Both the position numbers and the translations under genes were made by a program. A DNA stretch of 59,326 nucleotides. Source: Gordonia amarae NBRC 15530 (GTDB taxonomy: Bacteria > Actinomycetota > Actinomycetes > Mycobacteriales > Mycobacteriaceae). The notes under the pieces are model-generated. The model searched no databases. It worked only from the letters and a program-made list of their open reading frames with translations, and was not told the origin of the DNA. The stretch spans positions 1 through 59,326 of the forward strand of contig NZ_BAED01000021.1 of NCBI RefSeq assembly GCF_000241345.1. The letters are read 5' to 3'. How positions within the stretch are numbered: the stretch's first letter is position 1; the number at the start of each line of letters is the position of its first letter. Below are positions 1-59,326 of the stretch, piece by piece.

Positions 1-1167
1 GCGGACATGTGGAAATTCCGCGACCGCATCATCCCGAACGTGGCCCTGAACGCGGTCGCAGGCCGCCCCAAGGAGGAGTACGGCCTCGAGCCCGAGGGCC
101 TCGACGAGATCCGTCCCGGCTGCTACAACGCCGCCGAACGCGTCAAGGACATGAACGCCGGCGGTGTGCTCGCGGGCATGAACTTCCCGTCGTTCCCCGG
201 TTTCGCGGCCCGCCTGTTTGCCACCGAGGATTCGGACTTCTCACTCGCCCTGGTGCAGGCCTACAACGACTGGCACATCGACGAATGGTGCGGTTCGCAT
301 CCGGGCCGGTTCATCCCGATGGGTCTGCCGGTGATCTGGGACGCCGAACTGTGCGCCCAGGAAATCCGCCGCAACGCCCGCAAGGGCGTGCACTCGCTGA
401 CCTTCACCGAGAACCCCGCCGCCCTGGGATACCCGAGCTTCCACTCGGACTACTGGGATCCGGTCTGGCAGGCCCTCGTCGACACCGACACCGTGATGTG
501 CGTGCACATCGGCTCGTCGGGCAAACTGTCGATCCCGGCCGTCGACTCGCCGCCGGACGTGATGATCACCCTGCAGCCGATGAACATCGTCAACGCCGCG
601 GCCGACCTGCTGTGGTCGGCACCGATCAAGAAGTACAAGGACCTCAAGATCGCGCTCTCCGAGGGCGGCACCGGCTGGATCCCCTACTTCCTCGAGCGCG
701 TCGACCGCACTTTCGACATGCACTCCACCTGGACGCTGCAGAACTTCGGCGGCAAGCTGCCCAGCGAGGTATTCAAGGAGCACTTCCTCACCTGCTTCAT
801 CTCCGACCCGCTCGGTGTCAGGCTGCGGCACGAGATCGGCATCGACAACATCTCGTGGGAGATGGACTACCCACATTCGGATTCGATGTGGCCCCACGCA
901 CCCGAGGAGTTGTGGAATGTCTTCCAGGAGGCCCAGGTTCCCGACGACGAGATCAACAAGATCACCTTCGAGAACACGATGAAGTGGTACCACTTCGACC
1001 CGTTCAAGCACATCCCCAAGGAGCAGTGCACCGTTGGCGCCCTGCGCGCACAGGCCGAGGGGCACGACGTCTCCATCCAGGCGCTCAGCCATCACCAGTC
1101 GAGCGCCGAAGACAAGCTCGCCGCGTGGGAGCAGCAGATTCAGGCCGCTGCCGCACAGCAGTCCTAA
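1..1167 (+). CDS. Amidohydrolase 2 family metal-dependent hydrolase (5' partial)
   Basis: The frame is open to the first base of the window, and the usual N-terminal metal motif (D-x-D-x-H near the start) is absent, so the true start lies upstream. The visible part has the TIM-barrel signatures of the ACMS-decarboxylase-like amidohydrolase family (PF04909): a VHIGSSG strand with a metal-ligand His, an SEGGTGWIPY segment, and a WEMDYPHSDS motif carrying the catalytic Asp region. Family members hydrolyse or decarboxylate ring-derived acids in the cytoplasm. It lies 23 bp upstream of a Rieske oxygenase and is probably co-transcribed with it. It is one of four paralogues in the window, which points to a shared ring-cleavage theme. 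The exact substrate is unknown. Confidence 0.85.
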   Translation, partial: ADMWKFRDRIIPNVALNAVAGRPKEEYGLEPEGLDEIRPGCYNAAERVKDMNAGGVLAGMNFPSFPGFAARLFATEDSDFSLALVQAYNDWHIDEWCGSHPGRFIPMGLPVIWDAELCAQEIRRNARKGVHSLTFTENPAALGYPSFHSDYWDPVWQALVDTDTVMCVHIGSSGKLSIPAVDSPPDVMITLQPMNIVNAAADLLWSAPIKKYKDLKIALSEGGTGWIPYFLERVDRTFDMHSTWTLQNFGGKLPSEVFKEHFLTCFISDPLGVRLRHEIGIDNISWEMDYPHSDSMWPHAPEELWNVFQEAQVPDDEINKITFENTMKWYHFDPFKHIPKEQCTVGALRAQAEGHDVSIQALSHHQSSAEDKLAAWEQQIQAAAAQQS

Positions 1168-1190
1168 CAGCCCACTAGTAGGAGAAAGCC

Positions 1191-2246
1191 ATGGAAGTTC
1201 CGTTCACCTGGTTCGCGACCGGTTGGTACGTCATCGGCTGGTCGGAAGAGTTCGAGCAGGGACAGTCCAAGCCGTTGCATTACTTCGGCGAGGAACTCGT
1301 CGGCTACCGCGACGACAACGGTGAGATTCACGTACTCACCGGCAACTGCAAGCATCTCGGTGCGCATCTCGGCCACGGCGGCAAGGTCGTGGGCGATTGC
1401 ATCGAATGCCCCTTCCATGGCTGGCGCTGGGGTCCCGACGGCAAGCACGCATACATGCCGTCGGAGCCCGGCCGCACGATGAAGACGATGAAGCTGCGCT
1501 CGTACCCTATTCACGAGTCGCACGGCGTGGTGTTCATGTGGTATCACCCGCACGGTGAGGCCCCGCGGTGGGCGCCGCCAGACATCTTCACCAAGTTCCC
1601 CGAGGTCACCGACACCCCGGACATGTACTACCGGTCGTATCCGGAGTTCTCGGTGGTCTGCCGGGACGAGAACGTCCATCCGCAGATCGTCGCCGAAAAC
1701 GCCCCGGACAGTGCACATTTCCGCTATGTGCACAACGCCACCGTCACCCCGATCTGCCTCAAATGGGAGATCGAGGACAACGAGTGGCAGTTCCTCACCG
1801 GCTGGCCGGACGTCAACAGCTCCGATCCCGACGCGATGTCGCTGCGCGTGCACAGCCACATCGCCGGCCTCGGCTACGCGATCACCGCTTTCGAAGGGGT
1901 GCAACAACATCGGCTGATCTTTGCCTGCACCCCCACCGATCAGGGCAAGTCCGACCTGTTCTACAAGATCTGGTGGCCCAAGCCCGAGGGTGAGACCTCC
2001 GACGTGCCGCCGCCGGAGATCCAGAAGCTGGTGGAAAAGCGCTTCCTGCAAACGGTCTGGGACGACCTGAGCATCTGGCGCTACCAGAAGTACGTCGAGC
2101 GTCCCCCGCTCGACCGTATCGACGCCAAGCCCTACATGGCCATGCGCCGCTGGGCACTCCAGTTCTACGACGTCGACGCCGACTGGCGTCCCGGCGACCC
2201 GTCGCCGAAGACCGAGGACAAGGTCGAGGCAGCGGCCACCACATAG
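1191..2246 (+). CDS. KshA-like Rieske non-heme iron oxygenase, terminal oxygenase subunit
   Basis: This 351-aa protein has the Rieske [2Fe-2S] motif as C53-x-H55 and C73-x2-H76. The mononuclear iron site is N170-x2-D173-x2-H176-x4-H181, with D292 (DLSIW segment) as the likely carboxylate ligand. The layout and the FLQ...IW and RRW..QFY segments resemble KshA (3-ketosteroid 9-alpha-hydroxylase), so hydroxylation of a polycyclic or alicyclic substrate is inferred. The protein is about 30 residues shorter than typical KshA. AGGAGA sits about 8 nt before the ATG. No KshB-type reductase is in the window, so electrons must come from elsewhere. A strong terminator follows. Confidence 0.88.
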   Translation: MEVPFTWFATGWYVIGWSEEFEQGQSKPLHYFGEELVGYRDDNGEIHVLTGNCKHLGAHLGHGGKVVGDCIECPFHGWRWGPDGKHAYMPSEPGRTMKTMKLRSYPIHESHGVVFMWYHPHGEAPRWAPPDIFTKFPEVTDTPDMYYRSYPEFSVVCRDENVHPQIVAENAPDSAHFRYVHNATVTPICLKWEIEDNEWQFLTGWPDVNSSDPDAMSLRVHSHIAGLGYAITAFEGVQQHRLIFACTPTDQGKSDLFYKIWWPKPEGETSDVPPPEIQKLVEKRFLQTVWDDLSIWRYQKYVERPPLDRIDAKPYMAMRRWALQFYDVDADWRPGDPSPKTEDKVEAAATT

Positions 2247-2255
2247 CAGCCACAA

Positions 2256-2292
2256 AAGAAGGGCGGTCACGCTGTGCGTGACCGCCCTTCTT
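2256..2292 (+). terminator. Rho-independent-like hairpin after the Rieske gene
   Basis: Perfect 17-bp inverted repeat (2256-2272 and 2276-2292) with a 3-nt loop, 10 bp after the stop codon. It ends in a T-containing but not strongly T-rich tail. It terminates the + operon before the convergent amidohydrolase operon. Confidence 0.8.
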
Positions 2293-2330
2293 CGTGTCCG
2301 TTCCCACCTCGTCCTTCGTGTCCGTTCCCA
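2290..2330. repeat. Short direct repeat of 17 bp, period 24
   Basis: CTTCGTGTCCGTTCCCA occurs at 2290-2306 and again at 2314-2330, directly after the terminator stem. It probably reflects local duplication in intergenic DNA; no function is seen. Confidence 0.7.
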
Positions 2331-2335
2331 ACCCG

Positions 2336-2440
2336 TCGGTTGAGGTGCGAGGAGCGCAAGCGACGAGCCTCGAAACCCGGTGAGCTGACATTGTCGTCTC
2401 ACCGGGTTTCGAGGCTCGCAAGCTCGCACCGGGGCCGGCG
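2336..2440. repeat. Dispersed TTGAGGTGCGAG / GAGCCTCGAAACC repeat, copy A
   Basis: An intergenic element contains GGTTGAGGTGCGAG, then GAGCCTCGAAACC, then, after about 25 nt, the inverted GGTTTCGAGGCTCG and GCTCGCACC. It can therefore fold into a large stem. The same words recur at 38569-38778, 46979-47096 and 57770-57836. It resembles repeats I associate with Gordonia, and here it lies between the 3' ends of convergent operons. Confidence 0.8.
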
Positions 2441-2457
2441 GGGTATGCCACCTTCAG

Positions 2458-3717
2458 CTAGGCGGGCGGTGCCGCCGCGGCCGGGTCGGAGTTGGCGATG
2501 GGCAGACCCATGAACCGGCGGGCGTTGTCGCCCACGAAGTCCCAGGTTCGCCGGTTGTCCATGCCTTCGGCGTACTTCCAGTAGCCCTTCGGCTCCGGCA
2601 GTCCCTCGGGGTGCGGGTAGTCCGATCCGAACATCACCTTGTCCCAGCCGACGGTGTCGACGACGTCGGCCACCGAACCCTCCCAGAACGGGCTGACCCA
2701 GATGTTCCGGCGGAACACATCGAGAGGGTCTTCGGGGAAGTTCTGCGGCATCTTCTTGGTGAGATCGTGCAGATCGTGGAACAGCGGGTGAATCCACGAG
2801 CTGCCGTTCTCCACGCTCGCGATCCGCAGCTTCGGGAACCGGGTCAGTGTTCCGTGGCAGATGAGGCTGCCGATCATGTCGGAGATCTCCCGGTGCCCGA
2901 GGACCAGCCACCGGAACGAACTCATCGCCATGAAGTTCTTGGTGTTCGGCGGCTCCCACTTGTTGACGTACTCATCGAGCGGAGGCTGGCTGGCATGCAA
3001 TACGATCGGCAGCCCGGACGACTCGACGTCGGCCCAGAACGGATCGAACTCGGGCAGCGCGGGCGAGCGCCAGCCATGCACGCCCTTCACCGGCGCCGGT
3101 TTGATCAGCGCCACCTTGGCGCCGTTCTCGAGAATGTATTCGAGCTCCCGGCGGGCACCGTCGACCTCGGAGCAGTTGATGACCGGCGTCGAGAACACCC
3201 GATCCTGGTAGGCGAACTGCCAGTGCTCCAGCATCCACTGGTTGAGTGCGTGAATGATGGCCAGAGTCAGTTCCGGATCCTCGGCCGACGAATGCTCGAC
3301 GAGGCTGGCGAGCGTCGGGTAGTTCAGGCACTCTCGCACGCCCTGCCGATCCAGTTCCGCCACACGGTCTTCCGGGTTGCGGGTGGCCGCAGGGGCGTCG
3401 ATGGCCTTGCCCTGCATCTCGCGCAGGGTCAGTCCCTCGGTGTTCTCGCCGGCGAAGAACTTCTCGTGCGCGCCGGGTGCGGCGACCCGGTCGAACGTCG
3501 GGTTGGGGATGAAGTCGGTGATCACCCCGTTGATGGCGATCCGGGTGTGCCGTCCGACCTGCACGTACTGCACTGCGGTGCGGTACTTTTCGGGCAGAAA
3601 CTTGGTGAGCGCCTCCGCCGTCTCGTACATGTGCGTGTCGGCGTCGAACACCGGCGCATTCGCACGGGCATCGGAATTGTCGGGCACGTCGATCGCGCCC
3701 AGTACGGATTGGGTCAT
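2458..3717 (-). CDS. Amidohydrolase 2 family metal-dependent hydrolase
   Basis: This 419-aa protein has the N-terminal D25-A-D-T-H29 metal motif, H241 in LHASQPP, a VENGSSWIH segment around 302-310, and the GSDYPH active-site motif at 364-369. All are typical of the PF04909 amidohydrolases that decarboxylate or hydrolyse ring-cleavage products in the cytoplasm. It is the last gene of the minus-strand operon headed by the Ltp2-like gene, 38 bp after the CoA-transferase. The N-terminal 20 residues are an unstructured extension. Substrate not determinable; hydrolysis of a cyclic ketone or beta-diketone is one possibility in this setting. Confidence 0.87.
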   Translation of the reverse strand: MTQSVLGAIDVPDNSDARANAPVFDADTHMYETAEALTKFLPEKYRTAVQYVQVGRHTRIAINGVITDFIPNPTFDRVAAPGAHEKFFAGENTEGLTLREMQGKAIDAPAATRNPEDRVAELDRQGVRECLNYPTLASLVEHSSAEDPELTLAIIHALNQWMLEHWQFAYQDRVFSTPVINCSEVDGARRELEYILENGAKVALIKPAPVKGVHGWRSPALPEFDPFWADVESSGLPIVLHASQPPLDEYVNKWEPPNTKNFMAMSSFRWLVLGHREISDMIGSLICHGTLTRFPKLRIASVENGSSWIHPLFHDLHDLTKKMPQNFPEDPLDVFRRNIWVSPFWEGSVADVVDTVGWDKVMFGSDYPHPEGLPEPKGYWKYAEGMDNRRTWDFVGDNARRFMGLPIANSDPAAAAPPA

Positions 3718-3755
3718 GAGCTGTTCCTAATGTTTGATCTCGTGGATGGTGCCGA

Positions 3756-4946
3756 TCAGGCGACCACGCCACGCACTTTGAGGTCGACCACGGTGTCCCA
3801 GTCATAGCCGAGGTCGGAGAGGATCGCGTCGCCGTGTTCGGACAGTCCCGGTCCACGACGGGCGACGGCGGGCTGACCGTCGTACTGCACGGGTGCTGTC
3901 ACCAGGTCGAACGGAACACCGGCTTCGGTGGTGCATGTTTGCACCAGACCGTTGGCCGCCACCTGCGGATCGTCGAGCACCTGCACGGGATCCTGGATGA
4001 CGGTCCACTGCCCCTTGAAGTCGGCGAGTACGGTACGCCAGTGTTCGAGCTTCTCCTTGGCGAAGATCCCGGCCAGAATGTCCATCACCTGACCGGCGTT
4101 GGCCATCAGGGACCCGAAGTCGGCGAACCGGGGATCGGTGATCAGGTCGGGCCGGCCGAGCACCTCGCACAGCGGCGCCCAGTACGACGCCGGTTGCAGA
4201 CAGCACAGCCCGATCCACCGATGGTCCGCGGTCTCGTACGTGTGCGACAACGGGTTTCGCGCCGGCGGCGGCCACGACCATTCCCGGGTGAGGGCGGCAG
4301 AGGAGATCGATCCGCTCATCGCCCACATGCCCGTGGCCAGCAACGACACGTCGACGACGGGCGCCTCACCGGTGGTGGCCCGGTGATAGAGCGCCCCCAT
4401 CAGACCGGCGGCGATGGTGGTGGCGCCGATCAGATCACCGAAGCCGGGGCTCGGCAGATAAGGCGGCGGACTGCCGGCCGGGGCGGCGCCGAGCGCCGCG
4501 CCGGTCCGGTACCAGAAGCCGAGCAAATCGTAGGACCCGTTGTCGGCTTCCGGGCCGCGTTCACCGTTGCCGGTGGCGCGGGCATAGATGATGTTCGGGT
4601 TGCAACGGCGGATGTCGTCGACGTCGATGTTCAGGCGTTTGCGGACCCGCGGCACCTTGTTGGTGACGAAGATGTCCGCGTCGGCGACGAGCCGGTACAG
4701 AATGTCCTGGCCTTCTTCGGTCGAAAGATCCAGTCCCAGGCTGCGTTTGCCGCGATTGTTGCTTTCGAACAGCGGTAGGACGTCGTCATTGCCCAGTGCC
4801 CGCAGGCCACGGCCGGCGTCGCCCTTCTCCACCGGCTCGATCTTGATGACGTCGGCGCCCCAGTCGCTCAGGAGTGCGCATGCCGCGGGGCCGAATGCCT
4901 GTTCGGCCACTTCGACAATGCGCACCCCCTTCATCACCGCGGTCAT
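3756..4946 (-). CDS. CaiB/BaiF family CoA-transferase (class III)
   Basis: This 396-aa protein begins with the family-typical GVRIVEVA..AFGPAACALLSDWGADVIKIE. The candidate catalytic aspartate that forms the aspartyl-CoA intermediate is D140 in GSYDLLGFW. Class III enzymes move CoA between carboxylic acids, here presumably activating an acid produced by the neighbouring oxygenase and hydrolase steps. Its C-terminus (LGYDWDTVVDLKVRGVV) closely matches that of the second CoA-transferase at 45717-46937, so the two are paralogues. It lies between two amidohydrolase genes in the same operon. Confidence 0.9.
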   Translation of the reverse strand: MTAVMKGVRIVEVAEQAFGPAACALLSDWGADVIKIEPVEKGDAGRGLRALGNDDVLPLFESNNRGKRSLGLDLSTEEGQDILYRLVADADIFVTNKVPRVRKRLNIDVDDIRRCNPNIIYARATGNGERGPEADNGSYDLLGFWYRTGAALGAAPAGSPPPYLPSPGFGDLIGATTIAAGLMGALYHRATTGEAPVVDVSLLATGMWAMSGSISSAALTREWSWPPPARNPLSHTYETADHRWIGLCCLQPASYWAPLCEVLGRPDLITDPRFADFGSLMANAGQVMDILAGIFAKEKLEHWRTVLADFKGQWTVIQDPVQVLDDPQVAANGLVQTCTTEAGVPFDLVTAPVQYDGQPAVARRGPGLSEHGDAILSDLGYDWDTVVDLKVRGVVA

Positions 4947-5029
4947 CTGCCACCCGCTTCGTCAGTGTTGTTGTAGGCAGCCATCACGCTGTCCCCTCGT
5001 CCTTTTCGGGCTGTTGCCGGAAACGCGAA

Positions 5030-6328
5030 TCAGTGCGTGACCGTCTTGGGCATGTCGATGTTGTACACGCGCGCGGCGGTGCCGCCGAGGATCTTCTCGC
5101 GGTCCTCCCACGGCACATCGTGATCCTTGAAGACGCTTGCGATGCCGTCGAGCGGCGACGGGTACAGGCATGTCGGGTGCGGGAAGTCCGACTCGAACAT
5201 GATGTTGTCGGGGCTGAGCTGGTCGGCGTACCACTTGAAGTTGGGATCACCCTCGCCCTCGAACCAGAAGCACGAGTACATCTGCCGGCGGAAGTACTCC
5301 GACGGCTTGAGTTCGAGGTAGTCGACGCCGTTCTCCTCGGCCTGGTAGTCCAGGGCGGTGAGCATGAACGGAATCCAGCCGATGCCGCTCTCCACCGAGA
5401 CCAGCTTGAGCTTCTTGTGCCTGTCGAGCATGCCCGAGTAGATCAGGTTGGCCATGATGCGCGCGTTGGACAGGTACAGCATGCAGGTGCCGATGGCGAG
5501 GCGCGCATCGTTGTTGAGCGAGGGCCAAGGCGCGGTCCCGTGGTAGCTTGCCTGCGAAACACTGGCTCCCACATGGAAGTTCACCGGCATGTCGAGATCC
5601 TCGCAGGCATCCCACAGCGGGCTGTAGAACTTGTCCGACAGGTCGGGGAAGCCCTGGTTCTGCGGGTCGGCGTTGGTGTTGACGCCCTTGAGACCCATGC
5701 CGTGGCAACGTTCGAGTTCCTTGACGGCCAGATCGATATCCCACCAGGGGATCAGGCCCATACCCATGAGCCGGCCGTCCGACTGTTCCTGCATCTCGGC
5801 CATCGCGTCGTTCCAGATGGTGAAGATCAGCATGCGCAGTTCGGGGTCGGCGACGCTGGCCAGTCCCTGCCCGCCGAAACCGACGGCGTTGGGGTACAGG
5901 ATCTGTCCCCACACGCCCACATCGTCCATCAGCGCCAGCCGCGGTTCCACCAGGCTCGCGGCCGGGGAGACGTCGGTCAGCGGCCAGTGGATAAAGTCAC
6001 TGCCCCTGACCTTGTGGTTGCTCTTGTTCACGACGCTGGCGCCGCCCGCGAAGCCGATGCAGGTGTCGTCGCCGACGATCCAGGCCGGGGTACCGCCCTC
6101 GTGGACCTGGCGGGGCCGCCAGCCGGCCCGCTTGGCGAAGTCCTCTTCCTGCAGCAGCGCCACGCGCGGCACCAGGTCCTTGAACTTCTCCGGCGCCCGC
6201 GAGGTCCACAGGTCACCGGGTTCGGTGAGGTGGGTGTCCACATCGATCACCGGAATCCCCTTGATAGGGGCCAACTTCGGGTCGTTGCGGTTGGTGGGCT
6301 GTACTGACGGGTCTTCAACGACGGTCAT
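5030..6328 (-). CDS. Amidohydrolase 2 family metal-dependent hydrolase
   Basis: This 432-aa protein carries D29-V-D-T-H33-L-T-E-P-G-D-L-W, the canonical N-terminal metal site of this family, an NFHVGAS barrel strand and an ESDFPHP motif (in place of GSDYPHP). AGGAG lies 9 nt upstream of the ATG. It is the third gene of the 7965-2458 operon. Family knowledge supports C-C bond hydrolysis or decarboxylation; which of these applies here cannot be told. It appears closest in architecture to the partial gene at the window start. Confidence 0.88.
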   Translation of the reverse strand: MTVVEDPSVQPTNRNDPKLAPIKGIPVIDVDTHLTEPGDLWTSRAPEKFKDLVPRVALLQEEDFAKRAGWRPRQVHEGGTPAWIVGDDTCIGFAGGASVVNKSNHKVRGSDFIHWPLTDVSPAASLVEPRLALMDDVGVWGQILYPNAVGFGGQGLASVADPELRMLIFTIWNDAMAEMQEQSDGRLMGMGLIPWWDIDLAVKELERCHGMGLKGVNTNADPQNQGFPDLSDKFYSPLWDACEDLDMPVNFHVGASVSQASYHGTAPWPSLNNDARLAIGTCMLYLSNARIMANLIYSGMLDRHKKLKLVSVESGIGWIPFMLTALDYQAEENGVDYLELKPSEYFRRQMYSCFWFEGEGDPNFKWYADQLSPDNIMFESDFPHPTCLYPSPLDGIASVFKDHDVPWEDREKILGGTAARVYNIDMPKTVTH

Positions 6329-6358
6329 GTCTTACTCCTGATTCCTCAACAATAGTGA

Positions 6359-6799
6359 TCAGGCGCCGGTTTCCGGACGCCGAAACTGTGGGGCCGACCA
6401 GCCCTCGTCCTGGTCGACGAAATACACTTCGAGGGGTTCACCGATGACCAGATCGTCGGCGTCGACCCCGGTCACGTTGGACACCAACCGGATTCCCTCG
6501 TCGAGGGCGACAATCGCAACGATCGGCGGTTCGGTGAACCCCGGCGGCAGCGGCTGGTACACGGTCACGTGGCTGTACAGGGTGCCGCGACCGCTCAGTT
6601 CGGCGCTCTCCCATTCCAGACTCTGGCAGTCCGGGCAGATCGGGCCGGGCGGGTGCCGCAACTGTCCGCACGCCGAGCAGCGTTGCGCGACAAGCCGGTG
6701 TTCACGGGCCGCTGCCCAGAAGAACTCGGTGTCGCCGTTGACCTTGGGTACGGGCCTGCCCCGGGTGACCTCTACGGACGCAACGGAAGTCTCGGTCAT
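6359..6799 (-). CDS. DUF35 / OB-fold protein with rubredoxin-like zinc ribbon (Ltp partner)
   Basis: This 146-aa protein has an N-terminal helix-rich segment, four Cys ligands (C41, C44, C55, C58) forming a zinc ribbon, and an OB-fold. This is the DUF35 arrangement that binds acyl-CoA and docks onto thiolase-fold Ltp proteins. ATG at 6799 is preferred because it overlaps the upstream stop as TGATG; a GTG one codon earlier is possible. The overlap with the Ltp gene implies a stoichiometric complex, as in Ltp2-ChsH2(DUF35) steroid side-chain aldolases. Confidence 0.88.
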   Translation of the reverse strand: MTETSVASVEVTRGRPVPKVNGDTEFFWAAAREHRLVAQRCSACGQLRHPPGPICPDCQSLEWESAELSGRGTLYSHVTVYQPLPPGFTEPPIVAIVALDEGIRLVSNVTGVDADDLVIGEPLEVYFVDQDEGWSAPQFRRPETGA

Positions 6800-7965
6800 C
6801 ACGCCGCCCCCAGGATCACGCCGCTGGTGGCGACGTACGGACCGCCGGTGACGATGACGTGCCGGGCGCCGGGCACCTGGTTGACGGCGGTGCCGCGCAG
6901 CTGCCGGACCGCTTCGACGAGTCCGTTGAATCCGTGCATGTACGCCTCGGACAACTGTCCTCCGTTGGTGTTGGTGGGGATGGCGCCGCCGATACGGGTG
7001 GCGCCCTCACGCACCAGGTCCGGCGCCTCGCCCGGTCCGCAGAAGCCCAGTGCCTCAAGCTGCATCAGGATGGCGGGACTGAAGTGGTCGTAGAGCACCG
7101 CCACATCGAGATCGGCGGGGGCCAAACCTGTGCGGCGGTACAGCTGATCGCCCACGATCTTCGTCTCTTCGACGCCGGCGATGTCGTCGCGGTACATCGA
7201 TGCCATCCCATGCTGCTGTGCCGCGATTCCCATCGCACCGCCCAGCACCCGGATGGGCGTGTGCCGCAGCCCGGCCGCCCGTTCGACGGAGGTGAGCACC
7301 AGCGCCACACCGCCGTCGGTCTCCTGGCAGCAGTCGAGCAACCGCAGCGGATCGGCGATCATCCGGGAGGACTGGTGATCGTCCAGGGTCATCGGCTTGC
7401 CGTAGAAGAAGGCGTCCGGGTTGGTGACTGCGTACTCGCGCTGAATCACCGGCTGCAGTCCGAAATCCGCTGCGTCCACATTATATTGGTGCAGGTAGCG
7501 CCTGGCGCTGTGCGCCATGAAGGCCGCGGGGGTGGCCATGCCGAACGGCGCCGACCAGGCCCGCTCCGCCTCTGCGGTGGTCACCTCCTGCGACTCGAAG
7601 GCCAGCGGCCGGCCGAAGCGGCGGCCCGAGCGTTCGTTCATCGCCCGATAGCACAGCACCGTCGACGCCTTGCCCGACTCGATCGCCATGGCCGCCAACG
7701 TGATCGCGCCGGGCGCGCCACCCCCGCCCGCTGACGTGCGGGCGAAGAAGTCGACCTCGCTGACGCCCAGATTGCGGGCGAGCGTGCTCTCGTCGTTGTT
7801 GTCGATGGAGAAGGTGACAAAGCCGTCGACGTCACCGGGGGCGATGCCCGCATCGGTCAGTGCGGCCAGGGACGCCTCGCAGGCCAGACGCAGTTCGCTG
7901 CGTCCGGACTTCTTCGAGTATTCGGTTGTGCCTATGCCGACGATCGCGGCGCCGGGGTTGTTCAT
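6799..7965 (-). CDS. Thiolase-fold lipid-transfer protein, Ltp2-like retro-aldolase candidate
   Basis: This 388-aa protein is thiolase-fold (IVGIGTTEYSKKSGR start, TNTNGGQLSEAYMHGFNG near the C-terminus). The nucleophilic Cys position of true thiolases is replaced by small residues (ARTSAGGGGAPG around 76-86). Tyr292 (LYDHFSP) and Tyr342 (EAYMHG) sit where Ltp2-type aldolases use tyrosines instead of thiolase Cys/His. With the overlapping DUF35 gene this suggests cleavage of a beta-hydroxyacyl-CoA by retro-aldol chemistry rather than thiolysis. It heads a five-gene operon. The start is ATG with AGGAG upstream. Confidence 0.85.
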   Translation of the reverse strand: MNNPGAAIVGIGTTEYSKKSGRSELRLACEASLAALTDAGIAPGDVDGFVTFSIDNNDESTLARNLGVSEVDFFARTSAGGGGAPGAITLAAMAIESGKASTVLCYRAMNERSGRRFGRPLAFESQEVTTAEAERAWSAPFGMATPAAFMAHSARRYLHQYNVDAADFGLQPVIQREYAVTNPDAFFYGKPMTLDDHQSSRMIADPLRLLDCCQETDGGVALVLTSVERAAGLRHTPIRVLGGAMGIAAQQHGMASMYRDDIAGVEETKIVGDQLYRRTGLAPADLDVAVLYDHFSPAILMQLEALGFCGPGEAPDLVREGATRIGGAIPTNTNGGQLSEAYMHGFNGLVEAVRQLRGTAVNQVPGARHVIVTGGPYVATSGVILGAA

Positions 7966-8064
7966 GGACTACTCCTGAGCGCGATTCACCTGTCGCCGAA
8001 CGGATCAGAGATCTCAATCGGCGAGTGATGAGTGCGTATGTGATTGTTCGTGAAGCCGATGGGG

Positions 8065-8631
8065 TCAGACGCCGGCCGGGACGCGCGGGGCGACGGGAAT
8101 CGGCGGAACCAGCGTCACCGCACCCCGGGTGCCGAGCAGCTGGTCCGCGCGCCGGGCACGGCGGCGGCTGTGCGCCCACCGGGACCGGTCCTGTGACCAT
8201 TCGTGGAGCGCGTCGGCGAGATCGGCCCCGGAGTCAGAGGTCTCCGCCTCGACGAGGAGCAGTTCGTGCCGGCGACCGGCCGCACCCGCCTCGGCCAGAC
8301 AGGCCGCCAGGTGGTGGGCTTCGTCGGAAGTTGCTGGACTGTAATGGATCACGGCATCGACTGCGCCGGCCAGGTATTGTGCCGTCTCGACCGCGGCGCC
8401 GACCGATGCCATGTCGCACATGTCGAGCTGAACACCGAATGCGGCGCCACCCGTCTCGCGGATCCGGTCGGCGACACCGTCACCGATCTCGGCATCGGCG
8501 GCGCCGACGACGAGCAGGTAACCCTCGGCCGCGAGTTGTTCCGCGTGTGCGCGGGCACGCTCGCCCGAGACGTCGGTGATGAACACTGCGAGGCGGTCGT
8601 CGTCGCAGCACATATCCAAGGCGGTGGTCAT
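8065..8631 (-). CDS. Degenerate SDR-like Rossmann protein, function unknown
   Basis: The 188-aa product resembles the nucleotide-binding half of short-chain dehydrogenases (VFITDVSGERARAHAEQLAAEG, then an LDMCDMASVGAAV strand). It lacks the glycine-rich TGxxxGxG loop and the YxxxK catalytic pair and ends in an Arg-rich then Pro-rich tail. The ATG at 8631 overlaps the TetR stop as TGATG, so it is translationally coupled to the regulator. It may be a pseudo-enzyme, a ligand sensor or a decaying gene. A specific function cannot be claimed. Confidence 0.6.
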   Translation of the reverse strand: MTTALDMCCDDDRLAVFITDVSGERARAHAEQLAAEGYLLVVGAADAEIGDGVADRIRETGGAAFGVQLDMCDMASVGAAVETAQYLAGAVDAVIHYSPATSDEAHHLAACLAEAGAAGRRHELLLVEAETSDSGADLADALHEWSQDRSRWAHSRRRARRADQLLGTRGAVTLVPPIPVAPRVPAGV

Positions 8632-9365
8632 CAATTCTCCTGTGAGGTTTCGGACTGGCGTTGGGCGATATCGATCAGCCCATTGATCAGGACTTCCTCC
8701 TCGGACGCGTGGTCGGCGCGCCGGCGTTCGTACACCTCGGCGAGGTTCATCGCGGCCTCGACATGGGTGCCGATGTGAAAGTCCCTGATGGCGAAGAAGA
8801 TCAGGCTGGTCAGTTCCGGACCGTTGGGGTGGTCGGGCAGCACCCGTTCCCGCAGTCCCGACAGGAATCCCGCCGATCGCGTGGTCATCGTCTCGATGAG
8901 TTCGAGTGCCGCAGCCGAGGTTTTGGGGTCTTTACGCAGGTTGGACACGATCTGGATGCCCGTGTAGTACTCGCTGCGCGAATAGTGGCTCCGCAGGATC
9001 TGATGGAAGCAGCGGACGCGCTCCTCGATGGTGTCGCCGATGATCGGCGAATGCGCCATCTCGATCAGCTTGGTCCATTCGCTTTCGAATGCGGCCAGCA
9101 GCAACGCCTCACGGGAACCGAACTGGCGCTGGATCACGCCCCAGGTCAGGCCGGCCCGGCGGGCGATCTCGTTGGACGACGCCCGGTACAGCCCGACATC
9201 GTCGATGGTGGCCAGTGCGGCCTCGATCATCCGGGCACGGGTGGGGCTCGTACCGGCCGTTCCCGTGGCCGATGCCGACCCGCCTGCCGCCCCAGCGCTA
9301 CCGGAAGCCGAAGCGCCCAACTCCGAAACCGGTTGCGATGAAGTGACTTCCGCATTCTTGGTCAA
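8631..9365 (-). CDS. TetR family transcriptional regulator
   Basis: About 244 aa from a TTG start at 9365. An Ala/Ser/Gly-rich leader of about 40 residues precedes a TetR helix-turn-helix (MIEAALATIDDVGLYRASSNEIARRAG, GVIQRQFGSREALL). The C-terminal ligand domain is not informative. The frame is open upstream to 9479, but the TTG directly follows a strong Shine-Dalgarno GGAGG, which decides the start. An inverted repeat at 9484-9499 upstream is the probable autoregulatory operator. Nearly the same site occurs before the liv transporter at 20942-20962, suggesting that promoter is also controlled by this protein. Confidence 0.87.
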   Translation of the reverse strand: MTKNAEVTSSQPVSELGASASGSAGAAGGSASATGTAGTSPTRARMIEAALATIDDVGLYRASSNEIARRAGLTWGVIQRQFGSREALLLAAFESEWTKLIEMAHSPIIGDTIEERVRCFHQILRSHYSRSEYYTGIQIVSNLRKDPKTSAAALELIETMTTRSAGFLSGLRERVLPDHPNGPELTSLIFFAIRDFHIGTHVEAAMNLAEVYERRRADHASEEEVLINGLIDIAQRQSETSQEN

Positions 9366-9366
9366 T

Positions 9367-9394
9367 GAATCCTCCTTTGGGAATCCTCCTTTGG
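9367..9394 (-). promoter_or_regulatory. Exactly duplicated ribosome-binding site before tetR
   Basis: On the minus strand the 14-bp unit CCAAAGGAGGATTC occurs twice head to tail (9381-9394 and 9367-9380). Each copy holds a perfect AAAGGAGG Shine-Dalgarno; the inner one is 5 nt from the TTG start. The outer copy could act as a standby ribosome site. Confidence 0.75.
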
Positions 9395-9481
9395 CGCAGA
9401 GCGCGCGGTCGCCGCATGTCGGGGGACTGAGATCGGTGCGGCGGCCACCATGCCAACCATCGAGTGTGGCTGGCGTCACAA

Positions 9482-9499
9482 GCGATAGTAGTCACTATC
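9482..9499. promoter_or_regulatory. Candidate TetR operator (GATAGT-N4-ACTATC)
   Basis: A perfect 6-bp inverted repeat, GATAGT agtc ACTATC, lies 119 bp upstream of the TTG start of the TetR gene and about 300 bp before the P450. The sequence AGCGAtAGTAgtCACTATC matches 17 of 19 bases of the site upstream of the liv operon. Confidence 0.65.
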
Positions 9500-9800
9500 A
9501 CCACCGCCGTCAACACCACCCGGGGCGCCCGAGCCGACGTTGCCTTATTGCCCGATCTGGGCCACAATGAGGCCTGGCTCACAGGTTTGCCCATCTTGTG
9601 GCCGCTCGCGAGCAACGCTCGCCCGCACGCGCCAGGTGCCCGAGGTGCTGCGAAGAATCCCGAACCCGGATCCGGCACCGACAACGCGGTGCCGTGTCCG
9701 ATTTGCCCGACCGTGATCTCGCCGGCCACCGGCACAACCCACCGGAACGCGGCGGCGACCAACGGGCCAGATCTTCAGCCAACAGATGGAGGAACACACG

Positions 9801-11039
9801 ATGAGTGCCCCGACGGCCCCCAAGGCCGAGAGCGTGGAATTCAATCCCTTTAGCGAGACCTTCTTCAACAATCCGTACGACACCTATCGCAGGCTGCGCG
9901 AGGAGGCGCCGCTCTACCACAACGCCGAGTACGGATTCTGGGCGATCAGCCGGTACGAGGACATCGCCCCCGCCTACAAGGACTCGGCCACCTTCTCCTC
10001 GGCCAAGGGTGTCACCCTGGACATGATCAAGATCGCCGAACTCCTCAAAGGCATTCCACCGCAGCTCATCATGCTCGACCCGCCGGAGCACGACCGGATG
10101 CGCCGACTGGTCAGCAAGGCATTCACCCCGCGCGCGGTCAAGGCCTGGGCCGACCTGGTCACCGAGACCATCCACGGCTTCTTCGACGAGATCGACGACC
10201 CCACCTCGTTCGACGCCGTCGGCGATTTCGCGGCCCTGTTCCCCGTCGAGATCATCTGCAAGATCCTCGGTGTGCCGGCCGATCGCCGACAGCAGATCCG
10301 GCTGTGGATCGACACCTACCTGGCCCGCGAAGCCGGCAACATGATGATGAGCCAGGCGGGCGCCGAGGCGTCGATGGCGATGGGCCAGTACTTCGAATCG
10401 CTACTGGCAGAGCGTAAGGCAGACCCGCAGGACGACATGCTCAGCGAGCTCATCGCGTCCGAGTACGTCGCCGCCGACGGCGAGACCAAGCGCCTCACCG
10501 ACGGCGAGATCATCGGCTTCTGCCGCCTCCTCGGCGGTGCGGGCGCCGAGACCGTCACCAAGCTGATCAGCAACGCCCTCGTCGTGTTCGCCGACCACCC
10601 CGACCAGTGGGAGGCCCTGCGCCAGGACCGCGACAAAGTGCCCGACGCCATCGAGGAACTGGTCCGATTCGACGGCCCGTTGCAGTACAACTTCCGGGTC
10701 ACCACAAGGGAAGTCACCTACTACGGCGAAACCATTCCGGCCGATTCCCCCGTCATGTTGATCACCGGTGCCGCCAATCGCGACGACAGAGTGTTCGACG
10801 ATCCGGACGTCTTCGACATCAACCGCAAGCGGCCGTTCGGCTACAACCTCGGCTTCGGCTACGGCACCCACAGCTGCCTCGGCGCACCGCTGGCGCGGAT
10901 GGAGAGCAGAGTGGCACTGAACCTGCTGCTCGACAAGCTTCCCCGCTACGAGATCGACCGCAGCAAGCTCAGCCGCGTCTCGATGACCAATGTCGCCGGC
11001 TGGAAGAGCGTCCCGGTGCGCGCGCTCCCCGCCGAGTAA
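9801..11039 (+). CDS. Cytochrome P450
   Basis: This 412-aa soluble bacterial P450 has the I-helix G245-G-A-G-A-E-T251, the K-helix E286-L-V-R289, and the heme loop FGYGTHSCLG with axial Cys359. The ATG at 9801 is chosen because GGAGGA lies 9 nt upstream; an in-frame ATG at 9786 overlaps that site. It probably hydroxylates the substrate that the neighbouring enzymes degrade. It is clearly paralogous to the P450 at 57885-59099 (shared VAPAY..Y..FSSAKGV, LDPPEH, SKxFTPRA and NVAGW words). No ferredoxin gene is adjacent. A terminator hairpin follows. Confidence 0.93.
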   Translation: MSAPTAPKAESVEFNPFSETFFNNPYDTYRRLREEAPLYHNAEYGFWAISRYEDIAPAYKDSATFSSAKGVTLDMIKIAELLKGIPPQLIMLDPPEHDRMRRLVSKAFTPRAVKAWADLVTETIHGFFDEIDDPTSFDAVGDFAALFPVEIICKILGVPADRRQQIRLWIDTYLAREAGNMMMSQAGAEASMAMGQYFESLLAERKADPQDDMLSELIASEYVAADGETKRLTDGEIIGFCRLLGGAGAETVTKLISNALVVFADHPDQWEALRQDRDKVPDAIEELVRFDGPLQYNFRVTTREVTYYGETIPADSPVMLITGAANRDDRVFDDPDVFDINRKRPFGYNLGFGYGTHSCLGAPLARMESRVALNLLLDKLPRYEIDRSKLSRVSMTNVAGWKSVPVRALPAE

Positions 11040-11055
11040 CGCCCCATGCAGATCC

Positions 11056-11084
11056 GGCCCCGGCACGTCGAAGGTGCCGGGGCC
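11056..11084. terminator. Terminator hairpin between P450 and livF
   Basis: An 11-bp GC-rich stem (GGCCCCGGCAC / GTGCCGGGGCC) with a 7-nt loop lies between convergent genes and can serve either direction. It is followed by TTGTC, without a strong T tract. Confidence 0.7.
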
Positions 11085-11103
11085 TTGTCGATCATCGTTC
11101 CGG

Positions 11104-11817
11104 TCAGCGGGCGGGTTGCGCCGCCTTGCCGAAGTAGGCCTGCCGCAACTCTTCCGAGTCCGCGGTCAACGTGTCGGCCGACCGGCGCAGGGTCACCTCG
11201 CCGTGCACCAGGACCACCGCCTCGTCGGCCACCTCCAGCGCCAGCGCCACATGCTGTTCGACGAGGATCACCGCGGTGCCCGTCGAGTCGGCGATATCGC
11301 GCACGATGGGCAGCAGCCCTTCGACGATCACCGGCGCCAGGCCCATGCTCATCTCGTCGATCAACAGCACCGCCGGCTTCTGCACCAGCGCCCGGGCCAC
11401 GGCCAGCATCTGCTGTTCGCCGCCGGAGAGGGCTCCTGCCTTGACTTTCCAGCGTTTGGTCAGCGCCGGGAACAGGTCGCGGATCTGGTCGGCGGTGACG
11501 CCGCCCTTACGCTGGGACAGCGTCAGCGTCTCGGCCACGGTCAGGCCGCCGAACAGGGCCCGGTTGTCGGGCACCAGCACCACACCGGACGAGTTGGTCT
11601 TGCCCGGGTTACCGCTGGGCAGCACCTGCCCGTTCACCGACACCGACCCACCGAGCCTCGGCAGCAGACCCGCCAGCGTCAGCATGACCGTGGTCTTGCC
11701 GGCACCGTTGGGACCCAGCAGCGCCAGTACTTTGCCGCTCTCGACCTCCAGGTCGAGACCACGCACCACCGGCACCTTGCCGTGCCCGGCGACCAGTTGA
11801 TCGACGCGAAGACTCAT
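11104..11817 (-). CDS. livF: Branched-chain-amino-acid-type ABC transporter ATP-binding protein LivF
   Basis: This 237-aa ABC ATPase has Walker A G35-P-N-G-A-G-K-T42, an LSGGEQQ signature, and Walker B VLLIDEMSMGLAP, the LivF-type variant of the HAAT family. With LivG it powers import of the solute captured by the lipoprotein encoded at 25456-26700. Its ATG overlaps the livG stop (ATGA), so translation is coupled. In this setting the solute is more likely a catabolic acid than an amino acid, but this is inference from context only. It is the last gene of the train. Confidence 0.9.
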   Translation of the reverse strand: MSLRVDQLVAGHGKVPVVRGLDLEVESGKVLALLGPNGAGKTTVMLTLAGLLPRLGGSVSVNGQVLPSGNPGKTNSSGVVLVPDNRALFGGLTVAETLTLSQRKGGVTADQIRDLFPALTKRWKVKAGALSGGEQQMLAVARALVQKPAVLLIDEMSMGLAPVIVEGLLPIVRDIADSTGTAVILVEQHVALALEVADEAVVLVHGEVTLRRSADTLTADSEELRQAYFGKAAQPAR

Positions 11818-12599
11818 AGCAGCACCTTTCCACCGGCCGGGTCGGTCTCGACCGCTCCGGGTGACTCATCAACCACCTCTTGCTGTTTCCCGCCCGAGTG
11901 GGAGGTACCCAGATAGGCCTGCATCACTGCGGTGTTGCTCAGGATCTCCTCCGGTGTGCCGCTGGCCAGTAGTTTGCCGAAGTCCAGGACGTGGATCTGG
12001 TCGCAGATGCTCATCACCAGGCCCATGTCGTGCTCCACCAGCAGGATCGTCACGCCGGTGCTGCGCAACGCCTTGAGCCGTTCACCGAGCCACAGGCTTT
12101 CGCTCGTGTCCAGGCCACCGGCCGGTTCGTCGAGCAGCAGTACCTTGGGTTTACCGGCCAGCGCCCGCGCGATGGACACCAGTTGCCGTTGCCCCTGTGA
12201 GAGCTGGGATGCGGCACTGTATTTCACCTCGGCAAGGCCCAAGGTATCGAAGATCTCGTCGAGTTCGGATTCGCCGACGTGACCTTCCCCGGCGCGGGCC
12301 GACAGGCCCACCGACACGTTCTCGGCGACACTGAGATCCTCGTACAGTTCGATTGCCTGGAAGGTCCGGCCCAGACCGGCCCGGACGCGCCGGTAGGTCT
12401 TGGTTCCGGTCAGAGTCGTCCCGGCCAGGCCCACGGTGCCTGTGGACGGCGCGAATCCGCTGATGGCGTCCATCAGGGTTGTCTTGCCGGCGCCGTTGGG
12501 ACCGATCAGCCCGACGATCGCGCCGCGTGGCAGGTCGAATCCGACACCGTCCACGGCCACCACGCCGCCGTAGCGGACGGTGACCTCGGACAGTGACAT
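11814..12599 (-). CDS. livG: ABC transporter ATP-binding domain LivG (formerly fused to LivM)
   Basis: From the internal ATG at 12599 this gives a 261-aa LivG-like ATPase with Walker A GPNGAGKT at 33-40, LSQGQRQ signature, and VLLLDEPAGGLD Walker B. The length fits a stand-alone LivG. The frame is continuous upstream with a LivM C-terminal piece through a 50-residue charged linker, so the ancestral protein was probably a LivM-LivG fusion. Because the permease part is interrupted, this domain may now be made only from the internal start, which has no strong Shine-Dalgarno. Confidence 0.82.
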   Translation of the reverse strand: MSLSEVTVRYGGVVAVDGVGFDLPRGAIVGLIGPNGAGKTTLMDAISGFAPSTGTVGLAGTTLTGTKTYRRVRAGLGRTFQAIELYEDLSVAENVSVGLSARAGEGHVGESELDEIFDTLGLAEVKYSAASQLSQGQRQLVSIARALAGKPKVLLLDEPAGGLDTSESLWLGERLKALRSTGVTILLVEHDMGLVMSICDQIHVLDFGKLLASGTPEEILSNTAVMQAYLGTSHSGGKQQEVVDESPGAVETDPAGGKVLL

Positions 12600-12969
12600 C
12601 GCGGGTGCGCCGCCGTCCTGTGTCGTGGTCGCCTCAGGATCCTCTTCTCGCCGAACCCTTCGCGACGCTCGCTCCTTCGTCGCATCGCCGTCAGCGATCA
12701 CGCTGGTCGTCGAGTCGACGGCCTCGGCGTCGCGTGCGGGTGTGCCACGCGCGAGCTTGCGGCCGAGCGCCAGCACCGGACCCGCGATGCCCTCCGGGTT
12801 GAACAGGACCACCACGATCAGGGCGAGACCGATGAGCACCTGGTACAGGTCACCACCGCCGATCTTCTCCAGCGCGAAGACGAAAACACCTTCGGCGGCC
12901 AGGATTCCGCCGATCACGCCGCCGGTCACCGACGTGACACCGGCCAGGTAGACAGTCGCGAACAGCAGG
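12600..12969 (-). pseudogene. livM: LivM permease C-terminal remnant, cut off by the 6.1-kb insert
   Basis: The segment encodes LLFATVYLAGVTSVTGG, a further transmembrane helix, and the DLYQVLIGLALIVVVLFNPEG end typical of LivM, in frame with LivG. No start codon precedes it in its own right. Upstream of about 12969 the sequence belongs to a Mce-associated gene in another frame; the open frame continuing to 13292 is chance. The missing N-terminal half lies at 19056-20746. Confidence 0.85.
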
Positions 12970-13159
12970 CGACGGCCAGAGCCAGAGCCGCCACGAGCAG
13001 CGCGGCGAGCGCGGCCTTGACCAGCCTGGTGCGGGCGATCGCGCGGGTCCACAGGTCGTCGGCGGCGGTGATCGCGGCCAGGCGGGCCTCGCGTTCGGCG
13101 GTGCGCACCCGGTCGCGGGCGGCGTCGAGCTCTGTGCGGGAAGTGTCGGTGCGGGTCAT
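12970..13159 (-). pseudogene. Truncated Mce-associated (Mas-like) membrane protein
   Basis: An ATG at 13159 overlaps the preceding gene's stop (ATGA) and begins MTRTDTSRTELDAARDRV, a charged coiled segment, followed by a single transmembrane helix (LAALLVAALALAVA). The homology ends at about 12970, where the sequence becomes livM. The extracytoplasmic domain of about 120 residues seen in the two neighbouring genes is missing. The frame runs on for 14 unrelated residues to a stop at 12926. This is one of the two cut ends of the insert. Confidence 0.72.
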
Positions 13160-13656
13160 ACGGTCTGCTCCACCCGTGCGAGCTTCCAGGTGTCCCCGGA
13201 CCGGACCAGCCGTATCCACAGGGTGCGGGTGCCGGTCTCGGCCTTCCCGGAGTCGGCGGTGGTGACCACGTCGAACGCGGTGAGCGTCGCACCCCAGCCG
13301 GGACCGGCGTCGATGACCGCCGACGCCGTCGGCCGCCACTGGATGCTCCGCACGCCCGACGCCGGGGTGCCCCGCAGCAGCGAACCGTAGGTGGCGGCGA
13401 AATCGTCGGTCACCAGCGACGCCACGCTGTCCTTCTTGCCGGCGGCGTCAACGGAGAACACCGCGGCGACGATGCGGCCGGACTCTGCGCGCAGGCCGTC
13501 CCGGTCGACGGCACCGTCGTTGTCGCGGGCCGCCACCGTCACCAGTGCGGCGAGCACGGCCACCACGAGGACCGCGACGGCCAGGGCCGCGGCCGCCGCG
13601 CGGGTGCCGATGATCGGGCGGCCGAGCACCGAACCGACTGCTCTGCGAATGCTCAT
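13156..13656 (-). CDS. Mce-associated-like membrane protein
   Basis: The 166-aa product has an N-terminal transmembrane helix (about residues 18-42) and an extracytoplasmic alpha/beta domain of the NTF2-like Mce-associated type (LRAESGRIVAAVFSVDAAG...DDFAATYGSLLRG). It overlaps both neighbours by ATGA, forming a tight three-gene operon. Such proteins normally accompany mce lipid-import operons and may stabilise the Mce complex, but no mce or yrbE gene is present here. Confidence 0.75.
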   Translation of the reverse strand: MSIRRAVGSVLGRPIIGTRAAAAALAVAVLVVAVLAALVTVAARDNDGAVDRDGLRAESGRIVAAVFSVDAAGKKDSVASLVTDDFAATYGSLLRGTPASGVRSIQWRPTASAVIDAGPGWGATLTAFDVVTTADSGKAETGTRTLWIRLVRSGDTWKLARVEQTV

Positions 13657-14240
13657 GGGAGGTACTGCACCGCCGCGAGTTTGGGACCGCCGTCGGAGTC
13701 GGTGAGCAGCACCCGCAGCCGGAACGCCTGCTCTCGCTCACGCTGGGAGCGGTTGTCCGGGGAACCGGTGAACCGGACCGTCGCCGCCACCAGGACGGTC
13801 GCGCCACCGGAGGTCCGGCCGCTGAGCGCCGCGCCGTCGACCGTGCCCTCGGCGACGGTGCCGCGCGACTTCACGAACGTCGTGTAGGCGTCGGCGGACT
13901 GGGCGAACTCGTCGTAGAACTCGCCGGTCGCCCCGGCCAGGATGCGTTGGGCGCGGCCCGGCTGCCGGTAATCGGGGCTCAGCAACAGCGTCACCCGATC
14001 GGTCGCGATGCGCTCGTACTCGGCGTCGGAGGTGCGGCCGGACTCCTGCGACCACCGCGCGATGCCCCAGCCCGCGAGGGCCAGCGACAGCACCACCGCG
14101 ACAACCGCCGCCCACCGCCACCACCGGGCCGGAGGCGGTGCGGCGCCCGCCCGGACCTCGGCGTCGCGCAGGTCGTCGACGGCCTCCCGCAACGCGGCCC
14201 GGGCCGTGCGCTCACGCGCGAGAGCCTCGCTGCGCGCCAT
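13653..14240 (-). CDS. Mce-associated-like membrane protein
   Basis: A 195-aa protein from the ATG at 14240, chosen because GGGAGG lies 7 nt upstream (a GTG two codons earlier is less likely). It has a charged cytoplasmic N-terminus, one transmembrane helix (about 41-62) and an extracytoplasmic domain with the family pattern EYERIATDRVTLLLSPDY...FYDEFAQSADAY. It heads the operon of three related genes and is divergent from the amino-acid permease. Confidence 0.78.
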   Translation of the reverse strand: MARSEALARERTARAALREAVDDLRDAEVRAGAAPPPARWWRWAAVVAVVLSLALAGWGIARWSQESGRTSDAEYERIATDRVTLLLSPDYRQPGRAQRILAGATGEFYDEFAQSADAYTTFVKSRGTVAEGTVDGAALSGRTSGGATVLVAATVRFTGSPDNRSQREREQAFRLRVLLTDSDGGPKLAAVQYLP

Positions 14241-14403
14241 CGGCACCTCCCGTCGTGATAGTCCCGGCGTTGACCGTTCCCATTACAGTAACGGCCCCGA
14301 ATCTCGCGCCACATCGCGTGTTCACTGTGCGCCGGCCCATACCTCGGCGCACAATCAACCCCACAGGTCACAAGGAACGCGTCCCAAGCCGAGGAGACCC
14401 GGT

Positions 14404-16329
14404 ATGACACCACCAGCCCGGACGGTCCCGATCTCGATGTCCACGTTGTTCCGGCGCAAACCGGTCGCACCGCCGGGCAGCGCCGAGGCGCACGGTGAAG
14501 CGCACCTGGAACGCAGCATCACCACCTTCCAGCTGACCCTGTTCGGCGTGGGCGCCACCGTGGGCACCGGTATCTTCTTCGTCCTCCCCGAGGCCGTGCC
14601 CGACGCCGGGCCCGCGGTGATCATCGCCTTCCTCGTCGCCGGCCTGGCCGCCGGACTGGCCGCGATCTGCTACGCCGAGATGGCGTCGTCGGTTCCGGTG
14701 TCCGGATCGTCGTACTCCTACTCGTACGCGACGATGGGCGAGCTGGTGGCCATCGCGATCGGCGCCTGTCTGCTGCTGGAGTACGGGGTGTCGGCGGCGG
14801 CGACGGCCGTCGGGTGGAGCGGCTACCTCAACAAGCTGCTCGACAACCTGTTCGGATTTCAGTTCCCGCAGGCGCTGTCGGCGGCGCCGCTCACCGAGGA
14901 GGGCGTCGAGTCGGGCTGGTTCAACCTGCCCGCGGCCATCCTCGTCGCGCTGTGCTGTTTCCTGCTGATCCGCGGCGCGAGTGAGTCCGCGCGCACCAAC
15001 GCCATCATGGTGATCGTCAAATTGTGCGTGCTGGTGTTGTTCGCGGGCATCGCATTCACCGCCTTCTCCACCGACCATTTCGCGGGTTTCTCCCCGTTCG
15101 GCGCGGTCGGTATCACCGCCGCCGCCGGGGCGATCTTCTTCTCCTTCATCGGCCTCGACGCGGTGTCCACCGCCGGCGACGAGGTGAAAGACCCGCAGAA
15201 GGCGATGCCGCGGGCCATCATGGGCGCGCTGATCACCGTCGTCACCGTCTATCTGCTGGTCGCGGTCGCCGGTATCGGCGCGCAGGCCTGGCCCAAGTTC
15301 GCCTCGCCCGACCAGTCCGAGGCCGGGCTCGCGGTGATCATCGAGCGCATCACCGAGTCGACGTGGCCGGGCACCCTGCTCGCCGCGGGCGCGGTGATCT
15401 CGATCTTCTCGGTGACGCTGGTGGTGCTGTACGGGCAGACCCGCATCCTGTTCGCGATGGGCCGTGACGGGCTGCTACCGGACAGGTTCGCGCAGGTCAG
15501 CACCAAGACCATGACCCCCGTCTGGAACACCGTCGTGGTGTGTGTGGTGGTGGGTCTGCTGGCCGGGCTGCTGCCGATCGGCAAACTCATCGACATGGTG
15601 TCCATCGGGACGCTCGCCGCGTTCAGCGTCGTCTCCGCCGGGGTGCTCATCCTGCGCAACACGATGCCCGACCTGGAGCGCTCGTTCCGGGTGCCCGGCT
15701 ACCCGGTCACCCCGATCCTGTCGATCGCCGCGTGCCTGTGGATCCTGTCGGGCCTCAAGCTGGTCACCTATCTGGCATTCGCGCTGTGGGTGCTGGTGTT
15801 CGTTGCCATCTACCTGGTGTGGGGCCGCAAATCCAGCAAACTCAACCACCTGACCGCCGAACAACTCGACGCCGGTGACACCACACCGCTCGGGTCCCGC
15901 TTCAAGGTCTGGACGGGCGTGCTCGTCGTGGCCGGGGTGGCGTTCTTCGCGTTCGGCGCCGTCTACAACCACGGCGACCACAACAAGAACGCCGCCACCC
16001 TCACCGACACATCGGCGCTGCTCACCGACTGGTTCACCGCCGTCGATGCCAAGGACTGGGCCGCCGCCGGGGACCTCACCTGCGGTGGCACCCTCGGCAT
16101 GACCTCCGGCGAGCCGGTCACGCCCGGGCAGTTGTTCGGCGGCAAGTCCTACGACCCCACCACGGTCGGTCTGATCAAGGTGCCGCAAGCGGTCGGCGAC
16201 AACACCTTCGACGCGCAGTTCGACATCACCGAACGCAAACCCGACGACGACTTCCCGCCCGAGACCCGGATGTCGGCCGTGGTGCGGCTCGGCGACGCAC
16301 CGTGCGTGCAGCAGGTGAGCACGCGATGA
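14404..16329 (+). CDS. APC-family amino-acid permease with extracytoplasmic C-terminal domain
   Basis: A 641-aa protein from ATG 14404 (GAGGAG about 9 nt upstream). Residues of about 40-500 form a 12-helix APC transporter of the cationic amino acid type (GVGATVGTGIFFVLP, FSFIGLDAVSTAGDEVKDPQ, QTRILFAMGRDGLLP). A thirteenth helix (VWTGVLVVAGVAFFAFGAVY) then leads to about 110 residues with two Cys and an NTF2-like look (LLTDWFTAVDAKDWAAAGDLTC). By helix count this tail is outside. Such a tail is unusual for APC permeases and recalls the neighbouring Mce-associated proteins. Its stop overlaps the USP start. Confidence 0.87.
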   Translation: MTPPARTVPISMSTLFRRKPVAPPGSAEAHGEAHLERSITTFQLTLFGVGATVGTGIFFVLPEAVPDAGPAVIIAFLVAGLAAGLAAICYAEMASSVPVSGSSYSYSYATMGELVAIAIGACLLLEYGVSAAATAVGWSGYLNKLLDNLFGFQFPQALSAAPLTEEGVESGWFNLPAAILVALCCFLLIRGASESARTNAIMVIVKLCVLVLFAGIAFTAFSTDHFAGFSPFGAVGITAAAGAIFFSFIGLDAVSTAGDEVKDPQKAMPRAIMGALITVVTVYLLVAVAGIGAQAWPKFASPDQSEAGLAVIIERITESTWPGTLLAAGAVISIFSVTLVVLYGQTRILFAMGRDGLLPDRFAQVSTKTMTPVWNTVVVCVVVGLLAGLLPIGKLIDMVSIGTLAAFSVVSAGVLILRNTMPDLERSFRVPGYPVTPILSIAACLWILSGLKLVTYLAFALWVLVFVAIYLVWGRKSSKLNHLTAEQLDAGDTTPLGSRFKVWTGVLVVAGVAFFAFGAVYNHGDHNKNAATLTDTSALLTDWFTAVDAKDWAAAGDLTCGGTLGMTSGEPVTPGQLFGGKSYDPTTVGLIKVPQAVGDNTFDAQFDITERKPDDDFPPETRMSAVVRLGDAPCVQQVSTR

Positions 16330-17210
16330 CGATCCTGGTCGGCTACGTGCCCGGTGAGGGTGGGGCGGGCGGCATCCAGCTCGGTGCGATGCTGGCCGAA
16401 TCCCTCGACACCGACCTGGTGATCGCGACGGTGGCACCCACCCCGTGGACCACGCCGTCGCTCGCACGGGTCGACGCGGAGTTCCTGGACTGGACCGACC
16501 AATTCATCGACCAGGCGTTCTCCGAGGTCACCGCCCACATGAACATCTATCCGGCGGCGCTGACCTGGAGCTTCGACCGGCTCGACCATCGCACCGCGTC
16601 GGCCGCGCTGGCCGCCCACGCCAAGGAGATCGGGGCGGCCGCGGTGGTGCTCGCGTCCACCGGCGACGGGCAGCTCGGGCAGATCGTCGTCGGATCTACC
16701 GCCGATGCGCTGCTGCACCGTTCCGAGGTGGCTGTCGCGCTCAGTCCGCGCGGCTACCGCTCGCCGCGGGACGGGCTGCTCACCCGGGTCACCGCCGCCA
16801 TCGCCGGCGACGACCCGCAGGACCGGACGGTCCTCACCAACGCGCATATGCTGGCCGACGAGATGACCGCACCGCTGCGGGTGGTGACGTTCGCGGTGCG
16901 CGGCGGCGCCATGTACCCGCCGCTGGTGGGCCTGGCAGGCGAGTCCGACGTCCTCGATCAGTGGGTGGAGCAGTCGGCTCAGGCCCACGAGGCCCTGCGC
17001 GCCGACGGCCTGATCACCGACGACACCGTCACCGAGATCGCCACCGGCCGCGGCTGGCGCGAGGCCGTCGACTCCCTCGACTGGCAGGGCGGCGAGGTCA
17101 TGCTGATCGGCAGCACCCGCGAAGGTCCGCTGCGCCGGGTGTTCATCGGCTCCCGCTCCACCAAACTGATCCGGCACTCCCCCGTCCCGGTGGTCGTGCT
17201 GCCGAAGTGA
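16326..17210 (+). CDS. Universal stress protein-like protein
   Basis: A 294-aa protein from ATG 16326, which overlaps the permease stop (ATGA). Two tandem USP-like alpha/beta domains are visible: MTILVGYVPGEGG...AAVVLASTGDGQLGQIVVGSTADALLHRSEVAVALSP, and a second ending EVMLIGSTREGPLRRVFIGSRSTKLIRHSPVPVVVLPK. The G-x2-G-x9-G-S/T nucleotide-loop pattern is recognisable in the second domain. Translational coupling suggests it senses nucleotide or stress state and modulates the permease, as other APC permease-USP pairs are thought to do. Confidence 0.85.
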   Translation: MTILVGYVPGEGGAGGIQLGAMLAESLDTDLVIATVAPTPWTTPSLARVDAEFLDWTDQFIDQAFSEVTAHMNIYPAALTWSFDRLDHRTASAALAAHAKEIGAAAVVLASTGDGQLGQIVVGSTADALLHRSEVAVALSPRGYRSPRDGLLTRVTAAIAGDDPQDRTVLTNAHMLADEMTAPLRVVTFAVRGGAMYPPLVGLAGESDVLDQWVEQSAQAHEALRADGLITDDTVTEIATGRGWREAVDSLDWQGGEVMLIGSTREGPLRRVFIGSRSTKLIRHSPVPVVVLPK

Positions 17211-17217
17211 CGGCGTA

Positions 17218-17278
17218 AACCCCACGAATACGCCCCGGCATCGCAATTATTGTGATGTCGGAGCGTATTCGTGGGGTT
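17218..17278. terminator. Long perfect-stem hairpin after the USP gene
   Basis: Perfect 16-bp arms (17218-17233 and 17263-17278) enclose a second 8-bp arm pair with one G-U match, giving a stem of about 24 bp. It starts 8 bp after the USP stop. There is no T tract on either side, so it may be a repeat element or RNA-processing stem rather than a classical terminator. Confidence 0.6.
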
Positions 17279-17309
17279 CCGGCCGGCACCGTCGCATAGC
17301 CTGTGCCAC

Positions 17310-19062
17310 ATGACGTCGTGGCGAAGGATCAGAGGACTGAGCTACAGCACGATCGGGCGCACCGTACGGGCGCGGGTACACACGAGCAACGGCGGTGAAC
17401 ACCTCGTGCGGTTCGATCCACCGGCCTTGTGGAGGCTGGAAAGTCCGGACGGCACAACGCAACTGGTGGAGAACGAGACGGACGAGTATCGGGTCCGCGA
17501 CGACGGCGTCGCCGTGCACGCGCATAAGGCACCGAACCGTGTCGTGATGATGATGGGTCTGAACCCGATGCAGCTCTTCACGATGTACCGATGGTGGCCG
17601 GAACCCGGCCCGATGGCGCGGCCACGGGTCGGCGCGGCGAGCGACCCGGTTGCCACGACCGTGCGCGGCCGCAGCGGCTGGCAGGTGGAGTTCGACGATC
17701 CGCAAGGCGCACAACCGATCACAGTGGTCATCGACCAGGACCTCGGCGTCTGCCTCGCGTGGCGGCAGGGCGGGCAATGGCTGGAGATGTCCGAACCGGT
17801 ACTCGATGAGGACTTCGACCCGGCACTCTTCACCTGGGACGGTCCCACGATCGAGGAGGAGGAACACGCCGAGGCGCAGGCCCAGTCGCAGGCGCAACGC
17901 GATTACGAACAGCAGATGCGCGACCTCGCGGACATGCCGCAGACCCAGGTCGGCTGGTTCCCGACCACGATCCATACGTCTGCGGTGGATGGTGACGCGC
18001 TGACCGGTGCGCTCGACATCACGGCCACAACCGGTTCCGCCCAGTTCGCCATCAGACGCTGGCTGACCGGGCTCGACGAACCCGAGCCCGGCTTCAGCGT
18101 GCAATCGTATACGGTGCAGGGCCGCAGGGAGAGCGGTCCGTGGACGGTCGAGGTGCGGACATACGCCGCGGCGCTGTCACCTGACGATCTCGAACGCGTC
18201 TTCGCGCAGTTGTCGCTACCCGATCCGCCCGGAACGATCGACGACGTCGCGGCGGCGGCTGCGGACCGCCGATCGGAACAGGAAGAACGCGAGACCACCG
18301 AACTGCTCGGAACCGGACGCGAGCTCGGCGACTACCTGCACGCCGACAACTATGCCGCGCTGCTCATCCGCACCGACTTCACCGACGACCAGCGGTGGCG
18401 GGAGGTGGCGCTCGCGGCCACCGCCTCGGTGGACAGTGGCGACGAGTTCCCCTTCCAGGCCAACCTGACCTGCATCGACAACCCGGACAACGCGGGCCTG
18501 ACCCCCGAGCAGCTCCGCGCCCGGATCGGCGATGACCCGCCCTCGTTCGCCTTCCTCGCCGACACGGTCACCATGACCGACCCGGAGATGCCGATCATCG
18601 CCCTCGACTGCGGCGACCCCGAGTACGACGAGCCCGGCCGGACCTTCCGCATCATCCCGTCCGAGATGTGGGGAATCGAGAACAACCTGTCCATCGCCAA
18701 CATGGACTTCCGGGACTTCGCCGACTCCGCCGCCGACGACGGCGTGTTCCGCGGTTTCCCGCCGCCACCACCGCACGTCGCGACGTTGCAGCGCGAGGAG
18801 TTGCTGGCGCTCAGTGCCACCAACCACTCGACGCCGGCGCTCGCACGCTTCGCCGACGACCTGCCCACCATCGAGCACGCATACGCGGTCATCTCCGAGA
18901 TGCCCCGGATGAGACTTCACACGTCGATCGCCGATCTCGAGCCTCGTTCCGACGAGTACATACTCGGTGACGACGACTATCTCGCCGCCACCGCCCGCGA
19001 TGGTGTGTGCCACTCTGGATTTGTCCAGATCAGAGGCGGCCACTGGAGCACGCCCAGCAGGA
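17310..19062 (+). pseudogene. DUF6924-like protein with N-terminal extension, 3' end cut by insertion boundary
   Basis: The ATG at 17310 opens a protein of about 585 genuine residues. The N-terminal 170 residues look like a beta-rich LolA-like or lipoprotein-chaperone fold without a signal peptide. A Glu/Gln-rich linker and a second beta-rich segment follow. Residues of about 350-477 match the DUF6924 pattern (LLIRTDFTDDQRWREV ... FRIIPSEMWGIENNLSIANMDFRDFAD). The frame continues to a stop at 19097, but its last residues are antisense livM, so the native C-terminus is lost. Function unknown. Confidence 0.65.
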
Positions 19063-20746
19063 CCGCGAACGGCTGGAACGACACATTGGTCTGCTGATAC
19101 GCCAGCAGGGTGCCACCGAGACCGGCGATGAACGCACCGATCCCGAAGGCTGCCAGTTTGGTCGCGGTCACGTTCACACCCGATGCCGCGGCCGAGCGTT
19201 CGTTGGCACGTACGGCCAGCATTCGGGTGCCCAGGCGACTGCGCCGCAAATACACCACACCGATGGCCACGATTACCGCCACGACCAGGCACAGCATCCC
19301 GAACGCAGCCCGCGGATACTCGCCACCGGTGCCGATGCCCAGATTCAGACCGAAGATCGACGGAGACGGCACGTCGATACCGGACGAGTCCACGAAGTCG
19401 GTATTACGGAACCAGAACGCCTCCAGCGTGTACGCCATCGTCAGCGTCACCACCGCCACCGTGAGGCCGCGGATCCGCAAGGCGGGCAAGCCGATCACCA
19501 CACCGATGACGGCGGCCAATACGGCGGCCAGCAGCGGCGCGATCGGGAACGGCACATTCCAGCTCGTGGTGATCGGGCCCACCAGGAACGCCGCGACACC
19601 GGCGATCGCCAGCTGCGCGAGAGACACCTGACCGGCGTAACCGGTGACCACCACCTGCGACAGGCCGATCACCGTCATGATGATCGTGGTGATCACCGCC
19701 ATACGCCAATCCCCGCCCGCCACAAGCAAAACCACCACACCGGCCACCGCCGCCGCGGGCACCCAGTACTTCAGGTGCCGCGGATACGGGGCGTTGCCCA
19801 GTTCGGAGACGATCACGGCGCCGCGCGAGTGCAGCGGCTTGGCCCACGCGACCAGCACCACCAGAACCACGATCAGCGGCACCAGCTCCACCAGTCCCGT
19901 GGACGGCAGCCAGTCGTAGACGCGCGGCAGGTAGGTGGCCTCGGACTGCAGCATGCCGATCGCCAGACCGGCCACGACCGCCACCAGGATCGAGGAGAAC
20001 CGCCCGATGATCGCCGCGGCGAGCGCCGGCACGATGAACAGGGTGTAGGCATAGGGGGTGAGCGGAACGATCGGCGAGATCAGAATCCCCGCCAGGCCGG
20101 AGACGGCCGAACCGATCATCCAGTTCGCGGCCGCGATCTTGTCCGGCGACAAACCGCTGACGTACGCACCCTCTTCGCTTTCCGACGCCGCGCGGGTGGC
20201 CAGCCCGAACCGGGTGAACCGGTAGGCGCCGGCCAGCACGACGGCGATCACGACGATGGTGACCGCGAACAGCACGCGGTCCTGCGGAACCCGCATCCCA
20301 CCGAATTCCAGGATGTCGACAGGGAAGATCGCATCGACGGCCGGCCCCTTGGTACCGAGCTGCGCGGTGGTGAGCGCGGCGAAGATGATCATCACACCGA
20401 TCGAGGCGACGGTCCGCGCCACCGGCGGCGCCTTACGCAGCGGACGGAAGATCAACAGGTACAACACGAGTCCGAGGACCGCGCACAGGGCCATCGAAAT
20501 CACGGCGGCACCGAAGAACCCGGGATCCCCGCCGATGTCGACACTGTCCGGGAACCCGGGGATCACGATGAGCAGCTCACCCTGACGCAGATACGCGTAG
20601 GTGTAGGCGCCGAACAACGCGAGCGATCCGGTGGCGAAGTTCATCACCCCGGAGCTGCGGTAGATCACCACCAGGGCCAGGGCCAGGGCGGCGAACACGC
20701 CACCCGACCCGAGTCCGAGCAGTAGGAACTGAAGATGATCGGTCAT
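19056..20746 (-). pseudogene. livH: LivH-LivM fusion permease, 3' truncated by the insert
   Basis: The ATG at 20746 follows AAGGAG by 8 nt. Residues 1-290 are a LivH permease (SGVMNFATGSLALFGAY, LGLVLYLLIFRPLR) and from about 320 a LivM permease begins (GLSQVVVTGYAGQVSLAQLAIAGVAAF). It is cut after FQPFAVLL at the CAGCAGG repeat. The frame then runs through insert sequence to a stop at 18977. Joined to 11814-12969 it would form a single LivH-LivM-LivG protein of about 945 aa. As it stands, the last LivM helices are missing and transport is probably lost unless the two parts assemble. Confidence 0.85.
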
Positions 20747-20941
20747 TGCTGCGCTCCTTGGTTGAGCGAGGCTCGGTCCGACCATCGGCCGGGATTCGGC
20801 TGCATGGCGCCTCCAATACGAATTCCTCTTGCGGGCTGCCGGAAGAGGGCGTGACGGCCACGCGGGAGATCGTTCCTCGCTGCGGCCTGATGTGGCTGTG
20901 ATGTACCCGGGCACGTCGGGTCACTGGTGAATACCGTCACA

Positions 20942-20962
20942 GCGACAGTAGGCACTATCGCT
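20942..20962. promoter_or_regulatory. Candidate TetR operator upstream of the liv permease
   Basis: AGCGACAGT AGGC ACTATCGCT is an inverted repeat with one mismatch, 196 bp before the LivH start. It shares 17 of 19 bases with the operator-like site next to the TetR gene at 9482-9499, so one regulator probably binds both. Confidence 0.65.
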
Positions 20963-21026
20963 GTGCGCGTCAACGACTCCCTGAGCGGATACAGCCCGAT
21001 CCCCCCTTGGCCCGTGAATTGCTCCC

Positions 21027-22220
21027 CTACGCGTGATCGATCAGCGCCGCCACCGGATCGCGGAGCACCGAGGCAACCTCGGTCAATACCGCCGAGCCCA
21101 GCTCGCCGTCGACAAGACGATGGTCGAATGACAATGCTAACTGCGCCACCTGCCGGACCTCCACGCGACCGTCAACCACCCACGGGGTGGGCCGGATCGC
21201 GCCGAACGCGAGAATGACCGCCTCTCCCGGATTGAGGATCGGGGTGCCGGCGTCGACGCCGAGGGCCCCGATATTGGTGATGGTGGCGGTGCCGCCGGTC
21301 ATGTCCGCAGGGCGCAGTATCCCCTCACGCGCGGTGACCACCAGCCGGTCGACGGATTCTGCCAGACCGCGCAGCCCCAGCGCGTCGGCCCGTTTGATGT
21401 TGGGCACCACCAGACCCCGGGCGGAGGCGACCGCGATCCCCAGGTTCACCGACCCGAACCGGACGATCTCGGCCGCGCGCTCATCCCACCGGGCGTTGGC
21501 CTCGGGGTACTTCTCCAGCGCCATCAGCAGTGCCTTGGCCACCAACAGCATCGGGTTGATGCGCAGACCCACCCACCTCGGGTCCGCACGCAGGGTGGCG
21601 ACGAGTTCGGTGGTGGCGGTGACGTCGACCGCGAGCCATTCGGTGACATGCGGTGCGGTGAAGGCTGATTCGGTCATCGCCGCGGCGGTGGCCCGCCGCA
21701 CGCCGCGGATCGGGACCCGGGTGTCGGCGACGAGTGCCACCTCCCCGCCCGCAGGCCGCGACGGGCTCGCCGGAAGTTCGCCGCGCGGACGGAGGTGCCG
21801 GCGGCGCTCGACCGGTGCACTCGGGCCGGTGCCCACCAGGATCTGCACCTTCGGTTCCGGCTCGGGCGCCTCCTCCGCGGCGTCGACGGCCATGACATCG
21901 TCGGCCACAGTGGCAGGTTCCGGATCCGGTGCGACGCCGACGGGTTCGGGTGCCGCCGCGCCGGGACCGCCGGGGCCGCCGATGCGGATACTGACGATCA
22001 CCGTCCCCACGTCCACGATGTCGCCCACCGCAGCGTGCAGCGTCTCCACGACACCGGCCACGGGCGAAGGCAACTCGACCGCGGATTTGGCGGTCTCGAC
22101 CTCACACAGGGTCTGGTTGATCTCGACACAGTCGCCGACGGCGACCTCCCACGAGATGATCTCGGCGTCGGTGAGACCTTCCCCGACGTCGGGGAGTTTG
22201 AATCTGGCGATGGTGGACAT
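21027..22220 (-). CDS. 2-oxoacid dehydrogenase E2 (dihydrolipoamide acyltransferase)
   Basis: The 397-aa protein has one N-terminal lipoyl domain with the lipoylated Lys45 (VETAKSAVE), a Pro/Ala/Glu-rich linker, a short peripheral-subunit-binding segment (about 170-200, VPIRGVRRATAAAM region) and a catalytic domain ending in SFDHRLVDGELG, with the active-site His and Asp. It transfers the acyl group from E1 to CoA. It follows E1-alpha and E1-beta in the same operon. E3 is not encoded here and must come from the central lpd gene. Confidence 0.92.
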   Translation of the reverse strand: MSTIARFKLPDVGEGLTDAEIISWEVAVGDCVEINQTLCEVETAKSAVELPSPVAGVVETLHAAVGDIVDVGTVIVSIRIGGPGGPGAAAPEPVGVAPDPEPATVADDVMAVDAAEEAPEPEPKVQILVGTGPSAPVERRRHLRPRGELPASPSRPAGGEVALVADTRVPIRGVRRATAAAMTESAFTAPHVTEWLAVDVTATTELVATLRADPRWVGLRINPMLLVAKALLMALEKYPEANARWDERAAEIVRFGSVNLGIAVASARGLVVPNIKRADALGLRGLAESVDRLVVTAREGILRPADMTGGTATITNIGALGVDAGTPILNPGEAVILAFGAIRPTPWVVDGRVEVRQVAQLALSFDHRLVDGELGSAVLTEVASVLRDPVAALIDHA

Positions 22221-22247
22221 CTCTACCGTCCTTGAGCAGGTGCGTGG

Positions 22248-23219
22248 TCAGAAGAAGAGCGATCGGTCGACGGCCTCGAGCACCCGGTCGACATCGGGCA
22301 GGAATTTCTCCTCGACACGCGCCGGCGGGTACGGCAGGTTGTAGGCCCCGACGCGCAGCACCGGGGCATTCAGCTCCCGGAAGCATCGCTCGGTGATGGT
22401 GGCGGCGATCTCGGCGCCGAGACCGGCGAAGGTGGATGCCTCGTGCACCACCACCGCGCGTCCGGTCCGCCGTACCTGTTCGATGAGCGTCGGAACATCC
22501 AGTGGTGACAGATTTCTCAGGTCCACGACACCCACCGAGTAACCGTCCTCCTGTGCTGCCCGCGCCGCCGCGAGCGCCGGTGCGACCGACCCGCCGTAGG
22601 CGATCAGGGTGCAGTCGGTGCCGTCCACGCAGACGCGGGCGGTGTCCCTGCGTTCCACGCAGGTCTCCTCCACCTCGCCCTTCTGCCAGTAGTGGCGTTT
22701 GGGCTCGTAGAAGATGACCGGGTCGTCGCACCGGACGGCCTCCTGGATCATGTGGAAGGCATCCCCGGGGTTCGAGCAGCTGACCACGCGCAGGCCGGCG
22801 GTGTGCGCGAAGTAGGCCTCATTGGATTCGCTGTGATGTTCCACCGCGCCGATGCCACCGCCGACCGGGATCCGGATCACCACGGGCAACGCGATCGTGC
22901 CACCGGAGCGGGCACGCATCTTGGCGAGCTGGCTGACGATCTGGTCGAACGCCGGGTAGACGAATCCGTCGAACTGGATCTCACACACGGGACGGTAGCC
23001 ACGCAACGCCAATCCGATTGCGGTACCAACGATCCCGGACTCGGTCAGCGGTGTGTCGACGACGCGCGCGGCCCCGAACCGGCGTTGCAGGCCGTCGGTG
23101 ACCCGGAAGACGCCGCCGAGCACCCCGACGTCCTCGCCCATCACCATCACCCGGTCGTCGGCCGCCATCGCCGCGGCGAGTCCGCTGTTGATGGCCCCGC
23201 CGAGCGTCATCGTGGTCAT
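22248..23219 (-). CDS. 2-oxoacid dehydrogenase E1 component, beta subunit
   Basis: A 323-aa protein from ATG 23219, which overlaps the E1-alpha stop (ATGA). It has typical E1-beta words: VMVMGEDVGVLGGVFRVTDGLQRRFG, DTPLTESGIVGTAIGLALRG, and a C-terminal transketolase domain (VVHEASTFAGLGAEIAATI). It pairs with the alpha subunit to form the ThDP-dependent decarboxylase of a branched-chain-type (BCKDH-like) complex. The length is standard. Confidence 0.92.
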   Translation of the reverse strand: MTTMTLGGAINSGLAAAMAADDRVMVMGEDVGVLGGVFRVTDGLQRRFGAARVVDTPLTESGIVGTAIGLALRGYRPVCEIQFDGFVYPAFDQIVSQLAKMRARSGGTIALPVVIRIPVGGGIGAVEHHSESNEAYFAHTAGLRVVSCSNPGDAFHMIQEAVRCDDPVIFYEPKRHYWQKGEVEETCVERRDTARVCVDGTDCTLIAYGGSVAPALAAARAAQEDGYSVGVVDLRNLSPLDVPTLIEQVRRTGRAVVVHEASTFAGLGAEIAATITERCFRELNAPVLRVGAYNLPYPPARVEEKFLPDVDRVLEAVDRSLFF

Positions 23220-24325
23220 GCCGCATCCCCCGTCCGGAGCGAGGTCTGCCCGAGGAATTCCTCTTCGGCCAGGTACCGGGCGTAGTCGTCGTCGACGAGC
23301 GTGTGCGGCTGCGCGTAGGTGGAGGCGAAGACGTCGTCGAGGCGGGGGTCCGGCAGGCCGCGGCAGTCGGTGCGGACCTGTTCGGCGAACGCATCGCATT
23401 CGCGGTCCAGCCGGGCGAAGAACCCCTCCTCGACGCCCTGGCCCTCCAGGAAGGCCCGCACCCGCGCCAGCGGGTCGCGCGATTCCCAGAGCTTGAGTTC
23501 GTGGTCGTCGCGGTAGCGTCCCGGGTCGTCGGAGGTACTGTGCCCACCACGCCGGTAGGTAAACGCCTCGATGAACACCGGCCCACCGCCGGCGCGGATA
23601 TGCGCTGCCGCTTCGGAGGTCACCGCGTGTACGGCGAGCGCGTCGTTGCCGTCGACGTGATAGGACCGCAGCCCGAAGCCGGCCGCCCGCCGGTGCAGCG
23701 GCATCCGCATCTGCAGGCTCGCCGGCGTGGAGATCGCCCACTGGTTGTTCTGGCAGAAGAACAGCACCGGAAGTTGTGCGGCGGCAGCCCAGTTGAGCGC
23801 CTCGTTCACGTCGCCCTGACTGGCGGCGCCGTCACCGAAGTACACCGTCACCACCTCGTCGGTGCGCTCCATCACCGCGCCGGTGGCGTACCCGACCGCG
23901 TGCAGCGTCTGGGTGCCGAGCACGAGCGAGTTGATATGCATGTGGTGCGTGCCGCCGGATTCCCAGCCCGCGTGGGCACATCCGCGCCATTGGGTGAGGA
24001 TCTGCGCCGGGGTCAGCCCGCGGCACAGCGCCACCGCGTGCTCGCGGTAGCTGGGGAAGATCATGTCGGTGCCACGCAGGGCGTGTACCGAACCCACCTG
24101 CGCGGCTTCCTGGCCCCAGCTCATCAGCCACAGGTTCAGTTCGCCCTGACGGGCCAGCGCCAGCGATTCGGTGTCCAGGCGGCGGGCACGCATCATGTCC
24201 CGATAGAGGTTGCGCGCCAACTGGATGTCGAGGCCGCGACGCTGCGCGGTCAGGGTGGGCGATCCGTCGGTGGTGAGGTATCGGATCGGCGGTTCCGACT
24301 CTGCCGGATTCTGATGTCCGGGCAC
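23216..24325 (-). CDS. 2-oxoacid dehydrogenase E1 component, alpha subunit
   Basis: The 369-aa protein binds ThDP through G164-D-G166 ... N193-N194 and has the phosphorylation-loop-like YRRGGHSTSDDP segment, close to BCKDH E1-alpha. The GTG start at 24325 has no good ribosome-binding site. Instead, an ATG at 24365 with AAGGAG 5 nt upstream opens in a different frame across the same region, so a frameshift near the start codon is possible (see findings). Neighbouring BKACE and ABC lipoprotein genes suggest a role in degrading a branched acid. Confidence 0.88.
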   Translation of the reverse strand: MPGHQNPAESEPPIRYLTTDGSPTLTAQRRGLDIQLARNLYRDMMRARRLDTESLALARQGELNLWLMSWGQEAAQVGSVHALRGTDMIFPSYREHAVALCRGLTPAQILTQWRGCAHAGWESGGTHHMHINSLVLGTQTLHAVGYATGAVMERTDEVVTVYFGDGAASQGDVNEALNWAAAAQLPVLFFCQNNQWAISTPASLQMRMPLHRRAAGFGLRSYHVDGNDALAVHAVTSEAAAHIRAGGGPVFIEAFTYRRGGHSTSDDPGRYRDDHELKLWESRDPLARVRAFLEGQGVEEGFFARLDRECDAFAEQVRTDCRGLPDPRLDDVFASTYAQPHTLVDDDYARYLAEEEFLGQTSLRTGDAA

Positions 24326-24443
24326 GTGCGGCCGGAGATCGGGGGTGTTCGAAGGCAGCGCTCATGGCGGCTCCTTGTTTTGCGACCGGGGTCGGGGATC
24401 GCCCGCCACGTGTCTCGGTTTCTGAGGATGCCCCGGTACGCCG

Positions 24444-25382
24444 TCAGGATGGCAACGGCGTCCCCGGGAGTCCGAGAATATCTCGGGTCTGGGTGGTTGT
24501 GCTTGGTGCGCAACCCATCTTGTGGATGAGCTCGACCGCACGGTCCACCAGTTCGACGTTCGTCGGTTCGCCGTCTCCGGCATAGTCTTCGAGGCCGACA
24601 CGGATGTGCCCGCCCCGTTCGATCGCCATCGCGGCCAGCCCGCTCTCGACCACGTCGCCACCGAGCAACGCGACCGACCACGGCAGTCCGGATGGTTCCA
24701 GGAGTTCCAGATATGCCTCCAATCCCGTACGGGTGGGCGGCAACCCGAATTCGAGCGCGCCGCCGAAATACAGTTTGACGATGGCGCCGCGCGGCAGCAG
24801 TCCCGCCCGGTGCCAGGCCAGCGTGGTACGCAGATATCCCGGTTCGAAAATCGAAATACTGGGAGCAGCACCGAGTTTCATGGTCTCCGCGAACATGTAC
24901 GCGGTGTCGTCGAGAGTGTTCTGGTAGCAGCCCCGCCCGCCGTCGGGCGGGACCGGGCCGGTGGTCGTGAGCCCGAGATTCACCGACCCCGGATCGACGA
25001 GAGTCATCCCGCCCAGCCCGCGGCGGGCGAGTTCGGCGATGTGCGACCAGCGGTCCTCGATCGCGATCCCCCGTGCGCCCGCCCCCAACGTCGGATACAG
25101 CAGCAGGTCGGGGTGTGACCGCAGCACCCGTTCCCACGCGGCGATGTAGGGCTCCACCGAGTGGACCCCGGTGTCGGTGAACATCGGTTCGTCGTTGTGG
25201 TTGTGCCCGATCGACGCACCGTGCTCGGCGCAGGCGATCATGTCCGCCGCGATCTCGTCGGGCGTACGGGGCACGTGCCGGTTGACCGAGCGGGGCGTTG
25301 ACCCGTTGACGGCAACCTCGATGATCACCGCATCGCTCACCGGCGACGCGGCGGCCTTGGCGACACTGTGCGTCGACACCAT
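24444..25382 (-). CDS. Beta-keto acid cleavage enzyme (BKACE, DUF849 family)
   Basis: This 312-aa TIM-barrel protein has E22 in the first strand (VIIEVAVNG) and the H60-N-H62 zinc motif typical of Kce/BKACE enzymes, plus FEPGYLRT and KLYFGG segments. The family converts a beta-keto acid plus acetyl-CoA into acetoacetate and a CoA ester. It lies between the E1-alpha gene and the transporter lipoprotein, hinting that imported or degraded beta-keto acids are handled here. Specificity cannot be assigned. Confidence 0.88.
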   Translation of the reverse strand: MVSTHSVAKAAASPVSDAVIIEVAVNGSTPRSVNRHVPRTPDEIAADMIACAEHGASIGHNHNDEPMFTDTGVHSVEPYIAAWERVLRSHPDLLLYPTLGAGARGIAIEDRWSHIAELARRGLGGMTLVDPGSVNLGLTTTGPVPPDGGRGCYQNTLDDTAYMFAETMKLGAAPSISIFEPGYLRTTLAWHRAGLLPRGAIVKLYFGGALEFGLPPTRTGLEAYLELLEPSGLPWSVALLGGDVVESGLAAMAIERGGHIRVGLEDYAGDGEPTNVELVDRAVELIHKMGCAPSTTTQTRDILGLPGTPLPS

Positions 25383-25455
25383 CGTTCACCCTTTCATGGT
25401 TGAGCGGGTGCGCCGCAGACGGTCCAGGCCGCGACGCACCCGCATCCACGTTCGC

Positions 25456-26700
25456 CTAGCCCTTCGGCATGGCAAACAGGTCGCCCATCTGCACGGCGGT
25501 CAGGTCGCCGATGTTCCCGTCCTTGTCGGCGGTTCCGATCACCGCGCTACCGCTGCACGAGTTGGGCACCACGGCAACGGGTTTCGATCCACACTGGAAC
25601 TTGCCACCCGCGCCGAGCGGTACATCGACGGGTGCGGGCATCTTGTTCAGGCGGGCCGCGACACTCTCGCGGGTCAGGTCGCCCTCCATGCCGGTCAGCG
25701 CGCGCTGGAAGCCCAGCACCGAGCTGAATCCGAGGGAGCCGTCCTGGCCGTCCTTGACGCCGTACTTCTCGAGGACAGCGTTGAAGACCTTGGTGTCCTG
25801 CGCCTTCGGGTCCAGCGACGCGGTCACGCCCACCTTCACGCCCTCATAGCCGCCGGGGATCTGGTCGGCGACCTTCTTGTCGATGCACTGATCGATCGTG
25901 GTGATCTGCTGCTTGACACCGAGAGTGCGGATGGCCTTGAACGCCGCGACACAGAAGTCGCCGGCACCGAGGATGTGAATGACCTCGGCCTTCTTGTCGA
26001 GGGCCGTCTGCACCGCCGAGGTCATATCCGGGGTGCCGATCGGCACCGGAATGGTCTCCTGCGTGGCCCCCGCGTTCCCGAACACCAGCGGTGCGAGCAT
26101 CTTGATCTGGCCGGTGGCGATCGGGACGTCGATGGTGATGATCGCCGCGTTCTTGGCGCCGCTCTCCTTGGCCAGATAAGCGGGCACGCCGACGACGGTC
26201 GCGCCGTTGAGCAGCACGTGGGTGTTGGGCAGCGTCGCGGTCTTGGTTCCCGAGGCCGCCGAGGAGAAGAACGACAGTCCCGCAGGGGAAGTCACCGACA
26301 CGATCGCGTCCGGATTGGCCGGGGTGGCGGAGAGCACCGCGACGATGTTCTTGTCGGCGACCGCCTTGTTGGCGCATTCGCGGGCGGGGCCGACCTGGCC
26401 GCCGTCCTCGCAGACCTGGATCTCGATGGGGTGACCGTTGATGCCGCCGAGATACTCGTTGATGTACGAGGCGGTGGCCTTGGCGACCTCGATCTCCTGG
26501 GTGTGGTTGGGCAGTTGGCTTCCCGGAGCCTCGTACATCACCTTGACGGGGGCGCCGGTGGCCTTGTTGGCCGCGCCGAGCACCGAGGTGTCGGTGGTGG
26601 TCGAGTCCGAATCATCGTCGCTGCTCGAACAGCCGGCCACGACCAGCGACATGGCCGCGGGCAGTGCCAGCCATGCCTTGCGACGGCGTTGTGATCTCAC
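25456..26700 (-). CDS. ABC transporter substrate-binding lipoprotein (HAAT / Peripla_BP_6)
   Basis: A 414-aa protein from GTG 26700, fixed by AGGAGA 6 nt upstream. VRSQRRRKAW is followed by a hydrophobic stretch and a VAGC lipobox with lipidated Cys24, then an Asp/Ser/Thr-rich linker. The mature part has the two-lobed type 1 periplasmic-binding fold (VAKATASYINEYLGGINGHPIEI, CANKAVADKNIVAVLSA). It is the likely receptor for the LivHMGF transporter at 11104-20746, separated from it by BKACE and 2-oxoacid dehydrogenase genes on the same strand. It is the first gene of the train. Confidence 0.9.
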   Translation of the reverse strand: MRSQRRRKAWLALPAAMSLVVAGCSSSDDDSDSTTTDTSVLGAANKATGAPVKVMYEAPGSQLPNHTQEIEVAKATASYINEYLGGINGHPIEIQVCEDGGQVGPARECANKAVADKNIVAVLSATPANPDAIVSVTSPAGLSFFSSAASGTKTATLPNTHVLLNGATVVGVPAYLAKESGAKNAAIITIDVPIATGQIKMLAPLVFGNAGATQETIPVPIGTPDMTSAVQTALDKKAEVIHILGAGDFCVAAFKAIRTLGVKQQITTIDQCIDKKVADQIPGGYEGVKVGVTASLDPKAQDTKVFNAVLEKYGVKDGQDGSLGFSSVLGFQRALTGMEGDLTRESVAARLNKMPAPVDVPLGAGGKFQCGSKPVAVVPNSCSGSAVIGTADKDGNIGDLTAVQMGDLFAMPKG

Positions 26701-27080
26701 GTGAGCTCTCCTAAATACAAGCTGGGATACCGCGTGAACAGACTGATTCACCGCGGATGTCGAAGAGAATCCGATCCGGGCTCCCGGCGATGCACCGTCC
26801 GGTGCTTCGGCCAAACTTACCCGAAGGTCTTCCCTCGTTGACAAGAATTTTCACTCATGGTCTACTCGACTGGCCAAGAGTTACACACATCACAGTCCTG
26901 GTCAACCACTTCGGACAGCCCGGCCACGGAATGAGCACCGGTCCGGATCGGCAATGAACCGTACCCGCCTCCGATACCCCGCTCCGGGCGGAACACTGCT
27001 GCCCGCAAGCCCTGAAAGCACTGTGGCAAAACAGCTTTGACCGACTCTAGACGTATACCGACAACAGAAGGAGGCTTTCG
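26701..27080. other. Divergent promoter region between SBP lipoprotein and SDR
   Basis: The 380-bp gap holds the AGGAGA site of the lipoprotein gene at its left, the TTGACA promoter module at 26838-26866, and AAGGAGG 7 nt before the SDR start. No other gene is seen. The predicted leader of the SDR operon is about 200 nt long. Confidence 0.6.
26838..26866 (+). promoter_or_regulatory. Promoter module for the SDR-ALDH-ADH operon
   Basis: TTGACA (26838-26843), 17-bp spacer, TCTACT (26861-26866). The flanks and spacer are shared with the module at 31874-31902: 28 of 34 bases match, including spacer bases outside the -35/-10 boxes. This implies a common regulator-binding site. Confidence 0.7.
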
Positions 27081-27932
27081 ATGCCAGAAGCACCGGAGGG
27101 AACCGGAGCAGTGCAGGGCAAGGTAGCCCTCATTACCGGCGCCGCCCGCGGGCAGGGACGTTCACACGCCGTCCGCCTCGCACAGGAAGGCGCCGACATC
27201 ATCGCCGTCGACCTCTGCGGCTCCGTCGACACCGTCGGTTACCCACTGGCCACCGCCGATGATCTGGCGCAGACCGTCGACCTGGTGAAGGAGGCCGGCG
27301 GCCGGATCGTCGCCGCCGAGGCCGATGTCCGCGATCTCGACGCCCTGTCCGCCGCCGTCGCGCGCGGCGTGGAGGAACTCGGCCGCCTCGACATCGTGTG
27401 CGCCAACGCGGGCATCCTCACCATGGGCATGTCGCACGAGCTGAGCGAGGAGCAGTGGCGCACCATCGTCGACATCAACCTCACCGGCGCCTGGCACACC
27501 TCCAAGGTCGCCACTCCATACCTTATCGGTCAGGGCGAGGGCGGCGTGCTGATCTTCACCAGTTCCACCATGGGCCTCAAGGGCGGCCCCTTCGCCTCCG
27601 CGTACTCCGCCACCAAGCACGGAATCGTCGGCCTGGCAAAGTCTTTGGCGATGGAGCTGGCGCAGTTCCGGATCCGCTCGAATGTCCTGCATCCCACCAC
27701 GGTGCGCTCACCGATGATCGACAACCCGGTCACCCTCAAGAGTTTCCGGCCCGATCTGGAGGCCCCCACGTCCGACGACGCCACCCCGATCCTGCAGATG
27801 CTCAACCTCATCAACGAGCCGTGGATCGAGGCCGGCGCCGTGTCCGAGGCGGTGCTGTACCTGTCATCCAAGGCCGGCGAGAACATCACCGGCATCAGCC
27901 TGCCGATCGATCTCGGCGCGGCCGCGAAGTAG
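27081..27932 (+). CDS. Mycofactocin-type SDR family alcohol dehydrogenase
   Basis: This 283-aa SDR has the cofactor loop G20-A-A-R-G-Q-G26, catalytic S161/S162, Y175 and K179. The insert after the second strand (CGSVDTVGYPLATADDLAQTVDLV) is diagnostic of the mycofactocin-coupled subfamily, whose bound NAD is re-oxidised by mycofactocin rather than exchanged. It probably oxidises a secondary alcohol to a ketone, the first step of the pathway completed by the monooxygenase and esterase downstream. AAGGAGG lies 7 nt before the ATG. Confidence 0.9.
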   Translation: MPEAPEGTGAVQGKVALITGAARGQGRSHAVRLAQEGADIIAVDLCGSVDTVGYPLATADDLAQTVDLVKEAGGRIVAAEADVRDLDALSAAVARGVEELGRLDIVCANAGILTMGMSHELSEEQWRTIVDINLTGAWHTSKVATPYLIGQGEGGVLIFTSSTMGLKGGPFASAYSATKHGIVGLAKSLAMELAQFRIRSNVLHPTTVRSPMIDNPVTLKSFRPDLEAPTSDDATPILQMLNLINEPWIEAGAVSEAVLYLSSKAGENITGISLPIDLGAAAK

Positions 27933-27945
27933 GAGCCAACCGCCG

Positions 27946-29406
27946 ATGACCATCTCCCCCGCCCCCGTCGACGTCCTCCCCGACCCGCGGCCCATCATCG
28001 ACAACGCCCGCCCCGACACCGCGGGCGGCGCGTTCGCACACGTCTATGCGGCCACCGGAAAACACACCGTCGACGTTCCGCTCACCGGCCCCGCCGACGT
28101 GGACCGCGCGATCGCCGCAGCCCGCGCCGCACACCGCGACTGGAAGCACGTCGCACCGCCCGAGCGCCGGAAACTGCTGAACGCCTTGGCCGATTCCCTC
28201 GAAGCGCATTTCGAGGAGATGGTCTCCATCCAGGTCACCGAGAACGGCATCCCGTGGACCATCGCGAGCGGCCACGTGCTGCAGGTCATCGAGATGCTGC
28301 GCTACGCGGCGGGCTGGCCCGACAAACTCACCGGCGACGTCAACGCCGCCTGGCCGGGCCCCGCCCTCGACTACTCGGTGCTCGAACCGTACGGCGTGGT
28401 GGGCATCATCGTCCCGTGGAACAGCGCCCTGTTCTGCCTCGGCTCGGTGCTCGGAGCCGCCCTCGCCGCCGGGAACTGCGTGGTGATCAAGCCGCCGGAG
28501 TTCACCCCGTTCACCACGTTGCGGCTGATCGAGCTGGCCATCGAGGCCGGCTTCCCGCCCGGCGTCCTCAACGTGGTGCCCGGCGACGGCGCCGTGGGTG
28601 CCGCCCTGGTGGAGCATCCCGGGATCGACAAGATCCACTTCACCGGCAGTGGTGCCACCGCCACCAGGATCCTGCAGTCGGCCGCCGTCAATCTCACGCC
28701 GGTGGCCACCGAGCTCGGCGGCAAGTCCCCCAACATCATCTTCGATGACGCCGACCTTGATGCCGCCTCGTTCATGGCGCTCGCCTTCTGCATGCAGGTC
28801 TCCGGCCAGGGCTGCATCAACGGAACCCGGATCCTGGTGCAGGACAGCGTTCATGACGAGGTAGTCGCCCGACTGGAGCAAAACGCCGCGATGTTCGCAC
28901 CCGGCGATCCGCGCCTGCCCGAGACGATGTTCGGGCCGGTCATCAACCAGGCGGCGATCGACCGCATCACCGGTTTCATCGAACGTGCCAAGGACGCCTC
29001 GGCGGGCACCCTGGTGACCGGCGGTTCCCGAGCGGCGGGCGACTTCGCGGACGGCTTCTACCTGGAACCGACCATCTTCGCCGATGTTGACCCGGCCTCG
29101 GAGATCGCGCGCACCGAGATCTTCGGCCCGGTCATGGCGGTCATCAGGTTCACCGACGAGGCCGACGCCCTGGACAAGGCCAACGACACCGACTTCGGGC
29201 TCGCCTCCTACATCCAGACCACAAATCTGGGACGGGCGCACCGGATGGCCGCCGAACTCGATGCGGGCATGGTGTGGATCAATGGGCTAGGCTTCCCGCC
29301 GTCCATACCGTTCGGCGGGGTCAAGCAGAGCGGTACCGGACGGTCCGGCGGACTCGCGGGCATCCATGAGTTCAGCCGCACCAAGAACGTGTGGATCTCC
29401 CTGTGA
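27946..29406 (+). CDS. NAD-dependent aldehyde dehydrogenase
   Basis: A 486-aa ALDH-superfamily enzyme with Glu256 (ELGGKSPN) and nucleophile Cys290 (SGQGCINGTR), plus the C-terminal FGGVKQSGTGRSGG. It oxidises an aldehyde to an acid in the cytoplasm. It is the second gene of the operon, 13 bp after the SDR and with its own AGGAG. In the inferred pathway it acts on the aldehyde released when the alcohol from ester hydrolysis is oxidised by the downstream ADH. Confidence 0.92.
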   Translation: MTISPAPVDVLPDPRPIIDNARPDTAGGAFAHVYAATGKHTVDVPLTGPADVDRAIAAARAAHRDWKHVAPPERRKLLNALADSLEAHFEEMVSIQVTENGIPWTIASGHVLQVIEMLRYAAGWPDKLTGDVNAAWPGPALDYSVLEPYGVVGIIVPWNSALFCLGSVLGAALAAGNCVVIKPPEFTPFTTLRLIELAIEAGFPPGVLNVVPGDGAVGAALVEHPGIDKIHFTGSGATATRILQSAAVNLTPVATELGGKSPNIIFDDADLDAASFMALAFCMQVSGQGCINGTRILVQDSVHDEVVARLEQNAAMFAPGDPRLPETMFGPVINQAAIDRITGFIERAKDASAGTLVTGGSRAAGDFADGFYLEPTIFADVDPASEIARTEIFGPVMAVIRFTDEADALDKANDTDFGLASYIQTTNLGRAHRMAAELDAGMVWINGLGFPPSIPFGGVKQSGTGRSGGLAGIHEFSRTKNVWISL

Positions 29407-29452
29407 CACAGGTAGTCCCCCAGTATTTTTCAGTACATACACGAGGAGAACG

Positions 29453-30478
29453 ATGAAGTCACTGATCGCCGAGGGTAGCGAGCTCACCCTGCAGGAAGTG
29501 CCCGACGCGGCCATCGAGAAGCCCACCGACGCGGTCGTCCGCATGGTCCTGGCATCGGTGTGCGGCAGTGATCACCACCTGCTGGAGTACAACATTCCCA
29601 TGGCCTACCCGATCGGCCACGAGGCCATCGGTGAAGTTGTCGAGATCGGTTCGGATATCAGCGGACTCACCGTGGGCGACCGTGTTCTGCTGGCCGGCGA
29701 CGTGGGCTGCGGCCGCTGCCAGCCGTGCCGGTCCGGCTCCATCAAGCGCTGCAAGAACGGTGAATTCGGCATCTACGGCTCGCCCGGACCGCTGGGCGGC
29801 TGCCAGTCGGAACTGATCCGCGTACCGTTCGCCGACTTCAACGCGCTCAAGATCCCCGAGGGCATCACCGATGAGCAGGCCCTCACGATCACCGACTGCC
29901 TGCCCACCGCATACACCGCGGTGGCGCGCGCGAACATCCGGCCCGGCGGCACCGCCGCGGTGATCGGCATCGGCCCGATCGGCCTGATCGCCGTGGAGGT
30001 GGCCTTCGCACTGGGCGCGGCCACCGTGTACGCGATCGATCTGCTCGACGACCGGCTGGCCAAGGCCAAGGAACTCGGTGCGATCGCACTCAAGCCGGAG
30101 GAAGCGCTGGAGAAGATCAAGGCCGACACCGGCGGCGACCTGGTCGATTCGGTCATCGAGGCTGTGGGCGCCAAGGCCACCGTCGACCTCGGATTCCAAT
30201 TGACCGGCGCCAACCGGACTTTCAGCATCCTGGGCGCCGTACATGGCGTAGATGTCACGCTGCCGTTCGAGTCGGTGCTGCGCGGCATCACCGTGACCTG
30301 CGATCAGACCACCGAGATCCCGCTGTACTGGCCGGAACTGATCCCGCTGGTCCAGGCGGGCCGCCTGCACCCGGAGATCGTGTTCACCGACCGCTTCAAG
30401 CTCGATGACGTCAAGGCGGCGTACGAGAAGGCGCGCTCGCGTGAGCCCGGGACCATCAAGGTACTGATCGAGCCATGA
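29453..30478 (+). CDS. Zinc-dependent alcohol dehydrogenase (MDR)
   Basis: A 341-aa MDR protein from ATG 29453 (GAGGAG upstream). Catalytic zinc ligands are C37, H56 and E57; structural zinc is held by C86, C89, C92 and C100; the Rossmann loop is GIGPIGL. It is the third gene of the SDR-ALDH-ADH operon and presumably oxidises the primary alcohol (or omega-hydroxy acid) to the aldehyde. An alternative start at 29366 would overlap the ALDH gene and is rejected. Confidence 0.9.
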   Translation: MKSLIAEGSELTLQEVPDAAIEKPTDAVVRMVLASVCGSDHHLLEYNIPMAYPIGHEAIGEVVEIGSDISGLTVGDRVLLAGDVGCGRCQPCRSGSIKRCKNGEFGIYGSPGPLGGCQSELIRVPFADFNALKIPEGITDEQALTITDCLPTAYTAVARANIRPGGTAAVIGIGPIGLIAVEVAFALGAATVYAIDLLDDRLAKAKELGAIALKPEEALEKIKADTGGDLVDSVIEAVGAKATVDLGFQLTGANRTFSILGAVHGVDVTLPFESVLRGITVTCDQTTEIPLYWPELIPLVQAGRLHPEIVFTDRFKLDDVKAAYEKARSREPGTIKVLIEP

Positions 30479-30539
30479 CCATTGCCGAGGAGTTCGATCG
30501 TCTCGGCGTGCTCGCCGCCCCGAATCCGTGACAGGCCCG

Positions 30540-30567
30540 CTTTCCCGCCGGTCAACCGGCGGGAAAG
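30540..30567. terminator. Bidirectional terminator overlapping the XRE-cupin stop codon
   Basis: Perfect 13-bp arms, CTTTCCCGCCGGT and ACCGGCGGGAAAG, with a 2-nt loop. The TGA stop of the minus-strand regulator lies in the loop. It separates convergent genes (ADH on + and the regulator on -). Confidence 0.72.
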
Positions 30568-31199
30568 TAGGTGTCGAATCGGGCGGTCCCGGCTCCGCAG
30601 AGGATCGTCACCGCGGATTCGGCGCTCATGTTCCGGCGCAGGTGCGGGCGGCCGGCGTCGAACCGGATGAAGTCGCCCTCCGCGAGCTGATGAACCTCGT
30701 GATCGATGCGGTACTCGACATGCCCCGACAGGACGAACTCATATTGCCGGCCGGGTGCGGCGACGGACAACGTCCCGACGTCGTAACCGGGTGGCAGGGT
30801 CAGCAACACTCCGGCGATCCGGCTGTCGAGGCCGGGTACAAGGAGTTCGACTGTGGCGCTTGAGATGTCACCTTCACGACGGATCGTCAACCGGGATCCG
30901 TTGACGTCCTTGACCCGGTCGGCCCGTGAGGTCCGGAACAGGGCCGACACGTCCACACCCAGCGCCCTCGCGATGGCCGAGAGCGTCCCGAACGACGGGT
31001 TGCCACTGCCGTTCTCCAGCCGCGAGAGCAGACCGATGCTGACACCGCTCGCCGCCGCCAGCTGCACCAGGGTGAGGCGGTCACGGCGCAGTTCGCGAAC
31101 CCGTCCGCCGATGTGGCGGATATGGGCGCGGAGCAGTTCCGCGGTCGGATCGCCTTCGGTCGCCGCATCGTCCTTCGATGCGCGGGTGTCATCACTCAT
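30552..31199 (-). CDS. XRE-family regulator with C-terminal cupin (second of pair)
   Basis: A 215-aa protein: helix-turn-helix at about 30-88 (LVQLAAASGVSIGLLSRLENGSGNPS) and a cupin ligand-binding barrel at about 115-210 (PGRQYEFVLSGHVEYRIDHEVHQLAEGDFIRFDAGRPHLRR). It overlaps the upstream paralogue by 8 nt, so the two are co-translated and could form a heteromer. Its position between the SDR and monooxygenase operons makes it a strong candidate regulator of both. Confidence 0.9.
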   Translation of the reverse strand: MSDDTRASKDDAATEGDPTAELLRAHIRHIGGRVRELRRDRLTLVQLAAASGVSIGLLSRLENGSGNPSFGTLSAIARALGVDVSALFRTSRADRVKDVNGSRLTIRREGDISSATVELLVPGLDSRIAGVLLTLPPGYDVGTLSVAAPGRQYEFVLSGHVEYRIDHEVHQLAEGDFIRFDAGRPHLRRNMSAESAVTILCGAGTARFDTYFPAG

Positions 31200-31776
31200 T
31201 CATCAATCCACCCGTCCGGAACATCTGCACGGTCTTGACGACGGTGTCCCCGATCACCCTGTTGCGGTGCGGAAACCCCACCAGCAGAGCATCTCCCGGA
31301 CCGAGGACATGCACCTGACCGTCCTTCTCGATCTCCATCGTCCCGTCGATGACGTAGTAGAGCAGGTCGCCATCGATGCTGCGGTCGGCGTCGCGGACCT
31401 CGCCGGGCTGTTCCTCGCAGTAGGTGACGCTCATCTCGCTGTTCATCGTCGGGAGTATCAACTCGATGTTGTACGGGGTGGTCGCCGAGCTGAACGGTCG
31501 CCGCTCATGCGCCCGCACCACCACCGTCTGATCCGCGGTCTCGGGTTCGATCACGTCGTCGAGGTCGTATCCCAGCGCCGTCACCATCCGCAGCAGGCTC
31601 TCCACAGAGGGGTTGCCGGTGCCGTTCTCGATGCGGCTGATCTGCCCGACGCTGACGCCGGACTTCTCGGCGAATGCCTCGACACTGAGCATCGCCCTGC
31701 GGCTGGTGCGGATCTTTCCCCCGATCGCGCGGAGCTGATCCGCGTCCGACTCGGGCATCCGCTGTCCGCGAACCAT
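31192..31776 (-). CDS. XRE-family regulator with C-terminal cupin (first of pair)
   Basis: A 194-aa protein with HTH (VEAFAEKSGVSVGQISRIENGTGNPSVESLL) at about 30-65 and a cupin domain (YYVIDGTMEIEKDGQVHVLGPGDALLVGFPHRNRV). Cupins of this class sense small acids or CoA-derived metabolites. It shares domain order and HTH words with the following gene, which is a diverged duplicate. It is transcribed away from the esterase operon; the shared promoter module starts 98 bp upstream. Confidence 0.9.
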   Translation of the reverse strand: MVRGQRMPESDADQLRAIGGKIRTSRRAMLSVEAFAEKSGVSVGQISRIENGTGNPSVESLLRMVTALGYDLDDVIEPETADQTVVVRAHERRPFSSATTPYNIELILPTMNSEMSVTYCEEQPGEVRDADRSIDGDLLYYVIDGTMEIEKDGQVHVLGPGDALLVGFPHRNRVIGDTVVKTVQMFRTGGLMNE

Positions 31777-31873
31777 GTCTTCTACCCTCCAGATGCGCCG
31801 GCTGCGTCCAACGCCTCGTCAGGTTACCCGTCCGCCGTCGGCGAGGTGCCGCAATCGCGGGCGACTTCCATCG

Positions 31874-31902
31874 TTGACAACGAATTTCACTCGTGATGTA
31901 CT
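31874..31902 (+). promoter_or_regulatory. Promoter module for the esterase-BVMO operon
   Basis: TTGACA (31874-31879), 17-bp spacer, TGTACT (31897-31902). It matches the module before the SDR operon over 28 of 34 bases. The conserved spacer words (ATTTCACTC and TG) are candidate operator half-sites for the XRE-cupin regulators encoded next to it. Confidence 0.7.
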
Positions 31903-32061
31903 CGATGTAGGAGTAGCGCAGATCACAGCCGCGCCATGATGTCAGGTCATCCCAGATATCAGGTCACCCGGTTCACCTAAGCCGGCCCGGCCCGCCCGAT
32001 CTATCCCAGTTGAGCCGCGGCTCAGCCCATCCGACATGCCCGCCGACCAGGAGCCATGCCC

Positions 32062-32991
32062 ATGCCGCTCGATCCAGACGCCCAGGCCATAGCCGACGCC
32101 GTCGCGCAGATGCCCGCCCTCCACGAGTTGGGTCTCGAAGGGGCACGTGAGCTCACCAAACTCGCCGATTTCCCCGCCGAGACCGAGATCACCGACGTCC
32201 GCGAGATCACCGTCCCCACCCCCGCCGGGGACCTCCCGGCCCGCGTCTACCATCCGAACCCCCGTGCGGCACTACCGATCCTGCTGTATATGCACGGTGG
32301 CGGGTGGGCCACCGGCGGCCTGTGGACCGCGGACGAGACCTGCCGCAGGCTCGCCGCGCAGGGCTCGTGCGTGGTGGTCAACCTCGACTACCGGCTGGCC
32401 CCGGAACACAAGTTCCCGGCGCCCTTCGAGGACGCCTACAACGCGGCGACATGGCTGAGCGAGCACGGCGACGAGATCGGCGGCGATCGGACCCGGCTCG
32501 CACTCGGCGGCGACAGCGCCGGCGCGAACCTCTCGGCCGCGGTCGCCATCCACGCCCGCGACCACGACGGCCCGGCGATCACTGCCCTGCTGCTGGCCTA
32601 CCCGTCCGCCGAGTACGCGGTGGAGCGCCCGTCCTGGATCGAGTGCGCGGACGCGCCGATGCTGTGCACCAAGGACGTGCTGTGGTTCTGGGATTTCTAC
32701 CTCCGCGACGAGGCCGACCGCACCGATCCGCGGGCCACCCCGGCCAATGCCGAGTCGCTGGCGGGCCTGCCGTCCGCTTTCGTGCTGACCGCGGAGACCG
32801 ACCCACTGCGTGATGACGGCGAGGCCTTCGCCGCCGCGATGCAGGCGGCCGGCAATCATGTGGTCGTCAAGCGCTACCCAGGTGTCTTCCACGGATTCTT
32901 CACCATGCCGATGCTCACGCGATCGAAGACGGCGGTCGGTGACGCCGCCCGGTTCCTCAGCCGGCGCTTCGCCACCCGCGATCCCGCCTGA
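32062..32991 (+). CDS. Alpha/beta-hydrolase esterase, HSL (type IV) family
   Basis: A 309-aa protein from ATG 32062; the ATG at 32056 is only 2 nt from AGGAG and is less likely. It shows the oxyanion H78-G-G-G81 motif, nucleophile S152 in GDSAG, D247 in ETDPLRDDG and H277 in VFHGFF. It hydrolyses small esters or lactones. Directly upstream of a Baeyer-Villiger monooxygenase, it most likely opens the ester or lactone that enzyme makes. Confidence 0.91.
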   Translation: MPLDPDAQAIADAVAQMPALHELGLEGARELTKLADFPAETEITDVREITVPTPAGDLPARVYHPNPRAALPILLYMHGGGWATGGLWTADETCRRLAAQGSCVVVNLDYRLAPEHKFPAPFEDAYNAATWLSEHGDEIGGDRTRLALGGDSAGANLSAAVAIHARDHDGPAITALLLAYPSAEYAVERPSWIECADAPMLCTKDVLWFWDFYLRDEADRTDPRATPANAESLAGLPSAFVLTAETDPLRDDGEAFAAAMQAAGNHVVVKRYPGVFHGFFTMPMLTRSKTAVGDAARFLSRRFATRDPA

Positions 32992-33069
32992 GCCGTTCCA
33001 GTTGCCGGCCCGAGGGCCGTACCCGCGACTTCCCCAGCCCTATCACCGATTTCCTTCAGGAGAACCCAC

Positions 33070-34929
33070 ATGTCCAAGGTCATGGATGCCCTGGCACCCA
33101 CGCTGCCGTTCGACCACGACGCCATTCGCGAGAAGTACCAGGCCGAACGCGACAAGCGTGTTCGCACCGATGGTGAAGCCCAGTTCAACGCCGTCGATGT
33201 CAGCGGCGAGTACGCCGAATACCTCACCCACGACCCGTTCGCGCCCCAACCCGAACCGCGCGAGGCGCTGACCGACACCATCGAGGTGGCCATCGTCGGT
33301 GGCGGCTGGGTCGGCCTGATGCTCGGCGCCCGGCTCACCCAGCAGGGTGTCACCGATTTCCGGATCATCGACTCGGCAGCCGATTTCGGCGGTACCTGGT
33401 ACTGGAACCGGTATCCGGGCGCACACTGCGACATCGAGTCGTACTCGTATCTGCCGTTGCTCGATGAAACCGGTTACGTTCCCCGCGAACGGTACGCGAG
33501 TGCACCCGAGATCTTCGAGCACGCCCAGCGCATCGGCAAGCATTTCGACCTGTACGGCAAGGCCGTGTTCCAGACCTGGGTGACCGAGGCCCGTTGGGAC
33601 GAGGATGCCCGTCTGTGGACGGTGGAAACCAATCGCGGGGACAAGATGCGGGCCAAGTATCTCGCTCTGGCCACCGGACCGGCGAGCCGCCCGCGCCTGC
33701 CCGGCATCCCGGGTATCCACGACTACCAGGGCCCCTCCTTCCACACCTGCCGCTGGGACTACTCGGTCACCGGTGGCGCGCCGGGTGAACCGATGACCGA
33801 CCTCGCCGACAAGAAGGTCGCGGTCATCGGCACCGGCTCCACCGGCATCCAGGCCATTCCCCGTCTGGCCCAGGATGCGGGCCACCTCTACGTCTTTCAG
33901 CGCACACCGTCGTCGGTGGACTTCCGCAACAACCGGCCGACCGACCCCGAATGGGCGGCCACCCTCGAACCCGGGTGGCAGAAACGCCGCATGGATGCGT
34001 TCAACGCCGCGATGCTCGGTGCCGGACCCATCGACGGCCCCGAAGGCGACTTCACCGACGACGGCTGGATGCGGCCCATCCAGTCGGTGACCGGGCTCGC
34101 CGCGCAGCTCGACGACCCCGCGGTACTGGGTGAGCCGGGCGAACTCGACGACCTGATCGACCTGTCCGATGACCAGACGATGGAACGGATCCGCGCCCGC
34201 GTCGATTCCGACATCACCGATCCGGCGGTCCGCGACAAGCTCAAGGCCTGGTACAAGCAGTTCTGCAAGCGCCCCACCTTCAGCGACGAGTACCTGCCGA
34301 CGTTCAACCGCGACAACGTGACTCTCGTGGATGTGGCCGAGAGCAAGGGCATCGACCGGATCGATGCGACCGGTATCGTCGCCAATGGCGAACACTACGA
34401 CGTCGACCTGATCGTGTATGCCAGCGGTTTCGAGATCACCAGTGATTTCAAGCGCCGCATGGGCATCCCCGTGTTCGGCTCGGACGGTCAGTCGCTGTAC
34501 GACCACTGGGGCGACGGTATGCGTGCGTTCCAGTCGCATTCCACGTACGGCTTCCCGAATATGTTCATCGTCGGCGGCCTGTTCCCGTTCGGTTTCGGCG
34601 CCAACTACTGTTCCAGCGTCGACGATATCTCCGGGCACGTGGCCTACATCATCGCCGAGGCCGACAAGCGCGGCGCATCGCGGGTGGAGGTGACGCAAGA
34701 GACCGAGAACGGCTGGGTGCAGACCCAGGTCGATTCCGACGGCGGCATCGCCAAGAACCTCGGCGGTGCCGAAACATCCTGCACCCCTGGCTATTACAAC
34801 CAGGAAGGCGCAGAGGTAAAGTCCCGCAACTGGAAGCAGGAACAGTATTGGGGCACGGTCATCGAGTTCGGCCGGCTCCTGCAGGACTGGCGCACCGACG
34901 GCAAGCTCGAAGGCTTCAACCTGCGGTAA
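33070..34929 (+). CDS. Type I Baeyer-Villiger flavin monooxygenase
   Basis: This 619-aa protein has the FAD Rossmann motif G77-G-G-W-V-G82, the BVMO pattern GGTWYWNRYPGAHCD (107-121), the type I fingerprint region Y219-Q-G-x3-H225-x3-W229 and an NADPH Rossmann motif G254-T-G-S-T-G259. The length exceeds that of cyclohexanone monooxygenase by about 75 residues, mostly an N-terminal extension as in steroid/cyclopentadecanone-type enzymes. It converts a ketone to an ester or lactone using NADPH and O2. It is preceded by the esterase and followed by a terminator. Confidence 0.93.
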   Translation: MSKVMDALAPTLPFDHDAIREKYQAERDKRVRTDGEAQFNAVDVSGEYAEYLTHDPFAPQPEPREALTDTIEVAIVGGGWVGLMLGARLTQQGVTDFRIIDSAADFGGTWYWNRYPGAHCDIESYSYLPLLDETGYVPRERYASAPEIFEHAQRIGKHFDLYGKAVFQTWVTEARWDEDARLWTVETNRGDKMRAKYLALATGPASRPRLPGIPGIHDYQGPSFHTCRWDYSVTGGAPGEPMTDLADKKVAVIGTGSTGIQAIPRLAQDAGHLYVFQRTPSSVDFRNNRPTDPEWAATLEPGWQKRRMDAFNAAMLGAGPIDGPEGDFTDDGWMRPIQSVTGLAAQLDDPAVLGEPGELDDLIDLSDDQTMERIRARVDSDITDPAVRDKLKAWYKQFCKRPTFSDEYLPTFNRDNVTLVDVAESKGIDRIDATGIVANGEHYDVDLIVYASGFEITSDFKRRMGIPVFGSDGQSLYDHWGDGMRAFQSHSTYGFPNMFIVGGLFPFGFGANYCSSVDDISGHVAYIIAEADKRGASRVEVTQETENGWVQTQVDSDGGIAKNLGGAETSCTPGYYNQEGAEVKSRNWKQEQYWGTVIEFGRLLQDWRTDGKLEGFNLR

Positions 34930-34945
34930 CGCACCCGAGTCCGCT

Positions 34946-34994
34946 CAGCAGTCGAGCCCGTCGGCCCGCTATCGGTCTTCGGGCTTGACTGCTG
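34946..34994 (+). terminator. Terminator hairpin after BVMO
   Basis: 15-bp arms with one mismatch (34946-34960 and 34980-34994) and a 19-nt loop, starting 17 bp after the monooxygenase stop. No T tract follows. Confidence 0.65.
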
Positions 34995-35115
34995 TCACGA
35001 CGCCGCGCTCGGTGGAACGCGGCCCCGGACGTAAGCCCCACATGTCTGACAGTCTTGGCTACACTGGCGGCCAGGTTCTCGGAATCAAGACCCACCCCGG
35101 CCGGAGGTGATCGAT

Positions 35116-35718
35116 ATGTCAACGCTCCCCTCGGACCAGGTCGGCATCTTCCCCGTCCCGCGGTCGGGCAGGTGGACTGCGGCCGATCTCGACCACCTGC
35201 CGGACAACGGACTCCGCTACGAGGTGCTCAATGGTCAGCTCATCGTGAACGCCGCCCCCAAGCCCCGGCATCAATGGGTGATCAAGTGGCTGGAACGAGC
35301 ACTCGACGACGCTGCGCCGGACGATCACTACGTACTCGCCGGCATCGGCGTCCTGATCGGCGACGACGAACCGATCCCGGACCTGACCGTCGCACGCGGC
35401 GCCGTCCCCATGGATGACCGGGGTGTCCCCGTGGCCGACGTCGCTCTCGTCGTCGAGGTGGTCGCATCATCGACGACATTGCAGGACCGGATGGTCAAAC
35501 CTGCGTTCTACGCGGCGGCCGGGATCCCGAACTACTGGCGCATCGAGATCAACCCGTTCAAGGGCCGGTTTCGGGCCGAGCGTCTTCCGGTTCTGTTCGC
35601 GTACGCCCTCGATGACTCCGGCGAGTACCAACTGGCCCACCGCGTACCCGCCGATCAGCTCGTAACCTTGCGATCACCCTTCGCGTTCACCGTGGACACC
35701 GCCTCCTGGCTGCGTTGA
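35116..35718 (+). CDS. Uma2 family (DUF820) PD-(D/E)xK nuclease-like protein
   Basis: A 200-aa protein from ATG 35116 (GGAGG 8 nt upstream; an in-frame GTG at 35107 overlaps that site). It has the Uma2 pattern: LRYEVLNGQLIVNAAPKPRHQWV, then PDLTV with the active-site Asp, and VVEVVASSTTLQDRMVKPAFYAAAGIPNYW carrying the Glu and Lys of a PD-(D/E)xK core. Uma2 proteins are common in actinobacteria and cyanobacteria. Their biological role is uncertain, and nothing here ties it to the catabolic genes. Confidence 0.85.
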   Translation: MSTLPSDQVGIFPVPRSGRWTAADLDHLPDNGLRYEVLNGQLIVNAAPKPRHQWVIKWLERALDDAAPDDHYVLAGIGVLIGDDEPIPDLTVARGAVPMDDRGVPVADVALVVEVVASSTTLQDRMVKPAFYAAAGIPNYWRIEINPFKGRFRAERLPVLFAYALDDSGEYQLAHRVPADQLVTLRSPFAFTVDTASWLR

Positions 35719-35778
35719 CCGCTATGGTCAAACCCCGGTGACCTGGGGATTGTGAGATTGTTGCCATAACAGTATGGC
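35715..35778. promoter_or_regulatory. Two short inverted repeats before the isochorismatase-fold gene
   Basis: TTGACC-N5-GGTCAA (35715-35731) overlaps the Uma2 stop codon. GCCATA-N4-TATGGC (35763-35778) covers an ATG at 35774. They could be operator sites or a small hairpin controlling start selection. Confidence 0.4.
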
Positions 35779-35803
35779 TTCTGCCGACCGAAACGGAGCA
35801 CCC

Positions 35804-36418
35804 GTGGCCCGCCCCCTCGCCGAACTCGTCCGTCCCGCGCACACCGCGATCGTCACCCAGGAATGCCAGGAGGCGGTGGTGGGAACCAACGCGGGACTGG
35901 CCGCGCTCGCCGAGGAAGCCCAGCGGGAGGCGATCCCCAATATCGCGCGGCTGCTTCCGGTGGCGCGTGCCGCGGGCGTCAGCGTCATCCACTGCGTGGT
36001 GACCCGGCGCGCCGACGGCCGCGGCTCCAACCACAACGCCGCACTGTTCGCCTACGGCGCCAAGACCTTGTCCGCCGAACCCGGCAGCCACGGCGCGTCG
36101 GTGGTGCCGGAGCTCGGCCCCGAACGGTCGGATCTGGTGCTCACCCGGCTGCACGGACTCGGCCCGATGTGTGGCACCGACCTCGACTCGGTTCTCCGCA
36201 ACCTGGGTGTGACAACGATTGTCCCCGTGGGTGTTTCACTGAACGTGGCGATCCCGAACTTCGTGATGGACGCCGTCAACAAGTCCTACGACGTGGTGCT
36301 CCCCGGTGACGGAGTCGCCGGCATCCCCACCGACTACGGGCAGGCCGTCCTCAAGAACACGCTCTCGCTGCTGAGTACCGTCGTCACCACAGACGACCTG
36401 ATCGAGATCTGGAGCTGA
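35804..36418 (+). CDS. Isochorismatase-fold protein lacking the catalytic triad
   Basis: The cysteine-hydrolase fold is recognisable (HTAIVTQECQEAVVG, RAAGVSVIHCVVTRR, LGVTTIVPVGVSLNVAIPNFVMDA). The usual Asp (DxQ) is Glu in QECQ, the catalytic Lys position appears as Arg in LTRLHG, and the nucleophilic Cys (TNVC) is Ala in LNVA. Hydrolase activity is therefore doubtful. GTG 35804 with GGAG 5 nt upstream is the likely start; ATG 35774 is also in frame, giving 214 aa instead of 204. It stands alone on + between a Uma2 gene and minus-strand dehydrogenases. Confidence 0.78.
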   Translation: MARPLAELVRPAHTAIVTQECQEAVVGTNAGLAALAEEAQREAIPNIARLLPVARAAGVSVIHCVVTRRADGRGSNHNAALFAYGAKTLSAEPGSHGASVVPELGPERSDLVLTRLHGLGPMCGTDLDSVLRNLGVTTIVPVGVSLNVAIPNFVMDAVNKSYDVVLPGDGVAGIPTDYGQAVLKNTLSLLSTVVTTDDLIEIWS

Positions 36419-36425
36419 CCGGCTC

Positions 36426-37427
36426 TCAGACCTTCAGGACGAGTTTGCCGGTGTTGACGCCGGCGTACAGACCTAGGAGGGCGTCGGGGAAGGCCGCCAC
36501 ACCGCCGTCGATGACGGTTTCGCGGGCGACGAGGCGGCCGTCGGCGATCATCTCCGAGATGGCGGCAACGGCCTCGGGGAAGCGGTCCTCGTAGTCGAAG
36601 ACGACGAAGCCGGTCATCGTCGCGCGGAACACCAGCAGCGACATGTAGCGCTTGGGTCCGGGAGCGAGGGTCTCGTCGTTGTAGCCGGCGACGGCGCCGC
36701 AGATGACGACGCGGGCGCCGCGCCGCAGGTTGGCCAGGGCGGCGTCGAGGATGTCGCCGCCGACATTGTCGAAGTAGACGTCGATGCCCTTGGGTGCGAT
36801 CTCGCGCAGCCGTCGCAGGACGTTCTCGCTCTTGTAGTCGATCGCCTCGTCGAGGCCGATCTCCTTGAGCCAGGCCACTTTATCGGGTCCGCCGGCGATG
36901 CCGATGACACGGCAGCCCTCGGCCTTGGCGAGCTGCGCGACGACACTGCCCACCGCCCCGGCCGCAGCCGACACCAGCACCGTCTCCCCCGCCTTGATCC
37001 GGCCCACGTCGTGTAGCCCGAAATAGGCGGTCATGCCCGTCATCCCCAGGGCACCGAGCCAGGTCGGGGCCGCTGCGACGCCGAGGTCGATCGTGGTGAC
37101 GCCGGTGCCATCGCTGAGTGCGTATTCCACCACCCCGAAGGTTCCGGCGACGGCGTCGCCGACCGCGAAATCGGGATGCCGCGACGCCACGACGCTGCCG
37201 GTGCACATGGCGCGCATCGCCTCGCCGATCTGGACGGGCGGGATGTAGGAGCGGACATCGTTGAGCCAGCCGCGCATCGCCGGGTCGAGGGAGATGTGGT
37301 CGACCTTGACGACGAACTGACCCTCTCCCGGTTCGGGCACCTCGACGGTCACCGCACTCCACGTGCCGGCATCCGGGTAGCCGGTGGGACGGCTGGCGAG
37401 ATGGACTTCGTTCGACGACCACGACAT
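36426..37427 (-). CDS. NADP-dependent zinc-free MDR oxidoreductase (PTGR/LTB4DH type)
   Basis: A 333-aa protein with the double-bond-reductase pattern: DPAMRGWLNDVRSYIPPVQIGEAMR, LGMTGMTAYFGLHDVG, a nucleotide loop AAAGAVGSVVAQLAK, and DNVGGDILDAAL. Zinc-binding Cys/His are absent. The family reduces alpha,beta-unsaturated ketones with NADPH. It follows a zinc ADH on the same strand, but the long inverted repeat at 37471-37498 between them may separate transcription. Confidence 0.88.
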   Translation of the reverse strand: MSWSSNEVHLASRPTGYPDAGTWSAVTVEVPEPGEGQFVVKVDHISLDPAMRGWLNDVRSYIPPVQIGEAMRAMCTGSVVASRHPDFAVGDAVAGTFGVVEYALSDGTGVTTIDLGVAAAPTWLGALGMTGMTAYFGLHDVGRIKAGETVLVSAAAGAVGSVVAQLAKAEGCRVIGIAGGPDKVAWLKEIGLDEAIDYKSENVLRRLREIAPKGIDVYFDNVGGDILDAALANLRRGARVVICGAVAGYNDETLAPGPKRYMSLLVFRATMTGFVVFDYEDRFPEAVAAISEMIADGRLVARETVIDGGVAAFPDALLGLYAGVNTGKLVLKV

Positions 37428-37470
37428 CGGGGTGCCTCCTGTGGGACGGTTGGGTTCCCTCGCACGCTAT

Positions 37471-37498
37471 CCCTACCTGAATTCAGATTCAAGTAGGG
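37471..37498. promoter_or_regulatory. 28-bp inverted repeat upstream of the MDR oxidoreductase
   Basis: CCCTACCTGAAT TCAG ATTCAAGTAGGG has 11 of 12 matching arm positions. It lies 44 bp before the oxidoreductase start and 10 bp before the ADH stop. The AT-containing centre suits a TetR-type operator better than a terminator. Confidence 0.55.
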
Positions 37499-37508
37499 GT
37501 GGTGCGGC

Positions 37509-38528
37509 CTACCGCCCGGGCTGGACCAGCACCTTCACGTCCCGGCTGGTACCCGCGCCCAGCTCACGGAGTGCGGCGTCGACCCCGTCGAGGCCGATGA
37601 CCGAGGTGATCAGCGCCGACGAGTTGATGCGGCCCGCGGCCAGGGAGTCGAGGGCCTCGGTGAAGTCACGACGGCTGTACGCGGTGGAGCCGATGATCGT
37701 GAGTTCGTTGACGGTCACCACCATCGGCAGGAGCTCGGCCGGTTCGATCGCGATACCGAGGATCACGATCGTGCCGGAATAGGCGAGGACGCTCAGCGCC
37801 TGCCCGAGCACCGTGGAATTGCCGGTACAGTCGAGCACCGCCCGTACCGGACCGGCCAGCCCGGCCGCTGCCGCACACAGATCCTCGGGCGCGGTCACCA
37901 CCACCCCGAAGGTCTGAGCGAACACCCGACGATCCGTATTCGGTTCCACCACAAGGATGTCGGTGATGCCCCGTGAGTGCAGCGCCTCGACCACCAACAG
38001 CCCGATCGGTCCGGCGCCCATCACCACCACGCTGTCACCGGCGGCGACGCCGGACCGCCACACACCGCGCACCGCCACCGCCAACGGCTCGGTGAGCGCG
38101 GCGGTCCGCAGGTCGAGACCGTCCGGGACGGCGAACAACATCGACGCCGGTACCACCACCGAATCCGCCAGGGCGCCGGGACGCCCCAGACCGGGCCCCT
38201 GGGTGAGGCCGGCGATGCACACACCGTCGAGTTCGGGGTTTCGGCAGGCGAAGCACTCGCCGCAGTCCTCGATCGGCAGGATCACCACCCGGTCACCGGC
38301 CGACCAGCCGTCGACCCCGGGACCGACCTCGCCGACGGTGCCCGTGAATTCGTGCCCGAGCACATGCCCGCTCATCGGTTCGGGGGTGTCGAAGAACAGG
38401 TGCAGATCCGAGCCGCACACACCGCAGTAGGCGACGTCGATCCGCACTTCGCCGTCGCCCAGCGGCGCGTCGCCTACGGACCGGACAGATACCGATCGCC
38501 CGTCGCCGATAACAGCCGCTTTGCTCAT
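37509..38528 (-). CDS. Zinc-dependent MDR dehydrogenase (threonine/sorbitol DH-like)
   Basis: A 339-aa protein with catalytic zinc ligands C38, H59 and E60, a structural zinc site C89, C92, C95 and C104, and the cofactor loop GAGPIGLL. The pattern matches 2,3-butanediol / threonine dehydrogenase-like enzymes. An oxidation of a secondary alcohol is inferred; the substrate is unknown. The 3' end is 81 bp upstream of the MDR reductase. Repeat cluster B lies in its promoter region. Confidence 0.88.
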   Translation of the reverse strand: MSKAAVIGDGRSVSVRSVGDAPLGDGEVRIDVAYCGVCGSDLHLFFDTPEPMSGHVLGHEFTGTVGEVGPGVDGWSAGDRVVILPIEDCGECFACRNPELDGVCIAGLTQGPGLGRPGALADSVVVPASMLFAVPDGLDLRTAALTEPLAVAVRGVWRSGVAAGDSVVVMGAGPIGLLVVEALHSRGITDILVVEPNTDRRVFAQTFGVVVTAPEDLCAAAAGLAGPVRAVLDCTGNSTVLGQALSVLAYSGTIVILGIAIEPAELLPMVVTVNELTIIGSTAYSRRDFTEALDSLAAGRINSSALITSVIGLDGVDAALRELGAGTSRDVKVLVQPGR

Positions 38529-38568
38529 CTCACACCTTTCAACAACTTCGGCTCAATTCCGTCGTCGG

Positions 38569-38778
38569 TCGAGGTGCGAGATCGCGCGCCTCGAACCAAC
38601 CCACCGCCGGTTGAGGTGCGAACTCGCGAGCCTCGAAACCTGCCCACCGCCGGTTGAGGTGCGAGCTCGCGAGCCTCGAAACCTGGTGAGACGACAATGT
38701 TCATCTCACTGGGTTTCGAGGCTCGTCGCGTGCGCTCCTCACACCTCAACCGGCGACATGGATGCTCAACCGGCGAGA
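38569..38778. repeat. Dispersed repeat cluster B (three direct units plus inverted unit)
   Basis: Units beginning (T/C)GAGGTGCGA recur at about 38570, 38611 and 38654, each followed by GCCTCGAA. Then come TTTCGAGGCTCG and the inverted CACACCTCAACCGG near 38740. It is the longest copy of the family and fills the gap between the zinc ADH and the small conserved gene. Confidence 0.82.
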
Positions 38779-38788
38779 TGGAGGCGGT

Positions 38789-39091
38789 TCAGTCGCTGGA
38801 GGGGAGGGCTTTGGATTCTTTGAAGACCAGCACTGTGTCGCCTACGGACAGCGAGCCCTTGCCGGCCTTGGTGACCAGCACCTCGGCACCGTCGGCGTCG
38901 ACGTAGCGCTTGCCGAGGACCGTGCCGTCGGCGAATGCGTCGCTCAGGGTGGCTGCGGGGTCCCTGTCGCCACCGACGGCCACCATCGGCACACCGCCGC
39001 AGCGCAGGTCGTCGAGGCTGTCGGCGGCGGCGATGACGATCACCTGGGTGTCGCACACCTGGCTCTCGAATCGGGTTCCGTTTTTCACCAT
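38789..39091 (-). CDS. Small conserved protein (RCGGxPM motif), function unknown
   Basis: 100 aa, from ATG 39091 with AGGAG 7 nt upstream. Conserved-looking features are the N-terminal FESQVCDTQVIVI strand with a Cys, an LRCGGVPMV motif, and a C-terminal YVDADGAEVLVTKAGKGSLSVGDTVLVFKESKALPSSD. It contains two Cys (C13 and the one in RCGG) that could bind a metal. It sits 28 bp after the acyl-CoA ligase and is probably its partner or a small electron/CoA-binding factor. I do not recognise a function. Confidence 0.7.
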   Translation of the reverse strand: MVKNGTRFESQVCDTQVIVIAAADSLDDLRCGGVPMVAVGGDRDPAATLSDAFADGTVLGKRYVDADGAEVLVTKAGKGSLSVGDTVLVFKESKALPSSD

Positions 39092-39118
39092 TGGCTTACT
39101 CCTAGTACTTGTGAGCTG

Positions 39119-40630
39119 TTATTCGGCCGCAGCGGGGGTCAATTCATCGACCAGCACGCGACGGAGGATCTTTCCTGTTGCGGTGGAGGGCAATTCGTCG
39201 CGGAACACCACATGATCGGGGGTGCGGGAACCGCGCAGCCTGGTGCGGGCGAAGTCCCGCACCGCCTCGGCGTCCAGATCGGCGTCGGTGACACCGTCCT
39301 CGCGCACGACGACCGCGACGATCGCCTGTCCCCATTCAGGATCGGGCACACCGACCGCCACCACGTCGCGGATTCGCGGATGCTCCACGAGCACGTCCTC
39401 GACTTCGGCGGGGGCGATGTTCTCGCCGCCACGGATGATGGTGTCGTCGGAGCGGCCGCCGATGAACAGGTAGCCGTCGGCGTCGATGCTGGCGACATCC
39501 TTGGTGGGGAACCAGCCCTCGGCGTCGAGGACCGACCCGATGCCGGTGTACTTGCCCGACACCTGCGGCCCGCGGATGAACAGTTCGCCGGTCCCGTCAG
39601 CGCCGAGTACTGTGCCGTCGGCGTCCCGGATCTGCAGTTCGATACCGGGCACCGCGCGGCCCACCGAGCCGAGCCTGCGGGCAATCGCCGGATCGTCCGA
39701 GACATACGCCTCACGATGGTCGTCGGGGCCGAGAACCGCGATGGTGGAACTGGTTTCAGTGAGACCATAGGCGTTGACCAGACCGACATGACCGAGCAGG
39801 TCAAGGGTCCGGCGCACCAGCGGCTGCGGCACCTTGGAGCCGCCGTAGGCGAGGTTGCGCAGCGTCGGCAGCTCCACCGGTTCCTTCTCGTAGGCGGCGA
39901 TGATGCGGTCGAGCATCGTCGGCACCACCGTCGCGTTGGTGACGCCCTCGTCATGGACGAGTTGCAGCCAGGCCGCCGGGTCGAAGCGCTGCAGGTAGAT
40001 GGCGCGGCGACCCGCGTACAGGTTCGACAGCGCCGCGCTCACACCGGCGATGTGGTACGGCGGTACACAGATCAGGGCGGCGTCGGCGGGGTCGGCGGAG
40101 GCGAAGTCGACGGTGCCCATCACGTAGCTGGTGAGGTTGGCGTGGGTGATCTCCACGGCCTTCGGCTTGGAGGTGGTGCCGGAGGTGAACAGCACCACGG
40201 CCAGCGCGTCGGGGTCCGCATCCCCGGCCGGGGCCTGCGCATCCGCCGCGGCTTCCACATCCAGGAACTGCGCCGAGTCCAGCACCGTAACCCCGGCCTG
40301 GGCGGCGACGGCCTTGTACTCGGCATCGGCGATGACCACGGCACCGGGCAGCCGCTCGATGAGTTCCACCAGGGCGTCGGTGGTGAGCCGGTAGTTCAGC
40401 GGCGCGAACGGCACCCCGGCCCGCGCCGACGCGAACAACAGCACCGGCATCGCGGCACCGCCGGTGCCCACATACGCGACGCACTGCGCGCCCGACTCGG
40501 TGATCCGGGCGGCACCCTTGTTGACCAGGGCGTCGACCTGTCCCAGCGTAAGCCGCAGGTCGCCGTCGACGATCGCTTCCTTGTCCGGGTCCATCGACAC
40601 CGGCATTTCCAGCAATATGGCAATACTCAT
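39119..40630 (-). CDS. AMP-forming acyl-CoA ligase
   Basis: A 503-aa ANL-superfamily enzyme: P-loop LFTSGTTSKPKAVEITHANL, AYGLTETSSTI, GELFIRGPQVSGKY, the hinge DVASIDADGYLFIGGRSDD, and the C-terminal Lys in PSTATGKILRRVL. It activates a carboxylic acid to its CoA ester. In the operon it follows two aldehyde dehydrogenases and two dehydrogenases, so the acid is probably made by those enzymes. Confidence 0.92.
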   Translation of the reverse strand: MSIAILLEMPVSMDPDKEAIVDGDLRLTLGQVDALVNKGAARITESGAQCVAYVGTGGAAMPVLLFASARAGVPFAPLNYRLTTDALVELIERLPGAVVIADAEYKAVAAQAGVTVLDSAQFLDVEAAADAQAPAGDADPDALAVVLFTSGTTSKPKAVEITHANLTSYVMGTVDFASADPADAALICVPPYHIAGVSAALSNLYAGRRAIYLQRFDPAAWLQLVHDEGVTNATVVPTMLDRIIAAYEKEPVELPTLRNLAYGGSKVPQPLVRRTLDLLGHVGLVNAYGLTETSSTIAVLGPDDHREAYVSDDPAIARRLGSVGRAVPGIELQIRDADGTVLGADGTGELFIRGPQVSGKYTGIGSVLDAEGWFPTKDVASIDADGYLFIGGRSDDTIIRGGENIAPAEVEDVLVEHPRIRDVVAVGVPDPEWGQAIVAVVVREDGVTDADLDAEAVRDFARTRLRGSRTPDHVVFRDELPSTATGKILRRVLVDELTPAAAE

Positions 40631-40716
40631 GACATTTCCCTACCCGCAAGCCTGTGTGATGCCCACGTCGATGACATACGCATATGACTTGAACGACTAA
40701 GCACGTTCTCTCTATC

Positions 40717-42243
40717 TCATACCATGCGCAAGCGTTTCCGGACACGCCTGCGCTCACGCAGCAGCATGAGGTCCATTCCCTTGCGTGTCGCGGTCCCGAA
40801 CGGCGGAACCGCGCTTGACGTGGTGATTCTCATCGGCGCGTCGGTGCCGACCACCGACCTGAAGTGCGAGAGCCGGTCGAACCCGGCCTTACCGTGGTAC
40901 GCGCCCATGCCGCTGTTGCCGACGCCGCCGAAAGGGGCATCCGAGGGCAGCATGTGGATGCCGAACTCGTTGCGCGCGACACCACCGCTGCGGGTGCGGC
41001 GCACAAAGTCCCGGAAGTCCGCGGTGTCCGGGCCGAACCAGTACGCGACCAACGGCGCCGGCTGCTCATCGAGCGCGGCGATGACCTCAGTGATATGGGC
41101 GTAGGTGTGCACGCCCAGGACCGGCCCGAAGATCTCCTCATGCGCGATCGTCATCTCGTCGGTGATACCGGTAATCAGCGTCGGCGCGACCTTCCGGGTC
41201 TCGGGGCCGGGCTCGCGCTGATGCTCCGGCGCGATCACCCTGATCGAGGCGCCCTTGTCCCGGGCATCGTCCACCAGAGAGACGACGCGGCGATAGTTGG
41301 CGTCGTTGACGCAGGAGGGATAGTCGGGATTGTCGGTGACGGTCGGGAAATTCTTGCGCAGCGCCTTCGCCGCCGACGTCACAAAGGCATCGAGCGATTC
41401 GACCGGCACATACACCTGATCGGGACAGACGCACACCTGACCGCCGTTGACCATGCGGCCCAAGGCGATCCGCTGTGCGGCCTCGTCGAGGTCGGCATCA
41501 CGCGAGACGACCACCGGGTTCTTGCCGCCGAGTTCGAGGGTGACCGGAACCAGATTCGCGGCGGCCGCGGCCTGGATCCGCTTGCCCACTCCCGGTGAGC
41601 CGGTGAAGAAGATGTGATCGAACGGCAACTGGGAGAACGCGGTGGCCACCGGCAGGTCCCCGGTCACCACGGTCAGCTCGGCCGGATCGAAATACTTGGC
41701 CGCCAAGGACTTCAAGGTCTCGGCGGTATTCGGGGTGATCTCCGACATCTTGATCATCACCCGATTGCCGGCGGCGAACGCCGCCGCGGTCGGCATGATC
41801 GCCAGGTGCAGCGGGAAGTTCCACGGCCCGATCACCCCCACCACACCGAGCGGGGAGGGCACCACCTCGGCGCTGAGCCGGGTCAGCCTGCTGCCCCGCA
41901 ACATCTTTCGTGTCCGCATCCACTTCTTGAGATTCTTGCGGGTGTGCTCGATGTTCGAGAGCATGCCGACGACCTCGGTCGACAACGTCGCCGTGCGCGA
42001 CTTGGAACCGAAGTCCGCCACGATCGCGGCGACGAGTTCATCGCTGTTGTCCAGCACCAGTGCCAGCAGCCGGTCGATGCGGTTGCGGCGCACCGCAACC
42101 GACGGCATCGGGTCGGCCCGATGCGCCGCCCGCTGCACGTCGAGCAGTTCCCGCAACGATTCCGCCGCATCCCCCGTCGCTGCGCTCGCCGGGTCCGGGA
42201 CAGCGACCCCGGACCCTGCGGTGCTGATGTGTGAGACGGTCAC
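40717..42243 (-). CDS. Aldehyde dehydrogenase (coniferyl-aldehyde DH-like)
   Basis: 508 aa from GTG 42243, which overlaps the upstream stop (GTGA). It has the short-type ALDH pattern LGVVGVIGPWNFPLHLAIMP, Glu237 (ELGGKNP) and nucleophile Cys271 (GGQVCVCPDQV). The C-terminal extension ends in a very basic LLRERRRVRKRLRMV. It probably oxidises an aromatic or long-chain aldehyde. It belongs to the 45518-38789 operon. Confidence 0.9.
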   Translation of the reverse strand: MTVSHISTAGSGVAVPDPASAATGDAAESLRELLDVQRAAHRADPMPSVAVRRNRIDRLLALVLDNSDELVAAIVADFGSKSRTATLSTEVVGMLSNIEHTRKNLKKWMRTRKMLRGSRLTRLSAEVVPSPLGVVGVIGPWNFPLHLAIMPTAAAFAAGNRVMIKMSEITPNTAETLKSLAAKYFDPAELTVVTGDLPVATAFSQLPFDHIFFTGSPGVGKRIQAAAAANLVPVTLELGGKNPVVVSRDADLDEAAQRIALGRMVNGGQVCVCPDQVYVPVESLDAFVTSAAKALRKNFPTVTDNPDYPSCVNDANYRRVVSLVDDARDKGASIRVIAPEHQREPGPETRKVAPTLITGITDEMTIAHEEIFGPVLGVHTYAHITEVIAALDEQPAPLVAYWFGPDTADFRDFVRRTRSGGVARNEFGIHMLPSDAPFGGVGNSGMGAYHGKAGFDRLSHFRSVVGTDAPMRITTSSAVPPFGTATRKGMDLMLLRERRRVRKRLRMV

Positions 42244-43055
42244 GACAGGTCCAGCGGCCCGCCGTCGACCACGTCCTTGAGCCACCCCACGTCAACGCCC
42301 GAGTCGGCGGCGGCCAGCGCCGCGGCTTTCACGTCCTTTCGCAGGAACGGACCGGCCGCCTTGGTGAACCTCTCCGGCCCACCGGTGCCCTTGACCGCGC
42401 CGAGCGCGTAGCTGCGTCCGCTGCAATGCTGCAGCGCGTTCAGCAGATCCTCCTGCTCGATGCCGAGCTTGGCGCCGAGTTCCACAGCCGCGGCGGCGAG
42501 TTGGGCGTTGGCGGCGAACAGGATGTTGTTGACCAGTTTGAGGTTGAGCGCGGTACCGAGTTCGCCGGTGCGGATGACCTCCTTGGAGTAGGCCGCCACC
42601 ACCGCCTCGGCCGGCTTCACGGCGGTTTCCGGGCCACCCAGCAGCACGGTCAGCACACCGTTGGCAATATCCTTGGCGGAGCCGCTGATCGGGCCGTCGA
42701 CGATCGCCGGACCGTCCGGGTACTGATCCACCAGACGCTGCAGGGTGCTGACGTTGCCCGTGGTGTGCGAGACCACCACGCCGCCGGGCTTCATGTTCGC
42801 CATGAAACCGTCCGGACCCTCGGCGATCTCGGCAAGCTGGACATCGGAGAACAGGCACAGGATCAGCACATCGGCGCGGGCGGCTGCCTCGGCCACCGAA
42901 TCGACGATGGTCGCACCTTCGGCACCCAACTTCTCGCGGACCTCGGGGCGGCGGGCGTAGAGCACCACCTGCTTGCCGGCGGCAACCAGACGCTGCACCA
43001 TCGGCTCACCCATCTGCCCGGCGCCTACGAAACCAATCACTTCACTCATCGTCAT
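42240..43055 (-). CDS. NAD(P)-dependent 3-hydroxyisobutyrate dehydrogenase-like enzyme
   Basis: This 271-aa protein has the Rossmann loop GFVGAGQMGEPMVQRL, the substrate-binding DGPISGSAKD (usual DAPVSGG), and KLVNNILFAAN with the catalytic Lys of beta-hydroxyacid dehydrogenases. It oxidises a beta-hydroxy acid to a semialdehyde, which the flanking aldehyde dehydrogenases could take further. ATG at 43055 or 43049 is possible; GAAGGA lies just upstream. Confidence 0.88.
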   Translation of the reverse strand: MTMSEVIGFVGAGQMGEPMVQRLVAAGKQVVLYARRPEVREKLGAEGATIVDSVAEAAARADVLILCLFSDVQLAEIAEGPDGFMANMKPGGVVVSHTTGNVSTLQRLVDQYPDGPAIVDGPISGSAKDIANGVLTVLLGGPETAVKPAEAVVAAYSKEVIRTGELGTALNLKLVNNILFAANAQLAAAAVELGAKLGIEQEDLLNALQHCSGRSYALGAVKGTGGPERFTKAAGPFLRKDVKAAALAAADSGVDVGWLKDVVDGGPLDLS

Positions 43056-43094
43056 TTATTCCTTCTGCAACAAGTGCTTTCGCGTACGGGTCGG

Positions 43095-43943
43095 TCAGCC
43101 CTTCCAGGGAACGGTCTTGGCGAAACCACCGGCGTCGATTCGCACCTGCATACCGGTGATGTAGCGGGCGTCGTCGCTCGCGAGGAACACCACCACGTTG
43201 GACACATCCTGCGGCTCGATGAACGGCACCTTCATCGAGTGCATCATCGGGAACACCGGCTTGACGTCGTCGAGGGTGGGGCTTTCCAGGTCGGGACGGA
43301 ACACGGAGTACATGCCCTCGTTGTGCAGCATGTCGGTGTTGCAGTTGGTGGGGTGTACCGCGTTGATGCGGATTCCCTTGGGGCCGAGGTGGATTGACAG
43401 GTCGTTGACGTACCGGGCAACGATCTGTTTGGCCAGGCTGTACGCCGATCCGCCGGGGCCCTGGTTACCGGTGCTGCCGAGCATCGCGGCCAGCGATCCG
43501 GTGGCGATGATGGAGGCGCCCTCGGACAGATGCGGCAGGCTGCCCTGCACCAGGTTGAACACACCCGACAGGTCGGTGTCGAGGGTGTCCGACCACGACT
43601 GCAGTGTCTGCTTCTTGCCCATCGGGCAGATGCCGGCGTTGGCGACGACGATGTCGAGGCGGCCGAGCTCGCGCACGCCCTCGGCGATGGCGTCCCAGGT
43701 CTGCGAACGCTCGCGGACGTCGGCCTCGATGGCGTACGCCTTCACGCCCTCCTTCTCCACGAGATTCACGGTCTCGTCGAGATCCTCACGGCGCGAGAGC
43801 GGATAGTTGTTGCCCTCCAGGTCTTTACAGATGTCGATCAGGATGACGCTGGCGCCTTCCTTGGCGAGGCTGACCGCGTGCGAGCGGCCCTGGCCGCGGG
43901 CCGCGCCACTGACGACGGCGACCTTGTTGTCGAGCTTTCCCAT
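43095..43943 (-). CDS. Mycofactocin-type SDR family oxidoreductase
   Basis: 282 aa with G13-A-A-R-G-Q-G, S150, Y168 and K172 and the subfamily insert ICKDLEGNNYPLSRREDLDETVNLV. The conserved Asn of the SDR tetrad appears as Asp124 in LDTDLSG. It is one of two mycofactocin-type SDRs in the window. It lies between an aldehyde dehydrogenase and a HIBDH-like gene; oxidation of an alcohol in the same pathway is inferred. Confidence 0.9.
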   Translation of the reverse strand: MGKLDNKVAVVSGAARGQGRSHAVSLAKEGASVILIDICKDLEGNNYPLSRREDLDETVNLVEKEGVKAYAIEADVRERSQTWDAIAEGVRELGRLDIVVANAGICPMGKKQTLQSWSDTLDTDLSGVFNLVQGSLPHLSEGASIIATGSLAAMLGSTGNQGPGGSAYSLAKQIVARYVNDLSIHLGPKGIRINAVHPTNCNTDMLHNEGMYSVFRPDLESPTLDDVKPVFPMMHSMKVPFIEPQDVSNVVVFLASDDARYITGMQVRIDAGGFAKTVPWKG

Positions 43944-43991
43944 GGCTGTGTTGATCCTTCGCTGAAAGGGGTTTCCTGTTGAACTGAGTGC

Positions 43992-45518
43992 TTACGCCCG
44001 GTACGCGATGGTTCGCGTCTCCAGGTACTGCTCGAAACCTTCGATGCCGCACTGGCGTCCGATACCGCTGGCGCCGAACCCGCCGAACGGGGCGTCGGCC
44101 GAATAGAACATGCCGCCGTTGACGCCGATCGAGCCGGTGCGGATCCGGTTGGCAACGGCCAGACCACGATCCAGATCACCGGAGAGGACCGCGCCGGCCA
44201 GGCCGAACGGGGTGCTGTTGGCGATGGTGACGGCCTCGTCGTCGGTGTCGAACGGGATGATCACCAGGACCGGCCCGAAGACTTCCTCCTGGGCGATCGC
44301 CGAGTCGGGGCCGACCCCGGCAATCGCGGTCGGCTGCACGAAGTGGCCGTCGGCCAGGTGCTCGGGAAGGTTCTCCGGCACTCCACCGCCGACGATGACG
44401 TCGCCGCCCGCCTCACGGGCCTCGGCGATCATCGACAGCACCTTGTCCTTGGCCTTGGCGGTGATCAGCGGGCCGGTCAGCACTCCCGGGTCGGCCGGGT
44501 CGCCGACGGGAGCCATACTGAAGCCGGCCTTCACCGAGGCGACCGCGGTGTCGTACAGCGAACGGTGCACCAGCAGCCGGGCGTTGATGGCGCAGCCCTG
44601 GCCGGCGTGCTGGCAGGTACCCATCGCGCCCATCACGATCTTGCTGGGATCGGCGTCATCGAGGACGATGAGCGCCGATTTGCCGCCGAGTTCGAGGAAC
44701 ACGCGCTTGAACGAGTCGGCACCCTCACGCATGAGGTGTTTGCCGACCGCGGTGGAGCCGGTGAAGGAGATCAGGTCGACGCGCGGGTCGCTCGCGAGGA
44801 TGCCGGCGACGTCGTTGTCGGGGGTGGTGACCACGTTGACCACACCGGCGGGGAAGTCGGTCTTCTCCGCGATCAGCCTGCCCAGCCGCAGACCGGTCCA
44901 CGGCGCGTTGGGATCCGGCTTGAGCACGACGGTGTTGCCGGCGGCGAGGGCGGGCCCGAGCTTGTTGAGGATGACCTCGATCGGATAGTTCGACGGCGTG
45001 ATGGCCGCGACCACCCCGACGGCCTCCTTGACGACCTTGCGGATGTTCTTCGGTCCGAACAGCCCGCCGCCGTCGAGGGTGCGTTCCCATCCGAACTCGT
45101 CGATCAGCCGGATCGGGTAGTTCAGCGCCTCCCGCAGGGGCCAGTCCAATTGCGCGTTGCGCGTGGCCATGTCGGGAGAACCGACCTCGGCGATGATCTC
45201 CTCGCGGAGGTCCTCCTTCTCCGATTCGATGGCGGCCTGCAACTGCGTCAGGCACCGCTTGCGCAGTTCCTTGTCCGACGACCAGTCCGTCTCGTCGAAG
45301 GCGCGGCGAGCCGCGGCGATGGCGGCTCGCATGTCGTCGGCGGTGGCCGCGGCGGCCTCGCCGAGGACGAGCCCGGTGGCGGGGCTGACGTTGGGGTAGG
45401 TGGCGCCGCCGGTGGCCTCGACCAGTGCGCCGTCGATCAGCAGACGCCGTTCGGCGCGTTCGGCGGCCCTGCGGCCCAGTTCGACGCTCGTCGGAGTCAC
45501 GACTTCCGTTTCACTCAC
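43992..45518 (-). CDS. NAD-dependent aldehyde dehydrogenase
   Basis: 508 aa from GTG 45518 (GAGAGGGA upstream); the frame extends to 45560 without a ribosome-binding site. Glu276 (ELGGKSA) and Cys309 (GQGCAINARL) are in place, and the C-terminus is APFGGFGASGIGRQCGIEG. It is the first gene of the degradative operon and faces the divergent CoA-transferase across a 198-bp promoter region with a 17-bp palindrome. Confidence 0.91.
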   Translation of the reverse strand: MSETEVVTPTSVELGRRAAERAERRLLIDGALVEATGGATYPNVSPATGLVLGEAAAATADDMRAAIAAARRAFDETDWSSDKELRKRCLTQLQAAIESEKEDLREEIIAEVGSPDMATRNAQLDWPLREALNYPIRLIDEFGWERTLDGGGLFGPKNIRKVVKEAVGVVAAITPSNYPIEVILNKLGPALAAGNTVVLKPDPNAPWTGLRLGRLIAEKTDFPAGVVNVVTTPDNDVAGILASDPRVDLISFTGSTAVGKHLMREGADSFKRVFLELGGKSALIVLDDADPSKIVMGAMGTCQHAGQGCAINARLLVHRSLYDTAVASVKAGFSMAPVGDPADPGVLTGPLITAKAKDKVLSMIAEAREAGGDVIVGGGVPENLPEHLADGHFVQPTAIAGVGPDSAIAQEEVFGPVLVIIPFDTDDEAVTIANSTPFGLAGAVLSGDLDRGLAVANRIRTGSIGVNGGMFYSADAPFGGFGASGIGRQCGIEGFEQYLETRTIAYRA

Positions 45519-45654
45519 GTACTTCCCTCTCCCGGCGGGTAACCGGTTGTGTATCGACACGCGGTCGGATCGACGGTAGGTCCAGCCCGATCAACGCGTT
45601 TACCTGTACGAACTGGCAGATCCAGAGATATTGGCGACCCTGTCGGGATAGCCA

Positions 45655-45671
45655 ACTGTAACTGCTACAGT
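45655..45671. promoter_or_regulatory. Candidate operator ACTGTA-N5-TACAGT
   Basis: Perfect 6-bp inverted repeat with 5-nt spacer, 46 bp before the CoA-transferase ATG and 137 bp before the divergent aldehyde dehydrogenase. Its position suits control of both directions by a dimeric repressor. Confidence 0.55.
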
Positions 45672-45716
45672 ATGTACTTTACAAACGTTTGGGAAGCCCG
45701 TGAAAGGAACCCGCAC

Positions 45717-46937
45717 ATGTCCGGTCTGCTCAGCGGAGTCAAAGTCGTCGAACTGGCCTCGTGGACGTACGTCCCCTGCGCCGGCGCCATGCTCGCCGAC
45801 TGGGGTGCCGACGTCGTCAAGGTCGAGGACACCAAGGGCGGCGACCCGGCGCGGTACCTCGTCTCGGGCGGTCTGCGCCCGGAGGACTCCCGCGTCAACG
45901 CCAACGCGGTGATGGAGATCGGCAATCACGGCAAGCGCAGCCTCGCCATCGACATCAAGAGCGCCGACGGGCGGGAGATCTTCGGCAAGCTCCTCGCCCA
46001 GGCCGATGTGTTCCTCACCAACTGGCTGCCCGCGCAGCTCGAGCGCGCTCAGCTGACCGTCGACGACCTGCGCGCCTTCAACCCGGACATCATCATCGCC
46101 CGTGGCAGCGGCCAGGGCCAGCGTGGCCCGGACGCCAACCGTCCCGGCTTCGACGGCACCTCGTACACCGGCCGCGCCGGGGTCGCGTTCGCCCTCACCC
46201 CCGACGGTGTGGAGTTCCCGTTCGCACAGACCACCGCCTTCGGCGACCTGCAGGGCGGTTCGACCCTCGCCGGTGGTGTGGCCGCCGCGCTGTTCCACCG
46301 CGAACGGCACCGCCGCGCCCCCATCGTCGACGGTTCGCTGCTGGCGCAAGGACTCTGGTCGGTGGCGCCGGATATCGCGATCGCCGACTATTACGGCAAC
46401 GACGGTGTACCCAAGTGGCAGGCAGGCGACGCCCCCAACCCGGTGGTCAACCGCTACAAGACCAAGGACGGCCGCTGGTTCCAGCTGATGTTCCTGCAGG
46501 CCGACCGCTACTGGGCCGACTTCTGCGTCCGCATCGGCCGTCCCGAACTGTCCGACGACGCCCGGTTCACCCCACTGGCCAACCTCACCGCCAACAAGTC
46601 CGAGGCCACCGCCCTGCTGCGCGAGGTCTTCGCCGAACGCGACCTCGCCGAGTGGTCCGAGATCTTCCAGGCCGAGACCGGCGCCTGGTGCACCCTCGCC
46701 TCGCCGCGGGAGGTCCCCGACGATCCGCAGGTCATCGAGAACGGCTACCTGCTGACCCTCACCGACGACAAGGGCGAGGAGTTCCGCACCGTCGCCGCCC
46801 CGATCCAGTTCGACGAGACCCCGCCGGAGCCGTCCCGCTCCCCCGGCCACGGCGAGCACACCGACGAGATCCTCACCGAACTCGGCTACGACTGGGACAC
46901 CATCATCGACGCCAAGGTCTCCGGCGCGGTCCTGTAG
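45717..46937 (+). CDS. CaiB/BaiF family CoA-transferase (class III)
   Basis: A 406-aa protein from ATG 45717 (AAGGA about 9 nt upstream). It begins GVKVVELASWTYVPCAGAMLADWGADVVKVE, and D146 in RPGFDGTSY is the likely aspartyl-CoA residue. Close paralogue of 3756-4946 (shared ends LGYDWDTIIDAKVSGAV). Transcribed alone and divergent from the aldehyde dehydrogenase operon. It would pass CoA to an acid intermediate without using ATP. Confidence 0.9.
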   Translation: MSGLLSGVKVVELASWTYVPCAGAMLADWGADVVKVEDTKGGDPARYLVSGGLRPEDSRVNANAVMEIGNHGKRSLAIDIKSADGREIFGKLLAQADVFLTNWLPAQLERAQLTVDDLRAFNPDIIIARGSGQGQRGPDANRPGFDGTSYTGRAGVAFALTPDGVEFPFAQTTAFGDLQGGSTLAGGVAAALFHRERHRRAPIVDGSLLAQGLWSVAPDIAIADYYGNDGVPKWQAGDAPNPVVNRYKTKDGRWFQLMFLQADRYWADFCVRIGRPELSDDARFTPLANLTANKSEATALLREVFAERDLAEWSEIFQAETGAWCTLASPREVPDDPQVIENGYLLTLTDDKGEEFRTVAAPIQFDETPPEPSRSPGHGEHTDEILTELGYDWDTIIDAKVSGAVL

Positions 46938-46978
46938 GTACCCCCTCCGCACCAAGACCCCCGGCGCCAACCTGTGAC

Positions 46979-47096
46979 GCTGGTTGAGGTGCGAGGAGCG
47001 CAGGCGACGAGCCTCGAAACCACGCAAGATGACAATGTCGTCTCACCGGGTTTCGAGGCTCCTCGCCTAGCGGCTCATCACACCTCAACCAGCCGG
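46979..47096. repeat. Dispersed repeat, copy C
   Basis: GGTTGAGGTGCGAGGAGCGC...GAGCCTCGAAACC, then GACAATGTCGTCTCACCGGG, TTTCGAGGCTC and the inverted CACACCTCAACCAGC. The ends are inverted (GCTGGTTGAGGTG / CACCTCAACCAGC). It lies between convergent genes. Confidence 0.82.
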
Positions 47097-47108
47097 AGGC
47101 AGCGCCAA

Positions 47109-48251
47109 TTATGGTGCGACGCTGAGCCAGTCGCTGAACCCCGACGGATCATGCCGGCCGAGGGCACCGTGCTCGAACAGGCCCCAGCCCTCACGGACGG
47201 TCCCGCCGGCCTCGGTGCATTCGGCCCGGCCCACGTGGTCGATGACCCCGAACGGAATCCGACCGGCGACGGCCGGGTCGGTCATGTCGTAATCGAGCCG
47301 GCGGGAGAACTTCTCGCCGAGCCACAGCCCGTGCGACCAGTCGGAGTCGCCGCCGTAACCGCCGCCGACGTGGATCGGCGCACCCAGCAACGAACTGATC
47401 TCGACCTTGAGCGGGCTGCCGTCCTGCGTGGTGGTCTCGACGGTCGCGCCAGTGGGAATCCTTGTGCCCGAACCATAGTGGACGGTAATCCGCGGCCAGC
47501 CGAGCTGCTCGACACGGCCGTCCTTCCACACCCGGGTGCAGTCGTTGAGCACCCGGAAGCCGTCCGGATCCTCCTGAATGATGAGCACGATCTGGAAGTC
47601 ATCGAAGGCGAGTGGATAGTAGTTCCACCACATGCCCTCGAACGGCGGATCGGCCGGCCTGCCGGCGGGCTCGGGCTCACCGTTCGGCCGCACGCCCCAC
47701 GAGCGGTCGCGGCTGCCGATCCACACGGCGGGGTCGACGGCGATCTCCTCACCGTCGATGGTGATCGACCCCGACCAGGTGCCGGTCTGGGCGAACCGCT
47801 GGGCGTCCAGGGTGACACGGGACCCGGCCCGCATCTTGTGGGTCTGTTCCTGCACCACGTCGAACAACCCGTTCCATTCCAGATCGACGGCGATGCCCTC
47901 TGTTTCGGCGACCGTCAGGTGCAGGCGCCGCATCGGTTCGGTGACGTCCATCCGGTAGTTGCCCACGTGCGGGTGGAGCCGGTCGTTGTCGATGGCGTCG
48001 CTGAACTGGACGGCGTGGGTGAACTCGCCCTTGTCGGTGCTGCGCCGGATCATGAAGAACGCGTCCTTCACCCCGAGGATCGGGTAGTAACCGATCCCGC
48101 TGATGAGGAAGATGTTGCCGGTCCGGTCGTGCGCGTTCAGATACGACCGGTCGTAGAAGTTTCGGTCGGAGGTGCCTGGCCACGCGACCGGTTGCGGCAG
48201 TTGGTGAATGGGGAACTCGTCGGCGGGGCCGAGTCCGTAGGGTGCGGGCAT
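47109..48251 (-). CDS. Conserved hypothetical protein (Rv3169-like)
   Basis: 380 aa from ATG 48251. Beta-rich with motifs NIFLISGIGYYPILGVKDAFFMIRR, DRSWGVRPNGEPEP, and MWWNYYPLAFDDFQIVLIIQEDPDG, the pattern of a two-lobed lipocalin-like (CrtC/AttH-like) fold. From memory it resembles mycobacterial Rv3169, which is likewise next to a phosphotransferase (Rv3168). No catalytic residues can be named. It starts 2 bp after the upstream stop, so it is coupled to the phosphotransferase. Confidence 0.72.
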   Translation of the reverse strand: MPAPYGLGPADEFPIHQLPQPVAWPGTSDRNFYDRSYLNAHDRTGNIFLISGIGYYPILGVKDAFFMIRRSTDKGEFTHAVQFSDAIDNDRLHPHVGNYRMDVTEPMRRLHLTVAETEGIAVDLEWNGLFDVVQEQTHKMRAGSRVTLDAQRFAQTGTWSGSITIDGEEIAVDPAVWIGSRDRSWGVRPNGEPEPAGRPADPPFEGMWWNYYPLAFDDFQIVLIIQEDPDGFRVLNDCTRVWKDGRVEQLGWPRITVHYGSGTRIPTGATVETTTQDGSPLKVEISSLLGAPIHVGGGYGGDSDWSHGLWLGEKFSRRLDYDMTDPAVAGRIPFGVIDHVGRAECTEAGGTVREGWGLFEHGALGRHDPSGFSDWLSVAP

Positions 48252-48253
48252 GA

Positions 48254-49396
48254 TCAGGATTCCTCCGACAGCAGACGCTCGAGCAGGGGACGGTGGTAGA
48301 ACAGTTCGGCTTCCATGTCTTTCGGCGCTTCCATCTCGCCGAAGTGGATGCGGCGGGCGCCGGTGCGCATGAACACCACGCACCATTGCAGGGCGGCGAA
48401 GATGTAGAACCAGCGCAGGTCGCCGACCTCGACGCCGGTCAGCTCCCGGTAGGTCTCCCGCACGTCTTCCTCACGGAACAGGTGCGGCATTCCCGGCATC
48501 TGGAGCATCTGCGCGATCTCCTCGAACACCATGTGCGCGAAGATCACCCATGCCACGTCGGTCTCGCGGGGACCGACCCGCGCCATCTCCCAGTCGAGGA
48601 CCGCCACGGGCGCGAAGTCGTCGTACATGACGTTGCCGATGCGGGCGTCGCCCCAGGTCACCACCGGCTCGGCGGCCGCGACGTCGTCGGGGAAGTTGTC
48701 GCCCAGCCAGGCGATGGACCGTTCGATGAGCGGGGACCGGCCGAGGTCCCCGGCGGCGAATTCGTACCAGTCGACGAACCAGTCCAGGTGCCGGCGCAGC
48801 GCGGTGTCACCGGAGGGCAGGGTCTCGTTGAGGAACCCGCAGGTGGTGGGCGCGTCGGCGATCGAGTGGATGCCGGCGATCGCCTTGATCGTCGAATCCT
48901 GCAGTGCGCGTTGCTGTTCCCGTGGCGCGTCGAACAGCCAGTTGTTGCCGCAGGTGTAGGGCAGCACGTCGGGCGGCACGATGCCCGAGCATTCCTCCAT
49001 GATGAAGAACGGCGCGCCGAGCACGTCGCCGGTGGGTTCGAGGGCCACCACCTTGGGCACCGGGACGTCGGTGAGTTCACCGACGAGCCGGATCACCTCG
49101 TATTGATGGTCGAGCCGGTACTGCCGGAACACCGGCACATCGTTCGCGGCCGGCGCCATCCGCAGGATCCATCTCGCGTCGGGCAGGTCGTCGTCGGGCC
49201 AGCTCGCCTGCACCGCTATGGTCTCCGACGACATCCCGTTGGCCTCCGACGCCCCGGCTGCGGTGATCACCGGGGGTGCCTGAGAGGGGATCACCGACGG
49301 CAGCCACGCCGCCAGTTTTGTGGCCAGAACCGCACTGTCCCGGCTGGAGACCTGCATGTGGAAGTCGTCTGCCGTGGGATCGTTCACCGTGGTCAT
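48254..49396 (-). CDS. Phosphotransferase (APH / ACAD10-11 N-terminal-like, Rv3168 type)
   Basis: A 380-aa kinase-like fold protein. The catalytic loop reads WGDARIGN (Trp in place of the usual His of HGDxxxxN) and the metal-binding DWEMA follows 12 residues later. The ATP-lobe Lys is not obvious (WILRMAP segment). Some family members phosphorylate hydroxyacyl-CoAs for degradation, which fits this island; antibiotic resistance is unlikely. ATG 49396 has no Shine-Dalgarno, so the transcript may be leaderless. A TACTTAC palindrome lies upstream. Confidence 0.8.
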   Translation of the reverse strand: MTTVNDPTADDFHMQVSSRDSAVLATKLAAWLPSVIPSQAPPVITAAGASEANGMSSETIAVQASWPDDDLPDARWILRMAPAANDVPVFRQYRLDHQYEVIRLVGELTDVPVPKVVALEPTGDVLGAPFFIMEECSGIVPPDVLPYTCGNNWLFDAPREQQRALQDSTIKAIAGIHSIADAPTTCGFLNETLPSGDTALRRHLDWFVDWYEFAAGDLGRSPLIERSIAWLGDNFPDDVAAAEPVVTWGDARIGNVMYDDFAPVAVLDWEMARVGPRETDVAWVIFAHMVFEEIAQMLQMPGMPHLFREEDVRETYRELTGVEVGDLRWFYIFAALQWCVVFMRTGARRIHFGEMEAPKDMEAELFYHRPLLERLLSEES

Positions 49397-49442
49397 GTGA
49401 CCACGATGCCACAAATACGGTGCGATTCATCACGTTATTCGA

Positions 49443-49462
49443 TACTTACTCCCCGGTAAGTA
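49443..49462. promoter_or_regulatory. Candidate operator TACTTAC-N6-GTAAGTA
   Basis: Perfect 7-bp inverted repeat with a GC spacer, 47 bp upstream of the phosphotransferase start and 40 bp past the terminator of the preceding operon. The form suits a TetR-type dimer. Confidence 0.6.
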
Positions 49463-49501
49463 CGAATCACGCCACCTCAGCCCGGTCCCGCAATCGAAAA
49501 A

Positions 49502-49545
49502 TGCTCCCGCGTATCGGTTATTGCGAAAACCGATACGCGGGAGCA
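49502..49545 (-). terminator. Strong Rho-independent terminator after acyl-CoA dehydrogenase
   Basis: Perfect 18-bp stem (49502-49519 / 49528-49545) with an 8-nt loop, followed on the minus strand by TTTTT (49497-49501). It begins 25 bp after the acyl-CoA dehydrogenase stop and is the clearest intrinsic terminator in the window. Confidence 0.9.
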
Positions 49546-49569
49546 AATTTGCGACGCGGGACCGGATAC

Positions 49570-50769
49570 CTACGAGGTGGCGGGCGCCTTGGGTGCGGCG
49601 TAGACCGGCTTGCCCAGGCCCAGGATGTACTGGGCGATCATGTTGCGGAACACCTCCAGCGTGCCGCCGTAGATGCCGGTGAGCGGCGACCACCGGTACA
49701 CGTATTCGGCGCGGCTCAGGTCGGCGCCCGGCTCATCGATCGGCAGCACCGAGGTCGGGCCGGCGATGTCCATCAGCACCGGCGACACGTCACGCATCGC
49801 CTGCGCGAGCGCCACCCGGCCGAACATGTGCGGCGAGGCGAGCGCGGCCTCCACCTTGGCCAACGACTGCCCCAGACGCACCGACACGAGGGGATCGTCG
49901 ATGCGGCGGGTGCCGTCCGGGCCTTCCTTCGCGGCCTCGGCGACGACGGCGTCGGCGGCCTTCGCGATGTACATGCCCTGATGCTGCAGGATCGACACGT
50001 CGTCGAGGCCGTCGATCACGGCGTCGACCACACCGTGCTCCTTGTTGAGCGGCTCGCGGACCACGGTCCAGCCCTCGTTGACCTCGCCGAGCCGGTACTT
50101 GTCGGAGATGCGCACATCGCTGTAGTAGACGATGTTGGTGCGGTCGCCGTCGACCGTCCACAGCGGCTGAATCTCCACGCCCGGGGTGTCGAGCGGCACC
50201 AGGAACATGGTGAGGCTCTTGTGTTTACGGGCATCCGGATCGGTGTTGGTGATCAGGAAGCAGTACTGGCAGTTGTGGGCGCCGGTGGTGAACATCTTGG
50301 AACCGTTGATGACCCAGTCGTCACCGTCGCGGACCGCGCGGGTCTTACAGGTGGCCACGTCCGAACCGCCCTCGGGTTCGGTGTAGCCCAGGCACATGCG
50401 GATGTCGCCGTCGTAGATACCCTGCAGAACCTCATCGCGCAGTTCGGGTTTGGCGAACATCGCCACCGAGTGCGCGATCAGGACCGTGGTTCCCCAGGTG
50501 ACCCAGGGAAACTCGGCCTTGCGCCGTTCCAGATGCCAGATCCGGGACTCCACTCGCGAAAAGCCTCCCTCCCAGCCTTCCGCGCCCTTGATCTCCTTTT
50601 CCAGCCAGCCCTTTTCGGCCAGCGCGCGGTGCACACCGATGTCGAAGTTGTCGCCGGTGTCGCGGTCGTGTTTGCGCACCTCGTCGGTGACGTAGGTGTC
50701 GAGGAACTCGCGCACCTCGGCCTGAAACGCCTTTTCGTCTTCGGTGAGTTCGACTTTCGAGAAATCCAT
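49570..50769 (-). CDS. Acyl-CoA dehydrogenase (FadE-type, first subunit of a likely heteromer)
   Basis: A 399-aa flavoprotein: YTEPEGGSDVATCKTRA substrate/FAD motif, GSKMFTTGAHNCQYCFLI, and YGGTLEVFRNMIAQYIL at the C-terminus (usual YGGTSEIQRN). It introduces a trans-2 double bond in an acyl-CoA. The adjacent gene encodes a second, smaller ACAD-like subunit, the arrangement of the heteromeric enzymes used on steroid-type CoA esters. Last gene of its operon. Confidence 0.9.
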   Translation of the reverse strand: MDFSKVELTEDEKAFQAEVREFLDTYVTDEVRKHDRDTGDNFDIGVHRALAEKGWLEKEIKGAEGWEGGFSRVESRIWHLERRKAEFPWVTWGTTVLIAHSVAMFAKPELRDEVLQGIYDGDIRMCLGYTEPEGGSDVATCKTRAVRDGDDWVINGSKMFTTGAHNCQYCFLITNTDPDARKHKSLTMFLVPLDTPGVEIQPLWTVDGDRTNIVYYSDVRISDKYRLGEVNEGWTVVREPLNKEHGVVDAVIDGLDDVSILQHQGMYIAKAADAVVAEAAKEGPDGTRRIDDPLVSVRLGQSLAKVEAALASPHMFGRVALAQAMRDVSPVLMDIAGPTSVLPIDEPGADLSRAEYVYRWSPLTGIYGGTLEVFRNMIAQYILGLGKPVYAAPKAPATS

Positions 50770-50802
50770 GATCTTGACGTCCTCTTCTTACAGGTCTGGC
50801 GC

Positions 50803-51858
50803 TCAGGCGGAGGCTGCGGTGTCGCGGGCGGCGGCGAGCTGCGCGACGCGCACCGCGGCGCGGGCGGGGTCGCCACCGGCGAGCGGCCAGCCACGGGCGC
50901 GGGTCAGGTACGCGGTCGACGCGGCCTCGGTGGACACGCCGAGACCACCCTGGGTGTGCACCGCGACGATCGCCGCCTTCGGCGCTTCCTCGGTCATGTA
51001 CACGTAAGCGGCACTGGCCAGTTCGGGCCGCGTCTCGGGCTCGTTGTCCAGGAACCAGGCGGCCTTGCGGCCGAGCTGACGACCGCTCTCGACGGTGATG
51101 GCGATATTGGCGAGCGGATGGGAAATGCCCTGCAGCGACGCGATCGGCACCCCGAGCGTGTACCGGTTGACGGCGAACTCGGCGGCGATCCGCATGGTCG
51201 CCTCCAGCAGACCCACCAGCGCCGACGCGGTCAGCAGCCGCCATTCGTCGACGGCCAGCTCGAATGCCTTGACGGCCTCGGGCCCGCTCGCGATCGCGGT
51301 GCGCGAGTCGGCGGCGGCCGGATCGACCCACGCCATCGGCAGCTTCCCGAGATTCTCGACGTGGGCCGGTTTGTCCGAGAAGGACAGGCGCACAACGTCA
51401 TCGCCGTCGCCGATGAGGATCTCGTCGGCGATCGCCGCCTGCGACACCAGGCGCTTGCCGGCGGTGCCACCGCTTCCGGCGGCGTCCAGGGCCAGGATCC
51501 GCGAGCCGGAGATGATCTCCTCGTCACCGGCGAGCGCGCCGAGCCGGGCGAGCAGCCGCGCCGACACCACGTGATCGATCCACGGCACCGGCGCGAGTGA
51601 ACGGCCCACCTCCTCGGCGATGAGGGTGAGGTCGACCAGCGTCGCACCGTCGCCGCCCTCGGCCTCGCTGACCGCCATCGACGTGGCGCCCGTGGCGATG
51701 AGCTGCTTCCACAGCGCCTCGTCGAAACCGGTCGCCTCGGCCGCCCGCACCGCGTCGATGGTGCTGTGCGCCTGGAAGAGCTTGGCGAACGCCGTCTGCA
51801 GGTCGGTGTGGTCGGTGGTGAGGCTGTAGTCTTCGCGACGGAGTTCGTAGCGATCCAT
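50803..51858 (-). CDS. Acyl-CoA dehydrogenase-like protein (second subunit)
   Basis: A 351-aa protein from ATG 51858, overlapping the amidohydrolase stop (TGATG). The ACAD fold is visible (GATSMAVSEAEGGDGATLVDLTLIAEEVGRSLAPVPW, NRYTLGVPIASLQGISHPLANI, HTQGGLGVSTEAA), but the mid-domain FAD/substrate motif of the TEPxxGSD type is absent. This fits the partner subunit of a heteromeric alpha2beta2 dehydrogenase with the gene that follows, from which it is separated by 33 bp. Confidence 0.85.
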   Translation of the reverse strand: MDRYELRREDYSLTTDHTDLQTAFAKLFQAHSTIDAVRAAEATGFDEALWKQLIATGATSMAVSEAEGGDGATLVDLTLIAEEVGRSLAPVPWIDHVVSARLLARLGALAGDEEIISGSRILALDAAGSGGTAGKRLVSQAAIADEILIGDGDDVVRLSFSDKPAHVENLGKLPMAWVDPAAADSRTAIASGPEAVKAFELAVDEWRLLTASALVGLLEATMRIAAEFAVNRYTLGVPIASLQGISHPLANIAITVESGRQLGRKAAWFLDNEPETRPELASAAYVYMTEEAPKAAIVAVHTQGGLGVSTEAASTAYLTRARGWPLAGGDPARAAVRVAQLAAARDTAASA

Positions 51859-52703
51859 CACTGCTCCTGTTCGTGGGTGGTGGCGGCGAAGAAGAACTCT
51901 TGCGCGTTGTTGTACAGATAGTTGTCGAGCACCTGCTCGGGCAGATCGAGTGCCTCGGCCTCGGGGATCAGTCTGCGCTGGGCCAGCACCGGCCAGTCCG
52001 AGCCGAAGATGACCTTGTTCGGCCCGCGGGTGCGCATGTAATGCAGCAGACTCTCGGGCAGGCGTTTGGGCGACCACGCCGACGTCATCAGCCGCAGATT
52101 CGGGTACTTGATGAGCATCCGGATCGCCACATCCCACCACGGATCGGCACCGTGGATCATGCACAATTTGAGCTCGGGGAACCGCACGCAGACACGGTCG
52201 AGGTGAATCGGGTTCTGCACCTCACCGGGAATCGGCGGTCCGGGGATGCCGGTGTTGACACAGAGCGGCAGGTCGAGCTCGGCGCACTTGGCGTACAGCG
52301 GGTAGTAGACCGCGTCGCTCGGCGGGTACTGGCCGTCGCCCCAGAAGCTCGGGCCGACGGTGGCGTAGCTGACGGGCAGGTCGGCGGCCATCGCGGTCAG
52401 TTCGCGCAGGTGGGCGACCGGCCGTAGCAGGTTGAAACCGCCGATCGACATCGAGAACCTGTCCGGATGTGCCTCGACGAACTTGGCGACCGTGGTGGAC
52501 GGCTTGGACAGCGAGTTCATCAGGATCGCCTTGCGCACGCCCTGCTCGTCCATCTCATCGAGCAGCTGATCCAGGTCGACCGGTTCATACATCGACCCCG
52601 CGCCCTTGAAGTAGTTGTCGCGCACAGCCAGCATCCAGTCGGGCTGCTGCACGGTCTCGCCGAAGTGGACGTTGACGAGACAGTCGATAACGTTGCGGGG
52701 CAC
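51858..52703 (-). CDS. Amidohydrolase 2 family metal-dependent hydrolase (short form)
   Basis: 281 aa, about 140 residues shorter than the other amidohydrolases here, closer to the 4-oxalomesaconate/ACMSD-like size. It has IDCLVNVHFGE at the N-terminus (His13), a MIHGADPWWDVAIRML strand and FGSDWPVL. It heads the operon amidohydrolase-ACAD-ACAD and is divergent from the acyl-CoA ligase operon. It probably hydrolyses a C-C bond or decarboxylates an intermediate before or after dehydrogenation. Confidence 0.86.
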   Translation of the reverse strand: MPRNVIDCLVNVHFGETVQQPDWMLAVRDNYFKGAGSMYEPVDLDQLLDEMDEQGVRKAILMNSLSKPSTTVAKFVEAHPDRFSMSIGGFNLLRPVAHLRELTAMAADLPVSYATVGPSFWGDGQYPPSDAVYYPLYAKCAELDLPLCVNTGIPGPPIPGEVQNPIHLDRVCVRFPELKLCMIHGADPWWDVAIRMLIKYPNLRLMTSAWSPKRLPESLLHYMRTRGPNKVIFGSDWPVLAQRRLIPEAEALDLPEQVLDNYLYNNAQEFFFAATTHEQEQ

Positions 52704-52781
52704 CGATTCTCCGAATCCTCAGATATGCACGTGATTGCCGGCCGACGGCTCACGGAAGCCACCGACCACCCTGCGATCTCC

Positions 52782-52792
52782 TATACTGTATA
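52782..52792. promoter_or_regulatory. Small palindrome TATACTGTATA in a divergent promoter region
   Basis: TATAC-T-GTATA lies in the 244-bp region between divergent operons. TATACT (52782-52787) is also a good -10 box for the + operon. No matching TTGACA at 17 bp was seen. Confidence 0.4.
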
Positions 52793-52867
52793 CCTATCGG
52801 TAGAGCCTTCCGCAATAACGGGACACAGGCATCGGGCGATTTCACGACACCCGTGTTCAAACGCAGT

Positions 52868-52884
52868 CGAAAGGCTTACAGTTA
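52868..52884. promoter_or_regulatory. Candidate operator shared with the second P450 promoter
   Basis: CGAAAGGCTTACAGTTA, 64 bp before the acyl-CoA ligase start. It matches the minus-strand sequence at 59192-59177 (CGTAAGGCTTACGGTA) at 13 of 16 positions, and both lie upstream of catabolic genes in the same orientation. Confidence 0.5.
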
Positions 52885-52947
52885 GACAGACCGCAAAGGG
52901 GTGGGCCGCCGATTCCCACGCCCACACCCACTGCAGAGGGAGCCGCC

Positions 52948-54612
52948 TTGAGTCAACCGAGCACCGCACCCGAGTTCGCCTTCCCGGAGATCCTCGACGC
53001 CGTCGCCGACGCCATCGGTGACCGCGACCTGGTGATCTTCGGCGACCGCCGCTACACCCAGCGGGAGATCGCCGACCGATCCCGGCGCCTGGCAACCTAC
53101 CTGCACTCGCGCGGCCTGGGCGTACACACCGACCGCGCCGAGCTGACGGGCGATCAGGCCGGCCAAGACCTCGTCGGCCTGTACGCGTACAACGGCAACG
53201 AGTACGTCGAGTCGATGCACGCGGCGTTCCGCGCCCGCGTCGCGCCGTTCAACGTCAACTACCGGTACGTCAAGAACGAACTCGAATACCTGCTCAACGA
53301 CGCCGCGCCCACCGCGCTGATCTACCACGCCACCTTCGCCCCGACCCTGGCCGAGGTGCTGCCGCGGGTGCCAAGCCTGCGGGTCCTCATCCAGATCGCC
53401 GACGACTCCGGCAACGCGCTGCTCGACGGCGCCGTCGACTACGAGCAGGTCATCGCCGGCACCGAACCCGACCTGGCCGACGTGCAACCCTCCCCCGATG
53501 ACCTGTACATCGTGTACACCGGCGGCACCACCGGGATGCCGAAGGGTGTGCTGTGGCGGCAGAACGACATCTTCATGGGTGCGTGCGGCGGCCGCAATGT
53601 GTACACCGGCGAAGCCGTGACCACGCTCGCCGAGATCGCCGAACGCGCCGGCGGTGGCGGAGCACTGAAGGTGTTCGTGGTGCCGCCGCTGATCCACGCC
53701 GCCGCCCAGTGGGCCGCGCTCACCGCCAGCACCTCCGGGCAGACTCTGGTGTTCTCCGACGTCCCCGAACGCCTCGACCCCGCGGCGATCGCCGCGACCA
53801 TCGAGAAGGAACAGCCGACGGTGCTGATGGTGGTCGGCGACGCGATCGCCCGGCCGCTGCTCACCGAGTTCGAGAAGGGCCGGCACGACGTCTCCTCGAT
53901 CAAGATCTTCGCCAATGGTGGTGCGGTGCTGTCGCCGCAGCTCAAGGAGCGGGCGCTGGCCGTCTTCGACAGCGCGATCGTCATGGACGGCACCGGCTCG
54001 TCGGAGACGGGCGCGCAGATGACGCACGTGTCCACCGCGGGCGCGGTGTCCACCGGCACCTTCAACGCCGGCAGCAACACCACCGTCGTCACCGAGGATC
54101 TGACCGCCGAGACCGCCCCCGGCGACGGCCACATCGGCTGGCTCGCCCAGCGCGGCCACGTACCGCTCGGCTACAAGGGCGACCCGGCCAAGACCGCCAA
54201 GACCTTCCCGGTGGTCGCGGGCACCCGCTACGCACTGCCCGGAGATCGTGCCGAACGCCTCGCCGACAACACGATCCGGCTCCTCGGGCGTGACTCGCAG
54301 ACCATCAACTCCGGCGGCGAGAAGATCTTCGCCGAGGAGGTGGAACTGGCCCTCGCCTCCCACCCGTCCGTCGCCGACGTCCTGGTCACCGCCCGCCCGA
54401 GCGAACGGTGGGGCAACGAGGTGGTGGCGATCGTCGAAACCCTCGACGGTGCCGAGGTTTCCGAGGACGACCTGGTCGAGCACGCCGCGACCACCATCGC
54501 CCGCTACAAACTCCCCAAGGCCATCCTGTTCCGCCCACAGATCCAGCGCAGCCCCGTCGGCAAGGCCGACTACCGCTGGGCCCGCGAACAAGCCACTCTC
54601 TCCCTCGACTGA
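52948..54612 (+). CDS. AMP-forming acyl-CoA synthetase (FadD-type)
   Basis: A 554-aa ANL enzyme from TTG 52948, with GAGGGAG upstream. P-loop IVYTGGTTGMPKGVLW, MDGTGSSETGAQM, and C-terminal INSGGEKIFAEEVELAL. The pattern is that of FadD3/FadD19-like ligases that act on bulky carboxylic acids. It starts the operon ligase-DUF35-thiolase and faces the amidohydrolase-ACAD operon, with which it probably shares a substrate. Confidence 0.92.
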   Translation: MSQPSTAPEFAFPEILDAVADAIGDRDLVIFGDRRYTQREIADRSRRLATYLHSRGLGVHTDRAELTGDQAGQDLVGLYAYNGNEYVESMHAAFRARVAPFNVNYRYVKNELEYLLNDAAPTALIYHATFAPTLAEVLPRVPSLRVLIQIADDSGNALLDGAVDYEQVIAGTEPDLADVQPSPDDLYIVYTGGTTGMPKGVLWRQNDIFMGACGGRNVYTGEAVTTLAEIAERAGGGGALKVFVVPPLIHAAAQWAALTASTSGQTLVFSDVPERLDPAAIAATIEKEQPTVLMVVGDAIARPLLTEFEKGRHDVSSIKIFANGGAVLSPQLKERALAVFDSAIVMDGTGSSETGAQMTHVSTAGAVSTGTFNAGSNTTVVTEDLTAETAPGDGHIGWLAQRGHVPLGYKGDPAKTAKTFPVVAGTRYALPGDRAERLADNTIRLLGRDSQTINSGGEKIFAEEVELALASHPSVADVLVTARPSERWGNEVVAIVETLDGAEVSEDDLVEHAATTIARYKLPKAILFRPQIQRSPVGKADYRWAREQATLSLD

Positions 54613-54645
54613 CCCCAGCGCCGACTGATCCGACAGGACCACGCA

Positions 54646-55074
54646 ATGACACGCATGATCTCCCCCGACATCTCCACCTGGCCCGACGCCGACGTCGCCC
54701 TGGTGGGCGGCGTCTGCTCCGACTCAGACTGCGGCGCCGCCGTTTTCCCGATCCAGGAGCTGTGCCCACGGTGCAGCAAGGACACCGTGGAGCAGACCAC
54801 ATTCCCCCGCACCGGCACCCTCATCGCCTGGACCACCCAGGGATTCCTGCCCGGCGCACCGTATCTCGGTGACGAGACCCGGGACACGTTCACGCCCTTC
54901 GGGGTCGGGCTGGTGCAGCTCGGCGACGTGATCCGCATCGAGGGCCGGCTGACCGAGAATGACCCGGAGAAGCTGGAATTCGGCGCGGCCGTCGAGGTCA
55001 CCACCGTGCCGCTCGGCCACGACGACGACGGCGAAGAGGTCGTCACGTTCGCATTTCAACCGGTAGGAGCCTGA
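54646..55074 (+). CDS. DUF35 / OB-fold zinc-ribbon protein (SCPx thiolase partner)
   Basis: 142 aa with four Cys (C24, C29, C40, C43) forming a zinc ribbon and an OB-fold C-terminal part (TLIAWTTQGFLPG ... VGLVQLGDVIRIEGRLTE). It ends 3 bp before the thiolase gene and is the likely obligate partner. The first Cys pair has a 4-residue spacing, unlike the CxxC of the other DUF35 protein at 6359-6799. Confidence 0.87.
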   Translation: MTRMISPDISTWPDADVALVGGVCSDSDCGAAVFPIQELCPRCSKDTVEQTTFPRTGTLIAWTTQGFLPGAPYLGDETRDTFTPFGVGLVQLGDVIRIEGRLTENDPEKLEFGAAVEVTTVPLGHDDDGEEVVTFAFQPVGA

Positions 55075-55077
55075 CCC

Positions 55078-56223
55078 ATGACCAACGACGTCGCCATCAT
55101 CGGTGTCGGCATGCACCCGTTCGGCCGGTTCGACAAGACCGCGATGCAGATGGGCACCCATGCGATCCGCGCCGCCCTCGCCGACGCCGGACTGGAATGG
55201 AAGGACATCCAGTTCGCCGTCGGCGGGAGCTGGGAGATCGCCAACCCCGACGCCATCGTCGGCATGATGGGCCTGACCGGGATCCCGTTCACCAATGTGT
55301 TCAACGCCTGCGCCACCGCGGCGTCGGCCACCGAGGCCGTCGCCGACGCGATCGCGCTGGGCAAGTACGACATCGGCATCGCGATCGGCCTGGACAAGCA
55401 TCCACGTGGTGCGTTCACCGTCGACCCGACCCTCGTCGGCATGCCCAAGTGGTACGGCGAGAACGGCCAGTACCTGACCACCCAGTTCTTCGGGATGAAG
55501 GCCAACCGCTACATCCACGAACACGGCATCTCCCCGCAGACCCTGGCCAAGGTCGCGGCCAAGAACTACCGCAACGGTGTCCTGAACCCGAATGCGTTCC
55601 GCCGCAAGCCGATCGATGAGCAGGCGATTCTGGACTCACCGATGCTCAACTATCCGCTGACGCACATGATGTTCTGCGCACCCGACGAGGGTGCGGCGGC
55701 GGTCATCATGTGCCGCGCCGACCTCGCCCACAAGTTCACCGCCAAACCGGTGTTCGTCAAGGCTGTCGAGGTGCGCACCCGCACCTACGGTGCGTACGAG
55801 GTGAACACCACCTACGCACCGGTGCAGGAGGTGGCGGCGCCGTCGGTGTTCGCCGCACGCGCCGCATTCGAGAAGGCCGGCATCGGGCCCGAGGATGTGG
55901 GCATCATCCAGCTCCAGGACACCGACGCGGGCGCCGAGGTGATCCACATGGCCGAGGCCGGTTTCTGCGCCGACGGCGACCAGGAGAAGCTCATCGCCGA
56001 CGGGGCGACCGAGATCGGTGGGTCGATGCCGGTGAACACCGACGGCGGCCTCATCGCCAACGGTGAGCCGATCGGCGCGTCGGGGCTGCGGCAGCTGCAC
56101 GAACTGGTGCACCAGCTGCGTGGCACCGCCGGCGACCGGCAGGTTCCCGGCAATCCGACGGCCGGTTTCGCTCTGCTGTACGGCGCCCCCGGCACCGCGG
56201 GGGCGACCGTCGTCAGCTTGTGA
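55078..56223 (+). CDS. SCPx/Ltp-type thiolase
   Basis: A 381-aa thiolase-fold protein with a candidate nucleophile Cys78 (VFNACATAASA) and the conserved C-terminal loop NTDGGLIANGEPIGASGLRQLHELVHQLRG. GEP replaces the GHP of classical thiolases, as in some actinobacterial Ltp proteins. It probably performs the thiolytic step for the CoA ester made by the adjacent ligase. Unlike the Ltp2-like protein at 6799-7965 it keeps the Cys. AGGAG lies 8 nt before the ATG; a terminator follows. Confidence 0.9.
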   Translation: MTNDVAIIGVGMHPFGRFDKTAMQMGTHAIRAALADAGLEWKDIQFAVGGSWEIANPDAIVGMMGLTGIPFTNVFNACATAASATEAVADAIALGKYDIGIAIGLDKHPRGAFTVDPTLVGMPKWYGENGQYLTTQFFGMKANRYIHEHGISPQTLAKVAAKNYRNGVLNPNAFRRKPIDEQAILDSPMLNYPLTHMMFCAPDEGAAAVIMCRADLAHKFTAKPVFVKAVEVRTRTYGAYEVNTTYAPVQEVAAPSVFAARAAFEKAGIGPEDVGIIQLQDTDAGAEVIHMAEAGFCADGDQEKLIADGATEIGGSMPVNTDGGLIANGEPIGASGLRQLHELVHQLRGTAGDRQVPGNPTAGFALLYGAPGTAGATVVSL

Positions 56224-56242
56224 CATCTCCCACCCGATTATC

Positions 56243-56275
56243 CGAGTGCACACCGGAATCACCGGTGTGCACTCG
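56243..56275 (+). terminator. Rho-independent terminator after SCPx thiolase
   Basis: A 14-bp perfect stem (CGAGTGCACACCGG / CCGGTGTGCACTCG) with a 5-nt loop, followed by TGTTTT. It starts 20 bp after the thiolase stop. Confidence 0.85.
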
Positions 56276-56352
56276 TGTTTTGCGGAAACGAATGGCCGGG
56301 CACCCGGGCCCGAAGCCAGGTGATTGTCAGCTGTGCCTGCTATCCATAACGA

Positions 56353-57762
56353 ATGAGTAACTGGTGGAGGAACGCGCACGGACAGACCCGGGCGGCCGTC
56401 GGCTTGGCCGGGGTGCTCGTCCTGATCGGCATCTACCTGTGCGTCATCGCGGTGGACCCCGGGCTGCGGCCCGACAGCTGGGTGGGCTGGTTCGGTGAGC
56501 CGGGTTCGTGGCTGACCGCGCTGATCGTCGTCGCGATTGCCGGGCTGGCCGTGTGGCTGCGCTGGTCCGAACGCGGCCGCTGGCCGGCGGGCTCCGCCGT
56601 CACCCTCGCGGGTGCGACCGCGGGCACCACCCTCGTCCTCGGTCTGGCGAGCTACTGGCGCTGCCCCGCCGACCAGGTGCCCGGTGTGGGTTCGCTGGCC
56701 TCGACGCTGGCGCTGTTCGTGGCGGGCGGACACTCCCCCGCCGACGGCTCGGCGGGGTGCGAACAGGCACCGGTCGCCTACGATCTCGCGAGGGCCGCCG
56801 GGGTTGTCGTCGTCCTCACCTTGCTGTCCGGGGTGCTGTACTCGGTGTTTCGGCCGCAACTCGACCGGGTCGCCATCCGGTTCGCCCGATCCGTCACCGT
56901 CATCGACGGCATCGACGACCTCGGCGCTCTCCCCGGGATCGCCGCCACCGCACGCGGATTCGGGGCGACGCCGGTGCTCATCGACCACGGCACCCATCCG
57001 GACGCAGCGCGCATCGCACGGTCGGCGGGCGTCCGCATCGCCACCGACCTCGGTCCCGTCACCGCGCCGTCCGGCGGGAACAAGCTGGCCGCGCTCTATC
57101 TGCTCAGCGCCGATACCGCCACCAACCTGAGCAGGCTCGCCGGCCACGACGCATCGCTGGACCACCCGGATGAGCCGGTGCCCGTGTCGCTGCGCATCGA
57201 CGATCCGTGGCAGGCCGAGATGTGGCGGCGCAATCAGCCAGTATTCGATCCGGTCCGCTGGCGACCGGAGGTGATCAGCCGGTACGAGGCGACCGCCGGC
57301 CGTATCGCCACCGACCTGGCGGCCAAGGCCCCGAGTACCGTATACGTGTGCGGCTCATCGCAATTGACGTTCGCGGTGTGCGTGGCACTGGGCCGTATCC
57401 CGGCGCCCGAGGGACGGCGGGTGCCACGCCTGTGCGTGATCGCCCCCGACGGCACCGGGCTGGCCGCCGACATCACCACCTTCACCGGACCGCGCGGCAA
57501 AGGTGCCCCCACCATCAGTTCCATCGACGCCGAACCGTCGACCGAGAAGCTGACGGGGCTGATCACCGCCCGTGGCGGTGACTGCGCGATCGTGCTGGCC
57601 GAGGACTCCGAGGCCGCCGCCGGTATCCGCCTGGCGATCCGGTTCCCTGCCGTGCCGATCTACCGGGTGACGCCGACGCGCAGCGCGTCGGCGGACCGCG
57701 CTCCCGACGAGATCGTCTCGCACACGGCCGGTTTGATGACGGTACCGCTCGCCTTGCCCTGA
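56353..57762 (+). CDS. Membrane protein with degenerate TrkA-N/RCK-like cytoplasmic region
   Basis: 469 aa with about four transmembrane helices (roughly 14-34, 52-70, 79-97, 143-163). A soluble part of about 300 residues follows, in which two Rossmann-like segments can be guessed (SVTVIDGIDDLGALPGIAATARGFGATPVLID and STVYVCGSSQLTFAVCVALG). It resembles actinobacterial proteins annotated as TrkA-N or RyR-domain membrane proteins, but no clear GxGxxG loop or potassium selectivity filter is seen. Function unknown; it does not look linked to the catabolic genes. Confidence 0.68.
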   Translation: MSNWWRNAHGQTRAAVGLAGVLVLIGIYLCVIAVDPGLRPDSWVGWFGEPGSWLTALIVVAIAGLAVWLRWSERGRWPAGSAVTLAGATAGTTLVLGLASYWRCPADQVPGVGSLASTLALFVAGGHSPADGSAGCEQAPVAYDLARAAGVVVVLTLLSGVLYSVFRPQLDRVAIRFARSVTVIDGIDDLGALPGIAATARGFGATPVLIDHGTHPDAARIARSAGVRIATDLGPVTAPSGGNKLAALYLLSADTATNLSRLAGHDASLDHPDEPVPVSLRIDDPWQAEMWRRNQPVFDPVRWRPEVISRYEATAGRIATDLAAKAPSTVYVCGSSQLTFAVCVALGRIPAPEGRRVPRLCVIAPDGTGLAADITTFTGPRGKGAPTISSIDAEPSTEKLTGLITARGGDCAIVLAEDSEAAAGIRLAIRFPAVPIYRVTPTRSASADRAPDEIVSHTAGLMTVPLALP

Positions 57763-57769
57763 CCTCCGC

Positions 57770-57836
57770 TTATTGAGGTGCGAAGAGCCTCTAGGCGATG
57801 AGCCTCGATCGCCGGGCGACCTCACACCTCAACCGG
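57770..57836. repeat. Dispersed repeat, copy D (short)
   Basis: TTGAGGTGCGAAGAGCC...GATGAGCCTCGA ... CACACCTCAACCGGC. Reduced form with inverted ends, between the convergent membrane-protein and P450 genes. Confidence 0.78.
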
Positions 57837-57884
57837 CAGCGCGACTGCCTATCCCGTCAGAACAATCGAGTGATGCGGTGCCGG

Positions 57885-59099
57885 TCAGGCGAGCACGCGG
57901 ACGGGCACATTGTTCCAGCCGGCCACGTTCTGCATGGTGACGCGCGTGCAGTTGGCGTGGTCGACCTCGAATCGCGGCATGAAATCGAGCATCCGGTCGA
58001 GGGCAATGGAGCTTTCGAGCCGGGCCAGAGCCGCGCCGAGGCAGCTGTGCAGGCCGTAACCGAATGCCAGGTTGGGCGCCTCGCGGCCGTTGCGGTTGAT
58101 GTCGAAGGTGTCGGGGTCGGTCCACGCCTCGGGGTCGAGATTGGCCGAGCCGATGAGCAGGAAGATCGGCTTACCCGCGGGGATGGTGACCCCGTGCAGT
58201 TCGATCTCCTTGGTCAGGTAGCGCACGTTGTACTGGTTGGGCGAGGAGATCCGCAGCAGTTCCTCGACTGCGTCGCCGATCTTGCCGCGGTCGTTGTACA
58301 GCTCCTGCCACTGGTCCTGGTGTTCGCTGAAGATGACACCGGCGCCGCCGATCAGTTTGGCGACGGTCTCGGCCCCGGCACCGCCGAGCAGCGAACCGAA
58401 CATCGCGATCTCGATGTTCGACAGCGACGGCGGCTGGTCGTCGGTGCGTTCGACCCGCGCCTCGATCAGCTTGGAGATCATGTCGTCCTGCGGCTCGGCG
58501 CGGCGCTTCTTGGTCAGCTCGTGGTAGTACCTGGTGATGGCGACGACGGCCTTGATACCGCGCTCGTCGAGTTCGACCTGGCCGACGTCGCGGTAGAGCA
58601 GTTCGTCGGTCCACAGCCGGACCTGGGTGCGGTCGCCCTCCGGCACGCCCAGCATGCGCGAGACGATGTCGATGGGGAACAGCGCCGAGAAGTCCTGGAT
58701 GAGGTCGAACTGTTCCTTGCCCTTGTTCTGGTTCAGGAAGAATTCGATCCGGTCGGAGACCATGTCGCGCAAGCCCGCGATGGCGCGAGGGGTGAACACC
58801 TTGCTGACCAGGCTCCGCATGTAGCGGTGCTCGGGCGGGTCGAGGGTGATGATCGACTTGAACTGCGCGTCCTCGCCGGTACGCACCGCGGACAGGTCGA
58901 CGCCCTTGGCCGAGGAGAAGGTCTCGTAGTCCCGGTAGGCGGGGGCGACGTCGGCGTGGCGGCTGAGCGCGTAGAAGTCGTACTGCTCGTTGTAGTAGAC
59001 GGGCGCTTCTTCGCGCAGGCGCGCATAGATGTCCTGGGCGCCGTTGTAGAACTCCATCGAGAACGGGTCGAACTCGACCGCTGTCGTCGTCTGGGTCAC
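57885..59099 (-). CDS. Cytochrome P450
   Basis: 404 aa from GTG 59099, fixed by AGGAGG 6 nt upstream; an in-frame start at 59123 is less likely. Features: I-helix A241-G-A-E-T245, E280-L-L-R283, and the heme loop FGYGLHSCLG with Cys353. Paralogue of the P450 at 9801-11039 with strong identity throughout. A palindrome (CGTAAG-C-CTTACG) lies 81 bp upstream. It probably hydroxylates the island's substrate or a later intermediate; no redox partner is adjacent. Confidence 0.93.
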   Translation of the reverse strand: MTQTTTAVEFDPFSMEFYNGAQDIYARLREEAPVYYNEQYDFYALSRHADVAPAYRDYETFSSAKGVDLSAVRTGEDAQFKSIITLDPPEHRYMRSLVSKVFTPRAIAGLRDMVSDRIEFFLNQNKGKEQFDLIQDFSALFPIDIVSRMLGVPEGDRTQVRLWTDELLYRDVGQVELDERGIKAVVAITRYYHELTKKRRAEPQDDMISKLIEARVERTDDQPPSLSNIEIAMFGSLLGGAGAETVAKLIGGAGVIFSEHQDQWQELYNDRGKIGDAVEELLRISSPNQYNVRYLTKEIELHGVTIPAGKPIFLLIGSANLDPEAWTDPDTFDINRNGREAPNLAFGYGLHSCLGAALARLESSIALDRMLDFMPRFEVDHANCTRVTMQNVAGWNNVPVRVLA

Positions 59100-59176
59100 T
59101 GATTCCTCCTGCCATCCGCGCATCCCGGCTGTCGTCTGCGCTTGGATCGCTCATTCATCGGGCCTACCCCAAATAG

Positions 59177-59192
59177 TACCGTAAGCCTTACG
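59177..59192. promoter_or_regulatory. Candidate operator upstream of the second P450
   Basis: A perfect inverted repeat CGTAAG-C-CTTACG occupies 59180-59192, in an AT-rich stretch typical of a promoter. The minus-strand reading is very similar to the site at 52868-52884. The remaining sequence to the end of the window shows no other gene. Confidence 0.55.
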
Positions 59193-59326
59193 ATAAATAT
59201 AACAGGCCGGAAGTCCCTGTGTGCCACAACCGAATATCCCAAGGTGGTCACCCATTGCGCGCACCTCACCAGACCCTCGCGTCGGCCTCGGGGATAAAGG
59301 AGGTCGTCACCGCATGCACGCTCCTC

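Follow-up and report, generated by a model that had tools for sequence, protein, structure and literature searches.

A gene block inserted in the livHMG gene of Gordonia amarae, with its probable donor scar on another contig

Gene relocation in bacterial genomes is as a rule deduced only when its scars have long since decayed. In Streptomyces ambofaciens, five captures of endogenous DNA, ranging from 30 bp to 18.8 kb, have been described at I-SceI breaks, and the scars reported there carry short microhomologies, single-nucleotide additions or the fill-in of 1–4 nt; the largest of the five insertions, 18.8 kb in length, came from a ligCD mutant (PMC5869714). The gene considered here codes for a LivHMG fusion, a branched-chain amino acid ABC transporter in which two permeases and an ATPase form a single chain, mostly of about 905–990 aa among 120 proteins listed, which include proteins from Gordonia, Nocardia and Frankia. 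In the single-contig genome of a relative from the same genus (G021), the gene for a second ATPase, LivF, adjoins the fusion. In contrast to these fusions, the livHMG gene described below is split, and its product is predicted from the sequence to be inactive. The gene is located in the window, that is, the whole stretch of 59,326 nucleotides that was analysed, which is contig C63 of the 5.3-Mb draft genome of Gordonia amarae NBRC 15530 (G000, 83 contigs).

The split livHMG gene and its breakpoints

The piece coding for LivH and most of LivM and the piece coding for the end of LivM and LivG are one gene, whose parts lie about 6.1 kb apart (Table 1). This bears out a preliminary description of the locus, in which a livHMG fusion split by an insert of about 6.1 kb had been recognized and an uninterrupted LivHMG protein at the same locus in related genomes had been named as a check. 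Such a protein is encoded in G021, where locus L059 carries the whole fusion (P0086, 986 aa) and where the neighbours match those in the window: LivF adjoins the fusion at one end, and the other end is followed by the same genes as in the window, which we take to be dehydrogenase-complex genes. Alignment of the junction to G021 places the breakpoints at 12968/12969 and 19046/19047. When the flanks are joined at these points and AG is kept once, 2853 nt are obtained that encode, in frame, a LivH-LivM-LivG protein of 950 aa, and in alignments of this protein with all four uninterrupted proteins tested the junction is free of gaps (identities of 817/950 to P0086, 886/950 to P0087, 747/949 to P0088 and 656/923 aligned residues to P0089). 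The continuous permease-permease-ATPase frame is therefore broken in the window and unbroken in G021 and in P0086–P0089. The native LivHM part is identical to P0086 of G021 at 516/560 residues and to the uninterrupted homologue P0087 at 533/560 residues, and the piece at 11814..12968 is 77% identical to residues 567–957 of P0086. Beyond 19047, the tail of P0110, the protein with the LivH and LivM part, consists of insert sequence and is read from the antisense strand of a DUF6924 gene.

The preliminary description had set the junctions at 12969 and 19056, had taken two copies of CAGCAGG as their borders and had expected an in-frame protein of about 945 aa after removal of the insert with one copy. 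Both copies exist, but native LivM encodes VLLGVLLFATV at the junction, so that the right copy (19056-19062) lies inside native livM, and a join made via the repeat has 2840 nt, is out of frame and yields 575 aa. A target duplication of 7 bp is thus ruled out by the reading frame and by the relatives. The repeat is not notable in itself, since a 7-mer common to two random window sites within 15 bp was obtained in 8% of 5,000 trials. What holds of the earlier reading is the precise insertion, together with a transposase not being found among the block genes searched; the duplication or microhomology of 7 bp does not hold. In 20,000 random insertions, an overlap of at least 2 bp arose in 19% and one of at least 7 bp in 0.045%, and hence the AG overlap requires no special cause; microhomology as the driver of the insertion was rejected on the same chance expectation. 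The empty target in G021 reads AA where AG is expected in the window's genome, and the empty site of the species itself is deduced from the frame and from G021 rather than from a sister strain.

Proteins matching P0086 at E 1e-100 or better are encoded in 40 of the 59 genus genomes searched. Beyond the window's genome, an identity of at least 76% is reached in G021, with two copies, and in G046 (residues 1–638), each as one open frame. The second copy in G021 (L060, C1:5083127-5085928) codes for a protein that is 81% identical to the first. Three further LivHM-type matches, with 53–56% identity, remain in the window's genome on contigs C62 (with an ATPase part), C25 and C38, and the loss of LivHMG is for this reason probably tolerated. 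The frames of both livHMG pieces are still open, and given the closeness of P0087 the block probably moved after the split from the sister lineage of P0087.

As a separate observation, the coding stretch that links LivM to LivG contains a dispersed repeat (12634-12712, core of about 53 bp), which is matched at no fewer than 33 further places in the genome with 74–89% identity, among 40 scored candidates. The DNA of G021 fails to align across this stretch, which looks like a repeat turned into coding sequence.

Table 1. Features of the split livHMG gene and of the inserted block (positions in the window)
Feature	Positions	Strand	Basis or remark
LivF, second ATPase gene, adjoins LivG	11104..11817	minus	same order in L059
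LivM end and whole LivG domain, without own start	11814..12968	minus	match to P0086
CAGCAGG copy 1, incidental	12963..12969	plus	
AG, left edge of block, 2-bp overlap	12967..12968	plus	junction comparison
Moved block, 6,078 bp	12969..19046	.	empty target in G021; donor scar in contig C4
Small membrane-protein gene, first 63 codons + 2 nt	12969..13159	minus	other 146 codons in C4
Second small membrane-protein gene, intact	13156..13656	minus	synteny with G021; no Pfam match
Third small membrane-protein gene, intact	13653..14240	minus	no Pfam match, no NCBIfam match
Amino acid permease, APC type, intact	14404..16329	plus	Pfam PF13520, 1.1e-45
Universal stress protein, intact	16326..17210	plus	Pfam PF00582, 2.8e-23
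Dispersed hairpin repeat within block, 1.8 kb from nearer edge	17217..17279	.	
DUF6924 gene, first 579 codons	17310..19046	plus	last 23 codons in C4
LivH and most of LivM	18977..20746	minus	native to 19047, then tail from insert; 589 aa, P0110
AG, right edge of block, 2-bp overlap	19047..19048	plus	junction comparison
CAGCAGG copy 2, incidental, within native livM	19056..19062	plus	

The donor scar and the genes of the block

The insert ends within a host gene on either side, a small membrane-protein gene at one end and a DUF6924 gene at the other, and the missing halves of the two genes lie on contig C4 of this genome, directly joined and in opposite orientation, at 32984/32985. A full-length homologue of the membrane protein from G010, used as the query, matches the window (residues 3–76) and C4:33013-33402 (residues 87–223), with a weak third match on C19. 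The closest intact relative is P0207, which has a 90% match to the C4 piece. With P0207 as the query, matches were obtained in 40 of 61 genomes, and the protein is in one piece in the closest relatives, G067 and G021; in the window's genome the match is split between C4 (residues 78–228) and C63 (residues 16–84).

For the accounting at the donor, the window and C4 pieces were each compared separately with intact relatives. The window piece of the DUF6924 gene ends, and the C4 piece, of which 18 of the 23 residues align, begins, at consecutive residues in all seven relatives tested. In the case of the membrane-protein gene, the C4 piece comprises 1 nt and 146 codons and the window piece ends 2 nt into a codon, and in three of four relatives exactly one residue lies between the pieces, its codon being split 2+1 by the break, as is expected if nothing was lost; for P0208 this count involves an alignment extended by one residue. 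In the remaining relative, P0209, about five residues lie between the pieces, with the alignment extended by six residues. The seven of seven and three of four comparisons suggest that the donor was closed without the loss of a residue, and the C4 scar, as read from the junctions, has no homology in common.

The gene order in relatives points to the same region of origin. In G021, a single locus contains genes for a reductase, small membrane proteins, a permease, a stress protein and TetR, 3.3 Mb from the livHMG gene of that genome, or 1.9 Mb the other way if the 5.15-Mb chromosome is circular, and the order on C4 is reductase, membrane-protein remnants, scar and TetR. The membrane-protein genes, the permease and the stress protein are also kept together in G010. 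The entire 6,078-bp block is in place in none of the relatives examined. The DUF6924 gene is present in 11 of 59 genus genomes, and as G021 has no such gene above E 1e-30, either G021 has lost it or the window's lineage acquired it ahead of the move. Judging from these comparisons of sequence, the insert is not foreign DNA but a block cut from another place in the same genome, a point absent from the preliminary description. The database entry for the DUF6924 protein, P0001, stands for 1 contig and 5 member sequences. In G007, the DUF6924 homologue (L062, 9319-10776) has an in-frame TAG stop before its end and in G017 a TAA, which may reflect decay of the gene in some species.

The three small membrane proteins of the block are presumably of the Mce-associated type. 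Neither the two intact proteins nor P0207, the intact homologue of the truncated one, matched a Pfam family, and NCBIfam likewise gave no match for the protein at 13653..14240 or for P0207. In the window's genome there are 55 matches to MlaD/Mce domains, most of them grouped in a cluster-like manner, on contigs C4, C19, C23, C26, C38, C50, C61, C72 and C73. Rfam families gave 0 matches at gathering scores in 11800-20800. A search of the genome revealed no second copy of the block, the other matches being short repeats or stretches, the longest of 222 bp at 69%, and a duplication with the original left in place was rejected on this basis. Between the stress-protein and DUF6924 genes lies a near-perfect hairpin (17217-17279) with 28 base pairs in its main stem, within a region (17212-17282) that folds at -50.3 kcal/mol with a z of -8.9; the genome contains no fewer than 15 other matches to this hairpin, which itself has no Rfam match.

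Cut-and-paste by end joining and alternative routes

We hypothesize, with a probability of roughly 0.7, that the block moved in one cut-and-paste event in which three double-strand breaks were sealed by Ku/LigD end joining. Two breaks at the donor would free a linear fragment of 6,078 bp and a third would open livM, after which end joining would close the donor and trap the fragment in livM. The extra AG could have arisen if a single 2-nt overhang was filled in, be it that of the opened target or that of the block's DUF6924 end. The predicted outcome is that the permease and stress-protein genes travel intact, while the two end genes are lost together with LivHMG activity. The donor site no longer holds the block and has been closed where the block's ends lay, and because the deletion and the insertion have identical end points, a single conservative event explains the findings most simply. 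The joins have 0–2 bp in common and no long homology. Non-homologous end joining (NHEJ) is proposed as the likely mechanism because the genome possesses neighbouring genes for Ku (C34:29043-29585, PF02735, E 1.2e-49) and LigD (LigD_N, C34:30878-31180, PF13298, E 8.5e-42), with about 1.3 kb between the two matches. What speaks against this account is that three joins without any loss would be cleaner than the Streptomyces scars as described, with their deletions, additions and microhomologies (PMC5869714). Moreover, Ku/LigD would not be the sole route to such captures, since the 18.8-kb Streptomyces insertion was obtained in a ligCD mutant; the precedent, as far as it is described there, covers break capture in general, and the NHEJ label for the present event is our own.

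The main rival is a transposase or site-specific recombinase acting in trans, by which the block would have been mobilized like a cryptic transposon, with the donor left clean and 2 bp of the target duplicated. A clean excision, a precise insertion and AG on both sides do have the outward form of cut-and-paste transposition, but no transposase or recombinase family was detected with Pfam among the five complete or nearly complete proteins of the block and the intact homologue of the sixth, the block has no second copy in the genome, and a direct overlap of at least 2 bp arose in 19% of the random insertions described above. Terminal inverted repeats were likewise rejected, as those of the block score 13, which was equalled by 115 of 2000 random pairs and is within chance. 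To our knowledge, there is no transposon family that a 2-bp AG duplication would fit, which also counts against this route, and we consider it unlikely. A 2-bp recombinase core common to the three sites was discarded as well, since it accounts for one of them, but the donor scar and the left junction of the target each have one base more than expected from it. It is similarly improbable that ordinary gene blocks of this lineage travel in a transposon-like manner, by a host activity that excises kilobases, closes the donor base-perfectly and pastes with a 2-bp duplication. Quite improbable, too, is a two-step history, in which livM first received a copy of the block by illegitimate integration, with a lysed sibling as one possible source of the DNA, and the original copy disappeared through a later deletion. 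Deletion and insertion have both end points in common, which is unexpected for independent events, even if DNA capture at breaks has a precedent in actinobacteria (PMC5869714).

Recombination between short repeats could be considered because one dispersed repeat occurs within the block and another 257 bp away from the left breakpoint of the target, but neither repeat family is found at a breakpoint. As the target edges share only 2 bp and the donor scar shows no shared bases, homologous recombination is a highly unlikely cause of the move. The genome is a draft in 83 pieces, and unrelated sequences might have been joined in it, an assembly chimera being what the preliminary description had itself named as fatal to its reading. 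Such an artefact is disfavoured and has very little probability, as the three joins are mutually consistent and the breakpoints lie inside contigs and not on the two dispersed repeats. In addition, P0110 with its chimeric tail stands for 22 contigs by the cluster count of the database, the longest having 5,395,088 bases, and P0206, the protein across the C4 scar, comes from a contig of 5,374 bases, as against 103,157 for C4.

Comparison with known systems

The one-event reading by end joining would make the locus an unusual, natural case of break capture in which the scars at both donor and target can be read, and among the papers listed in literature searches there was nothing directly comparable that is natural, conservative and free of mobile elements. 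The significance of a conservative move of this kind, both of whose sites are resolved to the base or nearly so, in an actinobacterium with Ku and LigD, is that it suggests a testable route for the relocation of genes and the break-up of operons without mobile elements. It also suggests a rule for finding further cases, namely to search for inserts with truncated genes at both ends, the halves of which are joined elsewhere in the same genome.

With insertion sequences and composite transposons, the locus has in common a precise, gene-interrupting insertion with a short direct repeat. In contrast to such elements, the block is one for which a transposase, significant terminal inverted repeats and a second copy were not found, it ends inside two ordinary genes and its donor has been resealed. 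The captures in S. ambofaciens are closer, as they also concern an actinobacterium with a working NHEJ pathway, the insertion of chromosomal fragments, up to kilobases long, at breaks, and scars marked by short microhomology or fill-in of 1–4 nt; however, those described were induced in the laboratory and have deletions at their scars (PMC5869714), whereas the present event is natural, a loss is not apparent and both scars are readable.
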